From positions 1-40,072 of the forward strand of contig JALWZG010000098.1 in assembly GCA_027002825.1 (NCBI GenBank): a stretch of 40,072 bases of DNA, given 5' to 3'. The notes beneath the pieces are model-generated. The model did not search any database. It saw nothing but the letters and a program-made list of their open reading frames with translations, and had not been told where the DNA came from. Made by a program: the position numbers and the translations under genes. Positions 1-40,072 of the stretch are shown piece after piece. This DNA comes from Caldifarciminota bacterium. Lineage in GTDB: Bacteria; Hydrothermota; Hydrothermia; LBFQ01. The first letter of the stretch is position 1, and every line of letters begins with the position of its first letter.

Positions 1-343
1 CCCACCGTTCCTCGTACCTGTTCGCCCAGAAGGGGAGGTTGAGGTACTCCCTAAGGGGCCTCCAGAACTCCCTGTCGCCGAACTCCTCGTCCCAGATGGG
101 TGCCTCCTTGGACGTATGGAAGACGCATTTGCCCCTCTCCGAGGGTGGTATGGCCTCCAACTCCTCCCTCCCCGCCCACGCGAAGCCGATAGCGTCCCTT
201 AGGCACCCCATGACGGAGCAGATGGACGAGTCAAGGCCGTAGCCCTTGGCGACCTCCCACGCCTCCGGGTTCTCCCGTACGTTCCTGACGTGGTGGTCGT
301 ACCGGTACTTCCTCCAGGTCCTCCCGTTGAAGATCAGTCGCAT
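1..343 (-). CDS. Hypothetical protein, N-terminal part, truncated by window edge
   Basis: Absent from the ORF track because it runs off the left edge. Reverse complement from ATG at 343 is open to position 1: MRLIFNGRTWRKYRYDHHVRNVRENPEAWEVAKGYGLDSSICSVMGCLRDAIGFAWAGREELEAIPPSERGKCVFHTSKEAPIWDEEFGDREFWRPLREYLNLPFWANRYEERW. Preceded by TACAAT (350-355, minus) 6 nt upstream of ATG. Confidence 0.7.
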   Translation of the reverse strand, partial: MRLIFNGRTWRKYRYDHHVRNVRENPEAWEVAKGYGLDSSICSVMGCLRDAIGFAWAGREELEAIPPSERGKCVFHTSKEAPIWDEEFGDREFWRPLREYLNLPFWANRYEERW

Positions 344-377
344 AGTGGGATTGTAAGGGGGAAAGGGCGAGTCCAGA

Positions 378-1466
378 TCACATGATGAACCTGAGGAGGA
401 GGAAAACGCCCACCCCCACGAGGACCAAGGCCAAAGCGACGAGAAGAAGGAGTAGCCTCCACGGAAATCCGCTTTCCGTTATCTCAAACTCCTCCTCCTC
501 CGGAAGCTCTATGAACTGGGTTATCTTCTTAAGCGCCCTCCCGTTCACCTCCCCTTTCGGCTCCTCACCCTCCGTCCGGGTATCATCCCCTATCCCACCA
601 AGGGTTATGGGTGGCTGTTTCTTCATCGGTGTCGTGTTTATGTTTATACCGAGGGAGGAGGCGACCTCCTGTACGGCTTCGGCGAACTCGTAAGCGCTCT
701 TAAACCTTCGGGAGGGGAGTTTGTTCATGGCCTTCCTGAGTACGGCGTCTATCCCGTCCCCAAGACCGGTTGGGGGGATCTCTTCCCTCAAAACCCTGTA
801 CTGCAGCTCGTACACGTCCTTCGCGTCCCCGAAGGGGGTTCTACCCGTGAGCATTTCGTAGAGGACTACACCGAAGGAGTATATGTCCGACCTGTAATCC
901 GCCTTTCCCCTAAACTGCTCCGGGGCCATGTACTCCGGTGTGCCGACCACCTTACGTGTGCCATCCTGCACCTCCGGTCCTTCCTCCATAAGTGCGGCTA
1001 TTCCGAAGTCCATCAGATAGGCCTTTCCCTGAGAGTCAACCAGGATGTTTCCGGGTTTTATATCCCTATGCACTATACCCTTCTCATGGGCGTACCCAAG
1101 CGCGGGCAGTATCTGTAGGGCTATGCTGAAGGCCTCCTGCAGGCTCAGCTTTCCCCTCGCGTGCAGTATCCTCTCAAGCGTCTCCCCTTCAACGTACTGC
1201 ATGACGATGTAAAGGAGTCCATCCTCGTCACCGAAATCCAAAACCTTTACTATGTTGGGATGGTCCAGCTTTGAGGCCATCTCCGCCTCTTTGAAAAACC
1301 TCTTGACGAACTCCCTGCTCTTCGCCATCTCAGGGGGGAGGACCTTTATGGCCACGGGCCTCTTGAGATACATGTGTTCACCCTTGTAAACGACGGCCAT
1401 CCCCCCCGCTCCTATCTTCTCCAAGATCCTGTACTTCTCGTCAAAGATCTTCCCTTCCAACCTCAT
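378..1466 (-). CDS. Hanks-type serine/threonine protein kinase with C-terminal transmembrane helix
   Basis: Motifs IGAGGMAVVYKG, VAIKVL, HRDIKPGNILVD, DFGIAAL, GTPEYMAPEQ; C-terminal hydrophobic segment WRLLLLLVALALVLVGVGVFLLLRFIM. Confidence 0.96.
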   Translation of the reverse strand: MRLEGKIFDEKYRILEKIGAGGMAVVYKGEHMYLKRPVAIKVLPPEMAKSREFVKRFFKEAEMASKLDHPNIVKVLDFGDEDGLLYIVMQYVEGETLERILHARGKLSLQEAFSIALQILPALGYAHEKGIVHRDIKPGNILVDSQGKAYLMDFGIAALMEEGPEVQDGTRKVVGTPEYMAPEQFRGKADYRSDIYSFGVVLYEMLTGRTPFGDAKDVYELQYRVLREEIPPTGLGDGIDAVLRKAMNKLPSRRFKSAYEFAEAVQEVASSLGININTTPMKKQPPITLGGIGDDTRTEGEEPKGEVNGRALKKITQFIELPEEEEFEITESGFPWRLLLLLVALALVLVGVGVFLLLRFIM

Positions 1467-2248
1467 ACCAACCTCCTGAGTGTAAAGCTCTGAAACCTGG
1501 CGAGCAGAGAGGAGAGAAAGGACGTCCCGGTTATGTATATGGCAACGGCCGTAAGGTTGTCCTCTCCCCCTCTGTAGTTCACCTCGTCCCGGAGGGCTTC
1601 AAGTAGGGGTTTGGGGTCGTAAGAAATCATGTAATCAAGGAGCTCCCTGTCCGTGAAGTAGGAGTAGAGGCCGTCCGAGGCGAGCAGGTACCTATCCCCC
1701 TTCGCCACGTACCCCTCATAGGTGTGGGGTTTCACCACGGACCTTGACCCCAAAGCCCTCACCAGGACGTTTCTCGCGGGATGGGTCAAGGCCTCCTTTG
1801 GGGAGATGAGACCTTTCCTCACCATGAGCTGGGCCTTGGTGTCGTCCTCCGTCAAGAGGTAGAGGTGTTTCCCCCTTGCCAGATAGACACGGGTGTCCCC
1901 CACGTGGGCTATGTACCACTTGTGTTCCCTGATGAGCATGGCCGTGAGGGTGGTCATAGCCCCCCTGACCTCTATGGACGTGCTTACCCTCTCGTAGACC
2001 TTGGTTGACGTCCTTATAAAGGCCTCCTTCAGGGCCCTTTTGGGATGTACCCTCTGGGATAGGAGGTTTTGCAACTCCTCGTCCAAAACCTCAAGGGCGT
2101 AGTTGGACGCGAAATCCCCCGCCTTCCTGCCACCCAAACCGTCCGCTATGGCAAAAAGCCCCGTTAACGGGTTTATAAGGTATGCGTCCTCGTTGCTCGT
2201 CCTTACGCGCCCTATGTCGGTTATGCCGTAAAACTTACCACGGAGCAT
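1463..2248 (-). CDS. PP2C-family serine/threonine protein phosphatase
   Basis: Motifs ADGLGGRKAGDFAS, AHVGDTRVYLARG, LLASDGLY, GGEDNLTAVAIYI; 4-nt overlap with the kinase. Confidence 0.95.
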   Translation of the reverse strand: MLRGKFYGITDIGRVRTSNEDAYLINPLTGLFAIADGLGGRKAGDFASNYALEVLDEELQNLLSQRVHPKRALKEAFIRTSTKVYERVSTSIEVRGAMTTLTAMLIREHKWYIAHVGDTRVYLARGKHLYLLTEDDTKAQLMVRKGLISPKEALTHPARNVLVRALGSRSVVKPHTYEGYVAKGDRYLLASDGLYSYFTDRELLDYMISYDPKPLLEALRDEVNYRGGEDNLTAVAIYITGTSFLSSLLARFQSFTLRRLV

Positions 2249-2251
2249 CCA

Positions 2252-2644
2252 TTAGATTTCCTGCCACTCGCGGGCGGCCTCTGTTAGGAGTCTGCTGTAC
2301 TTCTTCAGGAAGGCGAAGACGAGACCCAGGACGGCCTTGGACCTCCTGAGGACGAGGTGCAGGTAGAACGGTGTGTCTCCGAGAGGGGTGGAGATGAAGA
2401 TGTAGGACTTGGTGAAGGAGAGTATCTCAACGGGGTCCTCTCCCTCTGCCCCAAGGGTTTCCAGAACCCTCAGCTGGGAGCGTATGAGCTCAACGCTGTA
2501 GGCGGCGGATATGCTGACCTCAAACTCCTCGTCCACCCTGCTCTCCACGATGGTAAGCCCCTCGTTCCTGTCCACTATCGCCCCCGCCAAAAAGCCGGGG
2601 AATTCCACGGACATCTTATTCAGAAGATCCTGCATTTTCTCCAT
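2252..2644 (-). CDS. Roadblock/LC7-like domain protein
   Basis: 130 aa; 'FPGFLAGAIVDRNEGLTIVES...' pattern typical of roadblock/LC7 folds; good SD (AAAGGAGGTAGAAC-ATG). Confidence 0.65.
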   Translation of the reverse strand: MEKMQDLLNKMSVEFPGFLAGAIVDRNEGLTIVESRVDEEFEVSISAAYSVELIRSQLRVLETLGAEGEDPVEILSFTKSYIFISTPLGDTPFYLHLVLRRSKAVLGLVFAFLKKYSRLLTEAAREWQEI

Positions 2645-3341
2645 GTTCTACCTCCTTTTTCTTCCTTTTCAGAACACCGGAATCAAGCGTGTAAACCGTG
2701 TGGAAGTAAGGCAGCAGCCTCTCATCGTGGGTCGCTATTATGAAGGTGCGACCCTCCTCGCACAAGGCCCTCAAAACCTCCATGAGGTTTAAGGCGTTCT
2801 CCTTGTCCAGCTCCGCCGTAGGCTCATCGCACACGTAAACCTCGGCCCCCATGGCGATGGCCCTCGCCACGGCCACCCTCTGCCTCTCACCACCGGAGAG
2901 GTACTGCACGTTCTTCTTTATCTCGTCCCTCAGACCCAGAGATTCCAGGACCTCCTCTGCCCTGCGTCTCGCCCTCAAGGGGGAGTATCCCTTCATGAGC
3001 AGGGGGAAATAGACGTTTTCCAGGGCGGTCATCTCCGGGAAGAGGTTGTGGGACTGGAATATGATGCCTATGTACTTCCGCCTGAATATGGCGAGGTCGT
3101 CCTCACCCATACGGCGCGGGTCTATCACCGTGTCCATAACCTCAACATAACCCTCATCGGCGAAGTCCAAGGTGGATATTATGTGCAGCAGGGTGCTTTT
3201 ACCCGATCCCGATGGACCGAAGACACCCACCATCTCCCCCCTCCCCACCTTTAGGTCCACACCCCTCAAAACGTGTATCCTCTCCTCCCCGTACACGTAA
3301 GATTTATGCACACCTTTCAGTTTAACTATGGGAAGCCTCAA
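2616..3341 (-). CDS. ABC transporter ATP-binding protein (LolD/MacB-like)
   Basis: Walker A GPSGSGKST, signature LSGGERQRVAVARAIA, Walker B VYVCDEPTAELD, H-loop ATHDE. TTG start 6 nt downstream of TATAAT. Confidence 0.95.
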   Translation of the reverse strand: MRLPIVKLKGVHKSYVYGEERIHVLRGVDLKVGRGEMVGVFGPSGSGKSTLLHIISTLDFADEGYVEVMDTVIDPRRMGEDDLAIFRRKYIGIIFQSHNLFPEMTALENVYFPLLMKGYSPLRARRRAEEVLESLGLRDEIKKNVQYLSGGERQRVAVARAIAMGAEVYVCDEPTAELDKENALNLMEVLRALCEEGRTFIIATHDERLLPYFHTVYTLDSGVLKRKKKEVEHGENAGSSE

Positions 3342-3433
3342 GCTGGGATTATAGGCTTGAAATTACACGCGGTAGAGGGTTGTGGTTTTGGGGTTCAAAG
3401 GGGTATGCGTTTCACCCCTAACGGGGCGCACGC

Positions 3434-3457
3434 AAAACACTTTTAATACAGTGTTTT
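3434..3457. promoter_or_regulatory. Perfect inverted repeat AAAACACT-N8-AGTGTTTT in the ABC-ATPase/HU intergenic region
   Basis: Direct reading: arms 3434-3441 and 3450-3457. Confidence 0.5.
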
Positions 3458-3575
3458 AATGACGAAATCCAGAATTTTGCCCTTAATTCCACAAAATATA
3501 CGCATATGCGAAATGAGGCTTACACCTCCAATAATTCCCTGTTGTATCGGGATTAAACGTAAGTTCCCGCCGCAC

Positions 3576-3604
3576 TTGACAGGCCCCAGTTTCCCCTATA
3601 GAAT
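3576..3604 (+). promoter_or_regulatory. Sigma70-type promoter for HU: TTGACA-N17-TAGAAT
   Basis: TTGACA 3576-3581, 17-nt spacer, TAGAAT 3599-3604; about 75-nt leader followed by SD AAAGGAGGTGAAGT before ATG 3687. Confidence 0.75.
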
Positions 3605-3686
3605 TCCTTCCTACAGCGATGAAAAGCCGGGAGGAGCAGAACCGCACGAGGAGAGCAAACGCGCAAAACCAAAAAGGAGGTGAAGT

Positions 3687-3983
3687 ATGGCAAAGAAGGA
3701 TTACATGACAAAAGAGGAATTGGTGGCCTACGTGGCCAAGAAGGCCGGCCTGAAGAAGGCCGACGCTTACAAGGCCGTCAACGCTTTCATAGACGCGGTT
3801 AAGGACGCCCTCGGAAAGGGCAGGGGTGTCCGTCTCGTCGGCTTCGGTTCCTTCCAGGTGCGCCACAGGGCGGCCCGCAAGAGCAGGAATCCCCGCACAG
3901 GGGAGCCTATAACCATCCCCGCGACGAAGGTGCCGGTTTTCAAACCCAGCCAGGCGCTCAAAAAGCTCGTTGCTGGCAAGTAA
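3687..3983 (+). CDS. hup: HU family DNA-binding protein
   Basis: MTKEELVAYVAKKAGLKKADAYKAVNAFIDAVKDALGKG...GFGSFQVRHRAARKSRNPRTGEPITIPATKVPVFKPSQALK; strong SD. Confidence 0.97.
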   Translation: MAKKDYMTKEELVAYVAKKAGLKKADAYKAVNAFIDAVKDALGKGRGVRLVGFGSFQVRHRAARKSRNPRTGEPITIPATKVPVFKPSQALKKLVAGK

Positions 3984-4515
3984 GATAAGGGTTCTACCCC
4001 TTATGCTCCTCCCGGCTTGTGCTTTTTTTGAGCTCCCAGATCCCCCCGAACCGGTCGGAGAGGAGGAAAAGGTCGCGGCCTATTCACCCGAGGAGGTGCT
4101 GGCCAAGATCTCGGAGGCGTTGGGCCTATACCACAGCCTCAGCATGTACTCCCAGCAGCTGGACGATGGTTTTACCTTTTACCCCTACGAGGGGCTGCCC
4201 ACCTCTTCGCCGTGGGGTAAGGAGACGGAAAAGTCCGTGGTCTCGGAGATACTTATGGGCTTGGATTACAGCATATCCCAACCCTCAAAGGTGGATTTTG
4301 TGCTGAACTCTTTGCAGAGGTTTCCCGACAGCGCATTCGCGAGGGTGTCCTATTCCATGGTCTTCGTCCTGCGGGCCGAGGGTACCTTTAACCTTTACGG
4401 TTATTCCGACGTGGTCTTCAAGAGACTTTCGGACGGAGTCTGGGTCATAACCCTCTGGAGGGATTTCAAGGACACGGCGATGAGCTGGGGAGAGTTCAAG
4501 ATGAGGTACAGATGA
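3970..4515 (+). CDS. Putative lipoprotein, function unknown
   Basis: TTG start giving MLASKIRVLPLMLLPAC (lipobox LLPAC), or ATG at 4003; overlaps the HU 3' end and has an ATGA overlap with the next gene. Confidence 0.65.
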   Translation: MLASKIRVLPLMLLPACAFFELPDPPEPVGEEEKVAAYSPEEVLAKISEALGLYHSLSMYSQQLDDGFTFYPYEGLPTSSPWGKETEKSVVSEILMGLDYSISQPSKVDFVLNSLQRFPDSAFARVSYSMVFVLRAEGTFNLYGYSDVVFKRLSDGVWVITLWRDFKDTAMSWGEFKMRYR

Positions 4516-5345
4516 GGATACCCCCTGAGATAATAAGCGAGTTTGATCTGAGGGTCAGGCGGGTTGTGGACGGTGTCCTTGTCGGCAGGGCGGCGAGCTC
4601 AAGGTTTGGGGGCTCCCCCGAATTCGCCGAACACGTTGCCTACAACCCCGGAGACGATGTCCGCCGCATAGACTGGAAGGTGTACGCGAGGAAGAAGAAA
4701 CTCTTTCTCAAGAGGTTCTTCCACGAGTCGGAGATCCCCCTTGTCCTGCTTTACGATAGGACAAAGTCCATGGCCTATCAGAACAAGGCCGCCATGGCCT
4801 CGCTGTTCGCCGGAGCCTTCGCCTACATCTCCTACAGGATGCACGGCTCAACGGCCATGTTCCAGATCGGAGGGGGGGCTATCCCGTTTTCAAGGGGTTT
4901 CTCCACGGTGTTGAGGATCTTCTACGAGGCCTCAAGGTCCCCGAGTTCCTCCTCTTCCTTTGGGGAAAGCGTCCTTCTACTCCTCTCCCGGATCAGGAAG
5001 CGCTCACTCGTGATCGTAATATCGGACATGGCCTTTCCGGAGGAAGACCTCCTGACCGGTATATCTCTACTGTGCAAAAAGCACGAGACTGCCTTCCTCC
5101 ACGTCCTATCCTCAGGGGAATGGAACTTCAGAGAGGATGGAAAAATCCTGATAGATATGGAGACCGGGGAGTCCGTCAGCGTACCTCCGGACTCACGCTC
5201 ACTGCAGAGGGATAGGATAAGGGCTTGGGTCAGAGCCGTGAGGTCCGCCGTTCTGAGCAGAGGAGGGGCATATTCCCTGGTACTTTCGGATGAGGAGTTC
5301 AGGGCCGCCCTGAGGAGGACGGTTGAGGCCTTCTTTCCACGCTGA
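4512..5345 (+). CDS. DUF58 domain-containing protein
   Basis: EFAEHVAYNPGDDVRRIDWKVYARKKKLFLKRFFHESEIPLVLLYDRTKSM is typical of DUF58. Confidence 0.9.
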   Translation: MRIPPEIISEFDLRVRRVVDGVLVGRAASSRFGGSPEFAEHVAYNPGDDVRRIDWKVYARKKKLFLKRFFHESEIPLVLLYDRTKSMAYQNKAAMASLFAGAFAYISYRMHGSTAMFQIGGGAIPFSRGFSTVLRIFYEASRSPSSSSSFGESVLLLLSRIRKRSLVIVISDMAFPEEDLLTGISLLCKKHETAFLHVLSSGEWNFREDGKILIDMETGESVSVPPDSRSLQRDRIRAWVRAVRSAVLSRGGAYSLVLSDEEFRAALRRTVEAFFPR

Positions 5346-5371
5346 GATTTCCCCTTTAAAATTCCACGCCT

Positions 5372-6473
5372 ATGGTGATGCTTTCGGAGATTGAGGAGCT
5401 CTTCAGGGAGTACGAGAAGCTAAGGGGGTATCTTTGACGAGGAGAGGATGGAGAGGAGGATAGGCGAGATTGAGGAGGAAACCCTAAAGGCGGATTTCTG
5501 GGAGAGGAAGGAGAGGGCGCGCAGGTTGATGCAGGAGTTGACCCTTCTGCGGGAGAAGCTCCAAACCCTCAGGGATATAGGCGAGAGGCTGGGGTATCTG
5601 AGGGAGATTTACGATCTCGCCTCGGGAGATCCGGAGATGGCCCGTGAGCTGGAACAGGAGTACAGGAGTCTAAAAAAGGAGATATCCGACTTTCAGGTAA
5701 GGCTTCTCTTCACCGAAGAGGAGGACCTCCAGAACGCCATCCTTGAGATCCACCCCGGAGCAGGTGGTACGGAGAGTCAGGACTGGGCGGAGATGCTCTT
5801 AAGGATGTACGTGAGGTGGGCGGAGAGGAGGGGGTACAAGGTCAGCGTCTTGGATTACCAGAAGGGAGAGCAGGCCGGTATAAAGTCCGCAACGCTCCTT
5901 GTGCAGGGACCCTACGCTTACGGTTATCTGAAGGGTGAGAAGGGGGTACACCGCCTTGTCAGGATCTCACCCTTTGACGCCAACAGGAGGAGACACACCT
6001 CCTTCGCGGCCGTAGGCGTCCTGCCCGAGATGAAGGACGTTGAGGTGGAGATAAGGCCTGAGGATCTGAAGGTGGAGACGTTCAGGTCCTCGGGTGCCGG
6101 GGGGCAGCACGTGAACAGAACGGAGTCCGCCGTCAGGATCACACACATACCCACGGGTATAGTCGTGGTCATGAGGAGTGAGAGGTCCCAACACCAGAAC
6201 AGGGAAAACGCCATGAGGGTCCTGAAGGCAAGGCTTTACGAGTACTACAGGAGGCAACAGGAGGAAAAGCTGAAGGAGCTGGCAGGCCCGAAGTCCTCCA
6301 TAGAGTGGGGACACCAGATAAGGTCTTACGTCCTTTACCCCTACAGGCTGGTGAAGGATCACAGGACGGGTTATGAGACCTCCGATACGGAGGCCGTCTT
6401 TGACGGGGAGATAGACGGGTTCATAAAGGCTTACCTCTTTCACATAAAAGGAGGGGAAAAACGACGGACTTAA
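5372..6473 (+). CDS. prfB: Peptide chain release factor 2, expressed via programmed +1 frameshift
   Basis: Zero frame from ATG 5372: MVMLSEIEELFREYEKLRGYL-TGA. Site AGG GGG TAT CTT TGA C at 5423-5438 matches the classical prfB recoding signal. +1 frame continues DEERMERRIGEIEEE... into the track ORF 5448-6473 with GGQHVNRTESAVRITH. Confidence 0.95.
5423..5438 (+). promoter_or_regulatory. Programmed +1 ribosomal frameshift signal (internal SD-like AGGGGG, CTT-TGA-C slippery stop)
   Basis: AGGGGGTATCTTTGAC, same core as the E. coli prfB site. Confidence 0.93.
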
Positions 6474-6482
6474 AATAGGCGG

Positions 6483-8171
6483 ATGTTCTGGATCGCCGTC
6501 ATCCATTCCGTATCGCCTGACAGCTTGAAGGCGACGGTGCGGTACCTCTCCTCCCCGGATCTTGAAGGCCGTTTTACGGGAAGCAGGGGGGAGAAGCTGG
6601 CCAGGGATTACATCGTCAAGAAGCTGAGGTCCTACGGTTATGACGTAAAGGTGCAGGAGTTCAAAGCCTTGGTAGGTCTGGACGTCGTTGAGTACGAGAG
6701 GAGGTTCTTCTTTTTCAGGCGGACAAAGACCTATCTCAGGGTGGGCGATAAGTCCTACAAGCTCCGTGAGGATTTCCTGCCGTTGAACTTCTCCGAAAAC
6801 GGTGAGGTCAGATCCAAGGTGGTGTTCGCGGGGTGGGGTATATCGGACAGCACAAGGGACGAGTACGAGGGGCTTGACGTTAGGGGTAAGATCGTTATGC
6901 TCCTGCGCTACGCCCCACCCGATGGCAGGTATGACGGGTTTGCATCCCTCCCCACAAAGCTCCGCATAGCGCGGGAGAAAGGGGCAAAAGCCGTAATCGT
7001 GGTCAACCCCCCCGATTACGAGGACGTGTTGCGACCCCTGAAGGCGAGGGATATATACTCCTCAGGTATCGTAGCCGTCATGGTCAAGAGGAAGGTGGCC
7101 GAGGAGATCCTCGGAAGACCCATAGACTCCCTCTACGAGAGGCTTTTAAAAGGTGAGAGGGTCAACTTTGAGGTGGAAAAGGAGGTATCCCTTGGTGTGG
7201 AGCTGAGAAAGAGGTACGCCAAAACGGCGAACGTCATAGCCGTTCTGAGAGGCAAGAGCGACAGGTGGATAGGCCTGGGAGCGCACTACGACCACCTCGG
7301 ATGGGGAGGGCCGGGGAGCGGTTCTCTGAGACCGGACACCCACGCCGTCCATCCGGGCGCGGACGACAACTCCTCAGGTGTGGCGGCCGTCCTTGAGATC
7401 GCCCGCATATACTCCGGTAGGACACCCGAAAAGACCCTTCTGTTCATGTTTTGGAGTGGGGAGGAGCTCGGCCTTCTCGGTTCAAAGCACTACGTTGAAC
7501 ATCCGATCCTGCCGTTGGAGAAGGGGTTGGTGTACATAAACTACGATATGGTGGGGAGGATGAGGGATTCCACACTCTCCGTCTTAGGCGCCTACAGCGG
7601 AAAAGGGCTTGACAGCCTAATGTACAGGGCCTTTGGGAGGAGAGGGGTGAAGGTCAAGCTCGGCGTGGGTGCGGTGGGTCCCAGCGATCACACCTCCTTC
7701 TACCTGAAGGGCGTCCCCGTGGCCCACATCTTCACGGGCGCCCATGAGGACTACCACAAACCCACGGACACACCGGATAAGGTCAACTACGCCGCCCTCT
7801 CCCTCATAACGGAGGTCTCCATGGAACTCCTTGACACGCTGACCTCTCTGGAAAGGGTGGAGTACGTGAAGGTGAAGGAACAGGCTCCACGGGGCGGAAG
7901 GATGGGCAAGCTGAGGGTAAAGCTCGGAATAATACCGGCCTACGCATCAAGGGAAGAGGGTGTGAAGGTGGAAGGCGTGGTGCCGGGGAGACCGGCCGAA
8001 ATAGCCGGCATAATGGCTGGGGACGTCATAGTGTCCATAGGTGGAAAGAGGATAGCCAACATATACGATTACATAGACGTCCTGAAGAGGTACAGGCCGG
8101 GCGACAGTACGGTGGTGGTGGTAAACAGGGGAGGGGAACTGGTAGAGCTGAAAGTTTTGTTCCCCAAGTAG
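6483..8171 (+). CDS. M28-family metallopeptidase with PA-like insert and C-terminal PDZ domain
   Basis: GLGAHYDHLGWGG, HPGADDNSSGVAAVLEIAR, FMFWSGEELGLLGSKHYV, DHTSFYLKGVPVAHIFTG; C-terminal GVVPGRPAEIAGIMAGDVIVSIGGKRI (PDZ). Confidence 0.93.
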   Translation: MFWIAVIHSVSPDSLKATVRYLSSPDLEGRFTGSRGEKLARDYIVKKLRSYGYDVKVQEFKALVGLDVVEYERRFFFFRRTKTYLRVGDKSYKLREDFLPLNFSENGEVRSKVVFAGWGISDSTRDEYEGLDVRGKIVMLLRYAPPDGRYDGFASLPTKLRIAREKGAKAVIVVNPPDYEDVLRPLKARDIYSSGIVAVMVKRKVAEEILGRPIDSLYERLLKGERVNFEVEKEVSLGVELRKRYAKTANVIAVLRGKSDRWIGLGAHYDHLGWGGPGSGSLRPDTHAVHPGADDNSSGVAAVLEIARIYSGRTPEKTLLFMFWSGEELGLLGSKHYVEHPILPLEKGLVYINYDMVGRMRDSTLSVLGAYSGKGLDSLMYRAFGRRGVKVKLGVGAVGPSDHTSFYLKGVPVAHIFTGAHEDYHKPTDTPDKVNYAALSLITEVSMELLDTLTSLERVEYVKVKEQAPRGGRMGKLRVKLGIIPAYASREEGVKVEGVVPGRPAEIAGIMAGDVIVSIGGKRIANIYDYIDVLKRYRPGDSTVVVVNRGGELVELKVLFPK

Positions 8172-8209
8172 CGGATGAATTTCCGCTTCCGCCTTTAGAA
8201 TATCAACGG

Positions 8210-8491
8210 ATGGAAAGGGAAAAGTGGAAAGAAGAGTTGGACAGATTTGCCCTGAGGGTTCACAAAATGGGACTGGGGAGCGTAGTCCTGTTCCTGTTGG
8301 AGAGCGTTAGACCCCTCTCGGGTATCATCTTCAACTTCGGTCTCTTCGGAAGGCCTATAGTGGACGTGATAGTTCCGCGCGAGTTTTACGACAGGCTCCT
8401 CTCCGTTCTCGAGGATCCGCAGAAGATTGAGTACCTGATAACAAGGTTGGAGGAAGTGGAAGATGGTATGGCTGTTGGCCCTTCAAGTTGA
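8210..8491 (+). CDS. Small conserved-looking hypothetical protein
   Basis: 93 aa; TAGAAT 8 nt upstream of ATG; overlaps the vWA gene start. Confidence 0.6.
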   Translation: MEREKWKEELDRFALRVHKMGLGSVVLFLLESVRPLSGIIFNFGLFGRPIVDVIVPREFYDRLLSVLEDPQKIEYLITRLEEVEDGMAVGPSS

Positions 8492-10436
8492 CGTTTCCCC
8501 CGTGCAGGTGGACATCCCACGGGATGTGATCATCCTCATAGACGTGTCCGGGAGTATGGTGAAGCTCGATCCGGAGGCCCTGGCGAGGGAGGGGGCAAAG
8601 ATGGTGACGGACATAGCCTCAACCCTCCAGGCCAGTGTAAAGGTTTCCGTGGTGTTCTACGGTGAGACCGCCCGTCTGATAATCTACAGGTCCGACCCCG
8701 CTGTCCTCAGAAAGACCCTTGAGGACTCGCTGAAAAACGTAAAGGTTGAGAAGTACTCCGACCTCCTCTCGGCCCTCAGACTTGTGGACTCCAAGTTCTC
8801 GCAATCCACACTGGGTGGAGAGGCCTACGTCATAATCCTGACGGATGGGAGACTGGAGAAGGGAGACCTTCCCCCAGGCACCGACCTCGGTGTGTACAAG
8901 GAGGAGCTCGTGGGATTTGCGGGTAGGTTCAAGGAGAAGAAGTGGAGGGTTTACTCCTTTTCAACGTCCGAACCCTTTGAGGAGCTCAAAATCCTGTCCA
9001 CGCTCACGGGAGGGGATCACGCCGTCATAGGCGACCTGAAGACCCTTTCCCAAACCTTCCTTGACATAATAGAGGCGGGTGAGAGGAGGTTCCGCCTTGA
9101 CCTGGATCACAACTCCCTCGTCGAGTTTGAGATGGAGAAGGGTGTGGCCGAGTTCAGCATAGTCGTGGCCTTTGACCCCAAGAAGAGAAAGGTGCTACGG
9201 ATTTACGATCCGGACGGTAAGGAGGTGATCGGTGAGAGGAGGAGCGGAAGGGGGTTCATCATCGTAAAAATAAGGAATCCGAAGCCGGGGAAGTGGAAGT
9301 TTGAGATAAGCAAAGGTGCGACCATCCTCCTATCAATGGCCGTTCCGAGGATCGTTCAACCGCCCCTTGAGACCCCTTCAACCGAACCCATACCCGTAGT
9401 GGTTAAACTCGTCCCCATAACACCCACCGCACCCAACTGGAAACACTTCTCCGCAAAGGTTTACGTTGAATATCCGGACAAACGTCAGGTGGTGTACAGG
9501 CTGTACGATGACGGAAAGCACGGGGACGGTAGGGCGCATGACGGTATATTCGGGAGGAAGATCCCCAAACTCCCCGAAGGGGAGTACATGTTCACGGCGG
9601 TTATCAACCACACACCCACAAGGGCGGAGATAAGGGTTAAGAAGAAGGTAAAGGTCGTGTACATGCCCATACTGTTCGCCGATGTGGACGGCCAGTTCAT
9701 AATAGGCACCCCGCTGGAGATAAGGGTAGGTATAAAAAACCGCATCAAGCCCATAAAGAGCGAATCCTACACGGTGATGGTGAAAGATCCCAAGGGTCAG
9801 ATCCATCCCGTTGAGGTGAAAAAGGACAGGTTTGGGTACTGGAGAGGTGTTTTTGACAAGACGTTTTACGGAGGCCTGTACGAGATCAGGGTTGGTGGTA
9901 GGGTGGTGGTAAGGGATTCAAACAAGGTCAGGACCTTCCCACACCTCAACCTAAAGGACACCTTCTCCCTCTGTATAGCCTTCAGCAAGAGCAGGATACC
10001 ATCCTTCCTGTTTTTCGGAGAAATGCCCGGAAGGACCTACACCCACGAGCTAACCCTCATGAACCACTGCGACTCCTCAATAACGATAAACTTCACGGAT
10101 GTGAAGGCCCACCTCTCGGACAGCCTAAAGGACAGGGGTGTTCCTCCGAACAGAAAACCCCAAGCGGACACCTTAACACCCGTTGAGATACCCGGTGCGG
10201 TTGCCGGCCAGCCTGGGAGAAGGGTTTTGAAGGTGAGCTGGAGGATACCCCCAAACGCCGTCTCAGGCGAATACACCGCACACTACAAAGGGGTGCAGCG
10301 TCCCTCCTACCGTCCCATACGCATAAGGTACGATTTCAAGGTCGGCTCCTGGAAACAGGTTTACATAACGGCATGTGGTGTGGGGGCGTTCTTCCTTGGA
10401 GGAGGGGCGGCCATCTGGTACTTCACGGGTAGGTGA
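8463..10436 (+). CDS. vWA domain-containing protein with C-terminal transmembrane helix
   Basis: DVIILIDVSGSM (MIDAS DxSxS), VIILTDGRLEKGD; Ig-like middle region; C-terminal TACGVGAFFLGGGAAIWYFTGR. Start constrained by in-frame stops at 8436/8439 and SD GGAGG. Confidence 0.9.
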   Translation: MVWLLALQVDVSPVQVDIPRDVIILIDVSGSMVKLDPEALAREGAKMVTDIASTLQASVKVSVVFYGETARLIIYRSDPAVLRKTLEDSLKNVKVEKYSDLLSALRLVDSKFSQSTLGGEAYVIILTDGRLEKGDLPPGTDLGVYKEELVGFAGRFKEKKWRVYSFSTSEPFEELKILSTLTGGDHAVIGDLKTLSQTFLDIIEAGERRFRLDLDHNSLVEFEMEKGVAEFSIVVAFDPKKRKVLRIYDPDGKEVIGERRSGRGFIIVKIRNPKPGKWKFEISKGATILLSMAVPRIVQPPLETPSTEPIPVVVKLVPITPTAPNWKHFSAKVYVEYPDKRQVVYRLYDDGKHGDGRAHDGIFGRKIPKLPEGEYMFTAVINHTPTRAEIRVKKKVKVVYMPILFADVDGQFIIGTPLEIRVGIKNRIKPIKSESYTVMVKDPKGQIHPVEVKKDRFGYWRGVFDKTFYGGLYEIRVGGRVVVRDSNKVRTFPHLNLKDTFSLCIAFSKSRIPSFLFFGEMPGRTYTHELTLMNHCDSSITINFTDVKAHLSDSLKDRGVPPNRKPQADTLTPVEIPGAVAGQPGRRVLKVSWRIPPNAVSGEYTAHYKGVQRPSYRPIRIRYDFKVGSWKQVYITACGVGAFFLGGGAAIWYFTGR

Positions 10437-10437
10437 T

Positions 10438-11097
10438 ATGTGGTACCTCACGCTCAACCCTCTCGTCTACAACAGGTGGGCCGGTGAGGTGGGTGGAGGC
10501 AGTAGGGATAGCCTGTACTTCAGCCATCTCGTGGTCCGGGCGGAGTGGATGCTCTCCGTTCACGGTATATCCCTCGGTATGAAAGTTCCCTTTGTGTTCC
10601 CCATGGGAAGTAGGTTCTCACTCTCGGACATAAGGTTGGGTCTGAAGTTTGTGTTCTCCGAGAGGAACAGGATTTACTTCTGTGGGGTTTTACCCGCAGG
10701 CCGTCTCTCAAGCAAATACCCCGGAGTTTACACGGAATACCTCAGGGTTTTGATGTCGGACTCCTCCCACTCACTTTACGCGAGGCTTAGGTGGAACTTC
10801 ACGGCTTCGTCGGACAGCGATGAAAAGTCCTTTTACAACAAGTTCGTGGACAGGCACGCGTACCGCCACATAGGGGGGGACATCCTTTGGGCGTTCAGAA
10901 GGGGGGAGACGGGATTTGTTAAGATCGGCGCAGCTCTGGACTATCCGATGTCCATGGGGGGTTTTTGGGGAGGGATAAACGTGGGTGGTGGCTTTTTCCC
11001 CTTCTTAGAGGTCAGCGCCACGTATTGGCCCTTCAAACCCAGGCCGCACCTTTTCAAGGTGGGACTTCTCGTCCTCATACCCTCAAGGCAGCCTTAA
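10438..11097 (+). CDS. Predicted outer-membrane beta-barrel protein (possibly DUF3187-like)
   Basis: Alternating aromatic/hydrophobic strands (MLSVHGISLGMKVPFVF, DIRLGLKFVFSERNRIYFCGVLPAGRL). ORF track start at 10375 overlaps the vWA gene; ATG 10438 is preferred. Confidence 0.55.
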   Translation: MWYLTLNPLVYNRWAGEVGGGSRDSLYFSHLVVRAEWMLSVHGISLGMKVPFVFPMGSRFSLSDIRLGLKFVFSERNRIYFCGVLPAGRLSSKYPGVYTEYLRVLMSDSSHSLYARLRWNFTASSDSDEKSFYNKFVDRHAYRHIGGDILWAFRRGETGFVKIGAALDYPMSMGGFWGGINVGGGFFPFLEVSATYWPFKPRPHLFKVGLLVLIPSRQP

Positions 11098-11099
11098 CC

Positions 11100-11918
11100 A
11101 TGGCCATAAGGGTTTTGGCCCCGGCGAAGGTGAACCTGAGCCTATGGATAGTGGGAAAGGAGAGGAGCGGATACCACAGGATTTTGACCCTCTTTTACAA
11201 GATACCGCTCTACGATGAGATACTTATAGACCACTGGAAGGAGTCTCTGGTCCGGTGTGAGGGGTTGAAAAGCACATCGGACAACACGGTTTACAAGGCC
11301 CTGAAATATCTGAGCGAGTACACGGGCAGAAACCTATGCCTGAAGGTGGTCATAAAGAAGAGGATACCCGTAGGTGCGGGTTTGGGTGGGGGATCGAGCG
11401 ACGCGGCTGCCGTCCTACACGCCGCCAACCTGATGTTTGACCTGAACCTCTCCCTTGAGGAGCTCGTAGAGGTGGGTGCAAAGGTTGGTGCGGATGTCCC
11501 CTTTTTCCTCCTCGGCGAAAGGGCCGCCATAGGAAGGGGTAGGGGGTACGACCTGCAACCGGTGGACGTTAAGGTTCCGGGAAACTGGATACTCGTTTTC
11601 CCCACCACGCCGGTGTCCACGAGATGGGCTTACGAGACGTTTAGCAAACACTGCCGGTTCACACCGGAGGAGGAGGCGGAGGAGAGGTTGCAAAACCTGA
11701 TAGAGGCCCTCAGGAGGGGTGGGGATTTTCAAATGGAGAACGATTTTGAAAGGGTGATCCTCCCAAGGATCGGGCCGGTTAGGGAGGCAAAGGAGGCCTT
11801 AAGGGGGGCGGGTTTTAAAGCCCTTCTGAGCGGATCGGGTTCAACCGTCTTCGGTGTAGGTGGAAAAGGAATACCCACCTTTCCGCCCAGGTTCAAGGTG
11901 TGGGTTTGGAGGGAATGA
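11100..11918 (+). CDS. ispE: 4-diphosphocytidyl-2-C-methyl-D-erythritol kinase
   Basis: APAKVNLSLWIVGKERSGYHRI, IPVGAGLGGGSSDAAAVL, GADVPFFLLG, LSGSGSTVFGV. Track start 10965 is over-extended. Confidence 0.94.
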   Translation: MAIRVLAPAKVNLSLWIVGKERSGYHRILTLFYKIPLYDEILIDHWKESLVRCEGLKSTSDNTVYKALKYLSEYTGRNLCLKVVIKKRIPVGAGLGGGSSDAAAVLHAANLMFDLNLSLEELVEVGAKVGADVPFFLLGERAAIGRGRGYDLQPVDVKVPGNWILVFPTTPVSTRWAYETFSKHCRFTPEEEAEERLQNLIEALRRGGDFQMENDFERVILPRIGPVREAKEALRGAGFKALLSGSGSTVFGVGGKGIPTFPPRFKVWVWRE

Positions 11919-11927
11919 CCCCGAGCC

Positions 11928-14225
11928 CTACCTTACGATAACCCTAAAGGTCCTTTTCCCCAGTCGCACCGTATACACCCCTCCCTTTACCCCCAACATA
12001 ACCTCACCGCTCAGGACACCTCCCCTCACCTTTCTACCGGCGGCGTTGTACACGGCATACTCACCGTATCCCAGCAGCCTCAAACCACCCCTGAACACCC
12101 TTACATCCGATACCCAGTCCTGAGAAAACTCATCTGTGGAGAGCTCACCCTCCGCGCCCAGCGGACAGTTCCCAAACCTGCTCACGTAGATATCGCCTGA
12201 GCCGTTGTAGGAGTTGTCGTAGTACGCGCTCCCTCCGGGGTTCACCGTGGGGAAGTTTGGGGATTCGGTGTACCCCACCACGTAGAGTATACAGTCCTCA
12301 GGTCCGGCGGCCGCTATACCCCTGCCGTCGTCAGGGCCGGTACCTCCGAGGTACGTGGCCCACTTCCTCACTCCTGAGTTGGAGAACTTCAGGACGAAGG
12401 CGTCCCCGTTCCCGTTGTAAGAGCCGTCGTAGTACGAGCCGTCCGCTGGATCGTAGGTGGGGAGATCCGATGAGGAGGTTGACCCCGTTATGTAAACGTT
12501 TCCGTCCGCGTCCGAGGTTATAACGGCTATGTGTTCAACTCCACTCCCCCCGTAGTAGGTCGTCCAGAGCCTCTGACCGGTGTTTGAGAACTTCGCTACG
12601 AACACGTCCCTGCTTCCCCCGAGTGTCCCATCGTAGTAAGCGCCTCCGCCGGGGTTGTATGTGGGGAAGTTGGATGAGGATGTCCTCCCGGAGGCGAAGA
12701 CATTACCCGAGGGGTCCACGGTTATGGACTGTCCCACATCGTAGGAGGAGCCGCCGAAGTAGGTTGCCCAGAGCCTCTGACCAGAGGGTGAGAACTTGAG
12801 GAGGAAGGCGTCGCCCGTTCCCCCGTTGAAGGAGCCGTCGTAGTAGGCCCCGCCGCCGGGGTTGTAAGTGGGGAAGTTCCCAGATCTCGTACTCCCTATG
12901 GCGAAGGTGTTTCCGCTCGCGTCCACAGCCAACCCGTTCACCGATTCGTCGCTGTTCCCTCCGTAAAGCGTTGCCCAAAGTCTTTGGCCGGTGTTGGTGA
13001 ACTTCAGAAGAAAGGCGTCATATCCCCCGTTGTGGGCCCCGTCGTAATAAGCGCCTCCACCGGGGTCGTAGGTGGGGAAGTCGGATGAAGACGTAGAACC
13101 GGCTATGTAGAGCTCACCCGTAGGGCCCACGGCCAAGGCCCTGGCGAGATCCCTACCGGAGCCGCCGTAAAAGGTGGCCCAGAGCATCTGGCCGGAAGGT
13201 GAGAACTTCGCTATTACGAGGTCGTAGTCCCCGTTGTGGGTCCCGTCGTAGTAGGCGCCTCCGCCGGGGTTGTGTGTGGGTATATCGCTTGAGGCCGTTC
13301 GGGATGCGAGGAAAACGTTTCCGGAGGCGTCCACGCCGACCACCGGCTCCCTTCCGTCCGTTGAACTCCCCCCGTAGTAGGTGGCCCATACCCTCTGACC
13401 TGTGTTCGTGAACTTCACTATGACGATATCCCGATTGCCGTTGTAGGTGCCGTCGTAGTAGGCACCACCTCCGGGATCGTAGGTGGGAAAGTCGTTGGAG
13501 AGGGTTATGCCCGCCACCACAACGTTCCTGCTGCCGTCTATGGCCACGTTCATACTCCCGTCGTCCGATATCGGCAAGTCCTGACCGCCTCCACCGTAGT
13601 ACGTGGACCACACGAGGGGTGGGTCTACTATTACCCTTCCGGAGTGTTTTAGGCCTTCAAGGGAGAAGCCCACAACGTTACCCTCAAGCCGATAATCGGC
13701 CGTTCCCAGGGCTTTACCCGATTCCGAGAGCAGGAGGACCTCCCCTTCTTCCAAGTATCCCAAAGGCGTTGAAAGTCTCAGCTTTCCGCCTTCCAAATCC
13801 ACATCCGCTCCTTTCACCTCCATTTTTATCAGCTCGGCCAGATCCGGTCTTCTCAGGACGAACTCCTGATGTAATACACCTTTCTCAACCCTCCAAACCC
13901 AGTCAACTCCGGGATACACGTCCCTTATCACGACCCTCCTGTAAGAGGGGACGGAGAGTATACCTTCCGGGCAGTGGGGCAGATAGTAGTTGGAGTACCC
14001 CGGAAGCGGCTCATGGAGTTCAACGTTCTCCCTCTTTATGCTCGCCCCTTTCAGTTTAACGTCAACCCTTGTGAGGCGCAGGCCGGTCTCCTTGCCGTAG
14101 AGGACGTAGGACACCCCCCATTCGGTTATGTAAAGCGACATACCCACCAGCCTGCCGTGGGCTATAACCCCTTCCCTCAGCTGTCCGACGTTGAGTTCAA
14201 ACCCCCAAAGTCCCATTCCGAGCAT
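11928..14225 (-). CDS. SBBP-repeat (seven-bladed beta-propeller) protein with T9SS-like C-terminal tail
   Basis: Seven repeats of (D/N)[FIL]PT.[DN]P(G/A)(G/D)(G/S)(A/S)YYD... each about 60-65 aa, most followed by 'W(A/T)T.(Y/F/L)GG'; C-terminus YAVYNAAGRKVRGG...GGVYTVRLGKRTFRVIVR. TACAAT 9 nt upstream of ATG. Confidence 0.88.
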   Translation of the reverse strand: MLGMGLWGFELNVGQLREGVIAHGRLVGMSLYITEWGVSYVLYGKETGLRLTRVDVKLKGASIKRENVELHEPLPGYSNYYLPHCPEGILSVPSYRRVVIRDVYPGVDWVWRVEKGVLHQEFVLRRPDLAELIKMEVKGADVDLEGGKLRLSTPLGYLEEGEVLLLSESGKALGTADYRLEGNVVGFSLEGLKHSGRVIVDPPLVWSTYYGGGGQDLPISDDGSMNVAIDGSRNVVVAGITLSNDFPTYDPGGGAYYDGTYNGNRDIVIVKFTNTGQRVWATYYGGSSTDGREPVVGVDASGNVFLASRTASSDIPTHNPGGGAYYDGTHNGDYDLVIAKFSPSGQMLWATFYGGSGRDLARALAVGPTGELYIAGSTSSSDFPTYDPGGGAYYDGAHNGGYDAFLLKFTNTGQRLWATLYGGNSDESVNGLAVDASGNTFAIGSTRSGNFPTYNPGGGAYYDGSFNGGTGDAFLLKFSPSGQRLWATYFGGSSYDVGQSITVDPSGNVFASGRTSSSNFPTYNPGGGAYYDGTLGGSRDVFVAKFSNTGQRLWTTYYGGSGVEHIAVITSDADGNVYITGSTSSSDLPTYDPADGSYYDGSYNGNGDAFVLKFSNSGVRKWATYLGGTGPDDGRGIAAAGPEDCILYVVGYTESPNFPTVNPGGSAYYDNSYNGSGDIYVSRFGNCPLGAEGELSTDEFSQDWVSDVRVFRGGLRLLGYGEYAVYNAAGRKVRGGVLSGEVMLGVKGGVYTVRLGKRTFRVIVR
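12200..13620 (-). repeat. Tandem coding repeats (seven, about 190-200 bp each) encoding propeller blades
   Basis: Recurring motif around CCGTCGTAGTAGGCGCCTCCGCCGGGGTTGTAGGTGGGGAAGT (plus-strand view), seven occurrences. Confidence 0.85.
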
Positions 14226-14297
14226 AACCCATGTATTGTACGCCTATACGGTTTTCCTTTCAACCCGCCCGCCGAACAACCGTAAAATCCTTTCGCC

Positions 14298-15428
14298 ATG
14301 AGTGAAAAATATCCTTTTTCTAAAGGTTTGGCGGGTGTTCCGGCGGCCGAAACCGTCCTCAGCTACATAGACGGTGAAAGGGGAAAGCTCTACTACCTCG
14401 GAATACCCATAGAGGAATGGGCCGAAAGTTCAACGTTTGAGGAGGTGGCCCTCGCCCTTCTACTGCGTCGCCTTCCGAAGAGAGAGGAGTTGAAGATGTT
14501 CAACGCCGCCCTGAGATCCGCGAGGGAGCTCCCGCCCGAGGTCGTTGATTTCATCTTGGATATGCCCCTTGACTCCCACCCCATGACCGTCTTGAGAAGC
14601 GTGGTTTCCCTTTTGGAGGCCTACGATTACGATGCCAAGCTGGACGACCTTGAAGCCAAGTTTCGCATATCCCTCCGCCTCATAGCAAGATTTCCCACCG
14701 TGGTGGCCTACTTTGACAGGGCGAGAAAGGGTCTTGAACTTGTACCACCCGACCCCACCCTCGGACATGCCGCCAACTTCCTGTACATGCTCAAGGGGGA
14801 AAGGCCGACCGATTACGAGGCAAGGGTCATGGACGTCGCCCTCATACTCCACGCGGATCACGGTATGAACGCCTCCACCTTCGCCTCTATGGTCGTGGCT
14901 TCAACCCTGTCGGACATGTACTCGGCCATAACGGCGGGCATCGGCGCCCTCAAAGGACCCCTCCACGGCGGTGCGAACGAGAGGGTTTTGAGGATGTTCA
15001 GGGAGATAGACTCCCCTGAGAAGGCAGAGGAGTACGTACTTGCGAAGCTGGCGAGGAAGGAGAGGGTGATGGGCTTTGGACACAGGGTTTACAAGGCCTA
15101 CGACCCCCGCGCCCGTATCCTCAAAAGGTATGCCGAGGAGCTGACAAAGAGGAGCGAGTATTACCAGATCGCCTTGAAGGTTGAGGAGGTCATGATCCGG
15201 GAGAAGGGACAGAAGGGTATATTCCCGAACGTGGACTTTTACTCCGGTCTTGTGTACAACGGTCTCGGCATAGATACGGACCTCTTCACACCCATCTTTG
15301 CCATAGCGAGGGTGGCGGGTTGGACGGCCCACGTCCTTGAATACCTTGAGGACAACCGGATATTCAGACCCCGCGCCGTGTACAAGGGTGAAATAGACAA
15401 AAGGTACACACCCATAGACGAGAGGTAA
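14298..15428 (+). CDS. gltA: Citrate synthase
   Basis: GLAGVPAAETVLSYIDGERGKLYYLGIPIEEWAE, LHADHGMNASTFA, GPLHGGANERVL, MGFGHRVYKAYDPRA, NVDFYSGLVYNGLGI. Confidence 0.96.
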   Translation: MSEKYPFSKGLAGVPAAETVLSYIDGERGKLYYLGIPIEEWAESSTFEEVALALLLRRLPKREELKMFNAALRSARELPPEVVDFILDMPLDSHPMTVLRSVVSLLEAYDYDAKLDDLEAKFRISLRLIARFPTVVAYFDRARKGLELVPPDPTLGHAANFLYMLKGERPTDYEARVMDVALILHADHGMNASTFASMVVASTLSDMYSAITAGIGALKGPLHGGANERVLRMFREIDSPEKAEEYVLAKLARKERVMGFGHRVYKAYDPRARILKRYAEELTKRSEYYQIALKVEEVMIREKGQKGIFPNVDFYSGLVYNGLGIDTDLFTPIFAIARVAGWTAHVLEYLEDNRIFRPRAVYKGEIDKRYTPIDER

Positions 15429-15429
15429 A

Positions 15430-16881
15430 ATGCTGGTCAGGGACGATAGGGTCATCTTTGAAAAGCACAGGGAGGGGGGAAGCACCTTCCCGATACCGGA
15501 CTTTCCGGAGGAGGTGGACCTCCCCCCCGAATACCGTAGGGGTGTTGAGTTAAACCTTCCCGAGGTTCCGGAAAACGAGGTGGTGAGACATTACGTTCGT
15601 CTTTCACAGAAGAACTGGGGTGTGGATGTGGGTTTCTACCCCCTCGGTTCATGCACCATGAAGTACAACCCGAAGTTCAACGAGGACGTTGCCCGTCTTC
15701 CCCAGTTTACGGGATTACACCCGGCTTCTCCCCCTCACGTGGTTCAGGGTGCGCTTAGGCTGATGTACCACCTGCAGGAGTTCTTAAAGGATTTGACCGG
15801 AATGGACGGGGCCACCCTGCAACCGGTGGCGGGCGCAAGCGGTGAGCTGACGGGCATATTCATGATCAAGGCCTATCTCAAGCACGTTGGGGAGGGACAC
15901 AGGGATGAGGTTTTGATCCCGGATTCCGCCCACGGAACAAACCCGGCGACGGCCTCCATGGCGGGTTTTAAGGCGGTGGAGGTTAGGTCCAACTCCGACG
16001 GGACACTGGACGTGGAGGACCTGAAATCCAAGCTGTCCGACCGCACCGTAGGCCTGATGATAACCAACCCGAACACCCTTGGGATCTTTGAGAGGGATAT
16101 AAAGGAGATAACCTCTTTGGTGCATGAGGCCGGGGGGCAGGTGTACATGGACGGGGCGAACTTCAACGCCCTTATGGGCTGGGTTGATCTGGCCTCCCTG
16201 GGGATAGACGTGGTGCATTTGAACCTACACAAGACCTTTTCAACACCCCACGGGGGTGGGGGGCCAGGTGCTGGTGCCGTCCTGATGAAGGCCCACCTTG
16301 AGCCTTTCGCCCCTGTGCCTACGGTGGAGTACGATCCGGAAAGGGAAACCTATTTCCTCAACTGGGACAGACCCCTCAGTATAGGTAAGGTTCACGCCTT
16401 TTACGGACATTTCCTCGTTATGGTTAGGGCTTACGCCTACATACTCTCCATGGGAGGTGAGGGTCTGAAACAGGCGGCGGCGGACGCCGTACTCAACGCC
16501 AACTACCTGCGACACCTCGTTGAAGGGGATTACAAGGTGGCCTATAGGACCCGGAGTATGCACGAGTTTGTTATCACGGCGAAGGACATAAAGAGGGACA
16601 CGGGTGTTAGAACCTACGATATAGCCAAAAGACTGCTCGATTACGGTTTCCACGCCCCAACCGTCTACTTCCCCCTCATAGTTCCAGAGGCCATGATGAT
16701 AGAACCGACGGAGACGGAGACAAAGGAGACACTTGAGGCGTTTGCCAGAGCCTTAAAGGAGATAAAGAGGGAGGCCTATGAGAGGCCGGAGGTCCTAAAG
16801 GAGGCCCCTCACACCACACCCGTCCGGAGGTTGGACGAGGTAAAGGCGGCAAAGGCGTTGAAGGTGAAGTGGGGGGATTAG
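15430..16881 (+). CDS. gcvPB: Glycine dehydrogenase (decarboxylating) subunit 2
   Basis: FYPLGSCTMKYNPK, PDSAHGTNPATASMAG, YMDGANFNALMGW, HLNLHKTFSTPHGGGGPGAG. Confidence 0.96.
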   Translation: MLVRDDRVIFEKHREGGSTFPIPDFPEEVDLPPEYRRGVELNLPEVPENEVVRHYVRLSQKNWGVDVGFYPLGSCTMKYNPKFNEDVARLPQFTGLHPASPPHVVQGALRLMYHLQEFLKDLTGMDGATLQPVAGASGELTGIFMIKAYLKHVGEGHRDEVLIPDSAHGTNPATASMAGFKAVEVRSNSDGTLDVEDLKSKLSDRTVGLMITNPNTLGIFERDIKEITSLVHEAGGQVYMDGANFNALMGWVDLASLGIDVVHLNLHKTFSTPHGGGGPGAGAVLMKAHLEPFAPVPTVEYDPERETYFLNWDRPLSIGKVHAFYGHFLVMVRAYAYILSMGGEGLKQAAADAVLNANYLRHLVEGDYKVAYRTRSMHEFVITAKDIKRDTGVRTYDIAKRLLDYGFHAPTVYFPLIVPEAMMIEPTETETKETLEAFARALKEIKREAYERPEVLKEAPHTTPVRRLDEVKAAKALKVKWGD

Positions 16882-17105
16882 TTGATGGGTTATGTCCTTC
16901 TGCCCTCCCCAAAGTGGGGTATTCGCTTTATTTGGTGCAGGAGCGTTGGGGGGCGGAGATACCTCTGGCAAGGGTGGAAAACGGTAAGGGTGTTGTCCTA
17001 AGAACGGAGGGTGGAAGAACGTATTTCTGCAGGGTTTATGTGGACGACTCCCTCTTCACAGCGCGGAGGTGGAAACACTTGAAGGATAGATACGCACAGG
17101 TTTGA
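16869..17105 (+). CDS. Hypothetical small ORF, possibly frameshifted
   Basis: Open frame in an otherwise noncoding 430-bp gap; no recognised family; overlaps gcvPB end. Confidence 0.25.
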   Translation: MGGLVDGLCPSALPKVGYSLYLVQERWGAEIPLARVENGKGVVLRTEGGRTYFCRVYVDDSLFTARRWKHLKDRYAQV

Positions 17106-17311
17106 ATACGCCTACGGCGATTTCCAAAAGGTGGTAGAGTGTACGGTCTTCCCTCAAGCGTTCCGTTCGTTTCGGACGTTTTCAGAGGTGTTATAGGGAT
17201 GGACGGGGAAACTCTTGGAGGGTGCGGGTAAGGGTTGAGATTTAGGCGTATGCAGAGGTTTGTCCCACGAGCCTCCTATACGGCGGCTTTTCAGCGGTAG
17301 AATGGAACTCT

Positions 17312-18424
17312 ATGGTAATAGGCGTTCCCAAGGAGATAAAGCGTCAAGAGTACAGGGTTGCCATGACACCGGCCGGGGTCCGGGAGCTTACCCGTCATGG
17401 CCATAAGGTGATAGTGCAGAGGACGGCCGGTCTCGGCGCCGGTCTTACGGACGAGGATTACGCCGGGGCGGGGGCGGAGCTGGTGGATAGCCTTGAGGAG
17501 GTGTACGAGAGGGCGGAGATGATAGTTAAGGTGAAGGAGCCGCAGCCGGAGGAGTTCCCCCTCCTCCGCGAGGGACAGGTACTCTTCACCTACCTGCACC
17601 TCGCCGCCGACGAGAACCTAACGAGGGCGTTGATAGAGAGGAAGATCGTAGGCATAGCCTACGAGACGGTGGAGACGGACGACGGCTTCCTCCCCCTTCT
17701 GGCTCCCATGAGCGAGATAGCCGGTAAGATGGCCCCGCAGGAGGGTGCCAAGTACCTTGAGAAGCCCTTCGGAGGCCTGGGGGTCCTCCTCGGAGGTGTC
17801 CCCGGTGTCCCGCCGGCCAAGGTGGTGGTGATAGGGGCCGGGTCGGTCGGTATGAGCGCCACGATGGTGGCCGCCGGCATGGGTGCGGACGTAACCCTAA
17901 TGGACATAAACGTCCAGAAGATGCGTCTGGCGGAGGAGATAATACCCGCCAACGTCAAGACCCTCTTCTCCACCGAATACACCCTCCGGGAGGCCGTAAA
18001 GAACGCCGACCTCGTAATAGGGGCCGTCCTGCGTCCCGGCGCCCGCGCCCCCAAACTCCTGACCAAGGACATCCTCGCCGGTATGAAGGAGGGGGCGGTC
18101 TTGGTGGACGTCTCCATAGACCAGGGCGGTATATCCGAGTTCTCAAGGCCCACCACCCACGACAACCCCGTCTTCGTGGCCGAGGGGGTGGTGCATTACT
18201 GCGTGGCCAACATGCCCGGAGCCGTACCCCGTACCAGCACCTTCGCCCTTACCAACTCCACCCTCTCCTACGTCATAAAGTTGGCCGACCTCGGATGGAA
18301 GGAGGCCGTAAGGCAGGACAAGGCCCTGGCGAGGGGCGTAAATCTGGTCTTCGGTAAGGTAACGCACAAGGCGGTAGCCGAGGCCTTCGGTCTGGAATAC
18401 ACGCCTTTGGAGGAGGTCCTGTAG
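17312..18424 (+). CDS. ald: Alanine dehydrogenase
   Basis: [79 protein letters not shown]. Confidence 0.96.
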
Positions 18425-18481
18425 GGAGGGATTTCTGCGGGTTTTCGGCCCTCTTGAAACGGCCTTAAAATAGGTGGTGGT

Positions 18482-19087
18482 ATGGGTGTAGCAGTAGCGG
18501 AGAAGCCGGAGGTTGCCGAGGAGAAGGACAAGCGGAGGGAAAGACTCCTGAAACTCCTGACCTACGAGGTTGTTGATGGAAGGCCAATCTATTACCGCGG
18601 CTACAAGGACGTCCTTGAGGGTAAGAAACAGCCGGAGGAGGTTATGGGAGCGAGTTTTTTTCACGCCGACCTCGTTGGTGCGTTGGTGTGGTTTTTGAGG
18701 GACAGGTTGGGTGGTAAGTACAGGGTGGTTGCCGGGGAGTTGGGTTATCTGATAGAGGGAGGCTGGAGGAACTTGGACGTTGCCGTCTTCAGATACGAGG
18801 ACGTAAAGGACAAGCTTGAGAGCGAGAACTACATAGACGTACCGCCCGTTTTGGTGGTTGAGATAAACGTCAGGGCGGAGGTTGAGAGTGAGATGGAGTA
18901 CGTCCTAAGGAAGAGCGGAGACCTACTCAATAGCGGGGTTGAGAGGGTGGTATGGATATTTACGGGGCCGAGGAAGGTTATGGTGTTTGAGAGGGGTAAG
19001 GGAGGGCTTATTCTTGACTGGGAGGACGAGATTCCGCTCGTTGAAGGGCTTGGGTTGAGGCTGCCGGACCTCTTAAAACGGCCTTAG
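18482..19087 (+). CDS. Uma2/DUF820-like predicted PD-(D/E)xK protein, paralog 1
   Basis: Conserved N-terminus EVVDGRPIYYRGYKDVLEGKKQPEEVMG; core GELGYLIEGGWRNLDVAVFR...DVPPVLVVEI. Confidence 0.75.
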   Translation: MGVAVAEKPEVAEEKDKRRERLLKLLTYEVVDGRPIYYRGYKDVLEGKKQPEEVMGASFFHADLVGALVWFLRDRLGGKYRVVAGELGYLIEGGWRNLDVAVFRYEDVKDKLESENYIDVPPVLVVEINVRAEVESEMEYVLRKSGDLLNSGVERVVWIFTGPRKVMVFERGKGGLILDWEDEIPLVEGLGLRLPDLLKRP

Positions 19088-19101
19088 AATGGGGGTTAGG
19101 T

Positions 19102-19710
19102 ATGGCAGTAGCGTTAGCAGAGAAGCCGGAAGTTGCCGAGGAAAAAAGGGACGAGAGGAGGGAAAGGCTTTTGAGACTTTTAACTTACGAAGTGGTTGAT
19201 GGAAGGCCAATCTACTACCGCGGCTACAGGGACGTCCTTGAAGGCAAGAAACAGCCGGAGGAGGTTATGGGAAGCAGCGCCTATCACGCGTTGGTAGTTA
19301 TTAGGATCGCCTCTTGGCTTGACAGGGTTTTGGGCCGGGAATATGTCGTTCTCGGCGGAGAGTTAGGCTATTTTGTGGAGAAGGGCTGGAGGAGTTTGGA
19401 CGTGGCCGTCTTCAGGTATGATGACGTAAAGGACAAGCTCAGGAGCAGGAGGTACATAGACGTACCGCCCGTGTTGGTGATTGAAGTTGATACGCACGGC
19501 GATGTTGAGAACGAGATGGCCTACATAAGCGGTAAGGTTGAAGATCTGTTGAGGAGTGGTGTTGGGAAGGTGGTATGGATATTCACGGATTCGGAGAAGG
19601 TTCTAATAGCGGAGAGGGGGAAGGATTGGGTGATAGTCGGGTGGAATAGGGATATAGACCTGATAGAGGGTCTGAAGTTGAACTTGGAGGGCCTCTTGAA
19701 GCAGCCTTAG
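19102..19710 (+). CDS. Uma2/DUF820-like protein, paralog 2
   Basis: Same conserved N-terminus; C-terminal half near-identical to paralog 5. Confidence 0.75.
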   Translation: MAVALAEKPEVAEEKRDERRERLLRLLTYEVVDGRPIYYRGYRDVLEGKKQPEEVMGSSAYHALVVIRIASWLDRVLGREYVVLGGELGYFVEKGWRSLDVAVFRYDDVKDKLRSRRYIDVPPVLVIEVDTHGDVENEMAYISGKVEDLLRSGVGKVVWIFTDSEKVLIAERGKDWVIVGWNRDIDLIEGLKLNLEGLLKQP

Positions 19711-19724
19711 AATGGGGGTTAGGT

Positions 19725-20330
19725 ATGGGTGTAGCGTTAGCAGAGAAACCGGAGGTTGCCGAGGAGAAGGACGAGCGGAGGGAAAGACTGCTGAAACTCC
19801 TAACCTACGAGGTGGTTGATGGGAAGCCTGTATACTACCGAGGCTACAAGGACGTCCTTGAGGGTAAAAAACAACCGGAGGAGGTTATGGGAAGCAGTAC
19901 CCTACAGGCCTTCATAGTAAAGCGTCTCCTTATCTTCCTTGTCCAAGCCCTTGAAGGGAAAGGCTACGAGGTACTCTCCCACGAGGTCGGGTTGGTCGGC
20001 AAAGGTTTCGTAAGGGCTTTGGACATAGGGATATTCCGGGTGGATGAGTTGGAGATAAAGGACGAGTATGCGAACGTACCGCCCGTGGTGGCGATAGAGG
20101 TAGATACGAAGGCGGATTTGGAGGGGGAGGGTTTTATGGAGTATATGAAGCGGAAGATAGATGACCTGTTGGGTTTTGGGGTAAAGAGGGTGATATGGAT
20201 CTTGACTAAGGGGGAGGTAGTGGTGATAGCAGAGAATCCGAAGAGGTGGGAGGTGCTTGACTGGGAGGACGAAGTTGAGGTTTGGGAGGGGGTTAAGGTG
20301 AAGTTATCGGAACTCCTGAAACGGCCTTAA
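19725..20330 (+). CDS. Uma2/DUF820-like protein, paralog 3 (most divergent core)
   Basis: Same N-terminus; core SHEVGLVGKGFVRALDIGIFRVDELEIKDEYANVPPVVAIEVDT. Confidence 0.75.
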   Translation: MGVALAEKPEVAEEKDERRERLLKLLTYEVVDGKPVYYRGYKDVLEGKKQPEEVMGSSTLQAFIVKRLLIFLVQALEGKGYEVLSHEVGLVGKGFVRALDIGIFRVDELEIKDEYANVPPVVAIEVDTKADLEGEGFMEYMKRKIDDLLGFGVKRVIWILTKGEVVVIAENPKRWEVLDWEDEVEVWEGVKVKLSELLKRP

Positions 20331-20343
20331 AATAGGTGGTGGT

Positions 20344-20952
20344 ATGGGTGTAGCAGTAGCAGAGAGGCCGGAGGTTGCCGAGGAAAAAAGGGACGAGAAG
20401 AGGGAAAGACTGCTGAAACTTTTAACTTACGAAGTCGTTGATGGTAGGCCCATCTACTACCGTGGCTACAAAGACGTCCTTGAGGGCAAGAAACAGCCGG
20501 AGGAGGTTATGGGAGCGAGCGTTTTGCATGCGAGGTTAGTTGCCAAGATAACGTCCTGGTTGGATAGGGTGCTGGGGGATGGTTATGTGGTTATGTCGGG
20601 AGAGCTTGGCTACTTTGTGGAAAAGGGCTGGAGGAACTTGGACGTTGCCGTCTTCAGATACGAGGACGTAAAGGACAAGCTTGAGAGTGAGAACTACATA
20701 GACGTACCGCCCGTTTTGGTGGTTGAGATAAACGTCAGGGCGGAGGTTGAGAGTGAGATGGAGTACGTCCTAAGGAAGAGCGGGGACCTACTTAAGAGCG
20801 GGGTTGAGAGGGTGGTATGGATATTTACGAAGGCGAGGAAGGTTATGGTGTTTGAGAGGGGTAAGGGAGGGCTTATTCTTGACTGGGAGGATGAGATCCC
20901 GCTCGTTGAAGGGCTTGGGTTGAGGCTGTCGGACCTCTTAAAACGGCCTTAG
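20344..20952 (+). CDS. Uma2/DUF820-like protein, paralog 4
   Basis: Same N-terminus; C-terminal half near-identical to paralog 1. Confidence 0.75.
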   Translation: MGVAVAERPEVAEEKRDEKRERLLKLLTYEVVDGRPIYYRGYKDVLEGKKQPEEVMGASVLHARLVAKITSWLDRVLGDGYVVMSGELGYFVEKGWRNLDVAVFRYEDVKDKLESENYIDVPPVLVVEINVRAEVESEMEYVLRKSGDLLKSGVERVVWIFTKARKVMVFERGKGGLILDWEDEIPLVEGLGLRLSDLLKRP

Positions 20953-20965
20953 AATGGAGGTTGGT

Positions 20966-21574
20966 ATGGGTGTAGCGTTAGCAGAGAGGCCGGAGGTTGC
21001 CGAGGAAAAAAGGGACGAGAAGAGGGAAAGACTGCTGAAATTTCTAACCTACGAAGTGGTTGATGGGAAGCCTGTATACTACCGCGGCTACAGGGACGTC
21101 CTTGAAGGCAAGAAACAGCCGGAGGAGGTTATGGGGGCGAGCTTTCTGCACGGCAGACTGGTGATACTTCTGGGAGCCTTTCTAAGAGAGAAACTGAAGG
21201 GGAGGTATGTCGTTTCGGGCGGGGAGTTGGGCTATCTGATAGAGGGAGGGTGGAGGAACTTGGACATAGCCGTCTTCAGGTATGATGACGTAAAGGACAA
21301 GCTCAGGAGCAGGAGGTACATAGACGTACCGCCAGTGTTGGTGGTTGAAGTTGATACGCACGGCGATGTTGAGAACGAGATGGCCTACATAAGCGGTAAG
21401 GTTGAAGATCTGTTGAGGAGTGGTGTTGGGAAGGTGGTATGGATATTCACGGATTCGGAGAAGGTTCTAATAGCGGAGAGGGGGAAGGATTGGGTGATAG
21501 TCGGGTGGAATAGGGATATAGACCTGATAGAGGGGCTGAAGTTGAACTTGGAAGGCCTTTTAAAGCAGCCTTAA
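20966..21574 (+). CDS. Uma2/DUF820-like protein, paralog 5
   Basis: Track start 20954 (MEVGMGVAL) is probably over-extended; MGVAL at 20966 aligns with the other copies. Confidence 0.75.
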   Translation: MGVALAERPEVAEEKRDEKRERLLKFLTYEVVDGKPVYYRGYRDVLEGKKQPEEVMGASFLHGRLVILLGAFLREKLKGRYVVSGGELGYLIEGGWRNLDIAVFRYDDVKDKLRSRRYIDVPPVLVVEVDTHGDVENEMAYISGKVEDLLRSGVGKVVWIFTDSEKVLIAERGKDWVIVGWNRDIDLIEGLKLNLEGLLKQP

Positions 21575-21627
21575 GGGAATTCCGTTGATAGGATTAGAAG
21601 GGCAATTGTAAGGTGCAAAGAGAACTT

Positions 21628-22266
21628 TCACAACCTTCTCTTTACGTCTTCAAGGTACCTCCTGAAATACCTCCGACCGTTCCGTGGGTTGGACATGGCC
21701 TTCCTGTAGAGAAGGGGTATCACCCTGCGGACGTACCGCCTGTCTATTCCGACCTGCACTCTGTAAGTTCCCTCATCCCTGTAGCCAACGCTATCGCCAA
21801 GGAGAACGAAATAAGGTTCATCCTTCAGAACCTTCACGGGTGGATACTCTATTAAAGAAGGGTCAAACTCAACCCAATTTCCATCTATCCTTACTATCAC
21901 GGACATATGGACGGAGAAAGGGACGTAGAAGTAGGCTCTGTAGCCGTTATCACGCATAGCCCTTAAAAGAACTTGAGAAAACTCGTCGCAGTCGTACTCA
22001 CTCTCCCTGCCGAGAGTGGGCAGCATATCCGGGAGGTAGTACTGCTTTCCCCGGTAGGAGTTGTTGGTGTAGTCCCAGCGCGTGAGGTCCCCCCTTGAGA
22101 GGAGGAGGAATATAGACATGGCCTTCAGGAGTCTGGGGTTATCATAACCCATCACCGTGTCTAAGCCCCCAATACGTATGAGGTGATCCACTTCCCTGCG
22201 TTTTGCCTTCAGGACGAGTATGGTTATGCTGTCGGGCACTTCAAGGAGGGATAGGAGGAGGAGCAT
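21628..22266 (-). CDS. Transglutaminase-like (papain-fold) domain protein, predicted
   Basis: Possible Cys-His-Asp triad: YDCDEFSQVLLRAMRDNGYRAYFY...FSVHMSVIVRIDGNWVEFDPS. TACAAT 8 nt upstream of ATG. Confidence 0.6.
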   Translation of the reverse strand: MLLLLSLLEVPDSITILVLKAKRREVDHLIRIGGLDTVMGYDNPRLLKAMSIFLLLSRGDLTRWDYTNNSYRGKQYYLPDMLPTLGRESEYDCDEFSQVLLRAMRDNGYRAYFYVPFSVHMSVIVRIDGNWVEFDPSLIEYPPVKVLKDEPYFVLLGDSVGYRDEGTYRVQVGIDRRYVRRVIPLLYRKAMSNPRNGRRYFRRYLEDVKRRL

Positions 22267-22293
22267 AAGGGTATATTGTAAGGGAGGGATATC

Positions 22294-22650
22294 CTATTTA
22301 CAGAGGTCCATAATCTCGCGTAGATCCGCCCGGAAGGGGGCGAAGTCGCAGGGTGTTCGCCCGTACCGGTTCTTTATCCTTGGATTCGCCCCGTTTTTCA
22401 CGAGGAACTTCACCACATCCCATCCGGGACATCGGGAGAGATGCCCAGACTGTCAAGAAAGTACGAGAGAACCTCTAAGTTCCCCCCTATCGCTGCCATA
22501 TGTAAGGGAGTCTCACCCTTGAAAAGGGTATCCTTGTATCCAACCCTCTTGTCCTCAGATGATCTGCTCAAAGGGGATGCGCCCTTCTTGACGAGGTACT
22601 TGACCGCCCTTAAGTTTCCGACTTCTGAGGAGCCACACCCCGCCTTAAAA
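22294..22650 (-). pseudogene. Degraded ankyrin-repeat gene fragment (C-terminal part), not in ORF track
   Basis: Minus strand reads ...VGNLRAVKYLVKKGASPLSRSSEDKRVGYKDTLFKGETPLHMAAIGGNLEVLSYFLDSLGISPDVPDGMW*, then in another frame DVVKFLVKNGANPRIKNRYGRTPCDFAPFRADLREIMDLCK*. No start codon; frame broken. Confidence 0.8.
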
Positions 22651-22659
22651 TACCCAACG

Positions 22660-24441
22660 GTGCTGACTTTGGTCGTTGGGGTATCGGCTTTGTGCAGCGC
22701 CGTAGAAAGGGGAGATTACAGCGAAGTTATCCGGCTCTTGAGGGAGCGTCCCTCGTACGTTAATGTAAAGTGCGACACCTCCACCGGGGATACCCCTCTG
22801 CACTTGGCCGTAAAGAAGGGGAATACGAAACTCGTAAAGACTCTTATTGATCATGGGGGCGATGTCTTAGCGGAGAACCTTATGGGCGACACCCCCTTGG
22901 ACTTGGCCTTCAGTGAGGGAAAGGAGGAGGTGTTGAGATACGCCGTTAGATCGTATCTCAGGAAGCACAGGAGGGGGATAGACAAACGGGTTGTTCTCTA
23001 CGCACCGGCGGTTTGCAACCTCTCGGAGGTGAAGAGACTTCTCAGGAGGGTTAAGCTTTCCAAGGAGGAGAGGGAAAGGGCCGCCCTGCACGCAGCCCTG
23101 TACGGCAACCTTGAGGTGTTCAAGTACTTCGTAGAGCGTAAGCTCGTAGATATGACACCCAAATACATCCACGTTCTCCTCTCGTGGCTCGTGTATAATG
23201 GACTTAAAAAGCCCTCCGTCGGGGAGGTTGTAAGGTACATACTGCAGTTCAGGGACCCCGCATATTCCGGGATGGATAAGGCGATTCCGGGAGTTCCGGT
23301 TTTAAAGGTGGCTTCCCAAACGTCAGGTGAGAACGGGGTCTCAGTCGGCTTAGTGCAGGAGGAACCCCTTCTCCATGCGGCGGTTGAGAGTGGGAACCTG
23401 TACGTCGTTAAGGCCCTGGTTGAGTACTGTGGAGACATAGGGGACGTTAACGTGCAAGACGATTACAACGGTTATACCCCACTCCACCTATCCGTGGCAT
23501 ACAAACATAAGGAGATCGTTGAATACCTAATGGAACAAGGTGCGGACCCAACGTTGAGGGACTTTCAGGGGCGAACGCCATGCGATATGGCTTCTGATGG
23601 CGGGTATGTGAAACTCCTTAAAGGATGTGCGTTGCACGTTCCTACGGACTCCCTATGCCGCCTCCTTCGGAGCGGGGAAGATACTATGTTCGTTTCCCTA
23701 TCCAACAGGGACTCCTTGAATCTCCTTTACCTGAAGTGTGAGTATATGAACACACCCCTACACATAGCCGCCCGGAGGGGGGACACCTTCCTCTTGAGGT
23801 ACGTATCGGAGAAATATCTACCCGTATGCCAGGAGCGCACGTTCGCCGTCAGGGAGCTCCTCGGATGGACGCCGATGCACACGGCGGCGTGGTGGGGACA
23901 GCTCCCCGCCCTGTCCTATATGGTGGAATCCGGCGGCAGGATAGATTCAAGGGCCGACAACGGCGCCACCCCCCTATGTGAGGCTGTCTATTGGGGACAT
24001 ATGCACATCGTAAGGTACCTGCATCGGAAAGGGGCGAAGGTCAGCGTGGGGTACAACTGCCCCCTGTGTATGGCCGTTTATACGAGGAACATAGAAGCAG
24101 TCAGGTACTTCGTAGAGGAGATGGGGGCAAACCTGTTTGAGGTGTGCCGTATAGACGATTATCCGTACACTCCGCTTTACCCCTTCCAGCTGGCGGTTGT
24201 GAGGGGGGATACGGTGACCTTGGGGTACATGATAAGCAAAGGGGTTGATGTGAATAAGATATACGTACCCGGTTTGGATGTGACCCTTCTGCATCTGGCG
24301 GCGTGGGAAAAACAGGAGGATGTGATACGCTACCTCTTAAGACACGGGGCCGACCCCACCGTAAAGAACAAGGCCGGCGCTACTCCATGCCATATGACGG
24401 ACTCGGAGGAGCTGAAGGAGATTATGGGGTACTGTAGGTAA
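22660..24441 (+). CDS. Ankyrin-repeat protein
   Basis: Repeats GDTPLHLAVKKGNTKLVKTLIDHGGDV, GYTPLHLSVAYKHKEIVEYLMEQGADP, GWTPMHTAAWWGQLPALSYMVESGG. Track start 22441 runs through the antisense of the pseudogene; GTG 22660 lies 8 nt after TAAAAT. Confidence 0.88.
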   Translation: MLTLVVGVSALCSAVERGDYSEVIRLLRERPSYVNVKCDTSTGDTPLHLAVKKGNTKLVKTLIDHGGDVLAENLMGDTPLDLAFSEGKEEVLRYAVRSYLRKHRRGIDKRVVLYAPAVCNLSEVKRLLRRVKLSKEERERAALHAALYGNLEVFKYFVERKLVDMTPKYIHVLLSWLVYNGLKKPSVGEVVRYILQFRDPAYSGMDKAIPGVPVLKVASQTSGENGVSVGLVQEEPLLHAAVESGNLYVVKALVEYCGDIGDVNVQDDYNGYTPLHLSVAYKHKEIVEYLMEQGADPTLRDFQGRTPCDMASDGGYVKLLKGCALHVPTDSLCRLLRSGEDTMFVSLSNRDSLNLLYLKCEYMNTPLHIAARRGDTFLLRYVSEKYLPVCQERTFAVRELLGWTPMHTAAWWGQLPALSYMVESGGRIDSRADNGATPLCEAVYWGHMHIVRYLHRKGAKVSVGYNCPLCMAVYTRNIEAVRYFVEEMGANLFEVCRIDDYPYTPLYPFQLAVVRGDTVTLGYMISKGVDVNKIYVPGLDVTLLHLAAWEKQEDVIRYLLRHGADPTVKNKAGATPCHMTDSEELKEIMGYCR

Positions 24442-24486
24442 TTGGCCTTCCCCAACCGACCCCTGTTCCGTCCGTAAAATTGACGA

Positions 24487-25305
24487 ATGTTCGCCCTTGA
24501 GTTCTTGAACTTCCAGTACAGCGTCCTTGAACACTCCTCAAAGATGACGCCCTTTTACAAGAGCGTTTACGGTGATGTGAGCGCGACGAACGGCGTGGGC
24601 GTGGGTGTGTCCTCCGGTGTGGTTCCGGGTGATCTCTACGGCGGACTTTCCTTAACCTACTCACCCTTTTTCTTTTCCATTAAGTCCTACGTATCCGGAG
24701 AAATACCCATCACAGAAGTGTCCGATCCCTTCTCCGAACCCTCAGAGGAAAACCCACCTTACGTGGTTGATAGGGTCAGGTTCAGGGCATCGCAGTTCTC
24801 GGCGGGAGCCAGAAAGGATCTGGGGAAAAACCTGAAGGCCTCCCTTTCGCTCAAGTTCATATACGCCTCGGCCGGAAAGTACGGATGGGGGGCAGGGGGA
24901 GGTGCGGACCTCTCCTTTCTGTACTCACCCTTCGGATTTGCGGGCATATACATGAAAGTGGAGAACGTCCTCACATCACCCGTCGTCTGGAACACGGGCC
25001 GGAAGGAGTTCGCCCGGCCCCTCTTTGATACACGCCTCCTCATCAGACCTTTCGGAAAACTCGCCCTCTCAACGGGAGCCACCTTCTCCCCGGACGGGAG
25101 GGGTTTCAACATCTGGAGGGACGGATTTTTGAGCCTTTACGGGGAATTCTGGAAGGTTGCCCTCTTCGGTGGGTGGGTTGAAGGCATGCCACGGGGGGGC
25201 ATAAGCTACAGGCACAGAAGCGCCGTCATATCCCTGGGGGCTTCCTATCACTTTGATTTCGGGTACTCCTTCAAGGGAGACGTAGTCCTAAAGCTCTGGG
25301 ATTGA
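24487..25305 (+). CDS. Predicted outer-membrane beta-barrel protein
   Basis: Gly/aromatic-rich amphipathic strands (GVGVGVSSGVVPGDLYGGLSLTYSPF, LGASYHFDFGYSFKGDVVLKLWD). In-frame stop at 24481 fixes the start. Confidence 0.6.
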   Translation: MFALEFLNFQYSVLEHSSKMTPFYKSVYGDVSATNGVGVGVSSGVVPGDLYGGLSLTYSPFFFSIKSYVSGEIPITEVSDPFSEPSEENPPYVVDRVRFRASQFSAGARKDLGKNLKASLSLKFIYASAGKYGWGAGGGADLSFLYSPFGFAGIYMKVENVLTSPVVWNTGRKEFARPLFDTRLLIRPFGKLALSTGATFSPDGRGFNIWRDGFLSLYGEFWKVALFGGWVEGMPRGGISYRHRSAVISLGASYHFDFGYSFKGDVVLKLWD

Positions 25306-25326
25306 ACGTCCTTACAATCGCCGCCT

Positions 25327-26835
25327 ATGGCCTCCTCCGAGTACGAAGTTCGCCTTAAAAAGCTGCAGACGCTAAAAGAGCTGGGTGTGCGCTATCCCTA
25401 CCGCTATGAGACAACCCACACGATAGACGGGCTAAAGGAAAACTTTAAAGAAGGTGAGAGGGTGAGGATAGCCGGCAGGGTTCTCACAAAAAGACCCTTC
25501 GGAAAGCTCATATTCTCCCACCTGCGCGGGGAGTTCGCCGACATCCAGATCATGGTTCAGAAGGGAAAAACACCTGAGGATTTCTTCGTCGGATTGAACC
25601 TTGAAAAATACGGGGGTAGCAGAAACCCCGCCAAGATTTATGAGAAGTTCGTGGATATAGGGGATGTCATAGGCGTGGAAGGGGAAACCGTACGCACGAA
25701 AACGGGAGAGCCGACGGTCCTCGTGGAAAGGCTCACACTCCTGGTCAAGTCCCTTCACCCCCTTCCGGAGAAGTGGCACGGGATACAGGACCCCGAGCTC
25801 AAATACCGCAGGAGGTACGTCTATCTCATATCCAACCTTGAGGCGAGAAAGCACTTCTACAGGAGATTCCTCTTTTTGAGGGAGACGCGGAGGTTCTTTG
25901 AGGAGAGGGGGTTCATAGAACTGGAGACCCCCATACTGCAGCCCATATACGGGGGAGCAACCGCCCGGCCCTTCAAAACCTACTCCAACGCCCTGGAAAC
26001 GGACCTCTACCTGAGAATAGCAACGGAGCTCTCCCTGAAAAAACTCCTTGTTGGGGGATTCTCAAGGATTTACGAGATAGGCAAAAACTTCCGGAATGAA
26101 GGGATAGACTCCACCCACTACCCGGAGTTCACGGCCCTTGAGGCCTACGCCGCCTACTGGGACTACGGCGACGTGATGGAGTTGACCGAGGAGTACTTCA
26201 ACACCATGGTCAGACTCCTGACGGGAGGTGAAGAGGAGTTTGAGTACGCCGGAAAGAGGATAAACGCCAGACGCCCCTTCAAAAGGATAAGGTTCGTGGA
26301 ATCCCTGAACGAAAAGGTGGGGTTTGACGTTCTGAAGGCGCCCTACGAAAAACTCCTCGCAGTGGCCGAAAGGGAGGGTATAAAGGTGAAAAACCCCACG
26401 AGGGCCAAACTCTACGACAAGCTCTTTGACCACTTCGTGGGGGATCACATCACCGATCCCACATTCGTGATGGATCACCCGATTGAACTCTCCCCCCTTG
26501 CGAGGAGACACAGAGAGGAGGAGGGTGTGGTGGAGAGGTTTGAACTCTTCGTCGCCGGTATGGAAGTTGCGAACGCCTTTTCCGAGCTGAACGATCCCAT
26601 TGATCAGAAGGAGAGACTCCTCAAAGAGGTGGAGCTGAGGAAGGTGGCAAAGGACGAAGAGCTCCCGGAGGACGTGGACTGGGACTTCATAACGGCCCTT
26701 GAGTACGGCATGCCGCCCACGGGGGGTCTCGGCCTCGGTCTTGACCGCATCTTCATGCTCATAACGAACTCGGAAAACATCCGGGACGTCATACCCCTGC
26801 CCACCTTGAGGCCGAAGGAGGATCAGTCCTCCTGA
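25327..26835 (+). CDS. lysS: Lysyl-tRNA synthetase, class II
   Basis: RVRIAGRVLTKRPFGKLIFSHLRGEFADIQI (OB fold), ETPILQPIYGGATARPFKTY, RIYEIGKNFRNEGID, GLGLGLDRIFMLITNSENIRDVIPLPTLRPK. Confidence 0.96.
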   Translation: MASSEYEVRLKKLQTLKELGVRYPYRYETTHTIDGLKENFKEGERVRIAGRVLTKRPFGKLIFSHLRGEFADIQIMVQKGKTPEDFFVGLNLEKYGGSRNPAKIYEKFVDIGDVIGVEGETVRTKTGEPTVLVERLTLLVKSLHPLPEKWHGIQDPELKYRRRYVYLISNLEARKHFYRRFLFLRETRRFFEERGFIELETPILQPIYGGATARPFKTYSNALETDLYLRIATELSLKKLLVGGFSRIYEIGKNFRNEGIDSTHYPEFTALEAYAAYWDYGDVMELTEEYFNTMVRLLTGGEEEFEYAGKRINARRPFKRIRFVESLNEKVGFDVLKAPYEKLLAVAEREGIKVKNPTRAKLYDKLFDHFVGDHITDPTFVMDHPIELSPLARRHREEEGVVERFELFVAGMEVANAFSELNDPIDQKERLLKEVELRKVAKDEELPEDVDWDFITALEYGMPPTGGLGLGLDRIFMLITNSENIRDVIPLPTLRPKEDQSS

Positions 26836-27311
26836 AGCCTTCTCCTCATCCTCTCAACGTGCGTCCCCTCCCAGTATATCTGGCCGCACTCCTTACAGAC
26901 GGCGAACTTCTCCTTACGGTTCCAGACGTAGGGATGGACAAAGCCCACCAGCTCCTCCCTGTCCACCTCCACGAGCTCCCCGTTGCACCTCGGACACCTG
27001 ACGAAGGGTCTCTTGCAGTCCTCTATTCCGAGAGCTTTTAAAAGGGCCTCGGAAAATTTCCAGGGATCAATTCTGTGCGGGGATGTCAGAATGACCTTCA
27101 GACCCCATCCCTTTGCCAGACGGTAGAGCTCTCTATCGGCCGTTATCAGTATCCTACGCTCCCTCAGACACCTCGCCAGTATCCTCATGTCCTCCTCATC
27201 CCTGAAGAACTCCGTGTCAAAACCCATTATCCTCAGGACCCTCGCAACCCTGCCGAGCATGGCGTCTACGCCGAAGCGATAACCCTCACAGTTTTTAGAG
27301 CCACTTCCCAT
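26823..27311 (-). CDS. Mut7-C RNase domain protein
   Basis: VDAMLGRVARVLRIMGFDTEFF...RILITADRELYRLAKGWGLKVILT and zinc-ribbon CPRCNGEL...CKECGQIYWEGTHVERM. 3' end overlaps lysS 3' end. Confidence 0.9.
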   Translation of the reverse strand: MGSGSKNCEGYRFGVDAMLGRVARVLRIMGFDTEFFRDEEDMRILARCLRERRILITADRELYRLAKGWGLKVILTSPHRIDPWKFSEALLKALGIEDCKRPFVRCPRCNGELVEVDREELVGFVHPYVWNRKEKFAVCKECGQIYWEGTHVERMRRRLQED

Positions 27312-28402
27312 TTGTTCCCTGAGAACTCACCGAGAAGACCGTCCTTTGAGAAAACCTTAACGTGCGTCTCATCCCTACCTATAACCTTCAGTGGATTGGC
27401 CACGATGAAGTCAAGGTTCTTCTCGTTTAGCTTCCTGAGAGCCTCCCTTTCAAGGTTCTCCTCCTCTTCAAGGGCAAATCCCACGATCTTGCCCCGCTTC
27501 TCCTGCGCCAGGGTTGATATGACGTCCTGTGTCCTTTCAAGCTTCAGGGTTATGCCCCCTGCGCCCTTCTTGATCTTCCCCCTTCTGTATTTCGCCCTGA
27601 AATCGGAAACAGCCGCCGCCATAAAGAGATAGTCGTAGTCCATACGTGAGAGCAGGTCCATCAGCTCGCTCACCCTCTCCACCCTGTAAAACTCCCTCGC
27701 GGGGGCGCTCGGAACGTTCCCGCAGGCTACGGCCACAACGTGGGCCTTTGCGAACGTCAGCCATGATGCGAGGGCAACCCCCATCTTACCGGAGGAGCGA
27801 TTGGTTATAACCCTGACGTCGTCTATGGGTTCAACCGTCCCGCCGTAGGTCACTACCACCCTCTTCCCCTTCCAGAAATCCACCATCCCCTCAACTTCCA
27901 GAAACCACCTGACTATGTCCTCCGGCTCGCTCATCCTCCCCTCACCGTAATCCCCACTGGCGAGCTCGCCCTTGCCGACGGGGAGGAAAACGTGTCCGTA
28001 CCTCTTGAGTCGGGAGATGTTCTCGGCGAGTATGGGGTTTTCCCACATCTCGGTGTGCATGGCGGGGGCGAATATAAGGGGCCAGCCGTAGGCGGAAGCC
28101 GTGGCCGTCAAGAGGTCGTCGGCTATGCCGGATGCCACCTTTCCTATGACGTTGTAGGTAGCGGGTGCTATCAAGAAGAAGTCAGGCCAGCGTGCGAGGT
28201 TTATGTGTGTGTTCCCCTTGAAGAAATCCTCATCCGTATACACATCACCCACCAGCTCCCGAAAGGAGAGGGGTGAGACGAATCTCAGGGCGTTTCCCGT
28301 AAGGATTACCCTTAACTCCCACCCCCTCTTGTGCAGGTCCCTCGCCAGCAGAAGGGATTTGTAGGCGGCTATGCTACCGCTGATCCCCAGCAGCAGCCTC
28401 AC
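27266..28402 (-). CDS. coaBC: Bifunctional phosphopantothenoylcysteine decarboxylase / phosphopantothenate-cysteine ligase
   Basis: LLLGISGSIAAYKSLLLARDL, FFLIAPATYNVIGKVASGIADDLLT, APAMHTEMWENP, GGTVEPIDDVRVITNRSSGKMG. Confidence 0.95.
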   Translation of the reverse strand: MRLLLGISGSIAAYKSLLLARDLHKRGWELRVILTGNALRFVSPLSFRELVGDVYTDEDFFKGNTHINLARWPDFFLIAPATYNVIGKVASGIADDLLTATASAYGWPLIFAPAMHTEMWENPILAENISRLKRYGHVFLPVGKGELASGDYGEGRMSEPEDIVRWFLEVEGMVDFWKGKRVVVTYGGTVEPIDDVRVITNRSSGKMGVALASWLTFAKAHVVAVACGNVPSAPAREFYRVERVSELMDLLSRMDYDYLFMAAAVSDFRAKYRRGKIKKGAGGITLKLERTQDVISTLAQEKRGKIVGFALEEEENLEREALRKLNEKNLDFIVANPLKVIGRDETHVKVFSKDGLLGEFSGNKWEVALKTVRVIASA

Positions 28403-28613
28403 CCTCTTCCACTCTCTTGAAGGGTATGCCCTCTCTTACGAACTTGGCCGCGGCGATTATCACGGGAGAGCCTTTCACCTTCTTATCCTTGATCTGGTTC
28501 GTCCTGAGGAGGTAGCGGGCGTACTTACCTATAACGACTATGGCCTCGTACTTGTTCCTCGCCCTCTTCTCGTACTCCTCTATGTTGAACAGCTCCTCAA
28601 TCCTGACCTTCAT
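28374..28613 (-). CDS. rpoZ: Probable RNA polymerase omega subunit
   Basis: 79 aa; NKYEAIVVIGKYARYLLRTNQIKDKKVKGSPVIIAAAKFV resembles omega; adjacent to coaBC as often seen; TAGAAT 7 nt upstream of ATG. Confidence 0.7.
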   Translation of the reverse strand: MKVRIEELFNIEEYEKRARNKYEAIVVIGKYARYLLRTNQIKDKKVKGSPVIIAAAKFVREGIPFKRVEEGEAAAGDQR

Positions 28614-28682
28614 GGCGTGAATTCTAAGGTCGGAAAAGGTGAGGTTGCATTTGACCGGTAGGCGACTTTAAAATTGTCTGCG

Positions 28683-30428
28683 ATGTTGGGGATTCTGCTC
28701 TCTCAATCCGCAGTGCAGGGCGATTGGTCGGGGGGGCCGGGTGTCTGCGGACCAGTCCCCAGCTGGGGCAGCGCGTTCTGCTCTGCGGATAGCGATATGT
28801 TTTACGGGTTCGCGGGCAAACTGAGGCTGAGGGGTGTTTTCAAAACCTTGGATGAGAATCTGGTGGACGGAACACTGGGCGGATACGACAACAACCCGGA
28901 TATTGTTGATTTGGACTTGGACGGGGACAACGACCTCCTGGCGGCAAACGAGCCTTCTGCACTTACGGATGCCCTTTACTGGTATGAGAACAGTGGGTGT
29001 GGAAGCTTTACAAGGCACACGATAGACTCCCCCTACAGCCCGGATGAGGTGGTGGCCTTTGACTGGAGGGGGGACGGAGACCTTGACGTCCTGCTCTCCT
29101 CCTATCCGAACCAGGACCTGCTTTTGTACGAAAACGACGGGAGTATGAACTTCACAAAACACGTCGTTGACAACGACGTGCATCCGCCCGCAACCCAGAG
29201 TCAGGGTGTGGCGGCCGGCGACCTTGACGGAGATGGGGATTACGACCTTGTGGCCACGACCATAGGCGGAGGTTCAATATACTGGTACGAGCAGCAGTAC
29301 CCCAACTGGATAACCCACACCATAATGACCGGTCAGGGGGACTCCTATGACGTTGAGGTGGCGGACTTTGACGGGGACGGGGATCTGGACATAGTGCAGA
29401 CAGCCCAGAACAGGGTTTACCTCTTTGAGAACGACGGGGCCGGAAACTTCACCGCCCACATCCTGGACAACACCACCAACTACGCCTTCAACCTAACCGT
29501 TGGGGACTTTGACGGCGATGGGGATCAGGACGTGGCCCTGACCGACGAGGATGCCGGCAGTGTGATCCTCTACAGGAACGACGGGGGTTTGTCTTTCAGC
29601 AGGATAGTCATAGACAACTCCCTGAACACCCCACGTGGGATTGAAAAGGGTGATCTTGAACCCGATGGGGACCTGGACCTGATAGTGGCCGACAAGTTCG
29701 GCCAGAAGGTGTACATCTACATAAACAACGGCTCCATGTCCTTCACCAAGGTCGCACCTCCCATACCCTCCCGCCATTACTTCGGTGTGGGGATAGGGGA
29801 TCTGGACAGCGACGCCTCCCCGGACATACTCGTGAGAGCGGGTCTTCCCACGTTGGCCGAGGGCCTCTGGTGGTACAAGACGGTCCTGCAGTACGCCCCT
29901 ACCGCCACTCTGACCTCCTCCGTTCTGGACGCGGGCGTCTACAGGAGATGGCAGAGCGTGAGGGTTCAGTTCTCCAACTGCAACCCCGGAAACACCGCCA
30001 TACACGTCTACGTGAGGGTCTCAAGGTACGGTGTGGCGTGGACCGGTTGGATAGGCCCCTACGTCTTCACAGGGTCGGGGACGCAGAACCTCTACCAGGC
30101 CTCAATACCGGGGTCTGACACCTTCACCGTTCAGAGCTTCCGCTATCTGCAGTACAGGGTTGAGCTTTACGCCAGTGCGGATTCAACCCAAAGCCCCATA
30201 CTTGACGAGATAGAGTTCACCTACGATCCCCTCGGTGAGGGTGGTGAGTTGGGTGTGGAGGAGAAGGTGAGGGTGGGGAACGGGTACGTTGAGTCGCAGG
30301 GGCCTTTTGTGGTTCTGGACGTTGACGGGAAGGTTGTGGCGAGGAGTTCGGGCGGAAAGGTTAGGCTTCCAAGGGGTGTTTACTTTATAAAGCGGAGAGG
30401 TGCGGTCGTAAAGGTGGTGATCAGGTGA
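28683..30428 (+). CDS. FG-GAP/VCBS repeat propeller protein with T9SS-like C-terminal tail
   Basis: Seven DxDGDGDxDhh-type repeats (DLDGDNDLL, DWRGDGDLDVLL, DLDGDGDYDLV, DFDGDGDLDIV, DFDGDGDQDVA, DLEPDGDLDLIV, DLDSDASPDILV); C-terminus FVVLDVDGKVVARSSGGKVRLPRGVYFIKRRGAVVKVVIR. ATG 28683 lies 8 nt after TAAAAT (track start is TTG 28674). Confidence 0.88.
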   Translation: MLGILLSQSAVQGDWSGGPGVCGPVPSWGSAFCSADSDMFYGFAGKLRLRGVFKTLDENLVDGTLGGYDNNPDIVDLDLDGDNDLLAANEPSALTDALYWYENSGCGSFTRHTIDSPYSPDEVVAFDWRGDGDLDVLLSSYPNQDLLLYENDGSMNFTKHVVDNDVHPPATQSQGVAAGDLDGDGDYDLVATTIGGGSIYWYEQQYPNWITHTIMTGQGDSYDVEVADFDGDGDLDIVQTAQNRVYLFENDGAGNFTAHILDNTTNYAFNLTVGDFDGDGDQDVALTDEDAGSVILYRNDGGLSFSRIVIDNSLNTPRGIEKGDLEPDGDLDLIVADKFGQKVYIYINNGSMSFTKVAPPIPSRHYFGVGIGDLDSDASPDILVRAGLPTLAEGLWWYKTVLQYAPTATLTSSVLDAGVYRRWQSVRVQFSNCNPGNTAIHVYVRVSRYGVAWTGWIGPYVFTGSGTQNLYQASIPGSDTFTVQSFRYLQYRVELYASADSTQSPILDEIEFTYDPLGEGGELGVEEKVRVGNGYVESQGPFVVLDVDGKVVARSSGGKVRLPRGVYFIKRRGAVVKVVIR

Positions 30429-30449
30429 ACGGGGTTAAAATGCCCTGCT

Positions 30450-31799
30450 TTGCTGAGGAAAGGGTTTTTTCTGTTTTTGGGTCCTTTTCTCTTTGCCCTC
30501 TCACTACTCCTACCCGTAGAGGTTGAAATATCCGCCACCCTCGGCGCCCTCCTCTGGATGGCCACCTGGTGGATCGGTGAGGTCGTACCCCTCGCCATAA
30601 CCGCCCTTTTACCCCTTGTCCTCGCTCCGCTCTTCGGTGTGGCCACCGCAAAGGAGATTGCCCCGCAGTACGCCAAGTCCCCCATCTTCCTCTTCTTCGG
30701 TGGTTTTGTCCTCGCCCTCGCCATAGAAAAACAGGGTCTCCACCGCTTCATCTCCTCAAGGATAATCTCCGTCTTCGGCAGATCCGAGGGTAGCGTGTTT
30801 GTGGGTGTGTCCCTCTCCTCCTTCTTCCTCTCCATGTGGATAAGCAACACCTCAACCACACTCATAATGATACCGGTTATCCTATCGCTTCCAGTTTCCC
30901 CCCGTTTGAGGAGGGCTTTGGCTTTTGGAGCTGCGTATTCCGCCAGCATCGGGGGGATAGCAACGCTGGTCGGAACGCCTCCGAACATAGTGTACGCCGG
31001 TGTCCTGAAGAATTTCGGATTTGAGGTATCGTTCGTGGACTGGATGGCCTTTGGCCTCCCTTACGCCCTCGCGTTTGAGATGGTTTTTCTTGTCCTCTCC
31101 TTTTTCTGGTTTAGGCTCGGAAGAGGGGAGCTGAGGGTGGATGTGGAGGGGGGAGATGTGGACCGGAAGGGGAAAGCGGTTCTGGCGGTTTTCCTTATAA
31201 CCGTCCTCCTGTGGTTGACCCGGACGGGTCTGGACGTGGGAGGTTTAAAGATCCCCGGATGGCAGGAGGTTCTGGGGGTTGGGGGTGTGGACGACTCAAC
31301 CGTGGCCGTCCTGGCCGCTGTTGCCCTGTTCGTCCTGGGTGTAGTGAGGTGGGAAGATGTGAAGGGTATACCCTGGGACGCCCTCCTGCTATTCGGAGGC
31401 GGTTTCGCCCTATCCTTTATGATAGTGAAAAGTGGCCTCTCCGAAGTGTTCGTCGGCCTGTTTCGGGGTTTGAACACCCATCCCCACGTGGGTGTGATGA
31501 TATGGGCATCCTTTACACTTATCCTGACCGAATTCGCCTCCAACACGTCCATATCCGCCATACTGATACCCCTCGCCTATTCCTTTGCATCCGCTACGGG
31601 TATGGACGCCGCCGCCCTCTCGGCCGTAGTGGCCGTGGCGGCCTCAGGCGCCTTTATGCTCCCCGTGGCCACACCTCCCAACATGTTGGTCTATTCCTTC
31701 AGGTTGGTGGACATGAGGAGCATGCTGCGATTGGGACTTCTCATGAACCTCCTGGCCCTCCTGCTCAACGTCCTGATAACTTACAGGTTCGCCCCTTAA
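30450..31799 (+). CDS. DASS/SLC13-family sodium:anion (dicarboxylate) symporter
   Basis: Many TM segments; SNTSTTLIMIPVILSLP, GGIATLVGTPPNIVYAG, FASNTSISAILIPLA. TTG start 8 nt after TAAAAT. Confidence 0.9.
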   Translation: MLRKGFFLFLGPFLFALSLLLPVEVEISATLGALLWMATWWIGEVVPLAITALLPLVLAPLFGVATAKEIAPQYAKSPIFLFFGGFVLALAIEKQGLHRFISSRIISVFGRSEGSVFVGVSLSSFFLSMWISNTSTTLIMIPVILSLPVSPRLRRALAFGAAYSASIGGIATLVGTPPNIVYAGVLKNFGFEVSFVDWMAFGLPYALAFEMVFLVLSFFWFRLGRGELRVDVEGGDVDRKGKAVLAVFLITVLLWLTRTGLDVGGLKIPGWQEVLGVGGVDDSTVAVLAAVALFVLGVVRWEDVKGIPWDALLLFGGGFALSFMIVKSGLSEVFVGLFRGLNTHPHVGVMIWASFTLILTEFASNTSISAILIPLAYSFASATGMDAAALSAVVAVAASGAFMLPVATPPNMLVYSFRLVDMRSMLRLGLLMNLLALLLNVLITYRFAP

Positions 31800-31808
31800 A
31801 ATTGACGT

Positions 31809-32468
31809 ATGCACCTTCCGAGGTCAAAGGAGGAGATAGCCCGCATGTTCTCCGGGATGAGGTTTTACGAGGTGAGGAACTTTGTGTTCTCCTTCGGACA
31901 GAACCTGGTGTGGAGGAGGTATCTGATAAGGGAGGCGGAGGGAAGGCTTCTGGACGTGGCCACTGGTGAAGGGAACGTCCTGAGGCTCTACAAGAGGGGG
32001 TTGGGGGTGGGTGTGGACATATCCCTTGGGATGTTGAAGAGGGCGGGAAGGGGTCTACTACTCCTCCAAGGGGACGCCGAGAACCTCCCCCTGAAATCCG
32101 GCGTTTTTGACACCGTGAGCGTGGCCTTCGGCTTCAGAAACCTCCCCGACAAACCCCTCGCCCTGAGGGAGTTCAACAGGGTTTTGAGAACGGGTGGTAA
32201 ACTCCTGATACTGGACATGAACCTCGGTAAAGACGCCTTCTCCCTGTTGCAAATGCCCTATCCCGCCGTTCTCATGCCCGTCCTCGCCCCCTTACTCCTG
32301 GGGGGTTTCCGGGATTACGTATACCTCTTCAGGAGCATGTTGGAGTTTCCATCATCCGAGAGTCTCAAGGTTATGCTCAGGGAGGCGGGGTTTGAGATGG
32401 AGAGGGTCTACAGGTTCCACATAGGTTCAACCTACCTTTACGTGGCGAGGAAGGTGGGCCGCCCTTGA
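31809..32468 (+). CDS. UbiE/MenG-like class I SAM-dependent methyltransferase
   Basis: LLDVATGEGNVLRLY, GVDISLGMLKRA, GDAENLPLKSGVFDTVSVAFGFRNLPDKPLALREFNRVLRTGGKLLILDM. Confidence 0.88.
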   Translation: MHLPRSKEEIARMFSGMRFYEVRNFVFSFGQNLVWRRYLIREAEGRLLDVATGEGNVLRLYKRGLGVGVDISLGMLKRAGRGLLLLQGDAENLPLKSGVFDTVSVAFGFRNLPDKPLALREFNRVLRTGGKLLILDMNLGKDAFSLLQMPYPAVLMPVLAPLLLGGFRDYVYLFRSMLEFPSSESLKVMLREAGFEMERVYRFHIGSTYLYVARKVGRP

Positions 32469-32484
32469 TCCGAAACGGTACCGA

Positions 32485-32886
32485 TCAGACAAGCGGTATT
32501 CCGAGGTATTCCGAGAGGATCAGGTAGGCGGCCGTTGAGTCCACGAGGTGTTTGTTCTTTGCGTTTATGCGTTTTCCGGCCTCCCGCAACAACCTCTCAG
32601 CCTCAACGGACGTATAGGTTTCATCCCAAAACACCACCTCACACTTCAGCCTGTTCTCCAACCACCTCGCGAAGTTCCTCACCTCGGCCACGAGTTCCTC
32701 TCGTGTCGGCCTGCTCAGAACAACGGTTGTAAAGGGGGTTTCCCTGTGGATCCTCAGTATCTCCTCCTTCAACCCCTTCCTTTTCCTGTCAACCGTCCCC
32801 AGGGGAAAGGCGAACCTCCGGGAGGGGTCGCTTATGGCAAGTCCCACCCTCCTCTTTCCGTAATCCACGGCCAAAACCCTACCCAT
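32485..32886 (-). CDS. ruvX: Holliday junction resolvase-like YqgF/RuvX
   Basis: VLAVDYGKRRVGLAISDPSRRFAFPL, VVLSRPTRE, FWDETYTSVEAERLL, KHLVDSTAAYLILSEYL. Confidence 0.94.
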   Translation of the reverse strand: MGRVLAVDYGKRRVGLAISDPSRRFAFPLGTVDRKRKGLKEEILRIHRETPFTTVVLSRPTREELVAEVRNFARWLENRLKCEVVFWDETYTSVEAERLLREAGKRINAKNKHLVDSTAAYLILSEYLGIPLV

Positions 32887-32895
32887 TTTCCGGCT

Positions 32896-33312
32896 TCAAC
32901 CGGACCCCCGGAGGAAATAGACGTAGTAGGTGTTGGGGAAGCGGCGTAGGAGCTCCTCCCCTGCCTCCTTCACACCGAGCCTGTACGCCCTGTAGCAGTT
33001 CTCCGCCGCGAACAAGCCCTCGGTTCTTTTGCACACCTTGTAGTAAATCCCGGCGGCCTTTTCCCTTTCACCCCTCCTCTCGTGGTATACGGCCAGCACG
33101 TACTCGTGGTGAGGACTCTCGGGTTTGAAACCCTTCGGTGTAAAATCCCCCCTAAGGAGCAGGACGTAAGAGTAGGCGAAGGTTTTGGGGTTGGGTATGG
33201 CGTCCCAAACCCTGTAGAGAAAAGCGGCCTCCGCGCTTTTCTGAGAGGCCTGGAGGAGGGCCGCCTTACACCCCGTACCGAGGTAGCATATGTACAAGGC
33301 GTTTAAAAGCAT
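32896..33312 (-). CDS. Hypothetical protein, Ala-rich helical (possibly TPR-like)
   Basis: 138 aa; TAAAAT 7 nt upstream of ATG; helical repeat-like pattern (ASQKSAEAAFLYRVWD, RGEREKAAGIYYKVCKR). Confidence 0.6.
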   Translation of the reverse strand: MLLNALYICYLGTGCKAALLQASQKSAEAAFLYRVWDAIPNPKTFAYSYVLLLRGDFTPKGFKPESPHHEYVLAVYHERRGEREKAAGIYYKVCKRTEGLFAAENCYRAYRLGVKEAGEELLRRFPNTYYVYFLRGSG

Positions 33313-33331
33313 CCCCGGAATTTTACGGCCG

Positions 33332-33601
33332 TCAGAGTATCCTAAAGCCCCTCAACCCCTCCACCTCCTCCACTATTCTCCACTCCACGTTATCCACCCT
33401 TCCGGGGCCGACCCACAGGTGTTCGACGAGTTTGCGCAGGTCCTCCTCCGGGCCTTCCGCCACGACCTCAACACTCCCATCGGGCAGGTTCTTGGCGTAT
33501 CCCGAAAGGCCCAGATCTTTTGCCCTCCACTTTGTGTAAGCCCTGAAACCCACACCCTGCACCCAACCGAAAACCCTTGCCTCAAGCCTTTTCATCCTCA
33601 C
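33332..33601 (-). CDS. acyP: Acylphosphatase
   Basis: ARVFGWVQGVGFRAYTKWRAKDLGLSGYAKNLPDGSVEVVAEGPEEDL. Confidence 0.95.
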   Translation of the reverse strand: MRMKRLEARVFGWVQGVGFRAYTKWRAKDLGLSGYAKNLPDGSVEVVAEGPEEDLRKLVEHLWVGPGRVDNVEWRIVEEVEGLRGFRIL

Positions 33602-35349
33602 TCCTTCTCCTCTATACCGGCATCCTTCACCTTCTCGCCCGGTTCTATGTAAAGGCCCTTGAACAGGTGTCTCTTTATCTTTCGGGTCGTCGTCTTGGGG
33701 AACTCCTCGTAGCGGAGGGCAAACCGCTTTATGCGCTTGTAGGATGCGAGATCCCTCGTCAACCTCTCTATCTCCCTTTCCACAAGTGAGTATATGAACT
33801 CATCATCCGGTTTTATGCCGAGTCTGTGAGCCTCATCCCTCACGGCGTCAAGGTTGGGGTACACCAAGGCCTGAACCTCCTCGTCCCCCGTCTCGGGGTT
33901 CTTGGCGCCGAACACCAGGATTTCCTCCACAAAGGGAGACTCCAGGACCTTCGTCTCGATCTCCTCCGGGTATATGTTCTTCCCACCCTTCGTGACTATC
34001 ACGGCCTTTTTCCTACCCGTTATGTAAAGGTACCCGTCCCCGTCCATATAACCTATATCCCCCGTCAGGAACCAACCGTCCTCCGTTATGACCTCCCTTG
34101 TGGCCTTCTCGTTCTTGTAGTACCCCTTCATTATCATGGGACCCCTTGCCGCTATCTCACCCTCACCGTTCTCGTTGGGGTCAAATATCCGTATCTCCGC
34201 CCCCGGAATGGGAACACCTACGGAGGGCAGCCTGGAGTCGTGGGGTGGTGTGACCGTCAGAATAGGGGATGTCTCGGAAAGTCCATACCCCTGGATCATC
34301 TTAAAGCCGAGCTCCTCCATTCCCCTGGCCACCCAGAGGGGTAGGGCGGCACCTCCGGACACCATGAACTTCAACCTGTCAAGCCCAAGCCTCTGGTGCA
34401 GCGGTCTGAAAAGCCTCCTGTTCAACCTCTCGCCCACGAAGGGTATCCTCCTGCTCCCCTTAAAGGCGTGGAAAACCGCCTTCTTGACCGGCGGAGCCTT
34501 TGAAACCTCCCTGTTTATCCTCGTCAGCATCTTCTCCAGTATGAGGGGAACGGTTAACCATACCGTCGGCCGTGTATCCTTCAGATCCTCCATCATCTCG
34601 TTGGGACGCAGGGACCTCGCATACGAGACCGTCGCACCTATATAAATAGGGGCGAGGAATCCCACCGTACACTCGTAGACGTGGTGAAGGGGCAGAATGG
34701 AGAAGAAGACGTCATCCTCGTAAATGGGTATCACCTGATATACACCCTCTATGTCGCTCATGATGTTCCCGTGGGTTAGCATCACCCCCTTCGGCGAACC
34801 GGTGGTGCCGGATGTGAAAAGGATTTCCGCCAGATCCTCGGGGTCAACCTCAACCCTGTCTATGCCCCCGTACCTCTCCTCAACGGAGGCGAAGCTGGGC
34901 GTTTCCCCGTTTTCGTCCATGGAGAGTATTCCCTTGAGACCCAGATCCTTACGGAACTCAAGCATCTCCTTCAGATACCTGTTTGACACTATCACGTGTT
35001 TAACCTCGGCGAAGTCCAACAGATACCTCCTCTCCATCTCGTTCAATCGGGCGTCCAGAGGCACAACCGTCGCCCCGGCCCACAGAACTCCCAAGTAGGC
35101 CTGTCCCCACTCAGGTCGGTTCTCCCCGACAAGGGCCACCTTATCCCCCCGTTTTATCCCCCATTCATCCCGCAAAAAGTGTGCGATCTTGCGGACGCGG
35201 CTGTGGGCATCGGCGTAGGTGTACGAGATCCAACCCTTTCCACGCCTCTGGCGGGACATCTCCTTCCCCGCGAACTCCTTTGCCGAACTTTCAAACATCT
35301 CCGTGATCGTCTTAAAACCTTTGGGCCTGCGGAAGATCCTGTGTCCCAT
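33598..35349 (-). CDS. Long-chain acyl-CoA synthetase (AMP-binding)
   Basis: ILFTSGTTGSPKGVMLTHGN, GYGLSETSPILTV, GWFLTGDIGYMDGDGYLYITGRKK. Track start 35523 crosses the divergent gene; ATG 35349 lies 6 nt after TATAAT. Confidence 0.94.
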   Translation of the reverse strand: MGHRIFRRPKGFKTITEMFESSAKEFAGKEMSRQRRGKGWISYTYADAHSRVRKIAHFLRDEWGIKRGDKVALVGENRPEWGQAYLGVLWAGATVVPLDARLNEMERRYLLDFAEVKHVIVSNRYLKEMLEFRKDLGLKGILSMDENGETPSFASVEERYGGIDRVEVDPEDLAEILFTSGTTGSPKGVMLTHGNIMSDIEGVYQVIPIYEDDVFFSILPLHHVYECTVGFLAPIYIGATVSYARSLRPNEMMEDLKDTRPTVWLTVPLILEKMLTRINREVSKAPPVKKAVFHAFKGSRRIPFVGERLNRRLFRPLHQRLGLDRLKFMVSGGAALPLWVARGMEELGFKMIQGYGLSETSPILTVTPPHDSRLPSVGVPIPGAEIRIFDPNENGEGEIAARGPMIMKGYYKNEKATREVITEDGWFLTGDIGYMDGDGYLYITGRKKAVIVTKGGKNIYPEEIETKVLESPFVEEILVFGAKNPETGDEEVQALVYPNLDAVRDEAHRLGIKPDDEFIYSLVEREIERLTRDLASYKRIKRFALRYEEFPKTTTRKIKRHLFKGLYIEPGEKVKDAGIEEKE

Positions 35350-35355
35350 TCCGAA

Positions 35356-35406
35356 ATTATAGGGGCGGAAGCGAACCGGGTATACGCTGCGTTGCCACCG
35401 TAAAAT
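35356..35406. promoter_or_regulatory. Compact divergent promoter pair (TATAAT minus 35356-35361; TAAAAT plus 35401-35406)
   Basis: Both boxes sit 6-10 nt from the start codons of divergent genes 35349(-) and 35417(+). Confidence 0.6.
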
Positions 35407-35416
35407 TCCAACCTTT

Positions 35417-36238
35417 ATGCGAGATGTGGTCGTTTTTTTGTCGTCGGTGCTCTTCCTTTCCTCCTGTGCGCAGGTGAGCTCCGGGGAGAGGGGCGTGAGG
35501 AGCACCTTCGGCGTGATAGACAAAAACGAACTCCCTCCGGGACTTCACTTTTTCATACCCGGTGTTCAAACCGTGTACATAGTCCCCGTCTACGACAGGA
35601 CACTCAACTTCACATCCGAGGACGGGGAAAGGGAGGGGCTTGACCCCATAGACGCCCTCTCAAAGGACGGTCTGCCGGTCACGGTTGAGGCGACCGTGAG
35701 GTACGCCTTGGCACCCGATCAAGTGGCGGAGCTCATGATAGACTACGGTAGACCCCTACCCAGAACGGTTGAGGAGAAACTCCTCATCCCGGCCATCAGG
35801 GCCGAGATAAGGGACGCCGTCGCCCAGTACAAAACGAGTGAGATATACAGCATGAGGGAGAACTTCTCATCCCTCCTGAAGGAGGCCATAGTCAGATCAC
35901 TGAGAAAGGAGGAGAGGGTGTACGTGAGGGACGTATACATACGGAAGATAAAGTTCCCGGAGAAGTTTCTGGAGGCGATAGAAAAGAAACAGATAGCCCA
36001 GCAGGAGGCCGAGAGGATGAGGTACGTTCTGGAAAGGGAGAAATTGGAGGCTGAAAGGAAAAAGATAGAAGCCCAGGGCATAGCCGAGGCACAGAGGATC
36101 ATAGCCCGCCAGCTCACCAACCAGTATCTGACGTGGAAGTACCTTGAAGTTTTAAAACGGTTCGCCGAGAGCGAGAACAACACCATCATCGTTGCGCCAT
36201 ACGATCAGAGGATAACCCCCCTGCTCAACGTTAGGTGA
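35417..36238 (+). CDS. Prohibitin/SPFH-family protein with predicted lipobox
   Basis: MRDVVVFLSSVLFLSSCAQ (lipobox LSSC); ERGVRSTFGVIDKNELPPGLHFFIPGVQTVYIVPVYDRTL; long coiled-coil. Confidence 0.88.
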   Translation: MRDVVVFLSSVLFLSSCAQVSSGERGVRSTFGVIDKNELPPGLHFFIPGVQTVYIVPVYDRTLNFTSEDGEREGLDPIDALSKDGLPVTVEATVRYALAPDQVAELMIDYGRPLPRTVEEKLLIPAIRAEIRDAVAQYKTSEIYSMRENFSSLLKEAIVRSLRKEERVYVRDVYIRKIKFPEKFLEAIEKKQIAQQEAERMRYVLEREKLEAERKKIEAQGIAEAQRIIARQLTNQYLTWKYLEVLKRFAESENNTIIVAPYDQRITPLLNVR

Positions 36239-37194
36239 GAAACCTCCTCCTACCCCTCTTCCTGATCTCAACGCTGATACTCGTAAGCACCTGGGGGTAC
36301 ATGCTCATAGAGGACATGGCGTTTTTTGAGGCCCTGTACATGACGGTCATAACCATATCCACCGTCGGCTTCGGTGAGGTAAAACCCCTCTCCACCTTGG
36401 GTAGGCTCTGGACGATACTCGTGATATTCTTCGGATGGGGGATCTTGAGCGTGGCCATAACGAGGGTTTTCGGAACGGTTATGGAAAGACAAATAGAGCG
36501 GATGTTTGCGAGAAGGAGGATAAGGATGAAGGGTTTGAAAGGGCATTACATAGTATGCGGTTTTGGGAGGATGGGCAGAAAAGCGGCCGAAATACTCGCG
36601 GACAGCGGGATACCCTTCGTAGTAATAGACCAGAACAGGAAAAGGGTGGAGGACGCCATAGCCGAGGGATACCTGGCCGTGGAGGGGGATGCGACGGAGG
36701 AGGAAACCCTCATAAAGGCGGGCATAGAGAGGGCCAAAGGGCTTGCCTCACTCCTGGACTCCGATCACGCCAACCTCTACGTAGTCCTGAACGCCAAAAG
36801 CCTCAACCCGAACATATTCGTGGTATCCTCCGCCCTGACGGAAAAAGGGGGCAACCTCATCAAAAAGGCTGGAGCGGATCGTGTGATCCTACCCTTTGAG
36901 TGGGCGGGACTGCGGGTGGCGAGGTACCTCGTAAAACCCACCATAAGCGAATTCCTTGACGTCTACGAGATGAGGATTGAGGAGATCCTCCTCGGTGAGA
37001 ACTCCCCCTTTGTGGGAAAATCCCTGAAGGATCTGCAGATGACCCGCAGGTACGGGATATACGTGATAGCCATAATAAGGGATGGGAGGGTCGTCATACC
37101 TCCGGATCCGGACGAACCCCTGAAGTCCGGAGATGTCCTCCTCGTAATAGGGAAGACGGAAAACCTCAAAACCGTTGAAGGTCTGGCCGGATGA
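36235..37194 (+). CDS. Potassium channel with TrkA-N/TrkA-C (RCK) domains
   Basis: ALYMTVITISTVGFGEVKPL selectivity filter; GHYIVCGFGRMGRKAAEIL; C-terminal TrkA-C. GTGA overlap with the SPFH gene. Confidence 0.94.
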   Translation: MRNLLLPLFLISTLILVSTWGYMLIEDMAFFEALYMTVITISTVGFGEVKPLSTLGRLWTILVIFFGWGILSVAITRVFGTVMERQIERMFARRRIRMKGLKGHYIVCGFGRMGRKAAEILADSGIPFVVIDQNRKRVEDAIAEGYLAVEGDATEEETLIKAGIERAKGLASLLDSDHANLYVVLNAKSLNPNIFVVSSALTEKGGNLIKKAGADRVILPFEWAGLRVARYLVKPTISEFLDVYEMRIEEILLGENSPFVGKSLKDLQMTRRYGIYVIAIIRDGRVVIPPDPDEPLKSGDVLLVIGKTENLKTVEGLAG

Positions 37195-37218
37195 CGCCTT
37201 CGGGCTTAAAATACATAG

Positions 37219-38025
37219 GTGTGGGGTAGGGGTTTTACGGGAATCCTCAGGGTTTTTAAAGGCGATCGCCCGCTCGCAACCGTCATCCTCTACAGGGGAA
37301 AGCCCCTACACATAGACTACTTTCCGGATCCCCTCAAGCCCTTTGAAACGCTCCTTCCCAGAGAGGACCTCCTCTCCTATCCGGATCCGTTTACGGCCGT
37401 CAGGAGCAGGGGTCTGTTGAAGGAGTTCGTAGACGGGGTTGAGGACTTCCTGGTCCAAGAGGTCAAACACGGAGGTGAGGATAACATCAGGCTTGAGAGG
37501 GAAAGCCTACCCGAAAGGGAGGTCTTGGGAATTCTCTCCCTAAGGGAGGACGAGGTGGACACCCTCTTCTCACCCCTACTGCGAAGCATAAACGCGAGGT
37601 ATTACATCGTCTCCACGCCTGTCTCGGACGTGTTCGTAGAGGACGGCTCACCCATAGAGTTTTTCACGGAAAGGCTGGAGGTCTCGGTGGATGTGATTTA
37701 CATCGCGGAGGAGTACGATTCCCCGTGTCCCCTCCGGAAGGGTGATAGGCTTCCCCACGACCGGGGGTTCACAAAGCGGTACGGCTTCCCCGTCATACTG
37801 AGCTTCCCAACCCGAAAAAGGTACAGGGTGGTGTTCCTGGAGACCGCGGGGGAAGACTTTACGGTTTACGACGTCGGGGAAACCTCACCCGAGGGCCTTT
37901 TCAACATCCTCAGGAGGATAAAGGAGACGACAAAACTCCTGCTCGCAAAGGGGGAGGATATGGAGAGGATCAGGGGGGATCACGGTAGGTATCTGAACGT
38001 TTACAGAACGGCTATAAGGAGGTGA
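37219..38025 (+). CDS. Hypothetical protein
   Basis: GTG start 6 nt after TAAAAT; 268 aa; N-terminal GILRVFKGDRPLATVILYRGKPLHI; no confident family. Confidence 0.7.
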   Translation: MWGRGFTGILRVFKGDRPLATVILYRGKPLHIDYFPDPLKPFETLLPREDLLSYPDPFTAVRSRGLLKEFVDGVEDFLVQEVKHGGEDNIRLERESLPEREVLGILSLREDEVDTLFSPLLRSINARYYIVSTPVSDVFVEDGSPIEFFTERLEVSVDVIYIAEEYDSPCPLRKGDRLPHDRGFTKRYGFPVILSFPTRKRYRVVFLETAGEDFTVYDVGETSPEGLFNILRRIKETTKLLLAKGEDMERIRGDHGRYLNVYRTAIRR

Positions 38026-38029
38026 AAAC

Positions 38030-38962
38030 ATGAAGGAAGGAAAAGGTGTTCTGGCTGTACTGGAGAGCGCGCTTTACGCGCCCACATCCCTGACCCCTCC
38101 AAAACCCAACAGGTTTGTCCTCAGGGTTGAAGGCTCATCCCTGAAGGTCTTTACCTTCGCCTACAGGGGTTTCTCCGACCTCGTACATCTTACCAACTTA
38201 GGCGCCGGTGCCGCCGCCCTGTACAACATGTTTTACACCGCATCGGTTTTCAACGTGCCGAGCGAGGTCATCTTTGACGTTCCCGAAGGGGATTTGAAGG
38301 GTATAAGGGATGAATTCGGATACCCCGCCGGGATCTGGGACTTCACTGGGATGATAGAAGTGCGCGATATAAGACGCACAGACTTAGAGGTACCGGACGA
38401 GATAAGAACGCGGAGGACGATACGGAGGTACAGACCGGACCCGGTGGATGAGGACGTCCTGGACGGGATCATAGAAAAGGTCGTTGAAATCTCGGACGGG
38501 ATAGGGGCTGACGTCAGAACGGTCGTCCTGAAGGGTAAGGAGAGGGAAAGGCTCGTAAACTACATGCGTCTACTCTACGACCCGGTCAGAGACCTCGCCA
38601 TAATGTCAAAAATCGTTCCGAGCGTGATGCGGGACTTCTTCCTGAACTTCCTCAAAGAGTTCAAAAAGACACTTGGAGGTGCGCCCATAGCGATAGTGGG
38701 TCTTAGCAACACCAAAGACAAGATAGCCTGGACGAAGAGCTGGTTCGTAGCCGAGCTGATAATGACCGAGGCGAGGAGAATAGGCCTTGACACCGGATCG
38801 ATAACCTTCCAGACGAAGAGCATAGAGGAAACCATAAAGAGGGAACTCCTGAACTACACCGGACCTTTGGGAATAGCCTTTGTGCTGAACCTCGGGTACA
38901 GGGATGAAGACCTACCACCCCGTGAGATAAAAGGACACGATTTCTCCGTATTCCGGATTTAA
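38030..38962 (+). CDS. Nitroreductase-like protein
   Basis: RTRRTIRRYRPDPVDEDVLDGIIEKVVE resembles nitroreductase N-termini; SD AAGGAGGTGAAAAC. Confidence 0.55.
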   Translation: MKEGKGVLAVLESALYAPTSLTPPKPNRFVLRVEGSSLKVFTFAYRGFSDLVHLTNLGAGAAALYNMFYTASVFNVPSEVIFDVPEGDLKGIRDEFGYPAGIWDFTGMIEVRDIRRTDLEVPDEIRTRRTIRRYRPDPVDEDVLDGIIEKVVEISDGIGADVRTVVLKGKERERLVNYMRLLYDPVRDLAIMSKIVPSVMRDFFLNFLKEFKKTLGGAPIAIVGLSNTKDKIAWTKSWFVAELIMTEARRIGLDTGSITFQTKSIEETIKRELLNYTGPLGIAFVLNLGYRDEDLPPREIKGHDFSVFRI

Positions 38963-39318
38963 CCCCCCAGCCTTTCCCTGTACCTCCTGAACTCGCTTAT
39001 CTCCTGTGAGAAAACGTTCATAACATAGGTGAGGACGGATATATCGTCAAGGTAGCCCGCAAAGGGGATAAAGTCAAAGATGGCATCCGTGGGGGTCAAA
39101 AAGTAAAGGAGGGCGGCCGCAACGGTGAGGAGGGTTTTCCTCTTTAAGGTGTACTTTCCCTTCAAGGTGTGGTCAAGCATATCAAACAGCAACCTGACAT
39201 AGTAGAGAACCTCACCCGTCCCCCTCAGCCCCTTCTTCCTTATGGCGTCCAAAACCCTCTTTACGTCCCTCCTGTTCCTGACGCCCTGCCGGGCCAACCA
39301 GAGGAGAAGCCTCTCCAC
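38959..39318 (-). CDS. DUF1232 (YkvA-like) membrane protein
   Basis: LTVAAALLYFLTPTDAIFDFIPFAGYLDDISVLTYVMN; GTG start 6 nt after TAAAAT. Confidence 0.85.
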   Translation of the reverse strand: MERLLLWLARQGVRNRRDVKRVLDAIRKKGLRGTGEVLYYVRLLFDMLDHTLKGKYTLKRKTLLTVAAALLYFLTPTDAIFDFIPFAGYLDDISVLTYVMNVFSQEISEFRRYRERLGG

Positions 39319-39337
39319 ACGGGTATTTTAAACCCGC

Positions 39338-39673
39338 CTATCCTTCGGTTTCGGGTACGGACGTCATGGCGCCGTAGTAGTTCATAAGGGTGTCTACGAT
39401 GAAGGACCAAATCCAGGCGACTATCGGAACTATTACACCTATACCACACGTTATCGGAGTTATGACAACCGCACCCACGATGTACAGGATAAGCTGGATT
39501 ATGCCGTTGCGTTTGATGGATTCGGGGTCGGCATCGGGTTTTTTACCGGTGCGCTTGAGGGCTTCGGCTATCTCCCTGTACGCGATGATGTGGCCAAGTC
39601 CCGGCAGGAAGAGGTTCAAAAGGAGGACTATAATGGCCTTGTCCTTTATCTCCTTTGCCGAAATATCTGCCAT
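39338..39673 (-). CDS. Small membrane protein (two or more TM segments)
   Basis: IIVLLLNLFLPGLGHIIAY, IIQLILYIVGAVVITPITCGIGVIVPIVAWIWSFI. Confidence 0.7.
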   Translation of the reverse strand: MADISAKEIKDKAIIVLLLNLFLPGLGHIIAYREIAEALKRTGKKPDADPESIKRNGIIQLILYIVGAVVITPITCGIGVIVPIVAWIWSFIVDTLMNYYGAMTSVPETEG

Positions 39674-39762
39674 AACACGTCTATTCTAAGGGTGTCCGGT
39701 GTAGGTTTGGAAAAAAATAAAAAAAAGCCTTTCGGTAGGGTGGGAAGGGATGTTTACTCTGA

Positions 39763-40072
39763 AAAGGAGGTGTTCCAGCCGCACGTTCCCGTACGGCTAC
39801 CTTGTTACGACTTCGCCCCAGTCACCGGGCTCGCCCTCACCCCGCCGCAGCGGGGCTTCAGGCGCTCCCGGCTCCCATGGCGTGACGGGCGGTGAGTACA
39901 GAGCCCGGGAACGTATTCACCACCCCATAGCTGATAGGTGATTACTAGCGACTCCACCTTCACGCAGGCGGGTTGCAGCCTGCGATCCGAACTGGGGGCG
40001 GTTTTGGGGGATTAGCTCGGCCTCGCGGCCTCGCATCCCTCTGTGCCGCCCATTGTAGCGCGTGTGTAGCCC
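39763..40072 (-). rRNA. rrs: 16S rRNA, 3' end (partial; runs off right edge)
   Basis: Plus strand AAGGAGGTGTTCCAGCCGCACGTTCCCGTACGGCTACCTTGTTACGACTTCGCCCCAGTCACC ... CCCATGGCGTGACGGGCGGTG ... GCCCGGGAACGTATTCACC ... CATTGTAGCGCGTGTGTAGCCC; anti-SD CCTCCTT present. Confidence 0.98.

Follow-up and report, generated by a model that had tools for sequence, protein, structure and literature searches.

The window analysed here, a stretch of 40,072 nucleotides, ends within a truncated bacterial 16S rRNA gene whose 3′ portion departs from the E. coli sequence at three positions of helix 28 (h28, the neck), and the question it raises is whether these letters are real and, if so, what they do to a helix next to the decoding site. 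The gene fragment occupies positions 39763–40072 on the minus strand and matches RF00177 with 298.5 bits against a gathering score of 50 (E 2.7e-91, model positions 1211–1533), including the consensus structure. It comprises the last 310 nt of the gene, the 5′ side having been lost at the contig end. The sense strand reads GGGCTCTGTACTCACCGCCCGTC, and the 3′ strand of h28 (E. coli 1384–1396; 39895–39907, minus strand) carries all three substitutions, C1389U at 39902, U1390C at 39901 and A1396U at 39895, while positions 1397–1407 are canonical. A preliminary description of this DNA had reported the same bases from a by-eye reading, and both the bases (window sequence and RF00177 match) and the numbering 1389, 1390 and 1396, which we checked against an E. 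coli 16S, are confirmed. The anti-Shine-Dalgarno (anti-SD) sequence CCUCC is intact at 39766–39770 and is preceded by GAACA (1530–1534; 39771–39775, minus strand) at the Era-binding or 3′-tail site. Directly 3′ of the gene, a short inverted repeat with long T runs after it (39711–39739, minus strand; CCTACCGAAAGGCTTTTTTTTATTTTTTT), read by eye, is a possible, weak terminator. No 23S or 5S match was found by Rfam in the 39.7 kb downstream of the 16S (window 1–39762), and the rRNA genes look unlinked in this genome, a draft of 1.72 Mb in 113 contigs. Only two pieces of the 16S are assembled in the draft, positions 1–121 on contig C63 and the final 310 nt in the window. An extra copy of the 16S leader together with the first 52 nt of the gene lies on C63 (L161) at 15645–15696, some 820 bp before the proper start of the 16S (16467–16587), and then runs into unrelated sequence.

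Relatives of this genome carry the same letters. The motif TGTACTCACCGCCCGTC is present in 6 of 147 phylum genomes scanned, all from one GTDB family: the window's own genome (G000), G001, G002 and G005 of the same genus, and G006 and G007 of a sister genus, the last with the motif on two contigs. The full window letters GGGCTCTGTACTCACCGCCCGTC recur in the 16S of G002, G005, G006 and G007, and the G002 gene is 99.4% identical to the window 16S over their shared part. All seven assembled copies of the site that are attributable to the family (7/7) have the 1396 change, while other relatives, the sister family of the same order among them, read ACACACC. Because other family genomes carry the same letters, the substitutions are not sequencing noise; they are real and fixed across the family. 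Read-level error, which the preliminary description had allowed for along with the prospect of many canonical close relatives, is rejected since the change recurs in five further family genomes. The one canonical 16S binned with the family (L001), from the congener bin G003, was considered as a counterexample and set aside: its identity to the family 16S is only 73.6% and contamination of the bin stands at 7%, so the gene is taken as foreign and the bin as probably contaminated. G003 also holds an RbfA (L245) that looks foreign.

The substitutions are matched across the helix by partner changes. In the mature E. coli 30S subunit, U921–C924 pairs with U1393–A1396 (PMC12787274). The 5′ strand (921–933) lies outside the window, and both strands were read in the family members whose 16S gene is full, four in all (L026, L028, L029 and L030), L029 being read from local sequence at 921–932 and 1532, where the MAFFT alignment had misplaced it. 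Each of the twelve h28 pairs is standard in all four genes. U1396 faces A921 in every one (4/4), which flips the 921:1396 pair from U-A to A-U; G928A partners C1389U, changing 928:1389 from G-C to A-U; and U1390C, facing G927, changes 927:1390 from G.U to G-C. The compensatory structural context that the preliminary description had proposed to look for is thus present in h28, and helix 28 is conserved in structure in the family. The computed mature duplex has a stability of −15.6 kcal/mol in E. coli versus −16.1 kcal/mol in the family. We therefore favor, at a probability of about 0.94, reading these letters as a family-level set of compensatory h28 substitutions, as the paired strands suggest. 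Under this reading, the flip at 921:1396 and the changes at 928:1389 and 927:1390 would have arisen in the family ancestor. With pairing kept and stability nearly equal, the decoding site most probably functions as usual, and the changes are presumably neutral in function. The window's own genome, whose positions 921–933 are unassembled, probably has the same partners, judging from its congeners, one of them 99.4% identical. The family thereby illustrates the extent of change that the neck helix tolerates while remaining paired.

How unusual is this state? U-A is the state of the 921:1396 pair in E. coli and in the 24 relatives for which both strands could be read. Across 114 usable sequences, whose outside part consists of the matches listed by a pattern scan of genome contigs for the motif, the pair is U-A in 25, A-U in 89 and mismatched in none; the outside sequences were picked by U1396, so their agreement with A921 is conditional on that choice. 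Three sequences (L045, L075 and L101) were left out of this tally as misreads of the upstream pattern. The scan matched at least 119 contigs. Among the matches listed, almost all titles naming a group name Campylobacterota (Campylobacter, Helicobacter, Sulfurimonas and Sulfurospirillum) or Patescibacteria, with a few odd bins; L075 and L113 were rejected as chance matches outside 16S. The listed outside matches carry A921 wherever the 5′ strand is readable, with A-U at 921:1396 in at least 85 outside contigs, and a published Helicobacter 16S sequence prints TGTACTCACCGCCCGTC (PMC9232570). Campylobacterota (Campylobacter, Helicobacter and Sulfurospirillum) thus resemble the family in both the A921-U1396 flip and TGTACTCACCGCCCGTC. 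In Campylobacter (L076), by contrast, 929:1388 is A-U, both 928:1389 and 927:1390 are canonical and GAUCA is retained; it is at 928:1389, 927:1390 and U1532 that the family has changed. Patescibacteria (CPR) have the same flip, and some share GGAACA at the 3′ tail; their tails are often further degraded, many lacking CCTCC, whereas the family keeps the full anti-SD. A1396U is therefore normal in Campylobacterota and Patescibacteria, and the description of A1396 as almost invariant does not stand. Since the partner changes cancel the substitutions and U1396 is already normal elsewhere, the finding is mostly ordinary. What it adds is a lineage with a flipped 921:1396 pair in a phylum whose other examined 16S keep U921-A1396. 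The A928-U1389 and G927-C1390 pairs are rare, with 8 A-U and 9 G-C in the whole sample, the four family members included, and it is their combination with A921-U1396 that sets the family apart. Other class members (L019, L022, L024 and L027) have 930:1387 and 931:1386 swapped from C-G to G-C, and L011 and L015 have G-C for A-U at 923:1393; helix 28 drifts in other parts of the phylum too, by compensated steps.

A further change lies in the 3′ tail. Era binds a highly conserved GAUCA immediately 5′ of the anti-SD (PMC10582724), and the whole family has GAACA in its place (U1532A; window 39773 on the minus strand, L026, L028, L029 and L030), with the anti-SD intact; GGAACA also occurs in some Patescibacteria among the matches listed. 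An alignment of 26 Era sequences from different families, examined for a counterpart to U1532A, contained no column specific to the window's family (f1) by the criterion used. In immature E. coli 30S, U921–C924 is first paired to the 16S 3′ end, and its pairing with U1393–A1396 comes later (PMC12787274), and RbfA assists the conversion of this early h28 pairing (PMC9032327); the family's changes involve the same elements, namely 921–924, 1393–1396 and the 3′ tail. The alternative pairs in E. coli are probably U921:A1534, G922:C1533 and A923:U1532, the only obvious three-pair complement. Unlike E. coli, the family would form only G922:C1533, as A921.A1534 and A923.A1532 are mismatched and the complementarity of 921–923 to 1532–1534 is absent from its members. 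The best short alternative duplex is computed at −0.7 kcal/mol in E. coli versus +0.5 kcal/mol in the family. In the sample, residues other than U at 1532 occur only with U1396 (0 of 26 readable A1396 sequences), in the family (five, including the window) and in many Patescibacteria among the matches listed, an association weakened by shared ancestry and by the decayed 3′ tails of Patescibacteria. Lineages with A921 mostly retain A at 1534, the alternative partner; comparison across sequences therefore supports the mature 921 pair in them and not the immature one.

RbfA itself was not detected by TIGR00082 in any of the 11 uncontaminated genomes of the order examined (G000–G002 and G004–G011, all drafts), while 25 of 28 other class members have matches. 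A search of the same 11 genomes with a profile derived largely from RbfA sequences of the class likewise found none apart from an insignificant match in G011 (E 0.16), and reading the infB neighborhoods in the order revealed no evident RbfA frame. Era, IF2, KsgA and RimP are present in the order. RbfA is also unmatched in G040, G042 and G051, elsewhere in the phylum. The sister family, f2, has no RbfA match yet is canonical at both 921 and 1532, and the absence of RbfA therefore seems to precede the h28 change.

These observations bear on a second reading, which could hold alongside compensation: loss of the immature h28 switch in the family, with U921A and U1532A breaking the early pairing and RbfA gone. 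The switch and the role of RbfA as described for E. coli, the single alternative pair left by A921 and A1532, and the lack of an RbfA match beside detectable Era, IF2, KsgA and RimP are all consistent with it. It is nonetheless unlikely: the three alternative pairs are themselves deduced from sequence, f2 combines the lack of RbfA with canonical 921 and 1532, G040, G042 and G051 lack a match as well, and these drafts may contain a divergent RbfA or have left it unassembled. Campylobacterota, moreover, share A921 and possess RbfA. A causal link between the absence of RbfA and the h28 and U1532 changes is similarly doubtful, because that absence seems earlier and other phylum members are also without a match. 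Slightly less probable again is the fuller proposal of an order without RbfA, one family of which has rewired rRNA residues of the decoding-site maturation switch (U921A/A1396U plus U1532A), so that the small subunit would mature without the E. coli-type intermediate of h28 and the 3′ tail. Should the conjunction of no RbfA and GAACA hold, the dispensability of the h28 maturation switch becomes testable, and this side result may matter more than the h28 substitutions.

Compensation also accounts for the locus far better than the proposal of altered decoding or antibiotic resistance, A1396 being near the decoding center. Position 1396 does sit at the base of h28, adjoining the 1400 region, but with h28 pairing kept, the same A921/U1396 state normal in Campylobacterota and Patescibacteria, and 1397–1407 canonical, we consider an effect of this kind very improbable. 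Least probable of all is an error in sequencing, assembly or binning, or decay of the 16S into a pseudogene, for although the 16S sits at a contig end and the bin holds the stray 52-nt copy on C63, the motif recurs in five other family genomes with compensating partners wherever the gene is full, the 310 nt match the Rfam model with few mismatches, and the DNA immediately downstream of the 16S is common to congeners.

The substitutions have a modest practical consequence for amplicon surveys. The preliminary description had noted mismatches to primers 1391R and 1392R, and the family indeed has one to each, at the sixth and fifth base, respectively, from the primer 3′ end. Single mismatches also occur to 27F, 907R, 926R, 1100R and 785R/805R, and there are none to 341F, 515F-Y, 806R-B or 1492R. 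The accompanying suggestion that the lineage could be under-sampled holds weakly: it is conceivable only with 1391R/1392R and, through A921, with 907R/926R, but 515F-Y/806R-B and 1492R match perfectly. Any loss would conceivably be limited to the one-mismatch primers and be a matter of efficiency. Surveys with 1391R/1392R or 907R/926R thus face one internal mismatch in this family, and those with 515F-Y/806R-B face none.
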